From Paracoccaceae bacterium (GTDB lineage Bacteria > Pseudomonadota > Alphaproteobacteria > Rhodobacterales > Rhodobacteraceae): a DNA stretch of 64,000 bases. The DNA lies in contig CANNIA010000005.1 of the NCBI GenBank assembly GCA_947504705.1, positions 1-64,000 of the forward strand. The letters are read 5' to 3'. Made by a program: the position numbers and the translations under genes. Shown one piece after another: positions 1 to 64,000 of this stretch. The number at the start of each line of letters is the position of its first letter. Position 1 is the stretch's first letter. The notes under the pieces were generated by a model. The model saw only the letters and a program-made list of their open reading frames with translations. It made no database searches and was not told where the DNA came from.

Positions 1-2
1 AA

Positions 3-225
<223 letters not shown>

Positions 226-240
226 ACTGAACTCTAAATC

Positions 241-690
241 TCAGAACTGCCAGTATTCGACTTTCATATGCCCGTCTTTCCACCATAGGCCAACCCATAT
301 GTTACCGTCTGCCTCATAGCTGATTTGGGAATCGAAATTCAATATTCCCTCAGAGATTCGTGGATTTCTTAATTCATTCAGCAAATTCTTTGTATACTCC
401 GCATACCCTGTTTCTGTGACGTCAGCTTCGAAACGCACAGTAAAATCAAAAATGCCTGTTCGTTCACAGAAAGTTGCATTCGCATCTTTTGGCAGATGCT
501 CGGCCAAAGAACAATATTGCGGAAAGGCTTCCATTCGCCAATCCTCGAAGATTGCCAGAAGAACCATCCACAGTAGAACGCATGGAAAGAACAGAAAGGC
601 CGTCCACTTGATTATTTTGATTGGTGAAACTTTCATGCGCTGGTTCCAAAGTGCAGAAATACTGTGATCGAGCCCCTGCGGGAGATTCAC
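241..690 (-). CDS. Hypothetical single-span membrane protein
   Basis: 149 residues with a GTG start; AAGGGG lies a few bases upstream of the start and supports it, although an internal ATG at 636 (MKVSPIK) is possible. Residues about 28-48 form one hydrophobic segment (WTAFLFFPCVLLWMVLLAIF), so the C-terminal hundred residues probably lie outside the cytoplasm. That part has two cysteines (YCSLAEH, TFCERTG) that could form a disulfide. The gene is clearly AT-richer than its neighbours, sits beside IS110 ends and has no recognised family, which points to recent transfer. Function unknown. Confidence 0.6.
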   Translation of the reverse strand: MNLPQGLDHSISALWNQRMKVSPIKIIKWTAFLFFPCVLLWMVLLAIFEDWRMEAFPQYCSLAEHLPKDANATFCERTGIFDFTVRFEADVTETGYAEYTKNLLNELRNPRISEGILNFDSQISYEADGNIWVGLWWKDGHMKVEYWQF

Positions 691-734
691 GACCCCTTAA
701 TTGTATTGGAAGTAAAGTTTCTGCTTCCCACCCA

Positions 735-1034
735 TCAGGCGCTCAACACCCGCTGAACGATCCCCGGCTCCTTGGCGATCAGGGCCAGCAGCACCCGTGC
801 GGGGCCATCGGGCACCCGGCGGTCTTGCTCCCAGTTCAAAAGCGTCGCCTTCTTGACCCCGATGGACTTTGCAAACTCGGCCTGGCTAAGGCCAGTCTTG
901 GCGCGGATGGCACGGACGTCGGGGGTGTCTGGAACGTCGACGTGATGGACTACGGCGCCGGTATCCTTGCCCTGCGCAAAGGCGATCGCCTCCAGAAGGC
1001 CGCGTTCGATCCGTTTGAAAGCTTCGCTCGTCAT
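735..1034 (-). CDS. HigA-type antitoxin, HTH regulator
   Basis: 99 residues starting at MTSEAFKRIE. The start ATG overlaps the toxin stop (ATGA), the usual translational coupling of toxin-antitoxin pairs. An Xre-type helix-turn-helix covers about residues 44-75, with GLSQAEFAKSIGV as the first helices and KKATLLNWEQDRR as the recognition part; the layout matches HigA-2/NadS antitoxins, which bind DNA and autoregulate. The gene itself looks intact although its partner toxin carries a frameshift, so this may now be an orphan antitoxin acting only as a DNA-binding repressor. The longer upstream frame is the out-of-frame end of the toxin. Confidence 0.85.
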   Translation of the reverse strand: MTSEAFKRIERGLLEAIAFAQGKDTGAVVHHVDVPDTPDVRAIRAKTGLSQAEFAKSIGVKKATLLNWEQDRRVPDGPARVLLALIAKEPGIVQRVLSA

Positions 1035-1365
1035 GTCCGTCCCCCATATTGTGCAGCAAGTATGTCGCCAAGTTTCAGCAGTGTCGCAAGTTCCGAAGCC
1101 GTGAGGTTCGCCTTCTCGTTCTTGGCGAAGAGTGCCAGCAGGACCACCGGGCCGATGGCGGGCCGGTAGAAATGGATCGACCGGAAGCCGCCGCTTTCCC
1201 TGCGCCGTTCCGGGCAAAGCGCAACTTTCGTAGCCCGCCACCCAAAGAGACACCAGCATCTGGATTTGCGGCCAGATAATCTACCAATTCGGTTCGTTCG
1301 GCTTCCGTCATCACGCCTTTGGCTTGACGCAAGAATTCGTCCAGCTCAATGACCGTGGTCAGCAT
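1031..1365 (-). pseudogene. HigB/RelE-type toxin, frameshifted
   Basis: The first 60 or so codons read as a RelE/HigB toxin (GVMTEAERTELVDYLAANPD, then GVSLGGGLRKLRFAR). At the short T-run 1195-1197 the frame is lost. Continuing in the neighbouring frame restores the family: GGFRSIHFYRPAIGPVVLLA, LFAKNEKANLTASELATLL and a TGA overlapping the antitoxin start. The expected coding for G-K-S-G-G-F-R needs one more A on the coding strand. With that base restored the gene would be 111 codons, the usual toxin size. HigB toxins are ribosome-dependent mRNA endonucleases; this allele should lack the C-terminal half of the fold. A sequencing error is the main alternative. Confidence 0.8.
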
Positions 1366-1401
1366 ATATGCGCCAATGGCGTATGTGTCAATGACGCATA
1401 C
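1363..1401 (-). promoter_or_regulatory. Promoter and double operator of the toxin-antitoxin locus
   Basis: On the minus strand TTGACA (1386-1391) is a perfect -35, followed after exactly 17 bp by TATATG (1363-1368). Two palindromes overlie it: 1381-1401 (GTATG.GTCAATGAC.CATAC, one mismatched pair) and 1368-1384 (ATGCGCCA A TGGCGTAT, one mismatch), centred 15 bp apart. This is how HigA-like antitoxins repress their own promoters. Transcription would begin close to or inside the first toxin codons, so the mRNA may be leaderless or the toxin may start further in. Confidence 0.6.
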
Positions 1402-1404
1402 GGA

Positions 1405-3360
1405 TCACACATCCAACTCCTCCACAAACCGGGCATTTTCCTGGATGTACTGAAACCGCAATTCCGGCTTCTTGCCCATCAGGCGCTCCACCAGATCGCT
1501 GGTGTCCCCCGGTTCGTCCTCGTCAATCGTCACCCGGATCAGTTTGCGGGTCAGGGGGTTCATTGTCGTGTCTTTCAAGTCCTTGGCGTCCATCTCCCCC
1601 AAGCCCTTGAATCGCTGGACGTCGATTTTGCCTTTGCCGCCCAGACCTTTGGCGAGCCAGACCTCTTTCTCGGCATCATCCGCCACATACAGCCGCCGCG
1701 CGCCTTGGGTCAGGCGGTACAGCGGCGGGCAGGCGAGGTAGAGGTGGCCCTTGTCGATCAGGGGGCGCATCTGGGTGAAGAAGAAGGTCATCAACAGGCT
1801 GGCGATATGCGCGCCGTCGACGTCGGCGTCGGTCATGATGATGATTTTCTCATAGCGCAGATCGTCCAGCTTGAAGCGGGTGCCCATGCCGGTGCCGAGG
1901 GCTTCACACAGGTCGCGGATTTCGGCGTTGTCGTTCAGCTTGGCGGAGGCGGCACCGAGGACGTTCAGGATCTTGCCCTTGAGGGGGAGGAGGGCCTGCG
2001 TCTCGCGGCTGCGGGCACCTTTGGCCGAGCCGCCGGCGCTGTCGCCTTCGACGATGAACAGTTCGGTATTCTCACGCGTTTTGGAGGAGCAGTCGGTCAG
2101 CTTGCCGGGAAGGCGCAGTTTCTTGGTCGCGGTCTTGCGCTGGGTTTCCTTTTCCTCACGGCGGCGCAGGCGTTCTTCGGCGCGCAGGACGAGGAAGTCG
2201 AGGATCGCCCCGGCGGATTTCGGGTCGGCGGCAAGCCAGGTGTCGAAATGGTCGCGGACGGCGTTTTCGACCCATTTCGCGGCTTCCTCGGTCGAGAGGC
2301 GGTCCTTGGTCTGGCCGACGAAAGAGGGTTCGCGGATGAAGACGGAGAGGAGCGCGCAGCCGCCGGTCAGAAGGTCGTCGCGGGTGATGAGGTCGGCCTT
2401 GCGGTTCTTCACCCGCTCACCATAGGCCTTGATGCCCTTGAGTGTGGCGGCCCAGAACCCGGCCTCATGCGTGCCGCCTTCGGGGGTGGGGACGGTGTTG
2501 CAGTAGGATTGCAGGAACCCGTCCTGCGCCGGGGTCCAGTTGATCGCCCATTCGACGGAGCCGGGGATCTGGTATTTTTCTTCAAAGCTGACGCGCCCGG
2601 CGAAGGGGCGTTCGGCGTAGGTGGTGACCTTGGCCATGGTGTCGGAGAGGTACTGGGCGAGGCCACCGGGGAAGTGGAAGGTCGCCTCCATCGGGGTGTC
2701 GCCGTCGGGGATGGCGGATTTCCAGCGGATTTCGACGCCGGAGAAGAGATAGGCCTTCGAGCGGGCGAGTTTGTAAAGGCGGGCGGGTTTCAGGGTCTGC
2801 GAGCCGAAGATTTCAGGGTCAGGGTGGAAGGTGACGGTGGTGCCACGGCGGTTCTGGATGGGCCCCAGCTTCTGGATCGGGCCACGGGGGATGCCGCGCG
2901 AGAAGGATTGTTCGTAAAGCTCTTTGTTCAGGGCGACTTGCACGGTCATCAGATCGGACAGCGCGTTGACGACCGAGGAGCCGACGCCGTTCAACCCGCC
3001 GGAGGTTGAATAGGCCTTGGCGTTGAATTTGCCGCCGGCGTGGAGGGTGCAGAGGATGACCTCCAAGGCCGATTTGCCGGGAAATTTCGGGTGCGGGTCG
3101 ACCGGGATGCCACGCCCGTTGTCGCGGATGGTGACGGAGTTGCCCTCGTGCAGTTCCACCTCGATCCGGTTGGCGTGGCCAGCGACCGCCTCGTCCATGG
3201 CGTTATCCAGGATTTCCGCGACCATGTGGTGCAGTGCGCGCTCATCCGTGCCGCCGATGTACATGCCGGGGCGCTTGCGGACAGGCTCCAAACCTTCGAG
3301 CACCTCGATCGAGGAGGCGTCATAGGTGGAGGCGGGCTGGGAGAGAAGGTCGTTCGGCAT
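1405..3360 (-). CDS. parE: DNA topoisomerase IV subunit B (ParE)
   Basis: 651 residues, normal for ParE. The protein is the ATPase subunit of topoisomerase IV, which with ParC decatenates daughter chromosomes. The GHKL ATPase comes first: EILDNAMDEA at about 49-58, DNGRGIP at 80-86 and the lid GGLNGVGSSVVNAL near 121-134. A GyrB-like transducer follows, then a TOPRIM region with LFIVEGDSAGGSAKGARS and the metal-binding DADVDGAHI. PVRKRPGMYIG near the N-terminus is conserved in both GyrB and ParE. The length and absence of the GyrB insert favour ParE. The stop is 39 bp from the toxin start, which shares the strand. Confidence 0.95.
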   Translation of the reverse strand: MPNDLLSQPASTYDASSIEVLEGLEPVRKRPGMYIGGTDERALHHMVAEILDNAMDEAVAGHANRIEVELHEGNSVTIRDNGRGIPVDPHPKFPGKSALEVILCTLHAGGKFNAKAYSTSGGLNGVGSSVVNALSDLMTVQVALNKELYEQSFSRGIPRGPIQKLGPIQNRRGTTVTFHPDPEIFGSQTLKPARLYKLARSKAYLFSGVEIRWKSAIPDGDTPMEATFHFPGGLAQYLSDTMAKVTTYAERPFAGRVSFEEKYQIPGSVEWAINWTPAQDGFLQSYCNTVPTPEGGTHEAGFWAATLKGIKAYGERVKNRKADLITRDDLLTGGCALLSVFIREPSFVGQTKDRLSTEEAAKWVENAVRDHFDTWLAADPKSAGAILDFLVLRAEERLRRREEKETQRKTATKKLRLPGKLTDCSSKTRENTELFIVEGDSAGGSAKGARSRETQALLPLKGKILNVLGAASAKLNDNAEIRDLCEALGTGMGTRFKLDDLRYEKIIIMTDADVDGAHIASLLMTFFFTQMRPLIDKGHLYLACPPLYRLTQGARRLYVADDAEKEVWLAKGLGGKGKIDVQRFKGLGEMDAKDLKDTTMNPLTRKLIRVTIDEDEPGDTSDLVERLMGKKPELRFQYIQENARFVEELDV

Positions 3361-3460
3361 CGGGCATGTCCTGCAGGGGGCTTGCTGCCATTAGATCACC
3401 TAGGGGGGGAGGGGCGCAAGATGTGGGGATTTTGCAGAAAGGGGGGCGGTCTGCCCCGCT

Positions 3461-3503
3461 CGGCCTTTGGCCTCACCCCCCGAGGATATTTGTCGAAGGG
3501 AAA
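3461..3503 (+). repeat. Dispersed intergenic repeat, copy A
   Basis: The core CACCCCCCGAGGATATTTGT followed by CGAAGGGAAA is shared with copies near 14.8 kb and 39.4 kb. A word of the form GGACCCCCGGAGTATTTT.. is common in intergenic DNA of Rhodobacterales. Its role is not established; no coding potential. Confidence 0.55.
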
Positions 3504-3641
3504 GCCGTTAAGTTTAACGGGTTGTTCAGGCTTGGCGGCGAGGATGGGCGGGCGGTAAAGGCGCGGACGCCGATGACCGCGAAGGGAATGACACCCCGGG
3601 GCTTGGCCTGGGCTGGGCGGCGGGGTGTTGATCGGTGCTGG

Positions 3642-3685
3642 GCCGGGGCGCTTGCGGACGGGTTCGAGCCCTTTGAGGGGCTTGA
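3642..3685 (-). pseudogene. Short ghost of a ParE/GyrB N-terminus
   Basis: Read on the minus strand this gives LKGLEPVRKRPG, the same residues as LEGLEPVRKRPG in the adjacent parE. At DNA level 18 bases are identical to the parE copy at 3265-3282 and about 30 of 36 match overall. Both sides lose similarity at once and a stop lies close upstream. It is far too short to be functional; a partial duplication of parE followed by decay is the simplest reading. Confidence 0.45.
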
Positions 3686-3825
3686 CGGAATGGGTGTTTT
3701 ATTCGGCGTCTGCGCCGGTGTCTGGTAGATCGCCCGCCATGGCCTGCCCGTCCTGGTCTTGACGGACGGGCACCATGTAGGCCACCGCGGAAGGGTTCAG
3801 GCCGGGGAAACCGCAGGGCAGTCGG

Positions 3826-4515
3826 TCAGAAGCTCATCACCAGACCGATGCGAACAGCGGTATTCGACGGCGAATATTCAATTGGGACTAAACCGGGAAG
3901 GAGGTCCAGCGTCTGGCTGGAGAATTCCGTATGCAGCACCTCGGTGCGGAAGATCAGCCGCGCGCTCAACGCGTGCTCAAGGCCGACGCCGAGAACATAG
4001 CCGTTAAACGTGGAGTCGATGCGATTGTCAGCCTCTACCGTCACAAGGTCGTCAGCAAGGTTCAGAAATCCGTAGTGGACCTTCGAGCGGGCAACGCCGG
4101 CGGAGCCGAAGAACAGTGTTTGGCCGACGATGGTACCGACCCGGGCGGTGAGGGTGGCCGATGATTTGACCTGCCACTCAAGCGTTTCATCCAGGTTGAT
4201 CGTGTCGGTCACAAGGTTGCCAGCTGCACCGCCATTCGCCAGCGACAGTTCGACGCCGTAGATCAGGTTGCCCCGTTGGAAGTTGTAGCCGACGAGACCA
4301 CCAACCTCGGAACCTTCAGCCGAAAAGTCGACAAACTGGCCAACGCCGCCAACGCCGTCGAGGTCAACGATCCCGATGTCGGAATTGTTTCTGGCCCCGA
4401 AAAGGCCAGCGTAGGCACCGGACCAATCGATCCCGGCGTCCTGGGCCATGACCGGGCCGGTTGCCGAGACTGCCGCAGCGGTCAGAGCTGCCGCCGCAAG
4501 GATACTCTGTCGCAT
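3826..4515 (-). CDS. Outer-membrane beta-barrel protein
   Basis: 229 residues from the start MRQSILAAAALTAAAVSA, which is a clear Sec signal peptide ending near VMAQ-DAG. The mature part has repeated short amphipathic strands with aromatic girdles (DWSGAYAGLFGARNN, GLVGYNFQRGNLIYGVELSL) and ends in VRIGLVMSF, the terminal Phe expected for BAM-dependent insertion. The pattern fits small OmpA/OmpW-like eight-stranded barrels of the porin_2/OMP_b-brl group. A longer frame upstream is discarded because the signal peptide sets the start. Substrate unknown. Confidence 0.75.
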   Translation of the reverse strand: MRQSILAAAALTAAAVSATGPVMAQDAGIDWSGAYAGLFGARNNSDIGIVDLDGVGGVGQFVDFSAEGSEVGGLVGYNFQRGNLIYGVELSLANGGAAGNLVTDTINLDETLEWQVKSSATLTARVGTIVGQTLFFGSAGVARSKVHYGFLNLADDLVTVEADNRIDSTFNGYVLGVGLEHALSARLIFRTEVLHTEFSSQTLDLLPGLVPIEYSPSNTAVRIGLVMSF

Positions 4516-4681
4516 CGCATCACCCAATATTTTATGAATTTCTATATGAGTCTCAGCATGGCACCAGGTTTCGCGCAAGGTATTCTTGTGGGCACCGACC
4601 GCGTTTCTGGCCCCAGAGATCGGGCTTGTGGTCTTTCGGGCACACAGCCGGATCGCATCCCGCAGCCTTGTCGCTGTTGTC

Positions 4682-5341
4682 TTACGCCGGTTCCGCCAAC
4701 CGTCCTTCCCACATCTTCTTGAAGGCGGGGCGCGACTGGCAGGCCTCAAGCCAGGCCTTCACGGCGGGGAATTCGGCCAGCAGGGTCGGGTGGCTTTGCC
4801 CGTAGCGCATGCATTCGGCGAGGTTGATGTCGGCGACGGTAAAGCGATCCCCAACCATGTGGCTGGTCGTTGAAAGATGCGCCTGAAGCCTTGCCAGCGG
4901 GCGCCGGAGTTTTTCGGCGGCGAGCGCGATGATCGACTGGCCTTCGGGGGTCTTCAGGCCTCCATCAGCGACGGCATAGGTGATTTCCAGCGCGGGAACC
5001 TCGATGGCTGAGGCCCCGAACAGAGCCCATTGTTCCATCAGCGCGGTTTCGGCGTGGGTCTTCGGGCCAAGGTCGCCCCCCATGGTGCGGGCGAGGTGCA
5101 GCGTAATCGCGAAGCTTTCGGTCAGGATCAGGTCGCCGTCGGTCATCGCCGGAATCTGGCCCATGGGCGTGACCGCAAGGAATTCGGGCGAGGCGGTGTT
5201 CAACGGCGCATCTTTCGCCTTGGCGTCGGGCAGGCGATAGGCCTGGATCACCGGCACATGGGTGAAGGGTGCGCCGATCTCGGCCAGAAGCCAGATCGGG
5301 CGCGAGGCGCGGCTGCGGTAGACGCCGTAAAGGGTGATCAT
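4682..5341 (-). CDS. Glutathione S-transferase family protein
   Basis: 219 residues with the two-domain GST layout. The thioredoxin-like N-domain includes MITLYGVYRSRASRPIWLLA, the cis-Pro loop TPMGQIPAM and the glutathione-binding LTESFAITLHLA (Glu-Ser). The helical C-domain carries the N-capping motif FTVADINLAECM. Such enzymes conjugate glutathione to electrophiles or reduce disulfides and peroxides in the cytoplasm. The active residue near the N-terminus is probably one of the serines (YRSRAS). The gene is divergent from ppk2, with an FNR-type box between them. Confidence 0.85.
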   Translation of the reverse strand: MITLYGVYRSRASRPIWLLAEIGAPFTHVPVIQAYRLPDAKAKDAPLNTASPEFLAVTPMGQIPAMTDGDLILTESFAITLHLARTMGGDLGPKTHAETALMEQWALFGASAIEVPALEITYAVADGGLKTPEGQSIIALAAEKLRRPLARLQAHLSTTSHMVGDRFTVADINLAECMRYGQSHPTLLAEFPAVKAWLEACQSRPAFKKMWEGRLAEPA

Positions 5342-5414
5342 CGGAAAACTCCTGCCTTGTCCGCGTCAGCCTATGCCGGGAGCGGGGGAAGAAAAACCCC
5401 CAAGATCGGCAGTT

Positions 5415-5428
5415 TTGATCGGGATCAA
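5415..5428. promoter_or_regulatory. FnrL/FNR-type binding site
   Basis: TTGATCGGGATCAA is a perfect match to the palindrome TTGATNNNNATCAA recognised by FNR/Anr/FnrL iron-sulfur regulators that sense low oxygen. Its centre lies about 63 bp upstream of the ppk2 start codon and about 80 bp from the gst start. It could activate ppk2 as a class II site with a transcription start near 5463, or act on the divergent gene. Confidence 0.7.
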
Positions 5429-5484
5429 GGCAGGGTGTGACAAATTGTGCCAAGCTTGGTTGGTCTAGGCGAGGAGGACCATGC

Positions 5485-6405
5485 ATGGAAGATAGTCAGG
5501 AGATTGCGAAGGCAGCAGAGCCGGTTGAGGTTCAAACTGGCCCCAAGACCTTTCCGGCGGCAAGTCCGCTGCATCAGGCCTTTGAATCGGGGCGCTATCC
5601 TTACGCCCGGTTGATGGGCCGGGTAGCCTATGAGACCGAAAAGGCCAAGCTGCAGGCCGAGCTTTTGAAGGTCCAGATCTGGGCGCAGGAGACGGGCCAG
5701 AAGTTTGTGATCCTGATGGAAGGGCGCGATGCAGCCGGCAAGGGCGGCACGATCAAACGGTTCATGGAGCATCTGAACCCACGCTATGCCCGGGTCTGCG
5801 CGCTGACCAAGCCAAGCGATGTGGAAAAGGGCCAGTGGTTCTTTCAGCGCTATATCGCGCATCTGCCGACGGCTGGGGAAATGGTGTTCTACGACCGCTC
5901 TTGGTACAACCGGGCGGGGGTTGAACGGGTGATGGGGTTCTGCACGCCGTCGGAATATCTGGAATTCATGCGGCAGGCGCCGGAGCTGGAACGGATGCTG
6001 GTCCGCTCGGGCATTCGGCTGCACAAATACTGGTTTTCCGTGACGCGGGAAGAACAGCGGGCGCGGTTCGCAGCACGAGAAACCGACCCTTTGAAGATGT
6101 GGAAGCTGTCGCCGATCGACAAGGCGTCGCTGGACCGCTGGGACGACTATACCGAGGCGAAGGAGGCGATGTTCTTTTATACTGACACAGCAGATGCGCC
6201 TTGGGTGATTGTGAAGTCGAACGACAAGAAACGGGCACGGCTGAACTGCATGCGGCATTTCCTGACGACACTGGATTATCCCAACAAGAACCATGAGGTG
6301 ATCGGCACGCCTGATCCCTTGATCGTGGGGCGGGCGGCACAGATATTGGCGGATGACGCGCATATCTATGACGCTGCAACCCATCCGGCGATGCTGCGCG
6401 GCTAA
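5485..6405 (+). CDS. ppk2: Polyphosphate kinase 2 (PPK2)
   Basis: 306 residues. PPK2 enzymes move phosphate between inorganic polyphosphate and nucleotides, in class I usually making ATP or GTP from the diphosphate. The Walker A loop GRDAAGKGGTIKRF is near residue 80, the lid region follows (KPSDVEKGQWFFQRYIAHLP), and DRSWYNRAGVERVMGF is the Walker B stretch. One PPK2 domain of this length indicates class I or III. GAGGAGG seven bases before the ATG at 5485 decides the start over upstream alternatives. The upstream FNR box suggests induction when oxygen is low, when polyphosphate could buffer nucleotide energy. Confidence 0.92.
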   Translation: MEDSQEIAKAAEPVEVQTGPKTFPAASPLHQAFESGRYPYARLMGRVAYETEKAKLQAELLKVQIWAQETGQKFVILMEGRDAAGKGGTIKRFMEHLNPRYARVCALTKPSDVEKGQWFFQRYIAHLPTAGEMVFYDRSWYNRAGVERVMGFCTPSEYLEFMRQAPELERMLVRSGIRLHKYWFSVTREEQRARFAARETDPLKMWKLSPIDKASLDRWDDYTEAKEAMFFYTDTADAPWVIVKSNDKKRARLNCMRHFLTTLDYPNKNHEVIGTPDPLIVGRAAQILADDAHIYDAATHPAMLRG

Positions 6406-6480
6406 GGCTTTGGCGCAAGACAGCCGAGCGGCGGATTGCGCCCCTTGGCGGGGGCCGGGCGCGCGTTTAGGATGCCGGGC

Positions 6481-7128
6481 ATGCGCGGTCTGGCACTTCT
6501 TGGCGGTCTATTGGCGTCGTCTCCGGCGTTGGCGCATCCTCATGTCTGGGTCGATACCCGGATCGAGGTGATCCTGAATGATGCGAACCAGGCGACAGGG
6601 GTTCGCATTGGCTGGACTTACGACGACCTGTATTCGCTGTATATCATCGGCGACATGGGGCTTGACCCGGATTGGGACGGCAAGCTGACTGCGGACGAAG
6701 TGGCCAAACTTTCCGGCTTCGATATGGAATGGGATCCGGGGTATCCGGGTGATACTTATGCCTTGATGGCAGGGGTGGCGCTGGATTTGTCACGGCCGGT
6801 GGAGTTCTCGGTGAGCTTTGCAGAGGGCAGGATCACCTCGACCCATCTGCGCCAGTTCGCGCAGCCGGTGCCAGTTGGTGACGTGCCTCTGATCATCCAG
6901 ACCTATGACCCCAGTTACTATATAGCCCGCAGCATTCCCTTTGATCCCGTGGTGACTGGCGGAGTGGGCTGCACTGCCGAGGTCTATGTGCCTGACCTTG
7001 ATGCCGCAGATGAGGCGCTGCAGGCGGCGCTGGAGGAGTACACTCCGGACATCGACCTTGAAGCCGAGTTTCCGGCAATTGGGGCCAATTATGCAGAGGA
7101 AGTGAGACTGACATGCGCCGCGCCCTGA
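6481..7128 (+). CDS. DUF1007 periplasmic protein, partner of NicO exporter
   Basis: 215 residues from MRGLALLGG; an ATG nine bases upstream is also possible but AGGA is better placed for 6481. A signal peptide ends at ALAHPHVWVD, and the mature start H-P-H-V-W-V is the hallmark of DUF1007. The family is found with NicO/RcnA-type nickel or cobalt exporters, and the N-terminal histidines may bind metal in the periplasm. There is an EF-like acidic loop (DPDWDGKLTADEV). It overlaps the next gene by 16 bp, so the two are translated together. Confidence 0.85.
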   Translation: MRGLALLGGLLASSPALAHPHVWVDTRIEVILNDANQATGVRIGWTYDDLYSLYIIGDMGLDPDWDGKLTADEVAKLSGFDMEWDPGYPGDTYALMAGVALDLSRPVEFSVSFAEGRITSTHLRQFAQPVPVGDVPLIIQTYDPSYYIARSIPFDPVVTGGVGCTAEVYVPDLDAADEALQAALEEYTPDIDLEAEFPAIGANYAEEVRLTCAAP

Positions 7129-8051
7129 CCTTTGGTGGATTGCTCCTGATCCTGCTTTTCGGCCTTCTATGGGCATTCGGCGCGCTGGATGGCGTGGCGT
7201 CTGCAGTTCGAGGAGCCCAGCGGGCAACGCAGGACCATCTGGCCGCGGCAATACGGGCGCTACGCAGCGGAGAGCCGGGGGCGTTGGTCGCCTTTTGGGC
7301 AGTGTGTTTTGCCTATGGTGTCTTGCACGCGGCTGGACCCGGCCATGGCAAGATGCTGATCGGTGGCTATGGTGTGGCGCGGCGGGTGCCGGTCGGACGG
7401 TTGGCCGGGCTGGCGCTGGCGTCAAGTCTGGCGCAGGCAGCGGTTGCAGTTGGGTTGGTCTATGCGTTGGTGGCCGTATTGGGCCTGACGCGGTTGGCGG
7501 TCGAAGGCACGGCTGAGCGTTGGATGACGCCCTTCAGCCACGCGATGATCGCTGGGCTGGGGCTGTGGCTGGTCTGGCGCGGGGTCATGGGCTTGCGTCG
7601 GCAAGCAGTGTCTTCGGATGCTGAGGCGGAGGGGCATCATCATGATCACCCGCATGGGCATAGTGACCACGATCACGATCACGTCCACGGGCCGCATTGC
7701 AATCATGCCCATGGCCCCTCGCTTGCCGAGGTCGAGCGTATCACCGGCTGGAAGGACGCGCTGGCCCTGATTGCCGGCATCGCGATCCGCCCATGCTCTG
7801 GAGCGCTTTTTATCCTTATCCTGACTTGGCAGCTTGGCATTGCCGCGGCCGGGATTGTCGGGGCCTTTGTCATGGGAGCTGGCACCGCGTTGGTCACGAT
7901 GGGAGTTGCGCTGCTTGCTGTCTGGGCGCGTGAAGGGGCTTTTGCCGGCATGGGCGGAGGCAAAGCGGCGCGGATCATTCCCTGGGTCGAACTGGCGGTG
8001 GGTGGGGTCATCGCGTTCGCGGCAGTCGGGTTGTTTCTGCAGTCGCTTTGA
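7113..8051 (+). CDS. Nickel/cobalt exporter, NicO/RcnA-like
   Basis: 312 residues with an N-terminal span, then about six transmembrane helices. HAAGPGHGKMLIGGY is the NicO helix signature. A cytoplasmic or periplasmic loop near residues 173-200 is packed with histidine and aspartate (HHHDHPHGHSDHDHDHVHG), as in RcnA, and would bind the metal. The second half has RPCSGALFILILTWQLG, the other conserved NicO motif. Likely role is export of Ni2+ or Co2+ with the preceding DUF1007 protein. No RcnR-type repressor gene is adjacent. Confidence 0.87.
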   Translation: MRRALTFGGLLLILLFGLLWAFGALDGVASAVRGAQRATQDHLAAAIRALRSGEPGALVAFWAVCFAYGVLHAAGPGHGKMLIGGYGVARRVPVGRLAGLALASSLAQAAVAVGLVYALVAVLGLTRLAVEGTAERWMTPFSHAMIAGLGLWLVWRGVMGLRRQAVSSDAEAEGHHHDHPHGHSDHDHDHVHGPHCNHAHGPSLAEVERITGWKDALALIAGIAIRPCSGALFILILTWQLGIAAAGIVGAFVMGAGTALVTMGVALLAVWAREGAFAGMGGGKAARIIPWVELAVGGVIAFAAVGLFLQSL

Positions 8052-8112
8052 CGCCGCGCTGCTACGAGGGGCATGGCTTGTGGAAGTCGCTCCGCCGTCG
8101 TAAGCCATACGA

Positions 8113-9459
8113 ATGACGCAACAAATGTCCAACTCTACCCATGCAAGGGAAACTCTTGTGCTGGGCATCCCGCTTATCGGGTCGTCGCTGGCGCAAATGG
8201 CGCTGCATGTGACCGATACGGTCATGGTCGGTTGGTATGGCGTGGTGTCGCTGGCCGCGGTGGTGCTTGGGGCCTCAAGCTTCTTCATCGTCTATGTGGT
8301 CGGTTCGGGCTTTGCCAAGGCGGTGATGCCGATGGTCGCGGCCGCCCTTGGGCGCGGGGATGAGGCGCAGGTCCGCCGCGACACTCGGATGGGGATGTGG
8401 CTTTCCATCGCTTACGGCATTCTGGTGCTGCCGATCTTCTGGTGGTCCGCGCCCATTCTGCTTGCCTTGGGCCAGAAGCCCGAAGTTGCGGAAATCGCGC
8501 AGGATTACATGCGTATTGTCGGCTTTGGCATGGTTCCGGCGCTGATCGTGACGGTGCTGCAAAGCTATCTTTCGGCGCTGCACCGGACCCATGTGCTGCT
8601 TTTGGTGACGCTCGCCTCGGTCGGGGTGAACATCCTGTTCTGCTGGGCGTTGATCTTCGGCAACTGGGGGTTTCCGGAGATGGGGGCCAAGGGGGCGGCG
8701 GTGGCAACCGTTGCGACCCAGATACTGACCCTGCTGGCGCTGGCGGTGTTCGCGGGTCTTCTGCCCGAGTTGAAGCGGTTCCACCTGTTCCAGCGGTTCT
8801 GGCGGCCGGATTGGCATGCGCTGCGTCAGGTGTTCAATCTTGGCATGCCGATTGGCCTGACCGGGCTTGCCGAGGGCGGGTTGTTCCAAGCCTCGGCGCT
8901 GATGATGGGGTGGATCGGGACGGTGCAACTGGCCGGGCACGGGATTGCGCTTGAAGTTACAGCGCTGACTTTCATGATGCATGTCGGGATTTCCAGCGCC
9001 TCGACGATCCGGGTGGCGCGGTTTGACGGGCAGGGGGATCGCGCATCCGTACGACAGGCGGCGAAAGTGGGGATCGTGATCTCGCTTGGGGTCGCGATTG
9101 CTTCGGTGATCCTGTTTCTGTCGGCAGCGGAGCCGATCGTGTCGCTGTTTCTGGATATGACCAAGCCCCAAAGCGCCGAGATTCTGGCCTATGGCGTGAA
9201 CTTGCTTTTTGTCTCGGCGCTGTTCCAGCTTGCCGACGGGATGCAGGTGATGGCGCTGGGCCTGTTGCGCGGCGTGCAGGATACGCGGGTGCCGATGGGA
9301 CTGGCGGCGGTCAGCTATTGGATCATCGGCATTCCCTGCAGCTATGTGCTGGCCTTTCCGCTGGGTTACGGCGGTGTGGGGCTGTGGCTGGGGCTGGTCG
9401 TGGGTCTGATCTGCGCCTCGGGCAGCCTGATGTGGCGGTTCTGGCGGCTGGTGCGCTAG
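8113..9459 (+). CDS. MATE family multidrug efflux transporter
   Basis: 448 residues with twelve predicted transmembrane helices in two homologous halves. PLIGSSLAQMALHVTDTVMVG is the first MATE helix, and GMPIGLTGLAEGGLFQASAL starts the second half. The NorM-type proteins use the Na+ or H+ gradient to expel cationic drugs. Its stop codon overlaps the kpsC stop on the other strand by 4 bp (shared CTAG), so the two genes converge. Substrate cannot be inferred. Confidence 0.9.
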   Translation: MTQQMSNSTHARETLVLGIPLIGSSLAQMALHVTDTVMVGWYGVVSLAAVVLGASSFFIVYVVGSGFAKAVMPMVAAALGRGDEAQVRRDTRMGMWLSIAYGILVLPIFWWSAPILLALGQKPEVAEIAQDYMRIVGFGMVPALIVTVLQSYLSALHRTHVLLLVTLASVGVNILFCWALIFGNWGFPEMGAKGAAVATVATQILTLLALAVFAGLLPELKRFHLFQRFWRPDWHALRQVFNLGMPIGLTGLAEGGLFQASALMMGWIGTVQLAGHGIALEVTALTFMMHVGISSASTIRVARFDGQGDRASVRQAAKVGIVISLGVAIASVILFLSAAEPIVSLFLDMTKPQSAEILAYGVNLLFVSALFQLADGMQVMALGLLRGVQDTRVPMGLAAVSYWIIGIPCSYVLAFPLGYGGVGLWLGLVVGLICASGSLMWRFWRLVR

Positions 9460-11498
9460 CGCCAGAGATGGGCGAGGCTGGCGAAACGGCCCTGCAGCTT
9501 TGAAAGCAAGCGGTTAATGCGGCCCGGATGCGGGATTTCGCCAATGGCCAGCCGGTCAAGGGCGACTTCGGGCGGGCAGGGGCGGCGGCTGGCGGGATCC
9601 CAATAGCGCGGATAGGCGATCAGGGCGGCATGGGCGAGTTGCGCGAGGTCGGGTTTGGCACTGCGCCAAGGGGGCGTTGGGCCCAGGTCTTTGGTCAGGC
9701 CCCAACCGGCATAGAATGGCGCGCCAAGGCAGGTGACGGGGATGCCCCGGACCAGTGCCTCGAACCCCAAGAGCGAGGTGATGGTCCAGACCTCTTGCAC
9801 CTTGTCCAGAAGGGCGATGGGGTCGGCATGGGGGGCAACGACATCAGCCAGGCCTTTGAGCGCGGCTGCCGGGATCGCCCCGGGGCGTAGCCCAGCCTCG
9901 ACATCGGGATGGGGTTTGTAGATCAGAACCGCGGCCGGATTGGCGGCGCGGGCGGCTTTCAGAAGGTCAAGGTTTGTGCGGATCGCACCGGCGCCTTTGC
10001 GGATCGAAGCGTCATCCTCGACTTGGCCCGGAATAAGGATGCGGTGGCCTTCGGGCAGGGGTGGCAACGGCTGGCCCGCCAGGTTGTATTTCGACAGGCC
10101 CTCGGCTTTCAGCCGGTCCAGCAGGGCTTGGGTGCGGGCGCGGGCTTGAGCGGAAAGCGGGCTGGAGATCAGAGCGTCAAGCCGGGAAGGACGTGAGGAA
10201 TCATAATAAATTCCAAGATCGTCTGTGACGAGGCTCAGGGGCGGCACGAGTTCGGCCCCAAGGCCACGAGAGCGCAGGAAGCCATCCTCGACGCGCAGGC
10301 ACGCGGCGGCAGGGGTGAAATGGTCCGGTTCACGCCCGGCCCAGAGAAGCAGGGTCTTGCCTGTGGCAGTGGCGATCTGGTCGGCCTTTTGCGGGTCGTC
10401 CTGAAAGCGCAAGGGATGGGTCTGGCCGAAGAAATCCTGCAAGCGCCCACGTTTCCAAAGCCGCATTCCGGCGGCGACATGGCCGTGGCGATCCTCGCGC
10501 CAGGCACGGACCTCGGCTTCAAGTTGGTCGATCACGGTTTCCAACGCGCAAAGCTGGTCGCGGCAGGGGTCGTACCAAAGCGGGGCCAACAGCATCGCCC
10601 CGGCAAAAAGCGCCTCGGGGGTGAGGCGGGCTTGGCGGCGGGGCAGGGGCTGTTCGTCCTGGGTCAGGCCCCAGCCAGCATAGAAGGGCTGGCCGAAGAC
10701 GCGGGGGCGGTGGCCGTGCAGGATCGCCTCGAACCCCAGTTGAGAGGAGACGGTGAAGACTGCCGACGCGTTGGCAAGAAGCTTGTGAGGCGAGACGGGA
10801 TCGGTCAGAAGTTGGACTTGACCCCCGGCATCGGCAAGGCAGAAATGGCCGGGACGCAGACCCATCCGGGTTTCGGGGTGGGTGCGGATCAGGATGCGCC
10901 GGTCGGGGAAAGCGTGCCTTGCGGCGGCAAGCATCGCCGGGAAACTTGCGGCCGATGCCCCGGCGTGACGGATCGCAGCATCCTCGCGGGTCTGGTCGAT
11001 GACCAGGATATAGCCCGGATCGGGTGCGAAGCAATCCGGGTCGAAATTGTTGTATTTTGATAGATCAACTTCAATAATTCGGCCAATTGCAGCCTTCGCG
11101 CGATCCAGAGTGTTCGATTTTTGAACATCAGGAGAGTGCAGGATCGCCTCCATCAACGATGGGCGGCTGGAATTGAAGTGCATTCCGACCGGGTCAACCA
11201 GCAGACCAAGCGGCGCTTCGCCCGTGGCGCGGCCGGGATGGATCGAACGCAGGAAAGCGTCCTCGACCCGGATAAGGGGCAGGGCGTTGCGGCGGGCAAG
11301 CGCCTCGCCGCGCCAGGCGGTGGGGCTGTGGCCCCAGACCAGAACGCCGTCGCCTTGCCGGGGGAAACCGAAGCGCAATTCGTGCCCGGCAAGGTCCAGC
11401 ATGCGGTGCAGCCGCCGGTCGCGCAGAAGCGACAGGTTCTGATGCCAAAGCCGCCGGGGGATCACGCCTTTGATGCCCTGCCAGCCCGCGCCGGACAT
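9456..11498 (-). CDS. kpsC: Capsular polysaccharide beta-Kdo transferase KpsC
   Basis: 680 residues formed of two related glycosyltransferase halves, as in KpsC/LipB. Each half has a D-x-F-L-R-S motif (EDAFLRSIHPG and EDGFLRSRGLG), an S-S-R-P-S segment (FNSSRPSLMEAI and YDSSRPSRLDAL), and a C-terminal F-Y-A-G-W-G-L-T block preceded by LGFEA. KpsC adds the alternating beta-Kdo residues that link group 2/3 capsules to their lipid anchor at the cytoplasmic membrane. It is the last gene of a three-gene capsule unit, 7 bp after the kpsD-like gene. Confidence 0.9.
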   Translation of the reverse strand: MSGAGWQGIKGVIPRRLWHQNLSLLRDRRLHRMLDLAGHELRFGFPRQGDGVLVWGHSPTAWRGEALARRNALPLIRVEDAFLRSIHPGRATGEAPLGLLVDPVGMHFNSSRPSLMEAILHSPDVQKSNTLDRAKAAIGRIIEVDLSKYNNFDPDCFAPDPGYILVIDQTREDAAIRHAGASAASFPAMLAAARHAFPDRRILIRTHPETRMGLRPGHFCLADAGGQVQLLTDPVSPHKLLANASAVFTVSSQLGFEAILHGHRPRVFGQPFYAGWGLTQDEQPLPRRQARLTPEALFAGAMLLAPLWYDPCRDQLCALETVIDQLEAEVRAWREDRHGHVAAGMRLWKRGRLQDFFGQTHPLRFQDDPQKADQIATATGKTLLLWAGREPDHFTPAAACLRVEDGFLRSRGLGAELVPPLSLVTDDLGIYYDSSRPSRLDALISSPLSAQARARTQALLDRLKAEGLSKYNLAGQPLPPLPEGHRILIPGQVEDDASIRKGAGAIRTNLDLLKAARAANPAAVLIYKPHPDVEAGLRPGAIPAAALKGLADVVAPHADPIALLDKVQEVWTITSLLGFEALVRGIPVTCLGAPFYAGWGLTKDLGPTPPWRSAKPDLAQLAHAALIAYPRYWDPASRRPCPPEVALDRLAIGEIPHPGRINRLLSKLQGRFASLAHLWR

Positions 11499-11505
11499 GG
11501 TGCGA

Positions 11506-12699
11506 TCAGTTTAATGTATTGGCGGTCGTGGAGAGGCTGCTGACAGTGCCAGCCGTCCCGGTAATGGCGCCGATCACCTTTTGCCAGCGGGTAAAGGGGG
11601 CCTCGGTGACATAAAGCGTGTCGCCGTCGCGGATATGGAAATCCCGCGCCTCGAAAAGCCCGCTCGGCTCGATCAGGTTCAGCACATAGACTACGCGCTG
11701 CGGACCGACGAGGTCGTCGCGGCCAAGAAGCAGGCGCGCGACGGCTTCGTTTTCATCGCGCAGGATGAAGACGCCTTTGGGGTTCGCCGAATAGCTGGCA
11801 AGCCCGCCAACCATGGCAATCGCCTCAAGGGCCGACATGGTGCCCGACCGGAACGGGACAAGGTTTTGCGCCCCGGTCGCACCAAGAGCCATGAAGCTGC
11901 GGCTGTCCTTTTCGACAACGATTTTGTCGCCGGGGCGAAGAGCGATGTCGAGGCCGGGGTTTTCGTTCAGGTCTTTCAGCCAGACCTTCCCAGTCTCGGT
12001 CCCACGGGTCACGCGAATGATGGCGACATCAGGGTCGATTGTAATGCCGCCGGAGCGGGCAAGCATGCGCGACAGGGTCCGGGTTGGCGCCTCGATCGGA
12101 AAGACGCCTGACGCGGTTGTCTGTCCGGTGATGGACACAGTCGCGCCATCGCCGGAAGCCCGCGCAACGATGACCTGCGGATCCGGGGTCTGTTCGGACA
12201 AAAGCCGCACGATAGCCTGACGAACGCCCTCGGGTGTCTGGCCAGCGGCCCGAATCCGGCCAGCATAGGGAATGTAGATGTAGCCTTCTCCGTCAACCTG
12301 GATCACCTGCAACTCTGAAACACGTTGCCCGGTATTGCCCAACAAAGGGTCGTCCTTGACGTTTTCGTAGACCGTGATTGACAGCTTGTCGCCCGACGAG
12401 ATCACGTCAGAGGCCATCAGGCCGGCATTCAGGAAGGCGGAACTGAAACCGCTTGCTTCGACCTGGTCGGTGATCCGAGACACTTCGGCCGTGACCGGAA
12501 TGATAAGCGCGGTGCCCTGCCGTTCCACAGAACCGGCAAGAACCTGGGTCGTTGAGGGACCAGAGCTTGGCAGGCCGCAGGAGCCAACGAGGGCGACCGA
12601 AGCCATGAGCACAATCGCTCCGGCCGGTTTCAGGAATGTCCGATGTACTGCCGATGCCCCCTTGGGTCTTCTTCTTTTGCGGGAAGCGTAGCGAATCAT
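11506..12699 (-). CDS. Polysaccharide export outer-membrane lipoprotein, KpsD/Wza-like
   Basis: 397 residues. The N-terminus is basic (SRKRRRPKG) followed by a hydrophobic stretch ending in the lipobox LVGSC, with Cys41 as the lipidated residue. A Poly_export domain follows (SITVYENVKDDPLLGNTGQR, YIYIPYAGRIRAAGQTPEGV), then two SLBB-type beta-grasp repeats. Such proteins form the outer-membrane channel for capsule. Sandwiched between kpsS-like and kpsC, so its job is capsule export. The start is the only good one, although no strong ribosome site is visible; the basic extension is longer than usual. Confidence 0.87.
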   Translation of the reverse strand: MIRYASRKRRRPKGASAVHRTFLKPAGAIVLMASVALVGSCGLPSSGPSTTQVLAGSVERQGTALIIPVTAEVSRITDQVEASGFSSAFLNAGLMASDVISSGDKLSITVYENVKDDPLLGNTGQRVSELQVIQVDGEGYIYIPYAGRIRAAGQTPEGVRQAIVRLLSEQTPDPQVIVARASGDGATVSITGQTTASGVFPIEAPTRTLSRMLARSGGITIDPDVAIIRVTRGTETGKVWLKDLNENPGLDIALRPGDKIVVEKDSRSFMALGATGAQNLVPFRSGTMSALEAIAMVGGLASYSANPKGVFILRDENEAVARLLLGRDDLVGPQRVVYVLNLIEPSGLFEARDFHIRDGDTLYVTEAPFTRWQKVIGAITGTAGTVSSLSTTANTLN

Positions 12700-12731
12700 C
12701 CAGCACTTGGCCAGAACCCGTGATGCGTTTT

Positions 12732-14012
12732 TTAGTGTACGGCCCGCAACTGTTGCCGAGGTGCCGCGGTTCCGGCGTTCAGGGCCTCATAAGTGTCAAG
12801 CGGAGCAAGCATCAGATCGACCACTTGGCGCAACAGCGCCCGGCGGCCAGTGGCCGAATAATAGCCGCCGACAATCTGAGAGGTTTCAAGCAGATACTGG
12901 CGATAGCTTCGGTAAGCCTTGCTGTCAGGCCGGGTTGGGGCAGCGAAGAACTCTTCGATCGGCTGGGCCGAGACGAAGTCCGGCTGGGCATAGACCGCTG
13001 CCCCAAAGCAGCGCAGCGGCAGCCCGCGCCAAAGGGCCTGTTGCCCGGCGGTAGAGTTCACAGTCACCGCTGACCGCGCGTCGTTCAGCAGTTCGGCGAT
13101 CTTGCCGCCGCGCACGAAATGGACCCGGCCCTGAAGTCCGTGTTCGGCGGCGAGTCGCCTTATCTCGGGCAGCAGGGGGACGCGCCCGTCTTCCAGCGGG
13201 TGCGCTTTGAAGACCAGATGATGGTGCCGGGGTGCCCCTTTAGCAAAGCCGCAGATCACCAGGGCCAGGAAATCGGTCATGCTTTCGAAGGGCGAGTGGT
13301 CGCGAAAGCTGGCATCGTGTTCAAGCTGCAGGATGGCCAGATGATACGGAAACCCGCCGCGGCGAATGCGGCGGGTGGCGAGCCGCCGTTCCAGCCGGTG
13401 AACCGGCATGAGGAACAGCCGCTTGAGGTAAAGCCCGAATTCTTGCCCGACCGTCAGGGCGCGGTGGGGGCGGAAATTGCGATAGATTCTGTGGCCAAGG
13501 GCGACGCAACCATGATAAAGGGCCCCCCAGAACATGTGTTGGCGCATGTCACCCCAGGTGGCAGGGGTGTCGGGCAAGTCTTGATCGATGCGCAGCAACG
13601 CGGCCTGCATATCGGCAAGAGTCATCCCCATGAGTTGTGAATTTCCGTTCGCGCCGCCGCGTTCGTAGGTGACCCAATAGGGGCGAAGATAGCCTTCCTC
13701 GAACACATGCACCGTGATGCCCCGCGCCTGGGCGGCGGCCGCTGCTTGGGCATGGATTGGGCGGGTATCCCCATATAGGACAAGGTCGGTGATCCCGTAG
13801 TTCGTCAAAAGCGTGATGCAGGTTTCCGGCCAGGAATCGTGATTATCCCTGAAGGCGATATAACCCGGGCCAGGCCAGAAGATCCGGTCCCCAAGGTTGA
13901 AGCCCACACGCCAGACTTCGGCCCCAGCGGCACGCAGAAGCTTGCCCAGGCGATGAAACCAGGGGCCATGCGGGCCTTGCAGGAAAAGGAAGCGACGCTT
14001 GGTCGTGGTCAC
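12732..14012 (-). CDS. kpsS: Capsular polysaccharide Kdo transferase, KpsS/LipA-like
   Basis: About 426 residues when started at the GTG at 14012, just before RRFLFLQGPHGPWFHRLG, the characteristic KpsS N-terminus. A longer frame begins with TTG at 14096 but its extra 28 residues resemble nothing in the family. HVFEEGYLRPYWVTYERGG is a second family motif, and TAGQQALWRGLPLRCFG lies in the donor-binding part. KpsS adds the first beta-Kdo to the lipid acceptor and KpsC extends it. No clear ribosome site marks either start. The kpsE/M/T transporter genes are not in this window. Confidence 0.85.
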   Translation of the reverse strand: MTTTKRRFLFLQGPHGPWFHRLGKLLRAAGAEVWRVGFNLGDRIFWPGPGYIAFRDNHDSWPETCITLLTNYGITDLVLYGDTRPIHAQAAAAAQARGITVHVFEEGYLRPYWVTYERGGANGNSQLMGMTLADMQAALLRIDQDLPDTPATWGDMRQHMFWGALYHGCVALGHRIYRNFRPHRALTVGQEFGLYLKRLFLMPVHRLERRLATRRIRRGGFPYHLAILQLEHDASFRDHSPFESMTDFLALVICGFAKGAPRHHHLVFKAHPLEDGRVPLLPEIRRLAAEHGLQGRVHFVRGGKIAELLNDARSAVTVNSTAGQQALWRGLPLRCFGAAVYAQPDFVSAQPIEEFFAAPTRPDSKAYRSYRQYLLETSQIVGGYYSATGRRALLRQVVDLMLAPLDTYEALNAGTAAPRQQLRAVH

Positions 14013-14164
14013 GGGAGGGTGGATCCTAGGATGAGTGGTCAGAGGTGTCTTGCCGAAAACTACAGCGGAATTCGTCAGAAAGCATGAAGAGATCAAGGCA
14101 GCATCGCATCAGGCTTGCGCGGTTGGGTTGGCGGGGCTAGGTCGAAAGGAAAGAAGGGGGCGAT

Positions 14165-14761
14165 ATGTTCACCGGAATTGTCACGGATATCGGTCGGATC
14201 ATTGCGACCGAACTTCAGGGGGATCTGCGGGCGCGGATTGCGACGCGCTATGACGTGGGGCGGATCGACATCGGGGCCTCGATCGCCTGCGATGGCGTCT
14301 GTCTGACCGTGGTTGCGCTTGGGTCGCAGCCTGAGAGCTGGTTCGATGTGCAGATTTCGGCGGAAACCCTGTCGAAGACCAACCTGGGCGGTTGGGCGAC
14401 GGGCAAGCGGGTGAATCTTGAGCGCGCGCTGAAAGTTGGGGACGAGCTTGGCGGACATATCGTCTCGGGCCATGTCGACGGGCTGGCCGAGGTTGTATCG
14501 GTGCGGCCCGAGGGCGGGTCGGTCCGCCTGACCTTCCGTGCGCCGGATGCCTTGGCCCGGTTCATCGCACCGAAAGGGTCGGTGGCGCTGAACGGGACCT
14601 CCTTGACGGTGAATGAGGTTGCGGGGGCGGAGTTTGGGGTGAACCTGATCCCGCATACGCAGGAAGTGACGACCTGGGGCGAGGTGGCGGTTGGGGACAA
14701 AGTGAACCTTGAGGTCGACACGATGGCCCGCTATGTCGCGCGGTTGCGTGAGTTTGACTGA
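14165..14761 (+). CDS. ribE: Riboflavin synthase alpha chain
   Basis: 198 residues. It converts two 6,7-dimethyl-8-ribityllumazine molecules to riboflavin plus the pyrimidine precursor. The start MFTGIV is invariant for the family and the two lumazine-binding beta-barrel repeats are visible (SIACDGVCLTVVAL and SVALNGTSLTVNEV; GGHIVSGHVDG follows the first). An AAGGAAAG-like site precedes the ATG. It lies alone here, divergent from the capsule operon and 7 kb from ribH and ribB, so the riboflavin pathway is split in this genome. Confidence 0.95.
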   Translation: MFTGIVTDIGRIIATELQGDLRARIATRYDVGRIDIGASIACDGVCLTVVALGSQPESWFDVQISAETLSKTNLGGWATGKRVNLERALKVGDELGGHIVSGHVDGLAEVVSVRPEGGSVRLTFRAPDALARFIAPKGSVALNGTSLTVNEVAGAEFGVNLIPHTQEVTTWGEVAVGDKVNLEVDTMARYVARLREFD

Positions 14762-14802
14762 GGTTTGCGTCCTGGGCTGGCCCATCGGGGGTCTCACATC
14801 GC

Positions 14803-14834
14803 CGGACCCCCGTGGGATATTTGTCGAAGAGAAA
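14803..14834 (+). repeat. Dispersed intergenic repeat, copy B
   Basis: GGACCCCCGTGGGATATTTG followed by TCGAAGAGAAA matches copy A through ..GATATTTGTCGAAG.G.AAA and copy C through GGACCCCCG. It follows the ribE stop by about 40 bp. Confidence 0.55.
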
Positions 14835-14933
14835 GACAATTTTAGTCAAGTGCTACGGAGTTCGGATGGGCAGGATCGGGCAAAATCTGGGGACTTTGAT
14901 GGCGGGGACTATGCCGGCGGAGCGGTATTTCGG

Positions 14934-15236
14934 GTGAGGCTAACTTGGCTTTCATGGCCCTGGACACGGAATAAGCGAACCTTTCGCTTCACTCCGCGTT
15001 GGAAGGAGTATGTTGAGGTGACCGGGCCGGGTGGTTGCTTCGCTATCGACCACATGTATGGCAAGACGCCGACGGTCTATCTACCGTCTGAGGAAGATTG
15101 GCAGGGAATTGCACCAACTTGGGGAAAAGATCTGTGGCCCATTCTTCGGAGCGAATTGGAGGAATGGTCTGGACGCCAAGGCATAAAGCTGGAGATCGAT
15201 CCGCCCAACCGCCATCAAGCCCTTGGTCGTTGCTAA
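14934..15236 (+). CDS. Conserved-looking hypothetical protein
   Basis: About 100 residues from a GTG. The body looks like a genuine soluble protein: FTPRWKEYVEVTGPGGCFAI, then LPSEEDWQGIAP and DLWPILRSELEEWS. The start is doubtful. An ATG at 14911 begins M-P-A-E-R-Y-F, which would join smoothly to R-V-R-L-T-W if one base differed near 14930, so a small frameshift at the N-terminus is possible. No motif gives a function. It ends just before a bidirectional hairpin shared with carD. Confidence 0.5.
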   Translation: MRLTWLSWPWTRNKRTFRFTPRWKEYVEVTGPGGCFAIDHMYGKTPTVYLPSEEDWQGIAPTWGKDLWPILRSELEEWSGRQGIKLEIDPPNRHQALGRC

Positions 15237-15280
15237 GCACCGTCCGGGTGTGTTCGAGCGCAGGTTTCCGGCAATGCGAA

Positions 15281-15308
15281 ACGGCGGCCCCTAGGGACCG
15301 CCGTTTTG
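15281..15308. terminator. Bidirectional terminator between the hypothetical gene and carD
   Basis: ACGGCGGCCCC-TA-GGGACCGCCGT forms an eleven-pair stem with one mismatch and a minimal loop, followed by TTTT on the plus strand. The reverse side ends in TTTC. It lies between two converging genes. Confidence 0.65.
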
Positions 15309-15327
15309 GTTTCGGTGCTCGGGGCAA

Positions 15328-15837
15328 TCAGGCCGCGCGACCGACGAGGACCGAGCCGACCTGCTTGGCGGCACCTGCCTCATCCACACCCGACACAGCC
15401 GCGACTTCGCGGGTCAGGCGTTCGAGGGCAGCTTCGTAAAGCTGACGCTCGGAGTAGCTTTGTTCGCGCTGGTCATCGGTGCGGTGCAGGTCGCGGACCA
15501 CTTCGGCGATGGAGAGAAGGTCGCCGGAGTTGATCTTCTGTTCATATTCCTGGGCGCGGCGCGACCACATGGCACGCTTGACCTTGGCCTTGCCTTTCAG
15601 CGTATCCAGCGCCTTGGTGATCACATCGGGGGCCGACAGGGCGCGCATGCCGATGTCCACCGCCTTGTGGGTGGGAACGCGTAGGGTCATCTTGTCCTTC
15701 TCAAACGAGATGACGAAAAGCTCCAGCTGAATTCCGGCAATCTGCTGTTCTTCGATCGAAATGATCTTGCCCACGCCATGCGCAGGATAAACCACGAAAT
15801 CGTTCGGGCGGAAATCAGGCTTTTTCGACTTGGTCAT
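15328..15837 (-). CDS. carD: CarD family transcription regulator
   Basis: 169 residues from MTKSKKPDFRPNDFVVYPAH; GGGGAAG lies eight bases upstream, and a start eight codons earlier lacks one. The N-terminal RNA-polymerase interaction domain has FVVYPAHGVGKI, as in CarD and CdnL, and the helical C-domain binds promoter DNA (AKVKRAMWSRRAQEYEQKI). CarD proteins bind the RNA polymerase beta subunit and stabilise open complexes, notably at promoters lacking T at -7. In Rhodobacter this factor supports ribosomal and many housekeeping promoters. The ferredoxin gene behind it is a conserved neighbour. Confidence 0.93.
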   Translation of the reverse strand: MTKSKKPDFRPNDFVVYPAHGVGKIISIEEQQIAGIQLELFVISFEKDKMTLRVPTHKAVDIGMRALSAPDVITKALDTLKGKAKVKRAMWSRRAQEYEQKINSGDLLSIAEVVRDLHRTDDQREQSYSERQLYEAALERLTREVAAVSGVDEAGAAKQVGSVLVGRAA

Positions 15838-16000
15838 TCGGTTCTTCCCCACTAAGGTCAAGCTGGTCCGTCATCTTGTCACATGGCCCTGCCGCCCTGA
15901 CCCCCCGGCCAGACGTGCAGAGCAGGAATGTCACAAAAATAGAAGGCCCGGGTGCTTGGTCCAGGCCCCATGTCTGACGTCCATGCTTGTTTGTGAACAA

Positions 16001-16029
16001 ACTATAACACAAATCGCGTGTGATTCCAA
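16001..16029 (-). promoter_or_regulatory. Candidate carD promoter
   Basis: On the minus strand TTGGAA (16024-16029) and TATAGT (16001-16006) are spaced by 17 bp. The -10 matches five of six consensus bases. It lies about 165 bp upstream of the carD start and leaves a long leader. Confidence 0.5.
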
Positions 16030-16134
16030 CATGCGCGAATCCGAAGGATTCTAGCGTAGGGCCATGAAATCAAACGCATTAGTGCCTTACGGCCGATTCG
16101 CAGCCTTGGCATGCCCCGAATCGGGTGCCGGGGA

Positions 16135-16473
16135 TCAGCCGCCAGTTCCCGGGGCTTCGGAGAAGTATTTCTCGCGCTTGCCCTTTTCGCCGTCACGCTC
16201 TTCATAGCCAGGCATGGGGTCTTTCTTGGTCACGATCACTGGCCATTCCACCGCGTATTTGCGGTTGAAGGTGACCCATTGCTCCATGTCCGGTTCGGTA
16301 TCGGGCTTGATCGCGTCGGCGGGGCATTCGGGTTCGCAGACGCCGCAGTCGATGCATTCGTCCGGGTGGATGACGAGCATGTTCTCGCCTTCGTAGAAGC
16401 AGTCGACCGGGCAAACTTCGACGCAATCGGTGTATTTGCAGGCGATGCAGTTGTCGATGACGATATAGGTCAT
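16135..16473 (-). CDS. fdxA: 7Fe ferredoxin FdxA
   Basis: 112 residues, typical of FdxA. The N-terminal cysteines [14 protein letters not shown] with a later Cys (VDCFYEG) build a [3Fe-4S] and share a [4Fe-4S] cluster with [12 protein letters not shown]. It is a small cytoplasmic electron carrier; the partner enzyme is not known. The C-terminal tail is basic and disordered ([17 protein letters not shown]). It follows the S4 and helicase genes on the same strand. Confidence 0.95.
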
Positions 16474-16525
16474 GGGCTTGGCTCTGATGCAGGGCGTTTG
16501 GGCCTAGCTAAGCCACGCGGTCGGA

Positions 16526-16849
16526 TCATTCAAGCGGGTCTGGCGTGTCGTCGCGGGGTTCGAGGTCAAGATAAAGTGCCTGCGCCTCGGTCGCGGCGCC
16601 ACGGCGGATACCGATGGCTATGACACGGATCACCCGGATGCGATTGCCTTGCGGGAAGGTGAGAGTGTCGCCTTCGCTGACGTCGCGGCCGGGCTTGGTG
16701 ATGCGGGTCCCGTTCACACGGACGGAGCCCGCTTCGATCAGTTCGGCGGCAAGGCCGCGGCTTTTGAAAAACCGCGCCTGCCAGAGCCATTTGTCGACCC
16801 GAAGCTTCGGCGCGGTCGAAGAGGTTGCCTTGCCCGAGGGCCCGGCCAA
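16526..16849 (-). CDS. S4-domain RNA-binding protein, Hsp15-like
   Basis: 107 residues with one S4 domain at about 16-70 (LRVDKWLWQARFFKSRGLAA, then GSVRVNGTRITKPGRDVSEGD). The fold and length resemble HslR/Hsp15, which binds the free 50S subunit carrying a nascent chain and helps recycle stalled ribosomes. It starts three bases after the stop of the SUV3-type helicase, so the two are translated from one message; both act on RNA. Confidence 0.88.
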   Translation of the reverse strand: MAGPSGKATSSTAPKLRVDKWLWQARFFKSRGLAAELIEAGSVRVNGTRITKPGRDVSEGDTLTFPQGNRIRVIRVIAIGIRRGAATEAQALYLDLEPRDDTPDPLE

Positions 16850-16852
16850 GCC

Positions 16853-19723
16853 TTAGACCTTGCCCTTCAGCGCCAGAAGGGCGGCGAAAGGGTTGTCGGG
16901 GTCGATGGGCTTTTCGGGACGCGGCGGGCGGGCCTCATAGATCAGCTTCTTTTCCTCGCGCGGAGGTTTGCCACCCTTGCGGTCGTCGCGGCGGTCGCCT
17001 TTCGGGCGATCATGCTTGGGGCGGTCGCCTTGCGGACGATCCCCCTGCTTGCGTTCGCCCTGCGGACGGTCGGTTTTCGGACGGTCGCCACGCGGGGCTT
17101 CGCCTTCCTTGCGCTCGGGGCGCGGGGCACGCTCGGGGCGCTGAAAGCGGGGCTTCGGGGCCCAGGTGAAATTGTAGAAGGCCTCCATCTCGGGCGCGGC
17201 ATCGGGCTCCGGTTCCGCCAGTGGCGCAGATTCGGGGGCGTGGATTGACACCTCTTCCGGGATCGGCAGGCCAGCCGCAATCGCGGCGGCGGCTTCTGCC
17301 GAGATTTCCGGGGATTTCGGCGCCGTGGCAGTCTTGACCTTCACCCGCTCGGCCTTTTCGGGCTTGTAGCCAAGGCCGGTCATCAGGTCGGCGAACTGGT
17401 CCAGCGTCATGCCGGTGATGGAAAGCATGTCGGGCGTCGCCTCAAACCCGGCCCGGCTGTCTTTCTGTCGCAGGATATCGGCCAAGCGTTCCAGCATGTC
17501 GATGCGGATCGCGCGGGTGCCTGCGGGGTGATAGCCAGCCAAAGTGTAATGGATCTTCGGCACTTCAACAACGTTCGGAATGGTCACCAGACCCGGCGGC
17601 GGGCTTTCGGGGAATTCCTGCAAGCCGTTCCACAGCGACCACAGCACAAGGCGCAAGCGCGTTGGGGCGGGCTTCAGAAGCGCGGGCAGGAAGACGGTGA
17701 ACTGGCCGAAACGCACGCCGTGCTTGCGCAAGGCACCACGTGCGTCCTGATCCAGCTCCTTCACTTCCGTCGCCACCGCGTCGCGGGGCAGGACACCCAG
17801 AGCTTCGGACAGGCGAAAGGCGAAACCACGAGCAAGGCCGGTCAGCGCCTCATCCCGGCCCATGGCAAGCAGGGGCTCGAACTGGGCCGCAACCTTGCGG
17901 TCTATAAAATGCTGCAACCGGCGGCGCACCTTTTCGGTGACCTCGGGGCCAGCCTCTTCGTCGACAAAGGCTTCGACACCGGGCTTGGCGGGTTCAGCAC
18001 CCTTTACCAGCTTGCCCACCGCCGAGTTGCCCCACATCAGGCCGCCCTGTTCGGTGAAATCAAGCTCAGTATCCGGGGCGTTGTAGAACCGGTCTGCCCG
18101 CAGGTGGAATTCGGGCTTCAGCGCCTGTAAGGCGGCCTGTGCCAGCGTCTTCGCCGCATCGGGCGAGGTCGAGGCATCCTGCTGAAAGCGGAAGCCTTCC
18201 AGTTTACCGGCGAATTCGCCTTCAACCGTCACTTCGCCCTTGTCGTTCACTTCGGCCACGAGAGCCTCCTTCTGCTTCAACCGGCGAAGGAGGACACTCG
18301 TCCGCCGGTCAACAAATCGTTGCGTCAATGCCGCATGCAGGGCATCCGACAGGCGGTCTTCTACAGCGCGGGTTTCGTCGCGCCAATGGCTTTCGTCTTG
18401 AACCCAGTTTTTCCGCTGAGTGACATAGGTCCAGGTGCGGATAAAGGCCAGACGGCGTGACAGTGTGTCAATGTCGCCTTCGGTCTTGTCGATGCGCTTG
18501 ATCGCGGTGGCCAGCCAGTCGCTGGGGATGCGCCCGCCGCCAAGGCCGCGCCCGACGAGGAAGTCGAAGATGCGGGTCAGAAGCGTGGAGTGTTCGGCAT
18601 CGCTCGCGGAGCGGAAGTCGGGAATGCGGCAAACATCCCACAGAAGCTGCACGCGTTTCGCGTCAGTCAGCTTGTCCTGAACCTCGGGCAAGGCCGACAG
18701 GGCCTTCAGCGCCAGAAGGTCGTCGGCATCCCGGGCGCGGGTGAGCCATTCGTTGAATGTCGGTTCCTCAAGACTGCGGATCAGGCGGGGGGCCGTGCCG
18801 AAATCCAGCGATTCGCTCCGCCAGTGCAGTTTCTTGACCGGGGCAAAGCGGTGGTTTTCGATGGCTTCGATCACGTCTTCGTTGAAAGGTCGCGCTTCAC
18901 CGGTGACGCCGAATGTGCCGTCTTCGGTATGGCGTCCGGCGCGGCCGGCGATCTGGGCCAGTTCCTGCGGGTAAAGCCCGCGCATCCGGCGGCCGTCGAA
19001 TTTGGCGGTCGCAGAAAACGCGGCATGCTTGATATCAAGGTTGAGGCCCATGCCGATGGCATCGGTGGCGACAAGATAATCGACATCTCCGTTTTGGTAC
19101 AAAGCGACCTGGGCATTTCGGGTGCGGGGGCTGAGCGCCCCCATAACCACCGCGCAGCCGCCTTTCTGGCGGCGGATCAGTTCCGCGATGGCATATACAT
19201 TTTCAACAGAAAACCCCACGATTGCCGACCGTTCGGGCATCCGGCTTATCTTTTTCGAACCTGAGTACTTCAGGACCGACATCCGGTCTCGCTTCAGGAA
19301 GGTGACATGCGGCACCAGCCCCGCAATCGCGCCGCGCATGGTGTCAGAGCCCAGAAACAGCGTTTCGACCAGCCCGCGCGCGCGCAAAAGCCGGTCGGTG
19401 AACACATGCCCCCGGTCGGCATCGGCGCACAGCTGGATTTCGTCCACCGCGACGAAATCGGCCCCGATCTCTAGGGGCATCGCTTCGGTGGTGCAGACCC
19501 AATACTGGGTGCGCTCGGGCACGATGCGTTCTTCGCCTGTGACCAAGGCCACGACCGAGGGGCCGACGCGGGCAACGATGCGATCATAGACCTCACGCGC
19601 CAAAAGCCGCAGCGGCAGGCCGATGACGCCGGTCCGGTGCGACAGCATCCGGTCAATCGCATGATGGGTCTTGCCGGTGTTCGTCGGCCCAAGGACCGCC
19701 GTCACCCGCCGGTGCGCGTCCAT
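16853..19723 (-). CDS. SUV3-type ATP-dependent RNA helicase
   Basis: 956 residues. Helicase core motifs are in order: Walker A GPTNTGKT (12-19), DEIQ, and QIAGRAGR (motif VI). The body extends into the SUV3 C-terminal region and then a charged tail of some 100 residues after about 850, where a R-P-x-G-D-R-P-K motif repeats (RPQGDRPKHDRPKGDRR). The eukaryotic SUV3 helicase works with a 3' exoribonuclease in mitochondrial RNA decay; the alphaproteobacterial family is its likely ancestor. Neighbouring S4 and FdxA genes are conserved in the order. Whether it is RNA-specific is inferred, not seen. Confidence 0.88.
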   Translation of the reverse strand: MDAHRRVTAVLGPTNTGKTHHAIDRMLSHRTGVIGLPLRLLAREVYDRIVARVGPSVVALVTGEERIVPERTQYWVCTTEAMPLEIGADFVAVDEIQLCADADRGHVFTDRLLRARGLVETLFLGSDTMRGAIAGLVPHVTFLKRDRMSVLKYSGSKKISRMPERSAIVGFSVENVYAIAELIRRQKGGCAVVMGALSPRTRNAQVALYQNGDVDYLVATDAIGMGLNLDIKHAAFSATAKFDGRRMRGLYPQELAQIAGRAGRHTEDGTFGVTGEARPFNEDVIEAIENHRFAPVKKLHWRSESLDFGTAPRLIRSLEEPTFNEWLTRARDADDLLALKALSALPEVQDKLTDAKRVQLLWDVCRIPDFRSASDAEHSTLLTRIFDFLVGRGLGGGRIPSDWLATAIKRIDKTEGDIDTLSRRLAFIRTWTYVTQRKNWVQDESHWRDETRAVEDRLSDALHAALTQRFVDRRTSVLLRRLKQKEALVAEVNDKGEVTVEGEFAGKLEGFRFQQDASTSPDAAKTLAQAALQALKPEFHLRADRFYNAPDTELDFTEQGGLMWGNSAVGKLVKGAEPAKPGVEAFVDEEAGPEVTEKVRRRLQHFIDRKVAAQFEPLLAMGRDEALTGLARGFAFRLSEALGVLPRDAVATEVKELDQDARGALRKHGVRFGQFTVFLPALLKPAPTRLRLVLWSLWNGLQEFPESPPPGLVTIPNVVEVPKIHYTLAGYHPAGTRAIRIDMLERLADILRQKDSRAGFEATPDMLSITGMTLDQFADLMTGLGYKPEKAERVKVKTATAPKSPEISAEAAAAIAAGLPIPEEVSIHAPESAPLAEPEPDAAPEMEAFYNFTWAPKPRFQRPERAPRPERKEGEAPRGDRPKTDRPQGERKQGDRPQGDRPKHDRPKGDRRDDRKGGKPPREEKKLIYEARPPRPEKPIDPDNPFAALLALKGKV

Positions 19724-19726
19724 GGC

Positions 19727-20284
19727 TTAAAGCTCCTGGCCTTGATCGGTCGATAGCCGTTCGACGGCCTCGACGGCCCCGGCAAGATGCGGGTCGATGG
19801 CCAAAGCGGCCTGATAGGCCTTTAGCGCGCGATCGGGCTGGCCGGTTGATTCCAGAAACATCCCAAGCCCGGATAGTGCGCCAAAATGCCGGGGGTTCAC
19901 CGCCAGCACATGGCCGATGTCAGCCAGTGAGGGCCCGAAATCGCCGCGATAGAAATAGGCGGTTGCCCGCGCATTCCAGGCTTCGACAAAATCGGGGTCA
20001 TGGTCGATCACAGCGGTAAAATGCTCGATGGCTTGATCAAAATCGCCCAGATTCATGGCATCGAGGCCGCGCTGCAACAGAAGATCCAACGCGGGCGACC
20101 CGGATTTGCGCCATTCGATCCAGATTTCGGTCTCGATTCGGCCCGCTTCATCGGCTTCGGCGGTCAGAAGGCGGGTAAAAAGTTCGTCAAGTTTCCCTGT
20201 ATCCTCGGCAAAGGCCGCGCAAGTAAGGAAAACCGGCAGAACTGCCGCGAGGATGAGATTGAGAAAGGTGGCCCGGACCCGCAT
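19727..20284 (-). CDS. Secreted tetratricopeptide-repeat protein
   Basis: 185 residues with a signal peptide (ILAAVLPVFLTCAAFAEDTG) and three TPR units: LGDFDQAIEHFTAVIDHDPD, YRGDFGPSLADIGHVLAVNP and TGQPDRALKAYQAALAIDPH. TPR proteins hold other proteins together; the partner is unknown, presumably periplasmic. It ends four bases before the helicase start and is read first in that group. Confidence 0.8.
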   Translation of the reverse strand: MRVRATFLNLILAAVLPVFLTCAAFAEDTGKLDELFTRLLTAEADEAGRIETEIWIEWRKSGSPALDLLLQRGLDAMNLGDFDQAIEHFTAVIDHDPDFVEAWNARATAYFYRGDFGPSLADIGHVLAVNPRHFGALSGLGMFLESTGQPDRALKAYQAALAIDPHLAGAVEAVERLSTDQGQEL

Positions 20285-20347
20285 AAGGGGAAGGTAACCG
20301 ATCCGCGCAGGAATGCCAGAGCCGCCCGGGTCACGAAGGAGAGACTG

Positions 20348-20635
20348 ATGAGCGAAATGATCGATGCGGCAGTGAAGGCTTTGACGGCAAAGCTGTCCGG
20401 CGGCTTCGAGGGTGTGGCGAAATTCGTCATCACCGACGAAGGGGCGATCATGCTGGACGGTCAGGGCGTGCGGGCGGGCGATGACGAGGCGGACGTAACG
20501 CTGACCGCCAATGCCGAGGTATTTCAGGCGATTCTGGAAGGGCAGTTGAGTGCGGCTTCGGCCTTCATGACCGGCAAATTGACGATCGATGGCAGCATGG
20601 GAATGGCGATGAAACTGGGGTCGGTGCTGGGGTGA
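20348..20635 (+). CDS. SCP2 sterol-binding-like protein
   Basis: 95 residues forming one SCP2 domain: KLSGGFEGVAKFVITDEGAI, then DEADVTLTANAEVFQAILEG and ASAFMTGKLTIDGSMGMAMK. The fold is a small hydrophobic tunnel that binds lipids. AAGGAGA upstream supports the start at 20348. It overlaps the hydrolase start by four bases (GTGA), suggesting joint action on lipids or acyl compounds; this is inference. Confidence 0.88.
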   Translation: MSEMIDAAVKALTAKLSGGFEGVAKFVITDEGAIMLDGQGVRAGDDEADVTLTANAEVFQAILEGQLSAASAFMTGKLTIDGSMGMAMKLGSVLG

Positions 20636-21576
20636 AACAGGAAAGCGTCGAGACCGCTCCGTTTCATGTCGACCTGGCTGATGCGCCGAAGGGCGTTCAT
20701 TGCCATTGGCTGAAGCCCGGGGCCGCGCGGATCAGGGTGGCATGGTGGAAGGCGGGCAAGAAGGGCACGGTCTTTCTTTTGCCGGGCCGAACGGAGTGCG
20801 TTGAAAAATATGGCCGCGCGGCCAGCGACTTTGTGGCGCGCGGGTTTTCTTTCATCACCATCGACTGGAGGGGCCAGGGTCTGGCGGACCGACCGCTTGC
20901 CGACCGGCGCGCCGGGCATGTCGGGGATTTTTCCGAATACCAGCAGGACCTTGAGGCTATGCTGGCCGAAGCTGATCGAGCGGGCCTTCCCAAACCCTAT
21001 TTCATGGTGGGCCATTCCATGGGGGGTGCCATTGGCCTGCGCGCCCTGATGCGCGGCCTGCCCTTTGCGGCGGCTGTGTTTTCGGCCCCGATGTGGGGGA
21101 TTTCGATGGCGGCATGGCTGCGCCCGGTTGCGGCGGTGATTACCGCTGTCGCGGGCCCCTTGCGGGTCGGGGGCCGCTATGCTCCGACGACAAGCCAGGA
21201 ATGCTATGTGCTGGCGTCCGAGTTCGAAGGCAATGTGCTGACCACCGACCGCGAGATGTGGGCCTATATGCGCCACCAACTGGAAACGGTGCCAGAGCTG
21301 ACTTTGGGTGGCCCGACGCTGACCTGGCTTGGCCTGGCGCTGCGGGAATGCGCGGCACTAATGGCGGCCCCGGCCCCGAAAGTTCCGGCAATCTGCGCAT
21401 TTGGGACACAGGAAAAGGTGATTGATCTGCCGCCGGTGCATTTGCGCATGGCGGGTTGGGCCAATGGTCAACTGGACCTATATCCCGGTGCCGAGCATGA
21501 GATCATGATGGAAAGTCCTTCGGTGCGGAACCGGTTCTTCGACCGGGCGGCATCCTTGTTCGAGGCGAGCCGCTAG
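20632..21576 (+). CDS. Alpha/beta hydrolase, lysophospholipase/monoglyceride lipase type
   Basis: 314 residues with a GTG start. The nucleophile elbow VGHSMGG holds the catalytic Ser and FLLPGRTECVEKYG is the oxyanion region. The acid is probably in the CAFGTQEKVID region and the His is in PGAEHEIMME. The layout follows PldB/monoacylglycerol lipase. Coupling to the SCP2 gene hints at a lipid substrate brought by that carrier. It converges on nusB. Confidence 0.85.
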   Translation: MKQESVETAPFHVDLADAPKGVHCHWLKPGAARIRVAWWKAGKKGTVFLLPGRTECVEKYGRAASDFVARGFSFITIDWRGQGLADRPLADRRAGHVGDFSEYQQDLEAMLAEADRAGLPKPYFMVGHSMGGAIGLRALMRGLPFAAAVFSAPMWGISMAAWLRPVAAVITAVAGPLRVGGRYAPTTSQECYVLASEFEGNVLTTDREMWAYMRHQLETVPELTLGGPTLTWLGLALRECAALMAAPAPKVPAICAFGTQEKVIDLPPVHLRMAGWANGQLDLYPGAEHEIMMESPSVRNRFFDRAASLFEASR

Positions 21577-21605
21577 GGCCTGTACTGCAAGCCGGTCTCA
21601 AGCCG

Positions 21606-22091
21606 TCAGAAAGCCCCCGGCTTGGCCTCGCGCGCCATGTGGTCCAGCACGGCGTTGACGAATTTCGGCTCTTTCCCGTCGGGGAAGAAGGCCTTGGCGA
21701 CATCGACATATTCGGTGATCGCGACCTTGGGCGGGGTTGGCAGATCGACGATCTCGGCCCCCGCAGCGCGGAAAAGGGCGCGCAGGACCGGGTCGATGCG
21801 GTCAATCGGCCAGGTCGCCACGAGGGCGCGGTCGGTCAGCTGGTCGATCTTGGCTTGCCAGTTCACGGCCGAGCCAACAACCGCGCGGAAATGGTCGACA
21901 TCGCCTTCGGCGAATTCGCCTTCGTCATACGTGGCACCGAACCGGTGCGTCTCGAATTCGCGGGTGATGGCTTCCACGGTCTGGCCCGAGGCTTCCATCT
22001 GAAACAGCGCCTGCACGGCATACAGCCGTGCGGCAGATTTCATCTGGCGCTTTTGGTCGCGTTTGTCGGTCTTCGTCTGGTCAGAAGTCAT
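21606..22091 (-). CDS. nusB: Transcription antitermination factor NusB
   Basis: 161 residues from MTSDQTKTDK. The ATG overlaps the ribH stop (ATGA), which fixes it over a longer frame. The all-helical NusB domain is recognisable in RLYAVQALFQMEASGQ and EYVDVAKAFFPDGKEPKFVN. NusB with NusE (S10) binds boxA of rRNA leaders and prevents premature termination. Placement behind ribH is a common bacterial order. Confidence 0.95.
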   Translation of the reverse strand: MTSDQTKTDKRDQKRQMKSAARLYAVQALFQMEASGQTVEAITREFETHRFGATYDEGEFAEGDVDHFRAVVGSAVNWQAKIDQLTDRALVATWPIDRIDPVLRALFRAAGAEIVDLPTPPKVAITEYVDVAKAFFPDGKEPKFVNAVLDHMAREAKPGAF

Positions 22092-22588
22092 GCGCGAAAG
22101 CCGATCCCTTTGGATTTCCCGGCCCATTTGCGCGAAAGTGCGATCAGGTGCAAGGCGGCGGCAGCAGCGCCCCCACCCTTATTTTGCCCGGCGGGATCGG
22201 CCCGCACTTCGGCCTGGGGCCGGTTTTCCACCGTCAGGATGCCGTTGCCGACGCATGCCCCCTGCAGGCCCAACAGGCTGAGCGCGCGGCTACTGTCATT
22301 GCAGACCGTGTCGTAATGCGTGGTTTCGCCCCGGATCACGCAGCCAAGGGCGACATAGCCGTCATATTCGGCCAGTCGTTCGGCCAAGGCGATGGCGCTG
22401 GGGATTTCCAAGGCTCCCGGAACCTCGATCACTTCGGCCTCGGCCCCGCAGGCCGCCGCCACAGCGCGGGCCCCGGCGACAAGGTTGTCGGCGATGTCCT
22501 TGTAATAGGGGGCAACGACGATCAACAGCTTGACCGGCTTGTCAAAGCTGGGCAGCGGCAGGGAATAGTGTTTTTCGGCGGTGGCCAT
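22088..22588 (-). CDS. ribH: 6,7-dimethyl-8-ribityllumazine synthase
   Basis: 166 residues. It joins the pyrimidine intermediate with 3,4-dihydroxy-2-butanone 4-phosphate, the step before riboflavin synthase. Motifs are VVAPYYKDIADNLVAGA, the substrate loop EVPGALEIPSAIALA, and ALGCVIRGETTHYDTVCNDS with the catalytic His. The C-terminus NKGGGAAAAALHLIALSRKW is normal. It starts three bases after the ribB stop and overlaps nusB. Confidence 0.96.
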   Translation of the reverse strand: MATAEKHYSLPLPSFDKPVKLLIVVAPYYKDIADNLVAGARAVAAACGAEAEVIEVPGALEIPSAIALAERLAEYDGYVALGCVIRGETTHYDTVCNDSSRALSLLGLQGACVGNGILTVENRPQAEVRADPAGQNKGGGAAAAALHLIALSRKWAGKSKGIGFRA

Positions 22589-22591
22589 GGC

Positions 22592-23674
22592 TTAGTCCTT
22601 GATCGGGCGGGTGCCGGCGATGGTCAGGCCGTAAGCCTCAAGCCCCACAAAACGCGGTGCAACTGAATTGGTGACTAGCGTGATCGACGACAGGCCCAGC
22701 GTGGACAGGATCTGCGCCCCAAGCCCGTATTGGCGCAGGGTCTGCGGCGAATGCTCACCCGGTGCGACCATTTTCATCGTCGTGTCGCGCAACAGCACCA
22801 CGACCCCGCGCCCTTCGGCGGCGATCAGCTTCATGGCGGCGGGCAAGGCGCCCTCACCGCCGATGCCAAGCACATCTTCCATCGGGTTCAACGCATGAAC
22901 GCGCACCAAGACTGGGCCGGGGGCGGAAAGGTCGCCCTTGGACAGAACCACATGTTCATCGCCATGCGTCTCATCGGCAAAGACCCGCATCAGCCAGTCG
23001 CCGCCATGGGCCGAAGTCACCGATTTCACGGCCTTTTCGCTGATCAGGTTGTCATGGCGGCGGCGATAAGCGATCAGGTCGCTGATCGTGCCGATCTTCA
23101 ACCCGTGGCGTTGGGCAAAGGCGATCAGGTCGGGCAGACGCGCCATGGTGCCGTCGTCGTTCATGATCTCGCAGATCACGCCCGACGGGTTCAGACCGGC
23201 CAGACGGCTGACATCCACCGCAGCCTCGGTGTGGCCAGCGCGGACCAGTACGCCACCATCACGGGCGCGCAGCGGGAAAACGTGGCCGGGCGTCGCGATA
23301 TCGGCGGCCCCTTTGGTCGGGTCGATGGCGACAGAAACCGTTCGGGCGCGGTCGGCGGCGGAAATTCCGGTGGTGACTCCTTCGCGCGCTTCGATCGACA
23401 GGGTGAAGGCGGTCTCGTGCCGGGAGGAATTCTTCGGGCTCATCAAGGGTAGACCCAAAGCCTCGATCCGGCTGGCGGGCAGCGCAAGGCAGATCAGACC
23501 GCGCCCGTGCGTCGCCATGAAGTTGACCGCCGAGGGCGTGCACATCTGCGCCGGGATCACAAGGTCGCCCTCGTTCTCGCGGTCTTCATGGTCGACAAGG
23601 ATGAACATCCGCCCGTTGCGGGCGTCTTCGATGATATCCTCGGTCGAGGAGATGGCGTCCGAGTAATAGGTCAT
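22592..23674 (-). CDS. ribB: 3,4-dihydroxy-2-butanone 4-phosphate synthase with degenerate GTP cyclohydrolase II-like domain
   Basis: 360 residues from MTYYSDAISS (a second start nine bases upstream is possible; AGGA favours 23674). The RibB half carries VDHEDRENEGDLVIPAQ, RHETAFTLSIEAREGVTTGI and HVFPLRARDGGVLVRAGHTE, so it makes the four-carbon precursor from ribulose 5-phosphate. The second half aligns in outline with RibA but lacks the three zinc cysteines and the QEGRGIG substrate loop (here LLRDTTMKM). It should not have cyclohydrolase activity. A separate ribA must exist elsewhere. Confidence 0.92.
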   Translation of the reverse strand: MTYYSDAISSTEDIIEDARNGRMFILVDHEDRENEGDLVIPAQMCTPSAVNFMATHGRGLICLALPASRIEALGLPLMSPKNSSRHETAFTLSIEAREGVTTGISAADRARTVSVAIDPTKGAADIATPGHVFPLRARDGGVLVRAGHTEAAVDVSRLAGLNPSGVICEIMNDDGTMARLPDLIAFAQRHGLKIGTISDLIAYRRRHDNLISEKAVKSVTSAHGGDWLMRVFADETHGDEHVVLSKGDLSAPGPVLVRVHALNPMEDVLGIGGEGALPAAMKLIAAEGRGVVVLLRDTTMKMVAPGEHSPQTLRQYGLGAQILSTLGLSSITLVTNSVAPRFVGLEAYGLTIAGTRPIKD

Positions 23675-23759
23675 GGCGGGCATCCTGAAGGGTGTTGCCG
23701 TCGATCTATCCCGAGACGGCGCGAAAGACCAGAGGCCGGGGCTCTGCACTGGCGCAAGG

Positions 23760-24521
23760 TCACCCTGCCTGGGCGGACAGAACCGCAAGGCAGGCAAGCT
23801 CGGCCAGTTGCTGGCTGGCACCCAAGACGTCCCCCGTCTGCCCGCCGATCCGGCGCAGGGCGAGGATCGAGACGAGGACTATGACGATGAGCGTAAGCGC
23901 GGTAAGGCCAAGTGTCGAAAACCCGATGGAAAGCACTGCGATGGCCAATGCGATCCCGGCACCGACGAGAGCGACCTGTCCGCTCGGTCGCCCCGTCGCA
24001 TGCGACAGGCCTTCTCCACGTGCATTGGGCAGAAGCGACATCATCAGCCCCATCGGTGCGCGCGACATGGCACCGGCGGCGATCAGCGCCGCGCAATAGT
24101 CGCCATGCACCACCAGCGCCGTCAGCGCCGACCAGCGCGCCAGCGTCACCAGAACCAGCGCCAGCACACCATAACTGCCGACCCGGCTGTCCTTCATGAT
24201 CTCCAGCCGCCGCTCGCGCGTCCAGCCGCCGAAGAAGCCGTCCGCGGTGTCCGATAGCCCGTCCTCATGCAGCCCGCCGGTCAGCATTGCCAGCGTCATC
24301 AGCGCAAGGACCGAGGTCACCCCCGCTGTCACTCCAAAGAAAAGCGCCAACCACACCACCCCTGCCGCGATCCCGCCAACTGTCGCTCCGACCAGTGGCC
24401 AGGCCCAAGCCGACCCCGCGCCGGTTGACCGGTGGTTCGGCAGCGGCAGGCGGCTCAGCAGCCCGAAGGCTGACAGTAGGTCCGGGATGGCCCGGGTGGC
24501 GATGTCGCGAAGCGTGGTCAA
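23760..24521 (-). CDS. cobS: Adenosylcobinamide-GDP ribazoletransferase
   Basis: 253 residues, a membrane enzyme that joins adenosylcobinamide-GDP with alpha-ribazole, the last assembly step of adenosylcobalamin. The conserved GLHEDGLSDTADGFFGGW is at about residues 83-100 and five or six hydrophobic spans follow. It is divergent from cobT, which makes alpha-ribazole phosphate; the two products meet in this reaction. The Pseudomonas-type name is cobV. Confidence 0.93.
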   Translation of the reverse strand: MTTLRDIATRAIPDLLSAFGLLSRLPLPNHRSTGAGSAWAWPLVGATVGGIAAGVVWLALFFGVTAGVTSVLALMTLAMLTGGLHEDGLSDTADGFFGGWTRERRLEIMKDSRVGSYGVLALVLVTLARWSALTALVVHGDYCAALIAAGAMSRAPMGLMMSLLPNARGEGLSHATGRPSGQVALVGAGIALAIAVLSIGFSTLGLTALTLIVIVLVSILALRRIGGQTGDVLGASQQLAELACLAVLSAQAG

Positions 24522-24598
24522 AGCGGCTTATCCCGGCTGGCAATCCATAGGTCCATGGGGTAGCCCCAACCGCGATAAGGTTCAATCCGGAGAAACCC

Positions 24599-25603
24599 AT
24601 GCCCATCAAGTCCCTTGCCGATATCCGCGCGATGCTGGCCGCTTTGCCTGCCCCTGATAAGGCGGCAATCGCGGCAGCAGAGGCACGGAACGGCCAGCTG
24701 ACCAAGCCGACGGGGGCCTTGGGTCGACTTGAGGCCGTGGCGATCTGGATGGCGGGCTGGCAGGGCACCGAAAAGCCCCGTGCGGCCAATCCGCAGATCG
24801 CGATCTTTGCTGGAAATCATGGGGTTACGGCCAAGGGTGTTTCGGCGTTTCCAGCAGAAGTGACGGTGCAGATGGTCGCGAACTTTGCCCATGGCGGGGC
24901 GGCGATCAACCAGCTGGCCAAGGCGTTTGGGGCAAAGCTTGACGTCCACGCGCTGGACCTTGACCGCCCGACCGCCGATTTCACCGAAGGCCCGGCGATG
25001 AGCGAGGCCGAAGTCGTTGCCGCCTTCGCCAAGGGTTTCGACGCGGTCGATCCGAAAGCTGACCTTTTCGTCGCGGGCGAAATGGGGATCGGCAATACGA
25101 CCGTCGCCGCTGCGCTTGCCGCCGCCCTTTACGGCGGATCGGGCTGGGCTGGGCGTGGAACCGGCGTGGATGATGCGGGCCTTGCCCGCAAGGAAGCGGC
25201 CATTGCGGCGGGCCTTGCCTGCAACGCAGGCGCACTTGGCGATCCGCTGGAGATCCTGCGGTGCCTTGGCGGGCGTGAAATCGCGGCCATGGCAGGGGCG
25301 ATCCTCGGCGCACGCATGGCGCGGGTGCCGGTTATCCTTGACGGCTTCATTGCCTGTTCTGCGGCGGCAGTGCTGGCGCAGGCTGCACCGGGCGCTTTGG
25401 ATCACTGCATTGCGGGCCACCAAAGCGCCGAAGGCGCGCATGGGCGGCTTTTGGAAAAGCTGGGGAAAGAGCCGCTGCTGCAGCTTGGCCTGAGGCTTGG
25501 CGAAGGCTCGGGTGCGGCACTGGCGATTGGCGTGGTGCAAGGCGCGGTGGCCTGCCATTCCGGCATGGCGACCTTTGCCGAGGCGGGCGTGGCTGCCGGG
25601 TAA
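24599..25603 (+). CDS. cobT: Nicotinate-nucleotide--dimethylbenzimidazole phosphoribosyltransferase
   Basis: 334 residues. It activates the lower-ligand base as alpha-ribazole 5'-phosphate. Clear motifs are [42 protein letters not shown] and [19 protein letters not shown], whose Glu is the general base. The Pseudomonas-type name is cobU. GGAG before the ATG supports the start. The 77-bp divergent spacer with cobS shows no cobalamin riboswitch signature. Confidence 0.95.
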
Positions 25604-25615
25604 TCCGGCGGCCCT

Positions 25616-28600
25616 TCAGGCCTTGGGCATCTTCAGCGTGACAAGCTTGCCACCCTTTTGATACCGCAGTTCGGTATCGGTGATCGCCATGACGACGCCT
25701 CCGTCAACCCGATCACCGACTTCCACCTTCTTGTACTTGCCATTCGCCTGCCGGACCAAGGCATAGGGGGATGACGCGGTGCCATAGGTGCCGATCAGGT
25801 TGATCTTCGACAGGTTCAGCACATTGGCATAGGTCGCCTCTTTCGCAACATTGGCCTTGGTCGGGATCTTGGTCGACGAGCCATCGGTCTCGGGCTGCGC
25901 CATTTCATCGATCTCTTCCGGCCTGGCGTCCGGTGCCGCTGCGGCAAGTTCGACCTCGGTCCCTGCATTGGGATCAGGCTCCATCACGGCCGCGGCTACT
26001 GCGTCTTCGACTGCGCGGCTCAGATCGCTGGGCCGGGGCATCGGCCGCATGGAAATGGCCACGATCGAGGGGTTGGCGGCTTCCAATGCTGCAGCCTCGG
26101 CAAGCCGTGCTTCGGCCTGCGCTTCAAGCGAAGCCCCCTGCGCCCCAAGATCTGCGACCGAAGCACCTGTGCTCGCGGCGGCTTCGGTCAGGCTTGCGGG
26201 GCGGGCCACGGGGTGGACAGCAGCGTATTCGCTGTCGGAGGTCGCTTCAAGGCTGGCGCCGTCGTCGGGCTTGACCAGGCTGGCCGGGCGGGGTTTGGGG
26301 CGGAAGCCGGCCAGGGCCGGGTCGGAAACCACCGGCTCGACCGGAGCTTCGACCGCAGTGGCAGTTTCGCCTGCTGTGACAAGCGATGCATCGGCTGCAG
26401 TTGGTGCGGCCGCCTCGGCGGTGGTTTCAACAGCGGCGGGCGGGGTAGCGGGCGGTGCGGCTGCAGCAGCTGCGGCTTCGGCCGCTGGGCTGCGGGCCGG
26501 GGGAACCAGCGGCGGCGCTCCGGCGAAAAGCATGATGCCTTCGGGCGACAGGATCCCCTCAGGTGTCGGAACCAGCAGGCCCTGTTCGTTGAATTGGTAA
26601 ACCGTGCCAAAGGCCGGGGGCGGCATCGGGGCATCAGGTGGCGTGTCATTGGTGGCGGCAGGGGTCGGAAGTGCCAGCGCATCCAGAACCGGGGGCGCGG
26701 ATTGCATGGACGCCAGGAAGATCTCGTCTCTATCCTCGACCGGGGTCCTGCTGCTTGAAACATCGGTGGCGACTGCCGTGTCCGGAAGAGCCTCGCCCGA
26801 AGCATCCGCGGCCCCCGCAGTTTCAGCGTCGCTTCCGGCGGCGGGGTCGCCGGTCAGCGCAGTCTCGGCCAAAGCACTGTCGACCGAGGTCGTCGGTGCC
26901 GGGCCGCTGTCGCCGCCGCCGAGGTTCACCGGCATTTCTTCGACGGCCAAGGCCGCCAGGTCCTCGGCTGCGGTCCCGATTGCGGGTCCGACGGGGGCCG
27001 GATCGGTCGATCCTTCCTCGGTCGCGGCGAAGTCGGCGGGGTCCTGCATGTCGGAGGCCATTTCGTCTTCGACCGACGGGGCCCCAGCAACATCAGTGGG
27101 CGCAGCGACGCCGGTCTCGTCGTTGGCCTGGGTCAGAAAGAACGATGCCCAGGCTGCAACCAGCGCCAGGCTAAGCAGCAAAAGCCCTATCATGACCATG
27201 AAGACAAAACCGGATCGGCGGGGCTTTCCTTGTGGGGCACCGAAAGTGGGGCGCGCGGTCGGGTTCGGTTTGACCGTAACCGGCCCAGGCGGGATAGGTC
27301 GGGCGATCCCACCCGAATCAGCCCTTGGTTTTGGCTTTTGACTTTGGCCGGGGATCGACGGCGCGGTCACCGCGCCTTGGGTAAATTTTGCTTTGGCAGG
27401 TATCGCTGAAGGTGATGCCGGGGGCACAGGCCGCGCTATAGCCCCCTTGTCCTTTCCTGCCGTCACGGGTGGCTGGGCGCGTCCGGACGTCACCACGGGG
27501 GCAGCGCTGCGTCGGCTGGAAAACGCAAACATCGCCGCCGCCGAGGGTGCAGGCGGCAGCTCATCGTCCAGGATATCCGTCGCAAGGACTCGGGCATCGC
27601 CCGTGCCGCCATCCGACCTGAAGGTATCATTCGAAACCCGGTCAGCCGGCGCGAATTCCGGGGCGTCGATGTCATCGGTTACATCGGCGAAAGGGGCCTC
27701 ATCGGCAAGAGGTGCAGAGGGGGCTGCCTCGACCGGCGCCACAATTGGATCGGGGAGCGGCAGTTCAAGAGCTTCGGCCAAAGGCTCTGCCAATGTCGGT
27801 TCGGCGGGCGCTTCCATATCGGCTGCCGTGGCTGCGTCCGTGATGGCTTCCGACGCGACGGGTGCAGCTGCCGGCCCTTCAATTTCCAAGTGGGCCAGGG
27901 CCGCTGCAAGCTCTTCGGCTGGATCCTCAATCGGCTCGATCGGGTCAAATTCCTCGACCGGAAGGTCACTTGCCGCGGTAGGGGCAACCGCCGCAAGGTC
28001 GGCCTCGGTCACTTCGGCGCTGAGGGCTTTGGTCAGGCCAGGCAGCGCCAGACCATCATTCGGCTGCTCCACCAAGGGATCGACCGAGGGCGGTGCCGAA
28101 ACATCGCGGGCAAGGATTGTCACAGCCTCGCGGTCGCGTTCGACCGTCTCGCCGGGGGCAAGGATCGTATCGATCGAATTGGACGGACCGAACCATGCCT
28201 CACCAAAGAAGGTGTCTTCCTCGGGGACTGCAACGAAGGAGACCGGGTTCAGCCGGTAGGCCACGGCAAAGGCCTCGGCCTCCTCAAGCGTTTCGCGCGC
28301 CGCCACGGCGACACGGACGACAGTGCCCTTGCCTGACCAGTCAAAGACCAGATCCTCGACGGCATAGGGCGTGCGCCCCTGCAAAGCCAAGGCAATCTGC
28401 CGCCGCTTGTCTTCGCGGCTGGGGCCGGGGGCATGGATTTCAGAGTACAGCACCTGACTATTGGGCAGGATCACCTTGCACGCAAGGCCCAAGGGCGAAA
28501 GCCCAAGCGCCGTCTTGCGCAGATAGTCGAGCGCCTCGGCCATGTCGGGGGCATCGAATGCCACCTCGCCGATCGTCAGCCATCCCTTTGGCGTCCGGTG

Positions 28601-28651
28601 CAAAAGCGCGATCGCGTCGCGCGAGAGGTCTAGAGCGAATGTCGGTTTCAT
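25616..28651 (-). CDS. Large bitopic protein: PilM/GspL-like head, GspC/PilP-like tail
   Basis: 1011 residues, function not recognised. The first 160 (ALDLSRDAIALLHRTPKGWL, then VILPNSQVLYSEIHAPGPSR) resemble the actin-like fold of PilM/GspL proteins without evident nucleotide motifs. A long acidic Ala/Pro/Glu-rich linker follows, one transmembrane helix at about 482-509 (FVFMVMIGLLLLSLALVAAW), another Ala/Pro-rich linker of 400 residues and a compact tail (LIGTYGTASSPYALVRQANG, then GDRVDGGVVMAITDTELRYQ) that looks like the GspC/PilP HR domain. The two linkers have low complexity. Transcribed alone, divergent from the SIMPL gene. Confidence 0.65.
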   Translation of the reverse strand: MKPTFALDLSRDAIALLHRTPKGWLTIGEVAFDAPDMAEALDYLRKTALGLSPLGLACKVILPNSQVLYSEIHAPGPSREDKRRQIALALQGRTPYAVEDLVFDWSGKGTVVRVAVAARETLEEAEAFAVAYRLNPVSFVAVPEEDTFFGEAWFGPSNSIDTILAPGETVERDREAVTILARDVSAPPSVDPLVEQPNDGLALPGLTKALSAEVTEADLAAVAPTAASDLPVEEFDPIEPIEDPAEELAAALAHLEIEGPAAAPVASEAITDAATAADMEAPAEPTLAEPLAEALELPLPDPIVAPVEAAPSAPLADEAPFADVTDDIDAPEFAPADRVSNDTFRSDGGTGDARVLATDILDDELPPAPSAAAMFAFSSRRSAAPVVTSGRAQPPVTAGKDKGAIARPVPPASPSAIPAKAKFTQGAVTAPSIPGQSQKPKPRADSGGIARPIPPGPVTVKPNPTARPTFGAPQGKPRRSGFVFMVMIGLLLLSLALVAAWASFFLTQANDETGVAAPTDVAGAPSVEDEMASDMQDPADFAATEEGSTDPAPVGPAIGTAAEDLAALAVEEMPVNLGGGDSGPAPTTSVDSALAETALTGDPAAGSDAETAGAADASGEALPDTAVATDVSSSRTPVEDRDEIFLASMQSAPPVLDALALPTPAATNDTPPDAPMPPPAFGTVYQFNEQGLLVPTPEGILSPEGIMLFAGAPPLVPPARSPAAEAAAAAAAPPATPPAAVETTAEAAAPTAADASLVTAGETATAVEAPVEPVVSDPALAGFRPKPRPASLVKPDDGASLEATSDSEYAAVHPVARPASLTEAAASTGASVADLGAQGASLEAQAEARLAEAAALEAANPSIVAISMRPMPRPSDLSRAVEDAVAAAVMEPDPNAGTEVELAAAAPDARPEEIDEMAQPETDGSSTKIPTKANVAKEATYANVLNLSKINLIGTYGTASSPYALVRQANGKYKKVEVGDRVDGGVVMAITDTELRYQKGGKLVTLKMPKA

Positions 28652-28711
28652 ATCTGGGGTCTAGCACGAAAAGTGAAAGCACTGGAACGTCGGGGATCCG
28701 ACGGGCAGACA

Positions 28712-28717
28712 ATTATA
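28712..28717 (-). promoter_or_regulatory. Candidate -10 element for the PilM/GspC-like gene
   Basis: TATAAT, a perfect consensus -10, is on the minus strand about 60 bp before the start codon. No convincing -35 lies at 17 bp, so an activator may be needed. Confidence 0.4.
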
Positions 28718-28813
28718 GCAGCTTTTCGCCGAAAGAAAGGAAAACGGCCAAGGATGGGCTTGCGAGCGGCGTCATAAGCAGGAATTGTCCACGCAAATCC
28801 AAGGAGAATTTTC

Positions 28814-29485
28814 ATGCGTGTTCTTGCTTCCCTCGTCTTCTCGGCCGCACTGGCCTTGCCCGCTTTTGCCGATGGGGCGTCGGTTTCGGCGACCGGAATC
28901 GGCACAGTCGAGGTCGAACCCGATATCGCGACCGTTTCGATTGGTGTGACCACCCAGGGGGATACGGCTGCCGCATCGCTGACCGCGAATTCCAAGGCGG
29001 TCGAGGCTGTGATGGCCCGCCTGACGGCCGATGGGATCACCGCAACCGACATGCAGACATCGAACCTTTACCTCAGCCCGAACTGGACGGGGTACGACAC
29101 CGGCGCTCCGGTGATTTCAAGCTATGTTGCTTCGAACATGCTGACAGTCACTGTGCGCGATCTGTCCAAGCTTGGGGCTATTCTCGACTCGTCCGTCAGC
29201 GATGGGGCCAACACGCTGAACGGCGTGACTTTCGGGCTGGCCGATCCCGAGCCGGTCCTGAACGAAGCCCGCAAGGAAGCCGTTGTCGTTGCGCAAACCA
29301 AGGCCGAGCTTCTGGCAACCGCTGCCGGGATGAAGCTTGGCAATATCATCTCTATCACCGAAAGCTCGGCGGCGAACATGCCCTATCCGATGTATGATGA
29401 AGCCGCCGCCGCCCCGGTTCCGGTCGCCGGGGGCGCGCTTGGGCTGTCGGCTTCGGTAACTGTTCTGTACGAAATTACCGAGTGA
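28814..29485 (+). CDS. SIMPL domain protein (DUF541, YggE-like)
   Basis: 223 residues with a signal peptide (MRVLASLVFSAALALPAFAD). The SIMPL/DUF541 domain begins VSATGIGTVEVEPDIATVSI and continues to LSASVTVLYEITE. The family is periplasmic; E. coli YggE is linked to oxidative stress tolerance and BP26 of Brucella forms a channel-like oligomer. AAGGAGA lies eight bases before the ATG. A hairpin follows the stop. Confidence 0.88.
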   Translation: MRVLASLVFSAALALPAFADGASVSATGIGTVEVEPDIATVSIGVTTQGDTAAASLTANSKAVEAVMARLTADGITATDMQTSNLYLSPNWTGYDTGAPVISSYVASNMLTVTVRDLSKLGAILDSSVSDGANTLNGVTFGLADPEPVLNEARKEAVVVAQTKAELLATAAGMKLGNIISITESSAANMPYPMYDEAAAAPVPVAGGALGLSASVTVLYEITE

Positions 29486-29498
29486 GCGGACGAAAACG

Positions 29499-29522
29499 GG
29501 CGGAACTTTAAAGAGTTCCGCC
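29499..29522 (+). terminator. Hairpin after the SIMPL gene
   Basis: GGCGGAACT-TTAAAG-AGTTCCGCC is a perfect nine-pair stem fourteen bases after the stop. The following ATTTC is a weak U-tract, so termination may be partial. Confidence 0.6.
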
Positions 29523-29594
29523 ATTTCGGCCAGATTCCGCCCAAGTTGACGGGCACTGAGTAGCTGACGACATATGGTGCGGGGGCAATCGTCA

Positions 29595-30737
29595 ATGGTG
29601 CGCGGTAGGATCGGCCTTGTGGTCGTCGCCGGCGTCCTTTTGGGGGCGGTCGCGCTGGTGGTTGTTAGCTCTGGCCTCAGGCAGGCGCTGGTTCCGCAGG
29701 TCATCCTGTCACTTTTCACCCCGATAGACCTGCCCGCTTTGGTCGAGGGACCGGCAACCGATGCGCCCACGACCGAGGCGGGCAATCTTTCCGACACCTC
29801 CCTCGGTCTTGTGGCGACCGGGCTGATCGCTGCAAGTGCCGGCAATCAGCCGGTTTTCATCGATGCGGTGATGACCGGTTACAGCACGCCAAGCGAAACG
29901 GCCGTTCCGGCAGAAATCACGACGATCCGACCGGTCTTTGGCTGCCTTCTGACCGAGCCGATGCCGGGAACCCTGGTCGGACATGTGACGGCAGGCGAAA
30001 GCCGGATGCCCATCGGGATGACGACCTATGGCGATCCGCACTTGGCTTGGGCGGTCGCAGCCTATGTCATTGCCTATCGCGCGCTTGGCCCCGAGGGCGA
30101 GATCACGATAGCCGGCCCCCGGTTCGAAACCTATGACGTGGCTGTGACTGAAACCGGCGCACCGGTCTATCTGGTGCTGGAAAGCTCTGGCGGCAACCGG
30201 ATCTGGAATGTCCATGTCGCAGAAGGGGTTCGCATCGAACGTGTCGTCCTTCTGGGCGGGGATCAGGCCGGAGTGGCCAATCTGGACCCGGTGGTTCCGG
30301 TCGAAGTGATTCTCGGCCCGGGGTTGGACGAATGCGGCATCCGTCCGGCCTATGCGCCAAGTGCGGGCCAGATTGCCGACGCAAGCGAAACCCCGGGGAA
30401 GCAACCCATGGCGCAATCGAGGATCGACGAAACCCTAGCTCGGGCCGAGGCCTATGACACGTGGTTCCATGACAGTTTTGGCCTGCGTGCAGGCGAAAGT
30501 CGGGTAGGCTATGATCAAGGTGTAATGTCGGTCATCGGCCCAATTCCCAGTGGTGAGGCACCGAAGGCCGCTTGGGTCTCGATCGACGGGGCGGAAATTC
30601 GGACAACGCATGATCGGTTCCTTGATCTTGATGGCCAAATTACGCCCGGCGAAGATTTTGCCGGGCGTGTGATTGCCATCGTGACCGGCTTCGCTATGGG
30701 AGATCTGGAACGGTTGCGACTTGGAGGCGAATACTGA
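29595..30737 (+). CDS. Hypothetical membrane-anchored periplasmic protein
   Basis: 380 residues from the second ATG; an ATG seven codons upstream lacks a ribosome site, while GGGGG precedes this one. One N-terminal helix (IGLVVVAGVLLGAVALVVVS) anchors a large extracytoplasmic part. That part contains two cysteines (PVFGCLLTEP and LDECGIRPAY) and a region YDQGVMSVIGPIPSG near the end. It overlaps the next gene by one base (TGATG), so the pair forms a unit. No family was recognised. Confidence 0.65.
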   Translation: MVRGRIGLVVVAGVLLGAVALVVVSSGLRQALVPQVILSLFTPIDLPALVEGPATDAPTTEAGNLSDTSLGLVATGLIAASAGNQPVFIDAVMTGYSTPSETAVPAEITTIRPVFGCLLTEPMPGTLVGHVTAGESRMPIGMTTYGDPHLAWAVAAYVIAYRALGPEGEITIAGPRFETYDVAVTETGAPVYLVLESSGGNRIWNVHVAEGVRIERVVLLGGDQAGVANLDPVVPVEVILGPGLDECGIRPAYAPSAGQIADASETPGKQPMAQSRIDETLARAEAYDTWFHDSFGLRAGESRVGYDQGVMSVIGPIPSGEAPKAAWVSIDGAEIRTTHDRFLDLDGQITPGEDFAGRVIAIVTGFAMGDLERLRLGGEY

Positions 30738-31537
30738 TGCGGCGGGCCTTTTTCATCGTCGGCCTGTTTCTGGCAGGACTGGCCGGTGCCGCTGTTCTTT
30801 TGACAGCTGGCTGGCAGTTCTGGCCAGGTGGCGCGGCAACGCAGGTTAGCACCCTGGGTGCGGGGCGGGCAGGCGCGGCTTTGCCGGCTGATCCGGACGC
30901 CTGGCTGATCTCGCCGACCGGTGGGTTGGTTTCCAGCGCCGACGTGCAGGACTACCTGATGCAGGAACGGTTGACTGCCAGCCGCGCACTTGCTGTTACA
31001 CTGGTCGCCCCGCTTGATGACCTTCTGGTCGATGGCGAAGCTTTGCCCGATCCGATTTACCTGGAAGTGATGGCCGATATCCGCGCCCCGGTCCTTGCGG
31101 AGAGACTTTGCCCAGTTCTTTCGCAAGGCCTTGCCGAAAGATGCGCGGTTGCAGCGGCGCATGTTGAAAAGGGCAGCCTTGACCTTTCCAGCAGCACCGC
31201 CGCCTTCCGTCTGAATATCCGCTACAGTCAGGCCAGCGACCCCGACGCATTGCCCGACCTTGCGCGCTATGTGTTCGAAACCCGCACGATTGACCTTCAA
31301 CCCGACGCCGAAGGTCCGCCAACCAGCAGCGTTGAAGCTGCCTTGCAAGCCTTGGTTGCCGCCGCGTCTGCAGCCTGTTCGGCCGAGGATGCGGGGCAGG
31401 CCTGCCGGGTCATGCGCATGACACTTGACTATGCGCCAGGGCGGGCACCCACGGGCCAGGCCGTCATCGGGTCGCTTTACCCACTTTCTGAAACCATGCG
31501 GATCGCGCCCGAGCTTATCCCCGCGCCCAAGATATAG
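30737..31537 (+). CDS. Hypothetical membrane-anchored periplasmic protein
   Basis: 266 residues. An N-terminal helix (FFIVGLFLAGLAGAAVLLTA) is followed by an extracytoplasmic domain with four cysteines spaced as two pairs (LCPVLSQGLAERCAV; ACSAEDAGQACRV), which could be disulfides. Partner of the preceding gene by one-base overlap. Seems to belong to a conserved two-gene set of unknown role; no enzymatic motif is seen. Confidence 0.65.
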   Translation: MRRAFFIVGLFLAGLAGAAVLLTAGWQFWPGGAATQVSTLGAGRAGAALPADPDAWLISPTGGLVSSADVQDYLMQERLTASRALAVTLVAPLDDLLVDGEALPDPIYLEVMADIRAPVLAERLCPVLSQGLAERCAVAAAHVEKGSLDLSSSTAAFRLNIRYSQASDPDALPDLARYVFETRTIDLQPDAEGPPTSSVEAALQALVAAASAACSAEDAGQACRVMRMTLDYAPGRAPTGQAVIGSLYPLSETMRIAPELIPAPKI

Positions 31538-31562
31538 GCGCGGAGATCTATCTGGGCGGGGG

Positions 31563-32852
31563 TCAGGCTGTGGCCAAGGCCAGCGCCTGATCCAGATCGG
31601 CGATGATGTCGCGCACGTCCTCGATCCCGATGGATACGCGCACCACATCGGGTGCCGCCCCGGCCTTGATCTGGGCCTCTTCCGAAAGCTGGCGGTGGGT
31701 GGTCGAGGCCGAGTGGATCACCAGGCTGCGGGTATCGCCAAGGTTGGCGACGTGGCTGAAAAGCTTGAGATTGTCGATCAGCTTGACGCAGGCCTCATAC
31801 CCACCCTTGACCGAGAAGGTGAACAGCGCCCCCGGACCCTTGGGCGTGATCATCTTTGCAAGGTTGTGGTAGGGCGAGGATTTAAGCCCCGGATAGGTGA
31901 CATTGCTGACGCGCTTGTCCTGCTCCAGCCACTCGGCCACGATCTGGGCGTTCTGGATATGGCGTTCCATCCGCAGGGCCAGCGTCTCGATCCCCATCAG
32001 GGTATAGTGGGCACCTTGCGGGTTCATCGTCATGCCCAGGTCACGCAGGCCGATGGCGATGGAATGGAAGGTGAAGGCCATGTTGCCAAGGGTCGGGTGG
32101 AAGACCAGGCCGTGATAGGCCGGTTCCGGCTGCGAGAGCGACGGGAACTTGTCATCCGCCGACCAGTTGAAATTGCCCGAGTCGACGACGACCCCGCCAG
32201 TGACGGTGCCGTTGCCGGTCAGGTATTTGGTGGCCGAATGGACGACCAAAGTGGCCCCGTGTTCGATGGGACGGCACAGGAACGGGGTCGCGGTGGTGTT
32301 GTCGACGATCAGAGGGATGTGGGCCTGATTGGCGACACGGGCGATGGCGTCAAGGTCGGACAGCGCGCCGCCGGGGTTGCAGATCGTTTCGCAGAAGATC
32401 GCGCGGGTGTCGGCGTCGATGGCTTTCTCGATCGCTTTCGGATCGTCGAAATCAACGAACTTGGCCGACCAGCCGAACTTGCGGATCGTATTGGAAAACT
32501 GCTGGATTGTGCCGCCGTAAAGTCTGGTCGAGGCCACGATGTTGCGGCCCGGCGCCATGAGCGGGAACAGCGCCATGATCTGGGCCGCGTGACCCGACGA
32601 ACAGCAGATCGCCCCCGCCCCGCCTTCCAGCGCGCAGACCCGGTTCGCCAGGGCCGAGACGGTGGGGTTGGTCAGGCGGGAATAGATATAGCCGACCTCT
32701 TGCAGATTGAAGAGCTTGGCGGCGTGGTCGGCGTCGCGGAAAACATAGGCGGTGGTCTGGTAGATCGGCACCTGACGCGCCCCGGTGGCGGGGTCGGGGG
32801 CGGTGCCGGCATGGATGGCGAGGGTTTCAAAGCCTTGGGGTCGGTCGGTCAT
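31563..32852 (-). CDS. metY: O-acetylhomoserine aminocarboxypropyltransferase (sulfhydrylase) type enzyme
   Basis: 429 residues from [23 protein letters not shown] lies upstream and sets the start. A PLP-dependent Cys/Met metabolism enzyme: PLP lysine in [18 protein letters not shown], and [20 protein letters not shown] plus [13 protein letters not shown] as family motifs. It makes homocysteine from O-acetylhomoserine and sulfide. The longer frame upstream has no support. No SAM-II or SAM/SAH riboswitch-like core was found in its leader. Confidence 0.92.
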
Positions 32853-32913
32853 GGGGTCCTCCTTCATTTGGGCGGCAGGGTAGGGGAGGATGGCCAAGCT
32901 GGCAACGGGGACG

Positions 32914-32977
32914 TGTCCACGGTGGACAGCTTCGCCCATCTTAGGGAAAACAATGGCTTGGACGTGGGTGTTTACGG
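32914..32977 (+). repeat. Two-part intergenic element, copy 1
   Basis: Begins with the palindrome TGTCCAC-G-GTGGACA (32914-32928) and, 49 bp after its first base, has CGTGGGTGTTTAC. A second copy at 53467 has the same palindrome and CGTGGGCGTTTAC at the identical distance, with GCTTG just before in both (..GGCTTGGACGTGGG / ..AGCTTGCGCGTGGG). The spacing is kept although most of the middle is not. Confidence 0.6.
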
Positions 32978-33076
32978 AATTTTCGTACTTTGCCGCAGCG
33001 AATTCTTGGGATTTCGTTGCGATCAGCCGGAGTTTCGTGCTTGGATCGCCCGATCCTGACCCCGGAGACCGCACGC

Positions 33077-33490
33077 ATGCTGACCCCTTTCCATCTGGCC
33101 TATCACGTCGCCGACCTTGATCAGGCCCGCGCCTTCTACGGCGGAGTCTTGGGTTGCCGCGAGGGGCGCAGCGCCGAGACTTGGGTGGATTTCGATTTCT
33201 TCGGCCACCAAATCAGTCTGCATCGCGGCACGCCCTTTGCCACCACGAACACAGGAAAGGTCGGCGACCATATGGTCCCGATGCCGCATCTGGGGCTGGT
33301 GCTGCTGCTCCCAGATTGGCAGGTGCTGGCCGACCGGCTGACGGCGGCCAAAGTGGATTTCGTCCTGCCGCCACAGGCACGGTTTCAGGGCCAGCCGGGC
33401 GAGCAGTGGACGATGTTCTTCCGCGACCCGAGCGGCAACCCTATCGAGGTGAAGGGGTTCAGGGATATGGAAGGCGTGTTCAAGGCGTGA
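33077..33490 (+). CDS. VOC family (glyoxalase/dioxygenase fold) protein
   Basis: 137 residues from MLTPFHLAYHVADLDQARAF; GGAG nine bases upstream supports this start over a longer frame. Paired beta-alpha-beta-beta-beta modules with FHLAYHV (metal His), HLGLVLLLPDW and MFFRDPSGNPIEVKGF (metal Glu). VOC enzymes use a divalent metal for isomerisation, ring cleavage or drug binding. Substrate unknown. It is divergent from metY. Confidence 0.87.
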   Translation: MLTPFHLAYHVADLDQARAFYGGVLGCREGRSAETWVDFDFFGHQISLHRGTPFATTNTGKVGDHMVPMPHLGLVLLLPDWQVLADRLTAAKVDFVLPPQARFQGQPGEQWTMFFRDPSGNPIEVKGFRDMEGVFKA

Positions 33491-33522
33491 GGGGGGGGGC
33501 GGCGCGCGCCCAGACCTACAGG

Positions 33523-34503
33523 TCACCGCAACCAAAACCCTTCGCGTTTCAGGGTGTTGCGGATCGCTTGTTCGCGGTGCGGCAGGTTTTCGCGGTCGAA
33601 AAGGGCGCGGGCTTTGCGGCCCTGGTTTTGGTAGACCATCGCCTTGATCGCGGGCCAGTCGCGCAAGGTCGGGCGGACGGCGCGGTCCTTGGCGACCTCT
33701 TCCAGCACCGCGACGGCGTGGTCGCTTTCCTTGGCGTAAAGCAGCGGCAAGGCCCGGTAATGGCAAGTGGCGGGACCGTCGAGGGGGGCAAGCTCGGGCC
33801 CCGGTCTGCCGCCGCCGAAGGAGTGGATGACGAGGGGCAGGGTGACTTGGTCAAGCCAGGGGTTCAGTTCTTGGCAGATGATTTCGTCCGGCGGGTTGTC
33901 GCGGATTGATTTGGCATAGGACAGAAGCCGGTTGCCGAACTTCTGGGGGCTTTCGTGGAAGAACCAACCTGCGTTGAAGTAGAGGTAACGCTGCCAGTAT
34001 TCGTCGGGTTGCGTCAGGTCGAGCGAGCTTGAGAAATCCAGTCCGAACCGGTCGTAAAGCGATTTCCAGGTCTGGGCATAGCCCGGCCCGTAAAGCTCGA
34101 TCACCGGCCAGGTGCCTTCGCGGCGCATCGAGGCGGAGGGTTTGGCGAAGTCAAACGGGATCGCGGACAGCGGCCCGGTGATCAGCGTGTCGGTGTCGAG
34201 GAACAGGAAGGGTTCGTCGGGCAGAGCGTCGAGCGCCTCGATCTTGTTGCCGTAGGGATATGAGCTGCCGAAAGCACGGCTTTCAAAGGGCAGGATCGTT
34301 GCGCCAAGGCTAATCAGGACCGCCTTGACCTCATCCGTCATCCGGGGATCAGCGGTCCATTTCGGCCCCGGCTGCGGTTCGGCGATGAAAAGCTTGCCAG
34401 CAAAGCCCGGGTCGGAAAAGCGCAGGGATGCGGCCAGAAGGACGGCTTCATATTCCAGCCTGCCACCTTGGCCGACCGCAATAATGTTGAAACCCGCCGT
34501 CAC
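33523..34503 (-). CDS. Glycosyltransferase-like protein
   Basis: 326 residues with a GTG start inside the upstream gene's stop (GTGA overlap). FNIIAVGQGGRLEYEAVLLA opens a Rossmann-like domain and FLFLDTDTLITG contains the D-x-D metal and nucleotide-sugar motif; YFNAGWFFHESP lies in the acceptor region. It resembles GT-A enzymes such as family 8, which transfer sugars from UDP-sugars. Acceptor unknown. Coupling to a DDAH gene is unexplained. Confidence 0.7.
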   Translation of the reverse strand: MTAGFNIIAVGQGGRLEYEAVLLAASLRFSDPGFAGKLFIAEPQPGPKWTADPRMTDEVKAVLISLGATILPFESRAFGSSYPYGNKIEALDALPDEPFLFLDTDTLITGPLSAIPFDFAKPSASMRREGTWPVIELYGPGYAQTWKSLYDRFGLDFSSSLDLTQPDEYWQRYLYFNAGWFFHESPQKFGNRLLSYAKSIRDNPPDEIICQELNPWLDQVTLPLVIHSFGGGRPGPELAPLDGPATCHYRALPLLYAKESDHAVAVLEEVAKDRAVRPTLRDWPAIKAMVYQNQGRKARALFDRENLPHREQAIRNTLKREGFWLR

Positions 34504-35291
34504 TTTGGGCTGAAGCGCAGCGAAAGGCAGGACATGCCGCCGTCCAGCTTGGCGCATTCGGTGTTGCCGATCTCGCGGACAGTGAAGCCTGCGGCTGTTA
34601 GGCGGTCGCGGGTTTTCGGGAAACCGGCGGGCATCAGGACAAACTCGTTGAAGCGGATCGTGTTGGCGGCGGCTTCTTCGCCGTCCGGGATGTCGATGAG
34701 TTTGTAGCCCTTGAAGCAGCCGCTGGCCGAAAGGCGGGTAGTGGAAAGCACGGTGTCCGCATCCAGAAGCGAGCAGTCGGTTTTGAAGTGAAGGACGCCG
34801 GGGGGCGTGTGGACTTCGCGGACGGTGTGGCCCCAGGGTGCTACAAGGCGGGTCAGCTCGGCGATGCCTGCGGCATTTGTGCGGGCGGAACGGCCGACAA
34901 GGATTTCCTTTTCGGTGACAAGGATGTCGCCGCCTTCGATGAAGCTGTCGGTGCCGGTGATTTCGACGACCTGCGTGTAAAGCGCCCGCAGGTGGGGGGC
35001 CATTTCTGCGGCCTCGCCCAGACGCGTGGGCGCGCCGGGGCGCATGACGACGGCGCCTTGTGGCAGGCACAGGGCCGTATCCTCGACGAAGACGCTGTCG
35101 GGAAAGGCCTCAAGCGCGGGAAGTTCGACCACGGTCGCCCCGGTTTCGCGCAGGGTGGCGATATAGGCGTCGTGGTGGGACTGTATCAGCGCAAGGTCGG
35201 GGGTGCCGGTGTCGACGGCCCTGAGCCCCTTGATGATCGAGGCCGCCGAGCGGCGGGTGATGGCATGGGTGAAGTGGGTCGAAAAGGACAT
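34500..35291 (-). CDS. ddaH: Dimethylarginine dimethylaminohydrolase (DDAH) family
   Basis: 263 residues from MSFSTHFTHAITRRSA; the GTG three codons earlier is less likely. The amidinotransferase-fold motifs are DSVFVEDTALCLPQGAV, the Asp/Glu region SFIEGGDILVTEKEILVGRS, the catalytic His in GVLHFKTDCSLLD and catalytic Cys in GGMSCLSLRFSPK. DDAH turns dimethylarginine into citrulline and dimethylamine. Arginine deiminase is the main alternative, but size and motifs fit DDAH better. Confidence 0.88.
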   Translation of the reverse strand: MSFSTHFTHAITRRSAASIIKGLRAVDTGTPDLALIQSHHDAYIATLRETGATVVELPALEAFPDSVFVEDTALCLPQGAVVMRPGAPTRLGEAAEMAPHLRALYTQVVEITGTDSFIEGGDILVTEKEILVGRSARTNAAGIAELTRLVAPWGHTVREVHTPPGVLHFKTDCSLLDADTVLSTTRLSASGCFKGYKLIDIPDGEEAAANTIRFNEFVLMPAGFPKTRDRLTAAGFTVREIGNTECAKLDGGMSCLSLRFSPK

Positions 35292-35422
35292 CTGCGGCAC
35301 CTGAGATTTGCCAAGGGTGTCGCACCCCCGCGCCTGCTTCGCAAGAGGGTCAGGCGTGACACAAGGGCCTTTGCCGCCTAGGTTGGAGGTGGAACTTATC
35401 CTCCTTCATCAAAGGACATCCC

Positions 35423-35887
35423 ATGGCGCACCACCCGACCCCGGTCACCGGCGGCTGCCTTTGTGGCCGCGTCCGCTATCAGGCCGAGGTTTTCCTGCAC
35501 AACGGCTATATCTGCCACTGCACGATCTGTCAGCGCAGCACCGGCCAACCGGCCGAGATCACAGTGCTGATCAAGGCGGGCACGCTGCGCTATTCCGGGG
35601 AAGAGCCGAAGTATTTTCAGTCCTCACCGGACGGCAAGCGTGGCTTTTGCGCCGAATGCGGGTCGCGGATTGTCTGGCAGGCGATCAGGGCCGAGGATGA
35701 CTGGCTGACGAATGTAACGGTCGGCAGTCTTGATCGGCCCGGTGAGGCCCGGATGACCGGGCATATCTGCGCGGATACGCAGTTGGGCTGGTATGATCCT
35801 TGCCCGGAGCTGCCAAAGCTGGTCGCGGATGAGGCCGACCTCTTGATCGAAGCCCTGCGGGCGGAACTGCGGCCTGAGGGGGTTTAG
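35423..35887 (+). CDS. GFA (glutathione-dependent formaldehyde-activating) family protein
   Basis: 154 residues. Zinc ligands of the GFA/CENP-V fold are present: GGCLCGRVRY, CHCTICQRSTG and GFCAECGSRI. The second zinc site binds glutathione in Gfa of Paracoccus denitrificans, though most family members have unknown substrates. AAAGGA lies upstream of the ATG. It stands alone between ddaH (divergent) and a secreted protein gene. Confidence 0.88.
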   Translation: MAHHPTPVTGGCLCGRVRYQAEVFLHNGYICHCTICQRSTGQPAEITVLIKAGTLRYSGEEPKYFQSSPDGKRGFCAECGSRIVWQAIRAEDDWLTNVTVGSLDRPGEARMTGHICADTQLGWYDPCPELPKLVADEADLLIEALRAELRPEGV

Positions 35888-36017
35888 GGTTTCAGGGCCA
35901 GGCGTTTTGGGCGGTCAGAGACTTTGGTCATCCAAAGGCGGGCTTTGATCACAACGCCATTCTATTGCCACGCTTGGCTGGTTCGGTCCCAGCGTCTTTT
36001 CCCCGTTTGAGGTTCCC

Positions 36018-36503
36018 ATGCGCCCGATCACCCTGCCCCTTGCTGCCGTTTTGTTTTGCCTGCCGGTTTGCGCCATGGCGGACTCTGCCACGGACTGGCA
36101 GGTGCTTGACGGGGAGGTGTTGACCCTTTGGGCGGGCGAAGAGCCAAGCGTGATCGTCACCTGCCCAGAAGCCGAAGGCAGGCTTTATTTCGCCGTGTTT
36201 CCGGCCTGGGAAGAAGGCTATGGCACCGAGGATGGCGGCACCTTTGCCGGTCCCTATGACAAGATAGAGGTCACGGTCGGGGAGCAGAGCTTTGAGGCCG
36301 TCGAGGACCCCGACGCGGCATCAGAGGCTTATGATCGCGTCTACAGCCTTGCGGCCGATGCCGACACCGTCACTGCGATCATGCTGGGCGACAACATCAC
36401 CATCACTCTGACCTCGGACGGGCAAGCGCGCAGCGGGACGGTAGATACCAACGGTGCCCTCGACATGTTTGCGACCACCTGCGCGCAGATCAACGGGCTT
36501 TAA
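36018..36503 (+). CDS. Hypothetical secreted protein
   Basis: 161 residues. A signal peptide (MRPITLPLAAVLFCLPVCAM, cut near ADS) leads to an acidic domain of beta character: WQVLDGEVLTLWAGEEPSVI, and GDNITITLTSDGQARSGTVD. Cys in VTCPEAEG and TTCAQINGL could pair. No family recognised. It ends 150 bp before tRNA-Tyr, which is on the other strand. Confidence 0.65.
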   Translation: MRPITLPLAAVLFCLPVCAMADSATDWQVLDGEVLTLWAGEEPSVIVTCPEAEGRLYFAVFPAWEEGYGTEDGGTFAGPYDKIEVTVGEQSFEAVEDPDAASEAYDRVYSLAADADTVTAIMLGDNITITLTSDGQARSGTVDTNGALDMFATTCAQINGL

Positions 36504-36650
36504 ACCGTTTGTGTTGGTCCCGGCGTGCCCTGTCGCCTGTGATCAGGACCGTTTCAGGCGTCAGCGTACCAAGGGGCTGGGATATGCCAACGCGCGTGAC
36601 TGGTCAGCGGCCTTTGCCGCTCCCGCTCACCCTATCACCATTCAGACGAA

Positions 36651-36734
36651 TGGTGGGCGACCCTGGAATCGAACCAGGCGTGGGTCACCCCGGGAGAGTT
36701 ACAGTCTCCTGCCGCACCTTGCAGCTCGTCGCCC
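36651..36734 (-). tRNA. tRNA-Tyr (GTA)
   Basis: 84 bases with the CCA end encoded. Acceptor GGGCGAC pairs with GTCGCCC, the anticodon stem-loop is GGAGA-CTGTAAC-TCTCC giving anticodon GTA, and the long variable arm (class II) is typical of bacterial tRNA-Tyr. The T arm reads CCTGGTTCGATTCCAGG. Confidence 0.95.
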
Positions 36735-36855
36735 ACTGCGCGGTCCGTTTACTCAAGGTGGCGGGGGGCGTCAAGGGTGGATGCGTGTCTTTTCGGCTTG
36801 CATCGCCGCGTGGGGCCGCGCAATGGTCTGGGCCGTGCTTTCGAGGGTTCTGGCA

Positions 36856-37644
36856 ATGAAATCGGGCGTCAAGAAACCGACCTGGGTGGTCGACAAGGAG
36901 CGGGGCGAACGCCGCGAGGCGCGGGAAACCGTCTGGCTTTTCGGGCTGCACGCCGTGCGCGACGCCTTGGTCAACCCAAAACGGGAAAAGCTGCGGCTGG
37001 TCCTGACCAAGAACGCCTTTGACAAGCTGGAAGAAGCAGTTGCCGCATCCGGGCTGGAGCCTGAGGTGGTGGAACCGCGCCACTTTGACGTGCCGATCGA
37101 TGAAGGATCCGTCCACCAAGGGGCGGCGGTCGAGGTGAAGCCCCTGAACTGGGGCAAGTTCGCCGATGTCTGCGCGGCGGGTGAGGGGTTGCCGCTGGTC
37201 GTGCTGCTGGACCGGGTGACCGATCCGCATAACGTCGGCGCGATCCTGCGGTCAGCCGAGGTGTTCGGCGCGCGGGCGGTCATTGCCCCCAAGCACCATT
37301 CTGCACCCGAAACCGGGGCGCTGGCCAAGACGGCAAGCGGTGCGTTGGAGCGTCAGCCATACCTTAAGGTCACCAACCTTTCGGAAGCGATGGAAGAGCT
37401 GAAGGCGATGGGCTACGTGCTGATCGGTCTGGATGGCGAGGCCCCGCTGACGCTGTCGGAGGCGGTGGTTGCAGCCGACAAGCGGCCCATCGGGCTGGTG
37501 CTTGGGGCCGAAGGCCCGGGCCTGCGGGAAAAGACGCGTGAGACCTGCGATCACCTGGCGCGCATTCCCTTTGCGGGTGCGTTCGGCAGCCTGAACGTGT
37601 CGAACGCGGCGGCGGTTTCGCTGTATGCGGCGACCCGGAGTTGA
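36856..37644 (+). CDS. rlmB: 23S rRNA 2'-O-methyltransferase, RlmB/TrmH (SPOUT) type
   Basis: 262 residues from MKSGVKKPTW; GAGGG nine bases upstream sets the start over a longer open frame that would run across the tRNA. An N-terminal L30-like RNA-binding part (VWLFGLHAVRDALVNPKREK) precedes the SPOUT knot domain with LDRVTDPHNVGAILRSAEVF, LVLGAEGPGLR and FGSLNVSNAAAVSLYA. RlmB methylates G2251 of 23S rRNA; the TrmH tRNA enzyme is a close alternative. Confidence 0.9.
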   Translation: MKSGVKKPTWVVDKERGERREARETVWLFGLHAVRDALVNPKREKLRLVLTKNAFDKLEEAVAASGLEPEVVEPRHFDVPIDEGSVHQGAAVEVKPLNWGKFADVCAAGEGLPLVVLLDRVTDPHNVGAILRSAEVFGARAVIAPKHHSAPETGALAKTASGALERQPYLKVTNLSEAMEELKAMGYVLIGLDGEAPLTLSEAVVAADKRPIGLVLGAEGPGLREKTRETCDHLARIPFAGAFGSLNVSNAAAVSLYAATRS

Positions 37645-37760
37645 GGCTGTGATCACGTCTTCGCGACGGGTCTTTAACACTTCATTCCGCGCCCTAAATC
37701 ATGGTGTGAAGGCACGGGCCGGAACCCCGTTCTTTCTTAACTGTCCCTCGTTCCAAGACT

Positions 37761-37791
37761 GGCGTCCGGGCTTCCCCCCGGGCGCCTTTTT
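37761..37791 (+). terminator. Strong intrinsic terminator
   Basis: GGCGTCCGGG-CTTCCC-CCCGGGCGCC forms a ten-pair stem (one G-U), followed directly by TTTTT. It lies 117 bp after the rlmB stop and only 15 bp before the next start codon. Confidence 0.85.
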
Positions 37792-37805
37792 CATTGGGTG
37801 AAAGC

Positions 37806-38213
37806 ATGCCAAGCGATCCCGAAATCCGTGACATCCTGGCTTCGGTCAAGACCATCGCCGTCGTTGGCTGGTCGCCCCGCCCTGAGCGGCCCAGCAACTA
37901 TGTTGCGGCCTATCTTGTGGCGAAAGGCTATCGGGTGATCCCGGTCAATCCCGGACAGGCCGGACAGGTCGTGTCCGGGGAAGTCGTGCGGACCTCTCTG
38001 GCCGAAGTCGGGCCCTTCGACATGGTCGACATCTTCCGCCGCAGTGAAGAAGCCGGAGCGGTCGTTGATGAGGCGGTGGCGCTGGGGGCCAAGGTGGTCT
38101 GGATGCAGCTAGGCGTCGAGGATGAGGCGGCGGCAGAACGGGCCCGGGCGGCGGGAGCGCAGGTGGTGATGAACCGCTGCCCCAAGATCGAGATTGCACG
38201 GCTGGGGCTTTAG
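37806..38213 (+). CDS. CoA-binding domain protein (YccU type)
   Basis: 135 residues, a single Rossmann-like CoA_binding domain: IRDILASVKTIAVVGWSPRP, VAKGYRVIPVNPG, FDMVDIFRRSEEAG and VWMQLGVEDEAAAERARAAG. The C-terminus VVMNRCPKIEIARLGL is characteristic. Members bind CoA-like ligands but have no assigned reaction. GGGTGA precedes the ATG. A strong terminator ends just upstream, so its promoter must overlap that hairpin or it depends on read-through. Confidence 0.85.
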   Translation: MPSDPEIRDILASVKTIAVVGWSPRPERPSNYVAAYLVAKGYRVIPVNPGQAGQVVSGEVVRTSLAEVGPFDMVDIFRRSEEAGAVVDEAVALGAKVVWMQLGVEDEAAAERARAAGAQVVMNRCPKIEIARLGL

Positions 38214-38217
38214 TGGC

Positions 38218-38266
38218 CAAAATCCTTTAGTAAGGATTTTGACAAATTTCTTACTTAAGAAATTTG
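38218..38266. terminator. Two tandem AT-rich palindromes at converging gene ends
   Basis: CAAAATCCTT-TAGT-AAGGATTTTG (38218-38241) and CAAATTTCTT-ACTT-AAGAAATTTG (38243-38266) are both perfect 10-4-10 inverted repeats. They sit between the stops of two convergent genes, so they probably end both transcripts; the U-rich right arm serves as the tract. Confidence 0.65.
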
Positions 38267-38268
38267 GC

Positions 38269-38574
38269 TTAACGGCCTGCCTTTTCGGCAATGCCAGAGG
38301 TGCCTTCGCGCCGGTCCAGCTCGGCCAGAACATCCGCCAGCGTCACATCCCGCGCCGCCAGCATCACCAGAAGGTGGTAAAGCACATCCGCCGCTTCCGA
38401 GGTCAGCCGCGCGCGGTCACCCTTGACCGCCTCGATGATTGCCTCGACCGCCTCTTCCCCGAATTTCTCGGCGCACTTCTCTGGCCCCTTGGCCAGAAGC
38501 TTGGCCGTCCAGGAGCTTTCGGGATCGCCCCCCTTGCGGGAGGCAATCGTGGCGGCGAGCTTTTCTAGCGTCAT
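38269..38574 (-). CDS. hisE: Phosphoribosyl-ATP pyrophosphatase
   Basis: 101 residues, second step of histidine synthesis. The MazG-like helical fold shows [20 protein letters not shown], then [20 protein letters not shown] and [18 protein letters not shown], with the acidic metal ligands. Its ATG overlaps the hisF stop by four bases. In other bacteria it is fused to HisI; here hisI is separate and not in the window. Confidence 0.95.
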
Positions 38575-39332
38575 GTCAGCCTCACGGGGATGCCGGCAGC
38601 GGCCATATGGGCCTTGGCCTGACCGATGGTGAAGGTGCCGAAGTGGAAGATCGAGGCGGCGAGAACTGCGCTGGCGTGACCTTCGGTTATGCCCTCGGCC
38701 AAGTGGTCCAGCGTGCCGACACCGCCGCTGGCGATGACGGGAATGTCGACGGCATCGGCGATGGCGCGGGTCAGGGGCAGGTTGTAACCGCCCTTCGTCC
38801 CGTCGCGGTCCATACTGGTCAAAAGGATCTCGCCTGCGCCTTTCGCGGCCACTGTGCGGGCGAAGTCGACCGCGTCGATCCCGGTGGCACGGCGGCCGCC
38901 ATGGGTGAAGATTTCCCATTTGCCCGGCGATACGGTCTTGGCGTCGATGGCCACGACGATGCACTGGCTGCCGAAGCGGTCAGCGGCGCGGGTCACGACA
39001 TCGGGGTCGGCCACGGCGGCAGAGTTGAAGCTGACCTTGTCGGCCCCGGCGAGGAGGAGCTTGCGCACATCTTCCGGAGTGCGAACCCCGCCACCGACGG
39101 TCAAGGGCATGAAGCACTGCTCGGCCGTGCGGGTGACAAGGTCATACATCGTGGCGCGGTTGTCTTCGGTCGCCATGATGTCGAGAAAGCAAAGCTCATC
39201 CGCCCCGGCAGCGTCATAGGCGCGGGCGGCTTCGACCGGGTCGCCTGCATCTACCAGATCGACGAAGTTGACGCCCTTGACCACGCGGCCATTGGCGACG
39301 TCGAGGCAGGGGATGATGCGGGTTTTCAGCAT
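38571..39332 (-). CDS. hisF: Imidazole glycerol phosphate synthase, cyclase subunit
   Basis: 253 residues, a TIM barrel that uses ammonia from HisH to form imidazole glycerol phosphate and AICAR. Motifs are [20 protein letters not shown] (catalytic Asp), [16 protein letters not shown] and [16 protein letters not shown]. Upstream is a repeat and hisA; downstream hisE overlaps. Confidence 0.97.
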
Positions 39333-39384
39333 GGGTCTAGCCTAGCGCCTGGGGTGGGCCGGGGAAAGGGGGCGCTGCCCCCTT

Positions 39385-39415
39385 GGACCCCCGGAGTATT
39401 TTCGCCGAGAGGAAA
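39385..39415 (+). repeat. Dispersed intergenic repeat, copy C
   Basis: GGACCCCCGGAGTATTTTCG followed by CCGAGAGGAAA, the canonical form of this order-typical word. It fills most of the 83-bp gap between hisA and hisF, where a preceding GGGGGCGCTGCCCCC makes a small hairpin. Confidence 0.6.
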
Positions 39416-40135
39416 TCAGCTTTTCAATGCTTTTAGGGCCAAGGCAAGGTCGATGGCCCCATCGTAAAGCGCACGGCCCGAGATCGCCCCGGCGATGACT
39501 CCGGTGTCGCGGAGCGCGATGAGATCTGCCATGCGGGAGACGCCGCCGCTGGCAATGACGGGGATGGTGATAGCGCGGGCGAGGGCTTCGGTCGCCTCGA
39601 TGTTCGGGCCTTGCATGGCACCGTCACGGTCGATGTCGGTGTAGATGATCGCGGCGACGCCTGCGTCTTCGAAACTGCGGGCAAGGTCGGTGGCGATGAC
39701 TTCGGTTTCAGTCGCCCAGCCCTTGGTGGCGACCCGGCCCTTGCGGGCATCGATGCCGACGGCTACCTGGCCGGGGAACGCCCTTGCTGCCTCACGCACG
39801 AGGGCAGGGTTTTCGACGGCTACGGTGCCAAGGATGACGCGGGCTAGGCCCTTATCCAGCCACGCAGCGATGGTCGCCATGTCGCGGATGCCGCCGCCAA
39901 GCTGGGCGGGGACCTTGACTGTCTTCAGGATCGCTTCGACCGCCGCGCCGTTCACGGGCTGGCCCGCGAAAGCACCGTTCAGGTCGACGAGGTGCAGCCA
40001 GTCGCAGCCGGCCGTCTGGAACTTCAGCGCCTGGGCGGCGGGGTCATCGCCGAAGACGGTGGCGGCTTCCATCGCCCCGCGCAACAGGCGGACGCACTGG
40101 CCGTCCTTCAGGTCGATTGCGGGATAAAGGATCAT
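39416..40135 (-). CDS. hisA: Phosphoribosylformimino-AICAR ribotide isomerase
   Basis: 239 residues from [20 protein letters not shown], the invariant HisA start; AAAGGGG upstream supports it. The second half repeats the barrel motif ([29 protein letters not shown]). It isomerises ProFAR for HisHF. It leads the hisA-hisF-hisE group. Confidence 0.96.
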
Positions 40136-40263
40136 GGCGCGGCCCCTTTCATTGTGCCGGTCTTTGGCATGGGGGCGCAGAAATGGAAAGACCCGGCACT
40201 GCAATGCTTGTCTTATGCCGCCCGGAGCGCCAGAATTGCTGCGTTTGTTTCAGGGAGATTGCA

Positions 40264-40653
40264 ATGAAACGATTCTTGTGGTGTGCCGCTTTGCTGTGGC
40301 TTGGCACACCCGGCTGGGCCGATCAGGTGGAAGGGATATGGCGGACGAGCAAGGACTATGATGGCTATTCCGGCGATGTCGAGATCAGGCCATGCGGTCC
40401 CGCCTTCTGTGGCATCTTGATCCGGGCCTTCGACCGCAGAGATCAGGAAGTATTCAGTGAGAGCGTCGGCAAGATGATCGTGATCGACATGGTGGCCTAT
40501 CCGGACGGTCTATATGACGACGGCCAAGTCTACTCACCCGACAGTGACAAAACCTATAACGGCGAGTTGCGGCTGTCGGGCGACAAGCTCAAGGTGCGTG
40601 GTTGCGTCCTTGGCATATGCCGGAATGGTGGCATCTGGCGGCGGATCAAGTAA
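40264..40653 (+). CDS. DUF2147 secreted protein
   Basis: 129 residues with a signal peptide (MKRFLWCAALLWLGTPGWAD) and the DUF2147 pattern VEGIWRTSKDYDGYSGDVEI, CGPAFCGILI, YSPDSDKTYNGELRLSGDKL and GCVLGICRNGGIWRRI. Two Cys pairs are probably disulfides. The lipocalin-like family is periplasmic with no known ligand. AGGGAGA upstream of the ATG is a good ribosome site. Confidence 0.88.
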   Translation: MKRFLWCAALLWLGTPGWADQVEGIWRTSKDYDGYSGDVEIRPCGPAFCGILIRAFDRRDQEVFSESVGKMIVIDMVAYPDGLYDDGQVYSPDSDKTYNGELRLSGDKLKVRGCVLGICRNGGIWRRIK

Positions 40654-40716
40654 TCCGCAAGGTTCGGGTCGCGACCGGGCATTTTCCCCGACAGGTTGAG
40701 ACAGACTGAGGTGAAA

Positions 40717-41559
40717 ATGCGCGGGCTGGACTGGATCATGCAGTGGGTGCTGTCCCTTCTCTGGGGCGGGTCATTCCTGTTCAACGAGATCGCTTTGCAG
40801 GGTCTGCCACCCTTGACCATCGTCTGGGGACGGGTGGCGCTGGCTGCGGTGCTTCTGTGGGGCGTCCTTTGGGTGGTCGAGCGCAAGTTGCCGCCGCGCG
40901 CCTTGTGGCCAGCGCTGTTGGTCATGGGGCTGATGAACAATGCGGTGCCCTTCACGCTGTTCGTGCTGGCGCAGGGGCAGATCACCGGCGCGCTCGCCTC
41001 GGTTCTGAATGCGATGACGCCGATCTTCACGGTCCTGGTGGCCCATGTCGCAACGGCGGATGAAAGGCTGACCGGGCGCAAGGCGCTGGGCGTCGGGCTG
41101 GGCTTCGGCGGGGTTCTGGTGATGATGGCGGGGGAAGGTCTTGGCGGTGCGGTCCCGGCGATGCTGGCCTGTCTGGGTGCTGCGTTGTCTTATGGTCTGG
41201 CCGGGGTCTGGGGCCGCAGGTTCCGTGCTGCGGGACTGTCACCTTTGGCGACGGCCACGGGGCAATTGACGGGAAGCATGTTGCTGATCTCACCCATATG
41301 GCTGGTGCTTGACCGGCCTTGGCAGATGTCCTGGCCGGGGGTCGAACCGGCTCTGGCGGTGATCGCGCTGGCTTACTTGCTGTTCTTCCAGGTGCTGGCC
41401 TCGGCCGGATCGACAGCGGTTTCGCTGGTTACCTTCCTGATCCCGCTTTCGGCGGCGGGTTTGGGCTGGCTGGTGCTGGGCGAGATGCTGGAGCTGCGCC
41501 ATCTGCTGGGGCTGGCGCTGATCATGGGTGGCCTTTGGCTGATCCAGCGGCGGGCGTAG
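40717..41559 (+). CDS. EamA/DMT family transporter
   Basis: 280 residues; GAGGTGA five bases before the ATG at 40717 favours it over an upstream TTG. Ten transmembrane helices in two EamA repeats: LLWGGSFLFNEIALQGLPPL opens the first and LACLGAALSYGLAGVWGRRF the second. Such carriers export amino acids or other metabolites. Substrate unknown. Confidence 0.88.
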   Translation: MRGLDWIMQWVLSLLWGGSFLFNEIALQGLPPLTIVWGRVALAAVLLWGVLWVVERKLPPRALWPALLVMGLMNNAVPFTLFVLAQGQITGALASVLNAMTPIFTVLVAHVATADERLTGRKALGVGLGFGGVLVMMAGEGLGGAVPAMLACLGAALSYGLAGVWGRRFRAAGLSPLATATGQLTGSMLLISPIWLVLDRPWQMSWPGVEPALAVIALAYLLFFQVLASAGSTAVSLVTFLIPLSAAGLGWLVLGEMLELRHLLGLALIMGGLWLIQRRA

Positions 41560-41611
41560 GCCCTCCGCAAGGTGTTGCCAATCTGACACAATCCTGCAGT
41601 CATATGCAGGC

Positions 41612-42883
41612 TTAAGGCTGTTCGGCGGGATCACGGGTGAAGGTCAGATCGATCTGGCCAGCGCCGTCGAAGGGGACAAGGGTGCAGCCTGTCGGATCGG
41701 CCGCCACATCCATCGTCATCGTCTGGGCAAAGCTGCCGTGCAGGGTTGACTGATCTTCCGAGAGGGTCAGGCTTACTGGCTTCCAGACATAAAGGTCGGC
41801 CGGGCAGGTCTGAGGCTGGACGCGCCGTTCGCAGGACAGGGCGGCATCCGCCCCGGACGCGTCACAGCGCAGGAAGGGATCGGCGGCGCGCGCCGTGCCA
41901 AGGGCGAAGACCTCGTAGCCTGGCAGGCCCGTCTCGCCATTTGTGTCACCGTTCGCTTTACTGGCGCGCATGAACTCGGCTTTCATCGGCGGCTGTGCAG
42001 CAGTGTGGCCAAACAAGGTTATGCTGGTCTGATAGGTCCAAACGCCGGTGAGATCGGCGCAGGTTTGGTCTTCGGCTGCTGCTTCGGCTTCGGTCTTTGG
42101 CGGCGTGGTCTTGCTGGTCGCTGGGGCGGCCTTGTCCGCGGCGCGGGCCGCGGGTTTGCAGGGTTTCTTGCCTCCGGACCCGAGGCCCCGCAGCCGTGCA
42201 AGTTCCTGCCGCAAGGTGGCAAGTTCGGTAAAGTTCGCCCACGACTGACGCTGCAGCTCCTCCAGCCGGTGCAGGGTGCGGATCATTTCTGCGCGGTGGG
42301 TTTCCAGTTCAACCAGCCGGTCCAGGGCCTGGACCAGCTTTTGCATCTCGAACAGCACCTGCTCGCCCATCTGGTCTTCGTTCATGCGATTGATGATGCC
42401 CTTGCCGACATATTCGACGAAATCGCCGACCCAGCCGGCAATGCCCAGCGTCTTGCTGGCCACGCGCATGCCACCGGCTTCCAGCGCTGCCTTCAGGGCC
42501 GCCTCGGCGCGGGCTTCGGCGGCCTCTTTGGTCAGGTCTAGTGGGGTGATCGCATCGGCATCCTCCAGTTGGCGGTGCATCTCCTCCAGCTCGGCAATGC
42601 TGACCCGGTAGGCGGCAATGGCGGGCTCTAGCTTGTCGATCAGGACGCCATCCTGATGGACATCGGCGCGGGTGTTGCGCAGCGCGGTGGTGATGTTGCG
42701 GGTATGGGCAAGTTCGTCGGTCTCGGTGCGGAGGAGTTCGTCACTGATCTGGATTTCTTCGATCCGCTCTTCGATCACCACGATGCGGGTGTCGGTAAAG
42801 GTATCGGCGCGGGGGGCCGGGCCGAATGCGGTCAAGGCCAAAGCCGCAAAGACAAGCGCCGATGTCAGGTGCCGCAGCCGCAT
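41612..42883 (-). CDS. Hypothetical periplasmic coiled-coil protein
   Basis: 423 residues from MRLRHLTSALVFAALALTAF, a signal peptide preceded by AGAGG; two upstream ATGs are less well placed. Residues about 25-240 are strongly helical and charged, likely coiled coil (ELLRTETDELAHTRNITTAL; LVELETHRAEMIRTLHRLEE). A Lys/Ala/Pro linker separates a C-terminal domain with four or more Cys (CADLTGVWTYQ, RCDASGADAALSCERRV, CPADLYVW). No family recognised. It lies between the two histidine gene groups. Confidence 0.65.
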   Translation of the reverse strand: MRLRHLTSALVFAALALTAFGPAPRADTFTDTRIVVIEERIEEIQISDELLRTETDELAHTRNITTALRNTRADVHQDGVLIDKLEPAIAAYRVSIAELEEMHRQLEDADAITPLDLTKEAAEARAEAALKAALEAGGMRVASKTLGIAGWVGDFVEYVGKGIINRMNEDQMGEQVLFEMQKLVQALDRLVELETHRAEMIRTLHRLEELQRQSWANFTELATLRQELARLRGLGSGGKKPCKPAARAADKAAPATSKTTPPKTEAEAAAEDQTCADLTGVWTYQTSITLFGHTAAQPPMKAEFMRASKANGDTNGETGLPGYEVFALGTARAADPFLRCDASGADAALSCERRVQPQTCPADLYVWKPVSLTLSEDQSTLHGSFAQTMTMDVAADPTGCTLVPFDGAGQIDLTFTRDPAEQP

Positions 42884-43003
42884 GGCCATGCCCTCTTGCA
42901 CAGGGGTCATGCTAACAGCGAAGGGGCGAAAAGTAAACGGAGGTGGCGGGTTGGGCGCGTTACGTCGCCCGCGATCCCACCCGGCAGACGCGGTATTGCG
43001 GTC

Positions 43004-43924
43004 TTAGCCGAAGATCGACCATCCGGTACGCCGGGCAAGCATTTCCAGCGCCTCGGTGCCAAGCTTGGAGTTTCCCTGCGCGTTCAGGCCCGGAGACCAG
43101 ACCGCGATGGACGCGCGACCCGGTGCGATGGCCAGGATGCCGCCGCCCACCCCGGATTTCCCCGGCAGACCCACGCGAAAGGCGAATTCGCCCGAGCCAT
43201 CGTAGTGACCACAGGTCAGCATCAGCGCGTTGATCCGCCGCACACGGTCGGGCGAGATCAGGCGCTGAAGGTTGGACAGAAAGCGACCGGAGCGGGCCAG
43301 TTGGGCGACAGTCATCGCGATGGCACACTGATGGAAATAGGCACCAAGGACCAGATCGGGCGCGTTCACCAGGTTACCCTGCGACTTCAGGAAATGCGCC
43401 AGCGCCAGATTTCTGTGGCCGGTCTTAGCTTCTGACCGCGCGACCGCCTGGTTGATGTGGATCTGCTCGTCCCCGGCAGCTGTGCGAATGAAGGTAAGAA
43501 GTTCGGCCAGATAATCGCGCGGCTGGCGATTGCCCAAGGCGGCGTCGGTGGTGACGATGGCCCCGGCGTTGACAAAGGGGTTGCGAGGGATGCCGTTCTC
43601 ATACTCCAGTTGCAGGATCGAGTTGAAGGCAAGGCCGGACGGCTCGCGCCGGACACGCGACCAAAGCTGATCGCCAAGCCGCCCAAGCGCGATGGCCAGG
43701 CCGAAGACCTTGGAGATCGACTGGATCGAAAACGGCGTGGCGCAGTCGCCTGCCGACAGTTGTGTGCCGTCGGCAAGAACCAGTGAAATGCCAAACTGGT
43801 TGGGGTCCGTCGCCGCCAGTTCGGGAATATAGTCGGCCACCTGGCCGCGATCGATCTGCTCGCCCATACGGGCCTGAATCTCCGCCAGAACGTCGACCAG
43901 ATGCGGGGCGGGGTCGCGGCTCAC
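43004..43924 (-). CDS. glsA: Glutaminase
   Basis: 306 residues of the serine-dependent glutaminase family, converting glutamine to glutamate and ammonia. The beta-lactamase-like Ser-x-x-Lys is in [24 protein letters not shown] and [20 protein letters not shown] are further motifs. A GTG start overlaps the hisH stop by four bases, so it is read with the histidine genes; HisH itself hydrolyses glutamine. Confidence 0.93.
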
Positions 43925-44562
43925 GGTGTCCAGCGCAGGAAACTTGCAATCAGGCGCAGGCCGGCGGCCTGGCTTTTCTCGGGGTGAAACTGCGTGCCGA
44001 TGATGGTGTCGCGGCCGATGATGGCGGTGATCGGTCCGGCATAGTCACAATAGGCCAGCCGGTGCGCCGGGTCGGTGACGCGGAAATGGTAGGAATGGAC
44101 GAAATAGGCGTGGTCGCCGGTGGTGATGCCCTCCAGCACCGGATGGGCGGCTTCGATCACCAGATCGTTCCAGCCCATATGCGGCACCTTCAGTGCCGGG
44201 TCTGCGGGCGCGATCTTCACCACATCGCCCGGGATCCAGCCGAAGCCATCGGTCAGCTGGTATTCGTGGCCCCGGCTGGCCAGCATCTGCATGCCGACAC
44301 AGATGCCAAGGAAGGGGCGGGCCTTGGTGGTCACCGCCTCTTCGATCGCCTCGAAAAGCCCGCCATATGACCCAAGCGCCGCGCGACAGGCTGGGAAGGC
44401 CCCGTCTCCCGGAAGGACGATCCGGTCGGCGCGGGCCACATCTTCTGGGTGCGAGGAGACGAGGATGTCACCAAGATCGCCCTCGGCGGCCATGCGCTGG
44501 AAGGCTTTCTCGGCGGAATGGAGGTTGCCGGAATCGTAGTCGACAAGGACGGTCAGGGGCAT
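43921..44562 (-). CDS. hisH: Imidazole glycerol phosphate synthase, glutaminase subunit
   Basis: 213 residues, class I amidotransferase. Catalytic Cys in [11 protein letters not shown], and His-Glu in [31 protein letters not shown] contains the oxyanion region. It passes ammonia through HisF. It is unusual only in being followed by a coupled glsA. Confidence 0.96.
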
Positions 44563-44585
44563 GTGAATCAGGCCTCGGGATAAGC

Positions 44586-44607
44586 CAAAATTCTTCGAAG
44601 AATTTTG
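44586..44607. terminator. 22-bp perfect palindrome between hisB and hisH
   Basis: CAAAATTC-TTCGAA-GAATTTTG is a perfect inverted repeat centred on TTCGAA. Related palindromes occur near 38.2 and 53.6 kb. Between tandem genes it may act as an attenuating or partial terminator. Confidence 0.55.
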
Positions 44608-44616
44608 CGTCAGGCG

Positions 44617-45204
44617 TCAAAGCGCGCCCTTGGTGGAGGGGAGCGCGTTGCCAAGCCGAGGGTCGGGTTCAACCGCCTCACGCAGCGCGCGGGCGACGGA
44701 TTTGAACGCGGCCTCAGCGATGTGGTGGCTGTTCAGCCCGTGCAAGCGGTCGACGTGGAGCGTGATGCCGCCGTGGGTGGACAGGGCTTGGAAGAATTCG
44801 CGCACAAGTTCGGTGTCGAAACTGCCGATCTTCGGCGTCGGGAAATCGACCGTCCAGATGAGGTAAGGCCGCGCGGAAAGGTCCAGCGCGGTCGCGATCT
44901 GGGCGTCATCCATGGCAAGGCGGAAATGGCCATAGCGGCGGATGCCACGCTTGTCCCCAAGGGCCTTCGCCAGCGCCTGACCCAAGGCAATCCCGACATC
45001 CTCGACCGTGTGGTGGTCGTCAATGTGCAGATCACCCTTGGCGCGCACTTTCAGGTCGATCAGGCTGTGGCGCGCCAATTGGTCCAGCATGTGGTCAAAG
45101 AAACCCACGCCAGTCTGGCAGTCATGGCTGCCGGTGCCGTCCAGGTTGACGGCAACCGAAATCTCGGTCTCGGCGGTCTTGCGGCTGACCTCGGCCTTGC
45201 GCAT
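44617..45204 (-). CDS. hisB: Imidazoleglycerol-phosphate dehydratase
   Basis: 195 residues from [24 protein letters not shown] lies eight bases upstream. Mn-binding His motifs appear twice: [20 protein letters not shown] and [10 protein letters not shown], then [15 protein letters not shown]. It dehydrates IGP to imidazole acetol phosphate. It begins the hisB-hisH group; the bifunctional enterobacterial phosphatase part is absent, as expected outside enterics. Confidence 0.96.
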
Positions 45205-45325
45205 GGGCTCGCTCCTTTGGCTGATGCGGGGCTTATAGGGCCGGGCGGGAAAAATGGAAAGCTTGGCGCGGCTTGACCTTGGCCCAAATCCCGGCAGGCT
45301 GGGGGCATATGCGAAAGGGGAAACC

Positions 45326-45784
45326 ATGACCGTCTGCTTCACCACCGACCGGATGCTTCATTTCGGCGATTGCGACATTTCGGGCACCGCCTATTACCCG
45401 GCCTATCTGAACATCCTGAACGGCGTGGTCGAAGAGTTCTGGGCCCATATCGGCTGGCCCTGGCACGAGATCATTTGGAACGAACGCTGGGGCACGCCGA
45501 CTGTGCATCTGACCTGCGACTTTTCCAAGCCGTCGTTCTTTGGTGACAACCTGACCTTCCGGCTGACGATCGCGAAGGTCGGCAAATCCTCGGTCCGGCT
45601 CAAGCACACGATCCACTGCGGTGAGGAACATCGCTGGTCGGTCGAACAGGTGCTGGCGGCAAGCTGGCTGGACAAGCACACCTCTATGGCCTGGCCGCAA
45701 GAGGTGAAGGCCAAGCTGGAAAGCCTGATGGCCCCGCCGGAACCGGAACGCCGCCCGGTCGGCGCGCCTATAGCTCCAGCATGA
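45326..45784 (+). CDS. Acyl-CoA thioesterase (hot-dog fold)
   Basis: 152 residues from [27 protein letters not shown] precedes the ATG. The 4-hydroxybenzoyl-CoA thioesterase pattern is seen in [20 protein letters not shown] (catalytic Asp). It cleaves acyl-CoA thioesters; substrate unknown. The C-terminus runs 17 bp into the converging LysE gene. Confidence 0.85.
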
Positions 45785-46367
45785 TCACCGGCCACAGCGA
45801 CAGCACCAGAAGCACGGCCATCGTCCAGTTGAAAGCGCGGAGCCGCCCCGGCCCGGTCAGCCAGCCGCGCACGGCTTGACCTGCGCCCGCCCAAAGCGTG
45901 ATCGACGGCAGGTTGACGGCCGCGAAGACCCCTGCGACGGCGGCATAGGCCCAGACGGAAGGCTCGACCACATAGGCCGACACGGCCCCCAACGCCATCG
46001 CCCAGGCCTTGGGGTTCACCCACTGGAAAGCCGCCGCCTGCAGGAAGGTCATCGGCCGCGTGGCCTGTTTGCCTTCGCCGGGAGCGGCAGCATGGGCGAT
46101 CTTCCAGGCGAGCCAGAGCATATAGGCGACCGAGGCCAGCTTCAGGATCAACAGCGCCGGGGGCCAGGCCTTGAAGATGCCCGCCAGCCCAAGACCGACC
46201 AGAAAGACCATGACCGCATGGCCGATGCTGATCCCCAGCATATGCGGCAAGGTGCGGCGAAAGCCGAAATTCGCCCCGCTTGCCAGCAGCATCATGTTGT
46301 TCGGCCCCGGCGTGACCGAGGTGACGAAGGCAAAGCCAAGAAGGGCAAGGAACAACTCGTTGGTCAT
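45768..46367 (-). CDS. LysE family amino acid exporter
   Basis: 199 residues from MTNELFLALLGFAF; AAGGA upstream decides for this start over one 12 codons earlier. Six transmembrane helices with the family signature SVTPGPNNMMLLASGANFGF and FQWVNPKAWAMALGAVSAYV. RhtB/LysE exporters expel amino acids such as homoserine, threonine or lysine. Convergent with the thioesterase gene. Confidence 0.9.
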   Translation of the reverse strand: MTNELFLALLGFAFVTSVTPGPNNMMLLASGANFGFRRTLPHMLGISIGHAVMVFLVGLGLAGIFKAWPPALLILKLASVAYMLWLAWKIAHAAAPGEGKQATRPMTFLQAAAFQWVNPKAWAMALGAVSAYVVEPSVWAYAAVAGVFAAVNLPSITLWAGAGQAVRGWLTGPGRLRAFNWTMAVLLVLSLWPVIMLEL

Positions 46368-46404
46368 CGGTCCGGTCCTTCCGCAGGGGTCCTGAAACGA
46401 CAAA

Positions 46405-46425
46405 GACCGCCCGAAGGCGGCCTTG
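46405..46425 (-). terminator. Terminator of tRNA-Gly
   Basis: On the minus strand GGCCGCC-TTCG-GGCGGTC is a seven-pair stem with a UUCG tetraloop followed by TTTGT, ten bases after the tRNA CCA end. Confidence 0.65.
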
Positions 46426-46434
46426 TCTTCCGAT

Positions 46435-46509
46435 TGGAGCGGGCGATGAGATTCGAACTCACGACCCTAACCTTGGCAAGGTTATGCTCTACCCCTGAGC
46501 TACGCCCGC
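46435..46509 (-). tRNA. tRNA-Gly (GCC)
   Basis: 75 bases with CCA encoded. Acceptor GCGGGCG pairs with CGCCCGC, D arm GCTCAGGGGTAGAGC, anticodon arm AACCT-TGCCAAG-type with GCC, T arm GTGAGTTCGAATCTCAT. All cloverleaf positions fit a glycine tRNA. Confidence 0.95.
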
Positions 46510-46603
46510 ACTCCGTTTCGGTGAGCGGTGATTTATTGAACCGCCTCGGGGGCCGCAAGGGGGAAAGTGCAATCCCGGGCGAAAAATCACCAATCCCCCG
46601 AAG

Positions 46604-49600
46604 TCACTCCAGTTCGACCAACAGGTCCTTTGCCTCGATCTGGCTGCCCGGCTGGACGTAGATCGCCTTGACCGTGGCTTCGCGGTCGATGTGCAGGCCG
46701 GTCTCCATCTTCATAGCCTCGATGTTCAAAAGCAGGTCGCCCGGCCGCAGAATCTGGCCGACCTTGACCGCAATCGAAGCGACAGCCCCCGGCATCGGCG
46801 CGCCGATATGGGCGGGGTTGCCCTCTTGCGCCTTGGGCTTGGCGGCGGTCTTGGCCTTGACGGCACGGTTCGGCACCCGGATCACCCGGGGCTGGCCGTT
46901 CAGCTCGAAGAAGACCTTGACCTCCCCATCATCGGTCGTCTCGCCCACAGCTTGCAGGCGGATTTCCAGCGTCTTGCCGGGGTCGATCTCGATGGCGACC
47001 TCATCCCCCGGCTGCATGCCGTAAAAGAAGGTCGGCGTCGGCAGGGTGCGGACCGGGCCATAGGCCTTGTGGCGACCCATGTAGTCAAGGAAGACCTTGG
47101 GATACATCAGATACCCGTTCAGATCCTCATCATCGACCTTGAAGCCCTTGAGTTCGGCCGAAACCTTGGCACGGACGGCTTCCAGATCGACAGCGGGCAG
47201 ATGCGCGCCGGGGCGGTCAGTGACGGGCTTTTCGCCCTTCAGGACCTTCTTCTGAATGCCCTCAGGCCAGCCGCCATGCGGTTGGCCAAGGTTGCCCTTC
47301 AGCATGTCGACGACCGATTCCGGGAAGGCCACGTCGGTCTTGGGGTCCTCAACCTGCGTGCGGGTCAGACCTTGGGCCACCATCATCAGCGCCATGTCGC
47401 CCACGACCTTGGAGGACGGCGTGACCTTGACGATATCGCCGAACATCCGGTTCGCATCGGCATAGGCTTGGGCGACTTCGTGCCAACGCTCCTCCAGCCC
47501 CATGCTGCGCGCCTGCGCCTTGAGGTTGGTGAACTGGCCCCCCGGCATTTCGTGCAGGTAAACTTCGGAGGCCGGGGCAGGGATGCCCGATTCAAAGGCG
47601 GCGTATTGCTTGCGCACGCCTTCCCAATAGTCGGAAATCTGCCGGACGGCGGCGATATCAATGCCGGTGTCGCGGTCGGTGTTGCGCAGCGCCTCGACGA
47701 TGGAGCCGAGGCAAGGCTGCGAGGTGCCGCCCGAGAACGCATCCATCGCCGCATCCACCGCGTCGACGCCCGCATCGCAGGCGGCAAGGACAGTGGCAGC
47801 TGCGGCACCCGATGTGTCATGAGTGTGGAAGTGGATCGGTAGTCCGATTTCCTGCTTCAGCGTCTTGATCAAAACGCGGGCGGCGGCAGGCTTCAGCAAG
47901 CCGGCCATATCCTTCAGGCCCAGAACATGCGCTCCGGCGGCTTTCAATTCCTTGGCGCGATCCAGATAGTATTTCAGATCATACTTCGATCGGGCCGGGT
48001 CCAGAAGGTCACCGGTATAGCAGATCGTGCCTTCGCAGACCTTGTTGGCCTCCAGAACGGCATCCATCGCGACGCGCATATTCTCGACCCAGTTTAACGA
48101 ATCGAACACGCGGAACACGTCAACGCCGGTTTTTGCGGCCTGGAATACGAAAGATCGAACAACATTGTCCGGATAGTTCGTATAGCCCACCCCATTCGAC
48201 GCACGCAGCAGCATCTGCGTCATCAGGTTCGGCATTGCCGCCCGCAGGTCGCGGAGCCGCTGCCATGGGCATTCCTGCAAGAAGCGGTAGGCCACGTCAA
48301 ACGTCGCCCCGCCCCAGCATTCGACGCTGAACAGCTGCGGCAGGTTGGCGGCATAGCTGGGTGCCACCTTGATCATGTCGATTGACCGCATCCGGGTGGC
48401 CAGCAAGGACTGGTGCCCGTCGCGCATGGTGGTGTCGGTCAGCAGGACCTTTTTCTGTTCCTTCATCCAGTCGGCAACCGCCTGCGGACCCTTCTGCTCC
48501 AGAAGGTTCCGGGTGCCCATCGCGGGTTCGGCCTTCAAAGCGGGGGGCTTTGGCGCCTTTGCCTCGGCGGGGGGCCGGATACGGCCCGCGGTTTCCGGGT
48601 GGCCGTTCACGGTGATGTCGGCGATGTAGATCAACAGCTTCGTCGCCCGGTCGCGGCGTTTCTTGAAGGCGAAAAGCGCAGGCGTCGTGTCGATGAACTT
48701 GGTGGTGTAGGTGTCGTTCAGGAAGGTCGGGTGTTTCAGAAGGTTGATGACGAATTCGATGTTCGTCGCCAACCCCCGGATGCGGAATTCCCGCAAGGCC
48801 CGGTCCATCCGCGCAATCGCCTTTTCCGGAGTCTGGGCATGGGCGGTCACCTTGACCAGCAGCGAATCGTAGTAGCGGGTGATGACCCCCCCGGCATAGG
48901 CCGTGCCGCCGTCCAGCCGGATGCCGTTCCCCGTGGCCGAGCGATAGGCGGTCAGGCGGCCATAGTCGGGGATGAAGTTGTTCAGCGGGTCTTCGGTGGT
49001 GACCCGGCACTGCACCGCATGGCCGTTCAGCTTCACCTCTGCCTGGCTCGCCACCCCAGTCGCCTCGGGCAGCGACTTGCCCTCTTCGATCAGGATCTGC
49101 GCCTGCACGATGTCGATGCCGGTCACCTCTTCGGTGACGGTATGTTCGACCTGCACCCGAGGGTTCACTTCGATGAAGTGGAACTTGCCCGTATCCATAT
49201 CCATGAGAAATTCGACGGTGCCCGCGCATTCATAGTTCACATGGCTACAGATGCGCTTGGCCATTTCGCAGACGTCTTCGCGCTGCTCTTGGGTAAGATA
49301 GGGCGCAGGCGCGCGCTCAACCACCTTCTGGTTGCGGCGCTGCACCGTGCAATCCCGTTCCCACAGATGCCAGCAGTTGCCCTGCTTGTCGCCAAGGATC
49401 TGCACTTCCACATGGCGGGCGCGCAGAATCATCTTCTCCAGATAGCCCTCGCCATTGCCAAAGGCGGCTTCCGCCTCGCGCCGGCCTTCGCGCACCTTTC
49501 CTTCCAACTCTTCCTCGTTCAGGATCGGCCGCATGCCCCGGCCACCACCGCCCCAGGACGCCTTCAACATCAGGGGATAGCCCACTTCAGCCGCTTGGCG

Positions 49601-50044
49601 TTTGATCAGCGCCATGTCGTCGCCCAAGACTTCCGTGGCCGGAATGACGGGCACGCCCGCCTCCATCGCCACGCGGCGGGCCGAGGCCTTGTCGCCCAAA
49701 GCGCGCATCGTCTCGGCGCGGGGGCCGATGAAGGTGATCCCTGCCTGGTCGCAAGCATCTACGAAATCGGGGTTTTCCGACAAAAGCCCATAGCCCGGAT
49801 GGATCGCATCCGCCCCGGCCATCCGCGCGACCCGGATGATTTCTGCAATCGAAAGATAGGCCCCAACCGGCGACATCCCCTCGCCAATCCGGTAGGCCTC
49901 ATCGGCCTTGAACCGGTGCAGCGACAGCTTGTCTTCTTCGGCATAGACCGCCACGGTCTTCTTGCCCATCTCGTTCGCCGCCCGCATCACGCGGATCGCA
50001 ATTTCGCCCCGGTTGGCGATCAGGATCTTCTTGAACTCGGGCAT
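46604..50044 (-). CDS. pyc: Pyruvate carboxylase
   Basis: 1146 residues, the full single-chain enzyme. It carboxylates pyruvate to oxaloacetate with ATP and bicarbonate. Order: biotin carboxylase (KILIANRGEIAIRVMRAA; KASWGGGGRGMRPILNEEEL; EVNPRVQVEHTVTE), carboxyltransferase from about 530 (LLTDTTMRDGHQSLLATRMR), PYC/OADA domain, and biotinyl domain with Lys at about 1112 in NIEAMKMETGLH. Transcribed away from proC. A main anaplerotic route in this lineage. Confidence 0.97.
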   Translation of the reverse strand: MPEFKKILIANRGEIAIRVMRAANEMGKKTVAVYAEEDKLSLHRFKADEAYRIGEGMSPVGAYLSIAEIIRVARMAGADAIHPGYGLLSENPDFVDACDQAGITFIGPRAETMRALGDKASARRVAMEAGVPVIPATEVLGDDMALIKRQAAEVGYPLMLKASWGGGGRGMRPILNEEELEGKVREGRREAEAAFGNGEGYLEKMILRARHVEVQILGDKQGNCWHLWERDCTVQRRNQKVVERAPAPYLTQEQREDVCEMAKRICSHVNYECAGTVEFLMDMDTGKFHFIEVNPRVQVEHTVTEEVTGIDIVQAQILIEEGKSLPEATGVASQAEVKLNGHAVQCRVTTEDPLNNFIPDYGRLTAYRSATGNGIRLDGGTAYAGGVITRYYDSLLVKVTAHAQTPEKAIARMDRALREFRIRGLATNIEFVINLLKHPTFLNDTYTTKFIDTTPALFAFKKRRDRATKLLIYIADITVNGHPETAGRIRPPAEAKAPKPPALKAEPAMGTRNLLEQKGPQAVADWMKEQKKVLLTDTTMRDGHQSLLATRMRSIDMIKVAPSYAANLPQLFSVECWGGATFDVAYRFLQECPWQRLRDLRAAMPNLMTQMLLRASNGVGYTNYPDNVVRSFVFQAAKTGVDVFRVFDSLNWVENMRVAMDAVLEANKVCEGTICYTGDLLDPARSKYDLKYYLDRAKELKAAGAHVLGLKDMAGLLKPAAARVLIKTLKQEIGLPIHFHTHDTSGAAAATVLAACDAGVDAVDAAMDAFSGGTSQPCLGSIVEALRNTDRDTGIDIAAVRQISDYWEGVRKQYAAFESGIPAPASEVYLHEMPGGQFTNLKAQARSMGLEERWHEVAQAYADANRMFGDIVKVTPSSKVVGDMALMMVAQGLTRTQVEDPKTDVAFPESVVDMLKGNLGQPHGGWPEGIQKKVLKGEKPVTDRPGAHLPAVDLEAVRAKVSAELKGFKVDDEDLNGYLMYPKVFLDYMGRHKAYGPVRTLPTPTFFYGMQPGDEVAIEIDPGKTLEIRLQAVGETTDDGEVKVFFELNGQPRVIRVPNRAVKAKTAAKPKAQEGNPAHIGAPMPGAVASIAVKVGQILRPGDLLLNIEAMKMETGLHIDREATVKAIYVQPGSQIEAKDLLVELE

Positions 50045-50220
50045 CGGCGGTCCCCACAGTGGCGAAATTCAGCGCAGCTTAGGCATGCTGCAGCGCAGCG
50101 CAAGGGTCGAATACGACTGCGCCAGTCGCGTTTGCGAAATAATCTGTCGCGGCCAAGTGCCGGCTTGTCTGGGCGGGATCGGTGGCAAAGAATGGCTTTG
50201 GGCCAAGGCGGGGGAAACGA

Positions 50221-51015
50221 ATGCAACTGGGGCTGATCGGCGCGACAGGCTGGCTGGGCACGGCTTTGGGGACGCGGGCATTGCAGGACGGCTGGCCCGA
50301 GACAAAGCTCACCCTTCTGAACCGCAGCGCCGCGCGGTCGGCCTATGATCATTGGCCCGGCGTGACCTGGGCGCGCGATGCAGCCGAACTTTGCGCGCGG
50401 TCGGATGTGCTGGTCCTCTCTACCCGGCCCGAGGATTTCCCGCAGTCAGGCTTTGTCGGGGCCGGCAAGTTGGTCATCTCCTTCATGACCGCCTGGTCGC
50501 TGGACCGCTTGGCCGCGCTTTGCCCCGGCGCAAGGATCGTGCGGGCCATGCCCAATGGGGCTGCCAGCGAGGGGCGGTCTTTTACCCCTTGGGTCGCGGG
50601 TCCCGGGTTGTCGGCTGAGGATGCCGCCGTCGTGCGCCTTCTGCTATCCGCGATGGGAGAGGAAGCCGAAGTGAGGACCGAGGCCGAACTTGATTACCTG
50701 TCGGCCCTGTCCGGCTCCGGTTCCGCCTATCCGGCCCTGATGGCACAGGCGATGCTGAACGATGCCTTGGTGCATGGTTTGGACGAGGCGGTAGCACGGC
50801 AGGCGGTCGCCTCGGTTCTCGCTGCAGGCGGGGCGCTGGCGGGGCAGGCGGACCGGGTGGATGCCGTGCTTGCCGCCTATGAAAGCTATCGCGGGGTGAC
50901 GGCCGCTGGCTTGCAGGCAGCGCGTGAGGCAGGGCTGGCCGCAGCGATTACGACGGCGCTGGCGGCGGCAGAGGCCAAGGCGCGGCAATTGACCGCGCAG
51001 GGGTTGGGTGGGTAA
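50221..51015 (+). CDS. Pyrroline-5-carboxylate reductase-like protein
   Basis: 264 residues from MQLGLIGATGWLG. The NAD(P)-binding fold has GLIGATGWLGTALG and the C-terminal dimer domain has TEAELDYLSALSGSGSAYPA, as in ProC. The nucleotide loop G-A-T-G-W-L-G differs from the usual G-x-G-x-M, so it could be a paralogue acting on another imine; true proC may be elsewhere. GGGGGAAA precedes the ATG. Confidence 0.78.
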   Translation: MQLGLIGATGWLGTALGTRALQDGWPETKLTLLNRSAARSAYDHWPGVTWARDAAELCARSDVLVLSTRPEDFPQSGFVGAGKLVISFMTAWSLDRLAALCPGARIVRAMPNGAASEGRSFTPWVAGPGLSAEDAAVVRLLLSAMGEEAEVRTEAELDYLSALSGSGSAYPALMAQAMLNDALVHGLDEAVARQAVASVLAAGGALAGQADRVDAVLAAYESYRGVTAAGLQAAREAGLAAAITTALAAAEAKARQLTAQGLGG

Positions 51016-51076
51016 GGCCCGGAACAATCGCAGAACAAGGCTTTTCCTGCGGCCCGGAAGGCGCTAGCCTGCAGAC

Positions 51077-53458
<2,382 letters not shown>

Positions 53459-53466
53459 CGGGCCTC

Positions 53467-53531
53467 TGTCCACGGTGGACAGATTTGGATAGTCCTGTGA
53501 TTACATTAGCTTGCGCGTGGGCGTTTACCGC
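53467..53531 (+). repeat. Two-part intergenic element, copy 2
   Basis: TGTCCAC-G-GTGGACA (53467-53481) with CGTGGGCGTTTAC beginning 49 bp from its first base, the same arrangement as at 32914. It starts nine bases after the uvrD stop. Confidence 0.6.
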
Positions 53532-53563
53532 GCGTTAAGGTCTTGAAACCGGGTCGCAGGAGC

Positions 53564-53607
53564 CAAATTCCTTCGAAGGAATTTGCAAATCTTTTCGAAA
53601 AGATTTG
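53564..53607. terminator. Two tandem 22-bp palindromes between uvrD and benE
   Basis: CAAATTCC-TTCGAA-GGAATTTG and CAAATCTT-TTCGAA-AAGATTTG are both perfect inverted repeats, directly abutting, centred on TTCGAA. They lie between converging stops and probably terminate both sides. Confidence 0.65.
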
Positions 53608-53610
53608 GGC

Positions 53611-54750
53611 CTACCGCTTGAACCGTTCCAGCATCTGCACCCCGATCCCGGCGACGAGGCCCCAGAAGGCGGCCCCGATGCCAAAGGCGGCGACGCCGGA
53701 GGCGGTCACCACCAGCGTTACGGTGGCGGCAAAGCGTTTGTCGGGGGCGGCGAAGGCACCTCCCAGTGCGCCCATCAGCGGGCCGAGGAGGGCGAGGGCC
53801 ACGAGGGCCGCGACCACGGGGGCGGGCAGGGCAGCGAGGAGGTCGAGGACAGTGGGGCTTAGGAGGCCAAGCACCACCCAGATCGCACCATAGGCGAGGC
53901 CGACGACCCAGCGTTTGTCCTTGTCGGGGTGGGTGTCGGGGCCAAGGCAGATCGCGGCGGTGATCGCGGCCATGCTGACCGTATGCGCGCCGAAGAAGGC
54001 GGTGACGGTGGAGATGAGGCCGGTTGTGGTCAGGGCTTGGGCCACGGGCGGTTCATAGCCCGCCGCGCGGAGGGTCGCGAAGCCGGGCAGGTTTTGCGAA
54101 GCCATGGTGACGAGGTACAAGGGCAGCGCGAGGCCGATAATCACGGCAAGGCTGAATTCGGGCGCGACCGGCACCAGTGCGGGGGCCGCGAGGTGCAGGG
54201 TGGAAAAATCGGCCCCGGTCAGGATGGCCAGCAGGATCCCGGCGGCAAAGGCGGCCAGGGTGGCCATGGCGGGGTTCCACAGGCGGACCAGCAGGAAGAC
54301 CGCGACCATGGGCAGGACCAGCGCGGGTAGGGCCTGGGCTGCGGTGCCTCCCTTCAGGCAGAAGGGCAGCAGAACCCCGGCCAGCATGGCGGCGGCGATG
54401 GCATCGGGGATGCGGGCGACCGCTGCGCCAAGCGGGCGGACAAGGCCGGTTGCAGTGATCAGAAGGCCGGTAGCGATGAAGGCCCCGACGCCTTGGGCAA
54501 AGCTGATGCCTTGGGTTGCGGCAATCAGCGCGGCCCCGGGGGTGGACCAGGCCAGCACCACTGGCACGCGGGTTGTCCAAGACAGCAGCGCCGAGCCGAA
54601 GGCCTTGCCAAGGCTGAGCGCCAGGAGCCAACTTGCCGTCTGTTCCGCGCTTGCCTCCAGCGCCGTGGCGGCCGCCAGCAGGATCGCGACCGAAGCCGCA
54701 TAGCCGACAAGGGCGGCAACGGTTGCCGACGTGATTACCGATGCGCGCAT
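53611..54750 (-). CDS. benE: Benzoate/H+ symporter BenE family
   Basis: 379 residues with about eleven transmembrane helices. LVGYAASVAILLAAATALEA near the start, VVLAWSTPGAALIAATQGIS (the family TPG motif) and FFGAHTVSMAAITAAICLGP are BenE signatures. Imports benzoate or similar aromatic acids. No aromatic degradation genes are nearby, so the substrate is open. It lies directly behind the small RNA array on the same strand. Confidence 0.9.
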   Translation of the reverse strand: MRASVITSATVAALVGYAASVAILLAAATALEASAEQTASWLLALSLGKAFGSALLSWTTRVPVVLAWSTPGAALIAATQGISFAQGVGAFIATGLLITATGLVRPLGAAVARIPDAIAAAMLAGVLLPFCLKGGTAAQALPALVLPMVAVFLLVRLWNPAMATLAAFAAGILLAILTGADFSTLHLAAPALVPVAPEFSLAVIIGLALPLYLVTMASQNLPGFATLRAAGYEPPVAQALTTTGLISTVTAFFGAHTVSMAAITAAICLGPDTHPDKDKRWVVGLAYGAIWVVLGLLSPTVLDLLAALPAPVVAALVALALLGPLMGALGGAFAAPDKRFAATVTLVVTASGVAAFGIGAAFWGLVAGIGVQMLERFKR

Positions 54751-54813
54751 GAAAACCCCCGCCTTTGGTCTGGCGGACTATTCCGGCGCGCGCGGATGGC
54801 TGCAAGGGGGAAA

Positions 54814-54850
54814 GGCGGCGACCTCTCAGGGAGGGAGGAGAGAGGCCGCC
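54814..54850 (-). ncRNA. CUCCUCCC-motif small RNA hairpin 5 (variant)
   Basis: Stem GGCGG/CCGCC plus CCTCTC/GAGAGG with a three-base bulge; the loop carries CTCCTCCC on the minus strand (54833-54840 complement). It is the last unit and is followed by TTTCCCCCTT, which could serve as the terminator of the array. The base before the core is T rather than C, unlike the other four. Confidence 0.6.
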
Positions 54851-54861
54851 ACTTATCCGGC

Positions 54862-54894
54862 AAACCTCGGGAGGAGGAAGGAGCCGGAAGGTTT
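54862..54894 (-). ncRNA. CUCCUCCC-motif small RNA hairpin 4
   Basis: On the minus strand AAACCT and AGGTTT close a hairpin whose loop holds CCTCCTCCC (complement of 54869-54877). Confidence 0.7.
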
Positions 54895-54896
54895 GG

Positions 54897-54930
54897 GCAG
54901 CGGTGCCAGGGAGGAGGTTGGAACCGCCGC
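54897..54930 (-). ncRNA. CUCCUCCC-motif small RNA hairpin 3
   Basis: GCGGCGGT pairs with ACCGCTGC (one G-U) around a loop with CCTCCTCCC (complement of 54909-54917). Confidence 0.7.
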
Positions 54931-54937
54931 AGGATCA

Positions 54938-54981
54938 GGTGACCAAGGAGGTCACCCGAAGGTTTTGGGGCACAAGGCCCC
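54938..54981 (-). ncRNA. Spacer hairpins inside the small RNA array
   Basis: Two perfect stems without the motif: GGTGACC-TCCTT-GGTCACC (54938-54956) and GGGGC-CTTGT-GCCCC (54967-54981). They separate hairpins 2 and 3 and may mark processing sites or the 3' end of one RNA. Confidence 0.5.
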
Positions 54982-54989
54982 GAATGGGG

Positions 54990-55024
54990 GCGGCGATACC
55001 CGGGAGGAGGGTGAGCATCGCCGC
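54990..55024 (-). ncRNA. CUCCUCCC-motif small RNA hairpin 2
   Basis: Perfect eight-pair stem GCGGCGAT/ATCGCCGC with a 19-base loop presenting CCTCCTCCC (complement of 55002-55010). Confidence 0.72.
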
Positions 55025-55034
55025 ATATCGCTTT

Positions 55035-55058
55035 GGTCCCTGGGAGGAGGACGGAACC
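55035..55058 (-). ncRNA. CUCCUCCC-motif small RNA hairpin 1
   Basis: GGTTCC pairs with GGGACC (one G-U) around CCTCCTCCC (complement of 55042-55050). It begins eleven bases after the DUF1127 stop, so this unit is likely cut from the 3' UTR. Confidence 0.7.
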
Positions 55059-55068
55059 TTGCGAATGC

Positions 55069-55284
55069 TTATTTGCCGTAGGCGCTTTCGCGGGCAAGTT
55101 CGGGAATGCTGAACCGGCTGATGCCCAGATCATTGAGCTCGCGGTCGGTCAGGTTGTTCAACTCGGTCACGGTGCGCTCATAGATGCGTCGCTGGCGGAT
55201 CGCGGTCAGGACGTTGTCCTTCACGATGGAAAACCGGTCGAAGAAACCCTTGCGGGCCATCGGGGTGCTGTTCACATAAGCCAT
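55069..55284 (-). CDS. ccaF1: DUF1127 small RNA-binding protein, CcaF1-like
   Basis: 71 residues from MAYVNSTPMARKGFFDRFSI. The C-terminal DUF1127 pattern is complete: RRIYERTVTELNNLTDRELN, then DLGISRFSIPELARESAYGK. In R. sphaeroides the 71-residue CcaF1 is encoded just before four CcsR RNAs and affects their maturation; the gene and five similar hairpins have the same order here. AGAGG precedes the ATG. The array and gene should share a stress-induced transcript. Confidence 0.88.
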   Translation of the reverse strand: MAYVNSTPMARKGFFDRFSIVKDNVLTAIRQRRIYERTVTELNNLTDRELNDLGISRFSIPELARESAYGK

Positions 55285-55533
55285 GTCACTCAAGCCTCTC
55301 ATCGTTCTATTCAGCGGTTTGTTCTGCTGTTGGAGGTAACATGCGCTTCATGCTGCAGATGCACAATAGTGGGTCTGATCAATGCCGCCATGCAGCATGC
55401 GCATGACTGGCGTCACGGAAATGTCATGATTTTTGAAGCGGTTCGCCGAATTTTTGAGCAAATGGTCAACGGGGCTTGCCCTTCTGCGCAAAGATCACGA
55501 CCTTAGCGCAAAGCTTATGCAGAGGGTGAAGAG

Positions 55534-56601
55534 ATGGCGGTCGATCGGGATCAGGTGATGGCGGTACTGGCCGGGGTCGCGCACGCTGACGGCGGGGATC
55601 TGGTGAGCCGCGACTTGATACGGGCGCTTGCGGTCGAGGGCGGTACGGTGCGCTTTGTCATCGAGGCGCCGACGCCGGACGAGGCGCGGGCGCTGGCTGG
55701 GGCGCAAGCTGTGGCCGATGAGCGGTTGCGCGCTTTGCCAGGGGTGACCTCGGTGCAGGTGGTGATGACGGCGCATGGGCCGAAGGCCCCGCCGCCCAGC
55801 CTGAAGATCGGCGGGCATCCGACACCGCAGCAAGGCGGGCCGCAGCGGATTTCGGGGATCGACCGGATCATCGCGGTGGCCTCTGGCAAGGGCGGGGTGG
55901 GGAAATCGACGGTGGCGTCGAACCTTGCGGTGGCGCTTGCCCGGCAGGGGCGGCGCGTGGGGCTTCTGGACGCCGATATCTATGGGCCAAGCCAGCCGAA
56001 GATGATGGGGGTGTCAAAGCGGCCCGCGTCTCCGGATGGCAAGATCATCGAGCCATTGATCGCGCATGGGGTCACCATGATGTCGATCGGGCTGATGCTG
56101 AAAGAGGATGAGGCGGTCATCTGGCGCGGCCCGATGCTGATGGGGGCCTTGCAGCAACTGCTGGGCCAGGTGGCTTGGGGCAAGCTAGACGTGTTGATCA
56201 TCGACCTGCCACCGGGGACGGGGGATGTGCAGCTGACCTTGTGCCAGCGGACGCAGTTGACGGGGGCGATTGTCGTCAGCACCCCGCAGGACGTGGCTTT
56301 GCTGGATGCAAGGAAGGCGCTGGACATGTTCCAGAAGCTGAAAACTCCGGTCCTGGGGCTGGTCGAGAACATGTCGACCTATATCTGCCCCAACTGCGGG
56401 CACGAGGCGCATATCTTCGGCCATGGCGGTGTCGCGGCCGAGGCGGCAAAGCTGGGCCTGCCGTTCCTTGGCGAACTGCCGCTGGCGCTGGACGTGCGGG
56501 TGGCGGGTGACAGCGGCACGCCGATTGCCGCGACCGACAGCCCCTTGGCCGAACCCTATGCAAGGCTGGCGCAAAGGCTGATCGCGGGCGGGATGGGCTG
56601 A
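55534..56601 (+). CDS. mrp: Iron-sulfur cluster carrier Mrp/ApbC (NBP35 family)
   Basis: 355 residues. An N-terminal DUF59/MIP18 part ([36 protein letters not shown]) precedes the deviant Walker [21 protein letters not shown] at 116-135. [17 protein letters not shown] is the switch region, and [18 protein letters not shown] has the C-x-x-C that binds the bridging [4Fe-4S] cluster. It assembles and delivers clusters in the cytosol. Confidence 0.94.
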
Positions 56602-56659
56602 GGGGGGCTTTGCCCGCGGAAACGGGACAAGCAGATCGTGTGATTTTGGCCAATCTTGG

Positions 56660-56691
56660 GGCCGGACCGAGACAAGGCCGGACCGAGACAA
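56660..56691 (+). repeat. 16-bp tandem repeat, two units
   Basis: GGCCGGACCGAGACAA occurs twice head to tail, followed by a third partial start GGCCGG. Confidence 0.8.
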
Positions 56692-56785
56692 GGCCGGGCG
56701 GGCCATGGCGGCGCCGATGGCTATGACGAAGATTGACCTTGCCGCAATCGAGGCCGCCGCCGGGACCTGAGCCGGGTGCTTTTCC

Positions 56786-56819
56786 ATGATTCGAATCATA
56801 GGGATGGGAAACCATGGGA
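56786..56819 (+). promoter_or_regulatory. 14-bp palindrome beside two TGGGA words with 10-bp period
   Basis: ATGATTCGAATCAT (56786-56799) is a perfect palindrome. TGGGA follows at 56805-56809 and 56815-56819, the same 10-bp spacing as in the MraZ-type operator 260 bp downstream but in the opposite orientation. Confidence 0.4.
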
Positions 56820-57069
56820 AATGGTCTCCAGGTGGATGACTCCGTCCTGAACTTCCCCTGAATCTCACCAGAAATCGCATAAAGCTCGGCTGCCATGCCG
56901 ATAGCTTTAGCATTGACCGGGAAATCACGGGAGCGGCAGGCCCTGTGATCCACGCGCTACATATGGGGGAGTGGAACGAACCCTTTACCTATAAATTGAC
57001 AGATCAAGGCGCTGGAGGCCCCAATATCCTGTTCCGGACTCCAGTCTCTCACAAGATCAAGGGGCCTTG

Positions 57070-57104
57070 TCCCAACTTTTCCCTTGCTTTCCCATGAAAT
57101 CCCA
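57070..57104 (-). promoter_or_regulatory. MraZ-type operator: four TGGGA repeats at exact 10-bp spacing
   Basis: On the minus strand TGGGA, TGGGA, AGGGA and TGGGA (complements of TCCCA/TCCCT at 57100, 57090, 57080, 57070) are each separated by five bases. MraZ of E. coli binds direct TGGGN repeats with five-base spacers at its own promoter. Here the repeats sit just upstream of the leader RNA and about 280 bp before mraZ. They overlap a weak -35/-10 candidate (TTGCTT 57084-57089, CAACTT 57107-57112). Confidence 0.75.
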
Positions 57105-57118
57105 TGCAACTTCAGCTT

Positions 57119-57329
57119 ACGACGATGCGAAGGGCAGTGAACGGCAGGGGCGGCTTAAGACCCCGAACAGGCGTAAGGCAGGCTTCATACAGGCAGCCCC
57201 TTTCATCGGCGAAACAGAGATCCGGCGCGCAAGCGAGCAGACATCTCCCCCAGGTGGCACGCGTAGCTGGACACCCAGCGATGGGACAATGGCGGATCGG
57301 GTAGTGGCAGCAACCCGGTCCGCCTTTTT
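57119..57329 (+). ncRNA. UpsM-like leader RNA of mraZ (5' end approximate)
   Basis: In R. sphaeroides UpsM is a roughly 200-base RNA made by early termination in the mraZ leader. Here a comparable stretch ends in a strong terminator 56 bp before the mraZ start. The 5' end is placed seven bases after the proposed -10 and is uncertain. It lacks RNase P RNA signatures and any ORF. Confidence 0.65.
57291..57329 (+). terminator. Terminator in the mraZ leader
   Basis: GGCGGATCGGGT pairs with ACCCGGTCCGCC across a ten-base loop (one mismatch), followed by TTTTT. Read-through past it is needed to express the division cluster from the upstream promoter. Confidence 0.85.
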
Positions 57330-57385
57330 CATTTCATCGCCCCGGAAACGGGAGACTGGGCACCGTGGAATTGAAGAAGGCCGCA

Positions 57386-57910
57386 ATGGCGATGACAGAG
57401 GCGTTCAGAGGCGAGTTCACCCAGAAGGTGGACGGCAAGGCGCGGATCTCGATCCCGGCCGCCTTTCGGCGCATTCTGGAAGCCGACGATCCCCAACCCA
57501 GTGAAAACGCGCGGCCCCGGCTGTACATGGTCTATGGCGGCAAGGGCCGGACCTTTGTCGAATGCTATTCCAAGCGTGGCGCGGACCAGTTGGCGGCCGA
57601 TATCGAAGCGATGGACATGGGCTCGCCCGAACGCACGCGGGCAGAACGTGACCTGATCAGCCGCTCGGTGATGGTGGAAATCGAGCCGGATGGCCGCATC
57701 GTCCTGCCCGGCAAGGTGCGCGAAAAGATGGGCTTTGCGGGCGATCTGCCTGCGGCGGCGGAAGCCGCTTTTGCCGGTTTCACCAACCGGTTCCGGCTTT
57801 ATCGCCGCGAGGTCTATGAGGCCGAACTGGCCGAAGACGAAGATGATGACATCGACCCGCTGACCCTGGTCGGGCGGCATGCGGCAAGTCAGAATCGGCG
57901 GACGGGGTAG
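57386..57910 (+). CDS. mraZ: Division/cell wall cluster transcriptional repressor MraZ
   Basis: 174 residues from [27 protein letters not shown] five bases upstream favours 57386, with ATG 57392 as close alternative. Two AbrB-like MraZ domains: [18 protein letters not shown] and [20 protein letters not shown]. MraZ represses its own cluster by binding TGGGN repeats. The C-terminus is acidic ([18 protein letters not shown]). First gene of mraZ-rsmH-ftsL-ftsI-murE-murF. Confidence 0.95.
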
Positions 57911-57914
57911 AGCG

Positions 57915-58919
57915 ATGCCGGGTCCGCTGCCAGGCCACCCCAATGATGCCCCCCATGTTCCGGTCTTGATCGAAGCGATCCTGCGGGAATGCGCCCCCAT
58001 TTCCGGCACTTGGTTGGATGGCACGCTTGGGGCGGGCGGCTATACGCGGGAACTTCTGAAGGCAGGCGCAGGCAAAGTGATCGGCGTTGATCGCGATCCT
58101 TTGGCCTTGCAGATGGCAGAAGGCTGGGCCGCGTCCTTTGGCGACCGGGTCCGGCTGGTGGCGGGGACGTTTTCCGATCTTGATGCGCTGGCGGGTGAGG
58201 CGCTGGACGGCGTTGTGCTGGACCTTGGCGTTTCTTCGATGCAGCTCGACCAAGCCGAACGCGGGTTTTCCTTCATGCGCGACGGCCCGTTGGACATGCG
58301 GATGAGCCAGTCGGGGCCTTCTGCGGCGGACCTTGTGAATACGGCGGAAGAAACCGTGCTGGCCGATGTGCTTTACCATTACGGCGAAGAACGCGCCTCG
58401 CGCCGGATTGCGCATGCGATTGTTGCGGCACGGGCGCTGGAGCCGATCCAGACCACGGCACGGCTTGCCGATATCGTCGCGAAGTGTCTTCCGCGTCCAA
58501 AGCCGGGGCAAAGCCACCCGGCGACGCGCAGTTTTCAGGCGATCCGCATCGCGGTGAACGCCGAATTCAGCGAACTGGCCGAGGGGTTGGCCGCAGCGGA
58601 ACGGGCGCTGAAACCCGGTGGGCTTTTGGCGGTGGTGACTTTCCACAGCCTTGAAGACCGGATCGTCAAGCGCTTCTTCCAATTGGCCAGCGGGCAGGAG
58701 TCGAACTCCAACCGCTATGCCCCGGCGCGGGCCGACACGACGGCGCGGTTCCAGATGGTAACGCGCAAGGCCGTGGCCCCCGATGATGAGGAGGTCGCCC
58801 GGAACCCAAGGTCGCGCTCGGCCAAACTTCGGGTCGGGCGGCGGACTGAAGCGCCGGCGAAACCGATCCCGCATGCCGAGCTTGGCTTGCCTGAAATCCA
58901 GAAGAAGGGCCGCCGCTGA
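57915..58919 (+). CDS. rsmH: 16S rRNA (cytosine1402-N4)-methyltransferase RsmH
   Basis: 334 residues from [20 protein letters not shown], four bases after the mraZ stop. SAM-binding motifs are [18 protein letters not shown] and [35 protein letters not shown] is the active-site region. The C-terminal FRSAK-like end [14 protein letters not shown] is complete. It methylates the ribosomal P site. Also called mraW. Confidence 0.96.
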
Positions 58920-59272
58920 TGCGCCCGGTGATCTACATCCTGTCCTTCCTTGCCCTGATCGCGCTGGGTTTCTGGGCCTACCGCGAGAATTACGCGACGC
59001 AGTCGACGCTGAAAGTGGTCGAGGGACTTCAAAGCGACATCGCGTCCCTGCGCGAGGCCTTGGCGGTTCAGCGGGCGGAATGGGCCTATCTCAACCGCCC
59101 CGACCGGCTGCGCCAGCTGGTGGATGCGAATTTCGACCGGCTGGGCCTGATGCCGATGGAGCCGGGCCAGTTCGGCACGGCAGCGGCGGTCGCCTATCCG
59201 CGCGTCAGTCTGCCCAAGATCGCCTTTACGACCACGGTCCAAGGCACGATCATTGGTGAGGAGGGGCAATAG
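58919..59272 (+). CDS. ftsL: Cell division protein FtsL
   Basis: 117 residues overlapping rsmH by one base. One transmembrane helix (IYILSFLALIALGFWAYREN) and a short coiled coil (LKVVEGLQSDIASLREALAV) leading to WAYLNRPDRLRQLVDANFDR, typical of FtsL. It forms the FtsQBL complex that activates FtsWI. Identified by position and layout since FtsL sequences vary widely. Confidence 0.9.
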   Translation: MRPVIYILSFLALIALGFWAYRENYATQSTLKVVEGLQSDIASLREALAVQRAEWAYLNRPDRLRQLVDANFDRLGLMPMEPGQFGTAAAVAYPRVSLPKIAFTTTVQGTIIGEEGQ

Positions 59273-61063
59273 ATGCGCGTGCCGCTTCGCCCTCTGGCGC
59301 GGATACTGCAGGCCCGAACCGAGGGGCAGCACCCCGACCGGATCGAGAAAGAAAACCTGCGCCTGCGCAATGAAGCCCTGCACGACAAGGCGCGCGGCCG
59401 GGCGCAGTTCCGGCTGCTGGTCCTCTGCGTGACGTTCGTCGCCGCCTTCGGGACCATCGGCCTGCGCATGGGCCTTCTGGCCGCGACCGAGCCTGCCGAA
59501 CCCCGCTCCAGCGCAGCCGGGGCCGAGATTGCTGCCACAAGGGCCGATATTAACGACCGCAATGGCCGCATTCTAGCGACCAACATGACGACGTATTCAC
59601 TTTATGCCCAACCCAAGGTCATGGTCGATCCGAAGGGCACAGCGGAAAAGCTGGCCGCGATCTTCCCCGAACTTGACGCCAAAGCGCTGGAGCGGCGCTT
59701 TACCGACGGGCGCAGCTTTATCTGGGTCCGCAAGGTCCTGTCGCCCGAGCAGATGCAGCTTGTATATGAGATCGGCGATCCTGGCCTTCTGTTCGGCCCG
59801 CGCGAGATGCGGCTTTACCCGAACGGAACCCTTGCGGCGCATGTGCTGGGCGGAACCACCTTTGGGGCCGAAGGCGTGCAATCGGCGGAAGTGATCGGTG
59901 TTGCGGGGATCGAAAAGGCGCTTGACGCGCGGCTCCGAGACCCGGCCGAAGCCAGCACACCTCTGACCCTGTCGCTGGACCTGTCTTTGCAAGCCACGGT
60001 CGAGGAAGTGCTGGGCGCGGGAATGACCATGCTGAACGCCAAGGGCGCGGCAGCGATCCTGATGGATGCCCGCACCGGCGAAATCCTCGCCATGGCCTCA
60101 CTGCCGAGTTTTGACCCGAACGACCGCCCCGCACCGCTGACCGACAAGAATGCCGAACCCGGCGACAGTCCGTTGTTTAACAGGGCAGTGCAGGGGGTCT
60201 ATGAGCTTGGCTCGACCTTCAAGATATTTGCGGCCGCCCAGGCGATCGAGCTTGGTCTGGTGACACCCGACAGCATGGTTGACACCAATTCGCCGATGGT
60301 CTGGGGCAAGTTCAAGATCAAGGAATTCGACGATCACAACTATGGCCCGCAACTGTCGGTCAGCGATGTGATCACCCTGTCGTCCAACGTCGGCATTGCC
60401 CGTGTGGCGCTGATGATCGGGCCCTTGCGGCAGCAGGCGTTTCTGAAGTCTCTCGGTTTCTTTGAACCGACGGCGGTCGAGCTGATCGAAGCCCCCGGTG
60501 CCCGGCCCCTGGTGCCGAAGAAATGGCCCGAGTTGACGACGATCACCACCTCTTACGGCCACGGGATCGCGGCCAGTCCGATGCACCTGGCGGTGGCTTA
60601 TGCGGCGATTGCCAATGGCGGCGTGATGATCACCCCGACGCTGCTGAAGCGCGAAGGGGCCACGACCGGCGTTCGGGTGATGAGCGAGACCACCTCGACC
60701 GAAGCGATCAAGATGCTCCGCCGCGTGGTGGTTGAGGGCACCGCGACACTGGGCGATGTGCCGGGCTATGAAGTCGCGGGAAAGACCGGGACTGCGGACA
60801 AGCCCAAGGCCTCGGGCGGGTATTACGACGACAAGGTGGTGAACACCTTTGCCGCGATGTTCCCGGCCTCAAGCCCGCAATATGTGCTGGTGGTGACGCT
60901 GGATGAACCTTTGGACACCACCATGTCCGAGGATCGCCGCACGGCGGGTTGGACTGCCGTTCCGGTCGCGGCCGAGATCATTCGCCGCGTCGCCCCGCTG
61001 ATGGGGCTGCGGCCCAAGCTTGAACCCCCTGCCACGGATGCGATAACAGCCGCCAGTAACTGA
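59273..61063 (+). CDS. ftsI: Peptidoglycan transpeptidase FtsI (PBP3)
   Basis: 596 residues, directly after the ftsL stop. Anchor helix at about 46-68, a PBP dimerisation domain starting ADINDRNGRILATN, then the transpeptidase with STFK (314-317), SSN (370-372) and KTGT (504-507). It cross-links septal peptidoglycan. The N-terminal cytoplasmic segment of about 45 residues is longer than in enterics. Reported alleles matter for beta-lactam response, but nothing unusual is seen in the motifs. Confidence 0.96.
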   Translation: MRVPLRPLARILQARTEGQHPDRIEKENLRLRNEALHDKARGRAQFRLLVLCVTFVAAFGTIGLRMGLLAATEPAEPRSSAAGAEIAATRADINDRNGRILATNMTTYSLYAQPKVMVDPKGTAEKLAAIFPELDAKALERRFTDGRSFIWVRKVLSPEQMQLVYEIGDPGLLFGPREMRLYPNGTLAAHVLGGTTFGAEGVQSAEVIGVAGIEKALDARLRDPAEASTPLTLSLDLSLQATVEEVLGAGMTMLNAKGAAAILMDARTGEILAMASLPSFDPNDRPAPLTDKNAEPGDSPLFNRAVQGVYELGSTFKIFAAAQAIELGLVTPDSMVDTNSPMVWGKFKIKEFDDHNYGPQLSVSDVITLSSNVGIARVALMIGPLRQQAFLKSLGFFEPTAVELIEAPGARPLVPKKWPELTTITTSYGHGIAASPMHLAVAYAAIANGGVMITPTLLKREGATTGVRVMSETTSTEAIKMLRRVVVEGTATLGDVPGYEVAGKTGTADKPKASGGYYDDKVVNTFAAMFPASSPQYVLVVTLDEPLDTTMSEDRRTAGWTAVPVAAEIIRRVAPLMGLRPKLEPPATDAITAASN

Positions 61064-61083
61064 AACGGGCGGCACCGGGTAAG

Positions 61084-62580
61084 ATGGCGGGGACCAAGAT
61101 GGCAAATCGCGCAACACGGCTATCCGATCTGGGGCTGACCGCGCGGGCCGGACGCGACCCGGCGTTGTCGGGGATCACGGCGGATAGTCGGGCTGTACGG
61201 TCGGGGATGCTGTTTGCAGGCCTCCCCGGCACCGCAACCCATGGGGCCAGGTTCATCCCTACGGCACTGGAGCAAGGCGCTGTGGCAATCCTGACCGACG
61301 CTGATGGTGCCAAACTGGCCGCCAATGTGCTGGCCGATGCCGAAGTGGCGCTGGTCGTGGCCGAAGACCCCCGCGCAGCCCTTGCCTGTGCGGCGGCCCT
61401 CTGGTTCGGTGCGCAGCCCGAGACGATGGTCGCGGTGACCGGGACCAACGGCAAGACCTCGGTCGCGACCTTTACCCGGCAAATCTGGGCCGCCTTGGGG
61501 CATGAGGCAATCAATATCGGCACCACCGGGATTGAAGGCGCATGGTCTGCGCCATCCAGCCACACCACGCCCGATGCGATCACCTTGCAGAAGCTGCTGG
61601 CAGCGGCAGCGCTGGGCGGCGTGACCCATGCGGCGATGGAGGCCTCAAGCCATGGGCTTGATCAGCGGCGGCTGGATGGGGTGCGGCTGGCGGCGGCAGG
61701 GTTTACCAACCTGACGCAGGATCATCTGGATTATCACGGCACGATGGCGGCCTATTTCGACGCCAAGGCCCAGCTTTTCACCCGGCTTCTGCCCGAGGAT
61801 GGGGTGGCAGTGGTGAACCTTGACGGGGCCAAGGGCTCGGAAATGGCCGAACTTGCGCTGGCGCGGGGCTTGCGGGTGCTGACCGTGGGCAAGGGGCAGG
61901 GGGCCGATCTGCAGATCGCCGCGACCCGGCCCGATGCGACCGGGCAAGAGGTGCGCTATCTTTGGCAAGGCCGTGCCTTCCAGACCCGGCTGAACCTGAT
62001 CGGCGGGTTTCAGGCCGAGAATGTGGCCGTGGCGGCTGGGTTGGCGATTGCCGCCGGTGATGCGCCCGAGGCGGTGCTTGCCGTCCTCCCCCGTCTGACT
62101 GGCGTTCGGGGCCGGATGCAGCTGGCCGCAACGCGACGAAACGGGGCGGCGGTATATGTCGATTATGCCCATACGCCCGATGCCATCGAGACCGCGTTGA
62201 AAGCGCTGCGCCCGCATGTGATGGGCCGTATCGTCGTCGTCTTCGGCGCTGGCGGCGACCGCGACCGCACCAAGCGCCCGCTGATGGGTGCTGCGGCCAA
62301 GGCCCATGCCGATGTGCTTTATGTGACCGACGACAACCCGCGCACCGAAGACCCCACCAGCATCCGCGCCGCGATCCTTGCCGCCTGCCCGGACGCCAAC
62401 GAAGTCGGCGACCGCGCCGAAGCGATCCTGCGCGGGGTCGATGCCCTGCAACCCGGCGACGCCCTGCTTATCGCGGGCAAGGGCCACGAAAGCGGGCAGG
62501 TGATCGGTACCGACATCTATCCCTTCGACGATGTCGAGCAGGCCTCGGTCGCCGTCGCCGCCTTGGATGGGGTGATCTGA
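61084..62580 (+). CDS. murE: UDP-MurNAc-tripeptide synthetase MurE
   Basis: 498 residues. The ATP loop is TGTNGKTSVATF at about 119-130. TDDNPRTEDP holds the DNPR motif, which selects meso-diaminopimelate. GADNPR-like residues and GKGHESGQVIG are present. It adds the third stem residue in the cytoplasm. ATG 61084 or 61099 could be the start; neither has a strong ribosome site, although GGGGA fits the second. Confidence 0.95.
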   Translation: MAGTKMANRATRLSDLGLTARAGRDPALSGITADSRAVRSGMLFAGLPGTATHGARFIPTALEQGAVAILTDADGAKLAANVLADAEVALVVAEDPRAALACAAALWFGAQPETMVAVTGTNGKTSVATFTRQIWAALGHEAINIGTTGIEGAWSAPSSHTTPDAITLQKLLAAAALGGVTHAAMEASSHGLDQRRLDGVRLAAAGFTNLTQDHLDYHGTMAAYFDAKAQLFTRLLPEDGVAVVNLDGAKGSEMAELALARGLRVLTVGKGQGADLQIAATRPDATGQEVRYLWQGRAFQTRLNLIGGFQAENVAVAAGLAIAAGDAPEAVLAVLPRLTGVRGRMQLAATRRNGAAVYVDYAHTPDAIETALKALRPHVMGRIVVVFGAGGDRDRTKRPLMGAAAKAHADVLYVTDDNPRTEDPTSIRAAILAACPDANEVGDRAEAILRGVDALQPGDALLIAGKGHESGQVIGTDIYPFDDVEQASVAVAALDGVI

Positions 62581-64000
62581 TGCTCTGGACCTCAACCGAT
62601 GCCGCACAGGCTACCGGGGGCCGTGCCACCACAGACTGGCAAGCCACTGGCGTCTCCATCGACACCCGCACCCTGCAGCCAGGCGAGTTGTTCGTCGCCC
62701 TAAAGGATGTCCGCGACGGACATGATTTCGTGGCCGCCGCCTTGGCCGCGGGAGCCGCTGCAGCGTTGGTCAGCCGCATTCCCGAAGGCGTGTCCGACAG
62801 CGCACCGCTTCTGATTGTCCCCGATGTGCTGACCGCCCTAGAAGCGCTTGGCAAAGCCGCGCGAGCCCGCACCAAGGCCAAGGTGGTTGGGGTGACGGGC
62901 TCGGTCGGCAAGACCTCGACCAAGGAAATGCTGCGCGCGATCCTCTCTGGGCAGGGCCGCACCCATGCGGCGGAAGCCAGCTACAACAACCATTGGGGTG
63001 TGCCGCTGACACTGGCGCGGATGCCCGCAGATACCGACTTTGCGGTGATCGAGATCGGGATGAACCACCCCGGCGAAATCGCCCCCTTGGCCCGGCTTGC
63101 GCAACTGGATGTCGCAATGGTCACCACTGTCGCCGCGGCTCATCTGGAGGCGTTCGACAGCATCGAAGGCATCGCCCACGAAAAGGCCGCGATTTTCGAC
63201 GGGTTGAAGCCGGGCGGCACGGCGATCTTCAACGCCGATCTGCCCACAACCCCCATCCTGCGTGCCAAGGCTGTGGCCGTGGGGGCCATGCCGGTCGGCT
63301 TTGGCCAATCCAACGATGCCGACTGGCGGCTCCTTGATGCCCGCATCCATGACGAAGCCACCGTCTGCCGCGCCACCCGCCGGGGCGAGCCGCTTCTTTA
63401 CAAAGTCTCCACCCCCGGCCGCCACTTTGCCCTGAACGCCCTTGGCGCATTGGCGGTGGCCGAGGCTTTGGGAGCCGACCCGATGATCGCAGCCCATGAT
63501 CTTGGCCGCTGGGTCCCGCCTGCGGGCAGGGGGCAACGGGAACGGATCACGCTGGATATCGTCGAGGAAACCTTCTTCGACCTCATCGACGACGCCTTCA
63601 ACGCCAACCCCGCCTCGATGGCCGCAGCCTTGGACGTGCTGATCGCCGCCAAACCGACCGACGGCATCGGACGCGTGGGTGGTGGCAGGCGCATCGCGGT
63701 TCTGGGCGATATGCTGGAACTGGGGCCAGAGGAAACCGCCCTCCATCAGGCGATTGCCCAGCATCCGGGGCTGAGCGCCGTACATCTGATCCACTGCGTC
63801 GGGCCCCGGATGCGTGAACTGCATGCTGCCCTGCCGCGCGGCCAAAGGGGTGACTGGGTTGAAACCGCCCAGGAACTGGCCCCCCGCGCCCGCAATCTGG
63901 TTGATGCGGGGGATATTCTCCTGATCAAGGGCTCCAAGGGATCGAAAGTCAGCCTTGTCGTTGACGCCTTGCGCAAAATGGGGCAAGCCGCAGCGCCGAA
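62580..64000 (+). CDS. murF: UDP-MurNAc-pentapeptide synthetase MurF (cut by right edge)
   Basis: 473 codons are inside the window, starting at MLWTSTDAAQATGG, whose ATG overlaps the murE stop (TGATG). The ATP loop is VVGVTGSVGKTSTKEML and ETFFDLIDDAFNANPASMAA and LLIKGSKGSKVSLVVDALRK are the MurF substrate and C-terminal motifs. It adds D-Ala-D-Ala. No stop is reached, but the family length suggests only a few residues are missing. Confidence 0.94.
   Translation, partial: MLWTSTDAAQATGGRATTDWQATGVSIDTRTLQPGELFVALKDVRDGHDFVAAALAAGAAAALVSRIPEGVSDSAPLLIVPDVLTALEALGKAARARTKAKVVGVTGSVGKTSTKEMLRAILSGQGRTHAAEASYNNHWGVPLTLARMPADTDFAVIEIGMNHPGEIAPLARLAQLDVAMVTTVAAAHLEAFDSIEGIAHEKAAIFDGLKPGGTAIFNADLPTTPILRAKAVAVGAMPVGFGQSNDADWRLLDARIHDEATVCRATRRGEPLLYKVSTPGRHFALNALGALAVAEALGADPMIAAHDLGRWVPPAGRGQRERITLDIVEETFFDLIDDAFNANPASMAAALDVLIAAKPTDGIGRVGGGRRIAVLGDMLELGPEETALHQAIAQHPGLSAVHLIHCVGPRMRELHAALPRGQRGDWVETAQELAPRARNLVDAGDILLIKGSKGSKVSLVVDALRKMGQAAAP

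Follow-up and report, generated by a model that had tools for sequence, protein, structure and literature searches.

The DNA analysed here (the window) is a 64,000-nucleotide stretch of a Paracoccaceae bacterium contig, and on its minus strand a short DUF1127 gene is followed by a run of hairpins with a common loop motif. The locus raises the question of whether it is an enlarged small RNA system with new parts or a member of an operon type already described. Short DUF1127 genes and CcsR-like RNAs often occur together in alphaproteobacteria, an association named CIN1 (PMC10253847). According to the published accounts from R. sphaeroides, ccaF1 and CcsR1-4 form one transcript that RNase E cuts with involvement of CcaF1 (PMC10253847, PMC8625941), CcaF1 affects the maturation and the levels of the CcsR RNAs (PMC10253847, PMC8307010), which PNPase trims (PMC7866481), and the operon is induced by singlet oxygen. 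Effects of the four RNAs on flhR, on the glutathione pool and on pyruvate dehydrogenase have been described (PMC8307010, PMC7074977). The original prediction saw in the window five such units, with the fifth copy and an insert of two motif-free hairpins as the new points. Our analysis makes it probable that the locus is an orthologous copy of the ccaF1-CcsR operon of R. sphaeroides (CIN1, cuckoo RNAs), contracted by about one two-hairpin unit and by the decay of one hairpin, with a stress small RNA mechanism that we infer. The observation holds, but the locus is unexceptional, a shortened representative of an operon type already described. Its features, in the order of transcription, are the following.

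55337 to 55366, minus strand: RpoH-like promoter candidate, TTGTGCA-N16-CATGTTA, with a predicted start near 55330.
55069 to 55284, minus strand: CcaF1-like DUF1127 protein, 71 aa (PF06568, 41.5 bits, cut-off 23.3).
55028 to 55064, minus strand: hairpin 1, with motif, first half of unit 1 (predicted fold; CcsR1 match at 54985-55068, below the gathering score).
54990 to 55024, minus strand: hairpin 2, with motif, second half of unit 1 (predicted fold; covariation over 39 loci).
54967 to 54981, minus strand: hairpin 3, a motif-free spacer, identical to spacer hairpin 3 of the related locus L020.
54935 to 54959, minus strand: hairpin 4, first half of unit 2, a motif hairpin whose loop has decayed to CUCCUUG (best match, motif hairpin 4 of L020).
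54897 to 54930, minus strand: hairpin 5, with motif, second half of unit 2, mixing hairpins 5 and 8 of L020 (hairpin and 16-mer comparison).
54856 to 54888, minus strand: hairpin 6, first half of unit 3, with part of its motif base-paired (predicted fold; CcsR1 match at 54810-54891, below the gathering score).
54815 to 54852, minus strand: hairpin 7, second half of unit 3, with a variant motif; its long stem precedes TTTCCCCCTT and may mark the end of the transcript (predicted fold).

The 71-residue DUF1127 protein is thus where it had been predicted, and the placing of this short gene directly upstream of the array on the same strand agrees with the CIN1 arrangement. A homologue is present in 17 of 18 same-genus relatives, and the one genome that lacks it is 70% complete. 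The neighbourhood is equally stable: mrp adjoins the gene in 17/17 same-genus loci and benE in 15/17, the two exceptions being the two cut loci (L004 and L014). Across the family, mrp is the neighbour in 25 of the 30 CcsR-rich family loci (L064-L093), a set that includes one same-genus locus and one short match. Among 44 named loci found with the protein, at least one motif stands behind the gene in 11 and none in 33, Ruegeria and Chelatococcus among the latter, so the array is no general property of DUF1127 genes. A search of the plasmid collection returned no match. One family locus (L088, genome G037, contig C6) carries four DUF1127-like frames and eleven copies of CTCCTCCC on the minus strand within a single 3-kb locus.

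Five exact copies of CTCCTCCC lie behind the gene, as predicted, all on the minus strand (55042-55049, 55002-55009, 54909-54916, 54869-54876 and 54833-54840); the first begins 19 nt past the DUF1127 stop codon, and together they span 217 nt. One more match in the window (1985-1992) lies outside the array. Six matches in the whole window are ordinary, since 18 of 100 shuffles hold as many. For five within 217 nt, the Poisson estimate from the genome density (91 sites in 3.72 Mb) is ∼1e-15, a figure that ignores local composition. The region is also strongly folded, with a predicted energy of -130.5 kcal/mol against -94.5 kcal/mol for shuffles (z = -8.08; 0/200 shuffles as good), and the fold holds seven hairpins between 55064 and 54815. 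The earlier statement that each loop exposes the motif holds, strictly or approximately, for four of the five motif hairpins; in the one at 54856-54888, part of the motif pairs in an inner stem (predicted fold, by eye). The full 9-mer is found in four of the five motif hairpins (by eye), and the last copy is indeed the variant it was said to be, with the first C of CCTCCTCCC missing.

How many units these hairpins amount to depends on what one unit is. The Rfam model RF02791 (CcsR1) has 83 positions and two hairpins, each with CCUCCUCCC, so that a single hairpin is half a CcsR and four CcsR RNAs make eight hairpins. The abstract of Billenkamp 2015 reportedly gives each CcsR two such stem-loops. 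At a relaxed threshold, the CcsR1 model matches the window at 54985-55068 (41.4 bits), at 54810-54891 (35.8 bits) and, weakly, at 54892-54963 (20.5 bits). All three stay under the gathering score of 65.3. We therefore do not count the locus as a strict member of RF02791, and it is its synteny and anatomy that lead us to file it as an orthologous operon. A scan of the window at Rfam gathering scores returned only a tRNA and, taken alone, would have hidden CcsR1. We note that only 9 of 198 family genomes exceed the gathering score, whereas 163 of the 198 have CcsR1 matches at E up to 0.001; the same relaxed search matched one of 14 control genomes (Thermus composti).

Motif spacing gives the same unit. 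In 43 arrays with four or more motifs, the window excluded, 207 of 338 gaps measure 34-47 nt, 128 measure 58-107 nt and three fall outside these ranges; two gap classes imply tandem pairs, closely strung in some arrays. The window therefore holds about three two-hairpin units, the middle one damaged, and the five units of the original prediction were hairpins that had been counted singly. Its two full-length CcsR1 matches are the two-hairpin units with CCUCCUCCC loops that characterize CIN1, the middle unit being short of one motif. Cuckoo RNAs are described as two to four neighbouring hairpins whose stems vary and whose loops share a conserved motif (PMC4504443), a description that pairs 1+2 and 6+7 (the latter with the variant motif) fit and the middle pair does not.

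Taken together, the DUF1127 domain match and the two-hairpin CcsR1 matches uphold the identification of a CcaF1-like gene with CcsR/cuckoo hairpins, and the closest known system is the R. sphaeroides operon (CIN1, RF02791). Going by its published description, the two share a 71-aa DUF1127 gene followed by two-hairpin CCUCCUCCC-loop RNAs and a conserved TTG-type promoter sequence, and CcsR-rich loci across the family mostly share the mrp neighbour of the window. They differ in that R. sphaeroides has four units and the window about three, one of them damaged and with one hairpin motif-free, and in that the last hairpin of the window doubles as a possible terminator. The cuckoo family as described by Reinkensmeier and Giegerich (2015) has the same adjacent hairpins, variable stems and conserved loop motif, whereas the window strings its pairs in tandem behind a DUF1127 gene. 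The alpha-r14/NfeR1 RNAs of Sinorhizobium (RF02344, ar14) are reported to carry CCUCCUCCC anti-Shine-Dalgarno loops as well, but in three hairpins with a sigma70 promoter of their own; the window scores 37.1 and 35.4 bits with that model, against a gathering score of 58.8.

Comparison with relatives shows how the array may have reached its present size. In the nearest relative found, L020 (92% protein identity), the array comprises eight hairpins with the motif and two spacers. The first three hairpins of the window array correspond to L020 hairpins 1, 2 and 3, and window hairpins 6 and 7 match L020 hairpins 9 and 10. Window hairpin 4 (25 nt) has, relative to L020 hairpin 4 (32 nt), a loop shorter by 7 nt from which the motif is lost. 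L020 hairpins 6 and 7 and one of 5 and 8 have no counterpart in the window. Loss of one tandem unit by recombination, together with decay of one loop, would explain the window array and fits this comparison; the direction, loss in the window rather than gain in L020, is suggested by the fact that most of the genus has higher counts. The two motif-free hairpins that had been singled out do exist but differ in kind, one being a spacer shared with L020 and the other a decayed motif hairpin, and the insert is accordingly not new.

Nor is the fifth copy. Behind the gene, 4-13 motifs were counted in all 17 same-genus loci, mostly at pair-like spacing, the counts for L004 and L014 being lower bounds because these arrays end at or near a contig end. 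The 15 uncut arrays have a median of eight motifs, and three of them have five or fewer, so five is near the bottom of the range and having more than four is no novelty. Unit number varies widely within one genus, which is a new observation here, if a modest one.

The first unit was also examined for conservation of its stems. Over 39 loci, 97.2% of cells are paired across the 11 pairs of the second-hairpin stem, and 8/11 pairs have changed on both sides. None of 500 shuffles is as good on any of five measures, and sliding the partner lowers all five. The loop motif is invariant in this alignment by construction, the loci having been chosen by motif. RNAalifold on the alignment did not recover the first-hairpin stem, and we therefore claim covariation for the second hairpin only.

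Upstream of the gene, TTGTGCA occurs in 22/22 aligned regions and ATGTT at equal spacing in 20/22, and the full promoter-like pattern has one match in its own genome. With the TTG set at -36 to -34, the promoter data published for RpoHI, and partly those for RpoHII (PMC3441632), agree with three residues of the sequence (A at -12, T at -11, T at -9) but not with the G at -14 of the window; a G at that position is reported to have lowered RpoHI activity in the E. coli groE promoter tested there. The assignment to RpoHI/II is a putative one, by this comparison, and the R. sphaeroides operon is itself reported to have an RpoHI/RpoHII promoter (PMC10253847, PMC3320616). A sigma70 scan found nothing. 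The terminator scan, which takes loops of 3-8 only, did not call hairpin 7; its one site, at 54777-54758, compares with 0.9 expected. In the interval between the array and benE (54777-54805, minus strand) we noticed by eye TTGCAG-17 nt-AATAGT, which is conserved in L020 and L021 and is a candidate benE promoter, not called by the sigma70 scan.

These features suggest to us that the locus probably makes stress-induced anti-Shine-Dalgarno small RNAs. In the model that we favor, whose transcription, processing, CcaF1 role and repression are taken from the published accounts of relatives, an RpoHI/II-type promoter would drive a single ccaF1-array transcript under stress, and RNase E, with the DUF1127 protein involved, would cut it into two-hairpin RNAs. 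The CUCCUCCC loops of these RNAs would base-pair at GGGAGGAG-like ribosome sites, reducing the translation or stability of the mRNAs concerned. A likely target would be pdhA (pyruvate dehydrogenase E1 alpha), in which case stress would lower pyruvate oxidation. The pairing proposed in the original prediction gains support from Sinorhizobium, where NfeR1 is reported to silence ntrB via the same loop motif (PMC10746234).

Candidate targets were sought in the genome itself. The pattern GGGAGGAG-N3-10-ATG has 14 matches at 13 places, against three for the reversed control. When the 13 places were read, three were judged true gene starts; the others are very short frames or look internal, and one stretch ended at the ATG. 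Of the three proteins, all searched, those of pdhA and scoA pass the curated cut-off, and the acs fragment hits acetate-CoA ligase with a score that falls short of the full-length cut-off. It was from this exact match in its own genome that pdhA was first noticed. Twenty-eight close matches were then fetched from the genus, one of which has no start. Among the 27 read, the own genome included, 25 have at the pdhA ribosome site a complement of the loop that is 8 nt or longer, and 21 have the exact GGGAGGAG. At pdhB, such a complement is found in 1/26 genus loci, with the 6-mer GGGAGG still present in 13/26. With the own genome excluded, the comparison is 24/26 for pdhA against 1/25 for pdhB (p = 4e-11, relatedness ignored).

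Outside the genus, the pdhA complement of at least 8 nt is rare (4/26). The shorter GGGAGG was compared between two groups. One comprises the genomes behind L064-L093 without the same-genus one, 29 in all and selected for their high CcsR1 scores; the other comprises the 20 listed of 35 genomes that have no CcsR1 match. A pair-like pattern still occurs in four of these 20, and in two of them (G115 and G123) it could, judged by eye, reflect real units. Under start rule 1, which favors strong ribosome sites in both groups and whose counts were made by hand from the listing, GGGAGG precedes pdhA in 18/26 high-scoring genomes and 2/13 without a match (Fisher p = 0.002, relatedness ignored; no start in 1/27 and 3/16 loci). 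Under start rule 2 the counts are 18/25 and 0/9 (p = 0.0002, relatedness ignored; no start in 2/27 and 7/16). At pdhB there is no such difference (6/27 vs 2/16, p = 0.69).

With the pdhA leader piece, the five motif loops are predicted to form duplexes of -16.5 to -21.3 kcal/mol, and the decayed loop one of -11.9 kcal/mol. These energies do not single out pdhA, the acs and scoA pieces being equal or better, and they were computed on pieces out of context with no shuffle control. In relatives, GGGAGGAG is kept at acs in 12 of 29 loci read (one of them truncated) and at scoA in 10/22 (a further five of 27 loci have no start), own genome included, and this lower constancy makes both weaker candidates than pdhA. 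The three candidates identified in the own genome, scoA and acs (L100 and L103) with GGGAGGAG at the start like pdhA, all belong to acetyl-CoA metabolism.

We regard pdhA as a candidate direct target, a lead and not a proof, new here and modest; translation by itself could be reason enough to keep a strong ribosome site. It is conceivable, though we put it forward tentatively and with some doubt, that in this genus the CcsR loops repress pdhA directly through the kept 8-9 nt complement, with no intermediate such as FlhR, and that gain and loss of hairpins tunes the dose. If so, a stress operon would lower pyruvate oxidation without an intermediate regulator. An effect of this system on pyruvate dehydrogenase has already been reported (PMC7074977), and the pattern at the pdhA ribosome site adds a candidate direct target that can be tested. 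The portions of the literature consulted hold no statement of direct CcsR-pdhA pairing; the primary papers are outside that scope, and we do not claim to be the first to propose it.

Other readings of the array have to be weighed against its being a contracted but working operon. One is that the array is losing its function and by now serves chiefly to give the ccaF1 mRNA a stable 3' end, no longer yielding active small RNAs, as the loss of one unit and one motif relative to L020, the variant last motif and the partly paired fourth might suggest. Against this, the exact 8-mer is still present in five hairpins, both outer pairs (1+2 and 6+7) are whole, and small arrays occur in other members of the genus (the three of 15 above), and we judge it very unlikely. 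The many near-identical loops in one transcript, and the reported effect of CcaF1 on CcsR maturation and levels, would also suit a sponge or a set of CcaF1 binding sites, in which case the array would sequester a partner RNA or act back on ccaF1 rather than repress target mRNAs. Published RNAs with such anti-Shine-Dalgarno loops are described as acting on mRNAs, however (NfeR1 on ntrB, CcsR1-4 on flhR), and the excess of GGGAGGAG sites near ATG over the reversed control also argues for mRNA targets, which leaves this alternative improbable.

The reading as an enlarged system of five units, with two hairpins as a new insert, has in its favor that five exact motifs and two motif-free hairpins do exist. 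It is contradicted by the hairpin-pair unit of the CcsR1 model, by the comparison with L020, in which the insert resolves into a spacer and a decayed hairpin, and by the motif counts of same-genus relatives; we reject it and give it next to no credence. Correcting the unit count keeps a contracted array from being taken for an expanded one.

Further occurrences of the motif lie elsewhere in the same genome. Four stretches (L094-L097) hold other clusters of CTCCTCCC, and one of these (L094; genome G000, contig C45, 14100-14959) has three further copies on one strand within 0.9 kb. Within the window, a hairpin followed by CTTTTT (by eye) is present at about 57070-57395 on the plus strand, upstream of a gene that we take to be mraZ-like. 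At the corresponding place, R. sphaeroides is reported to have the small RNA UpsM (PMC5089854).
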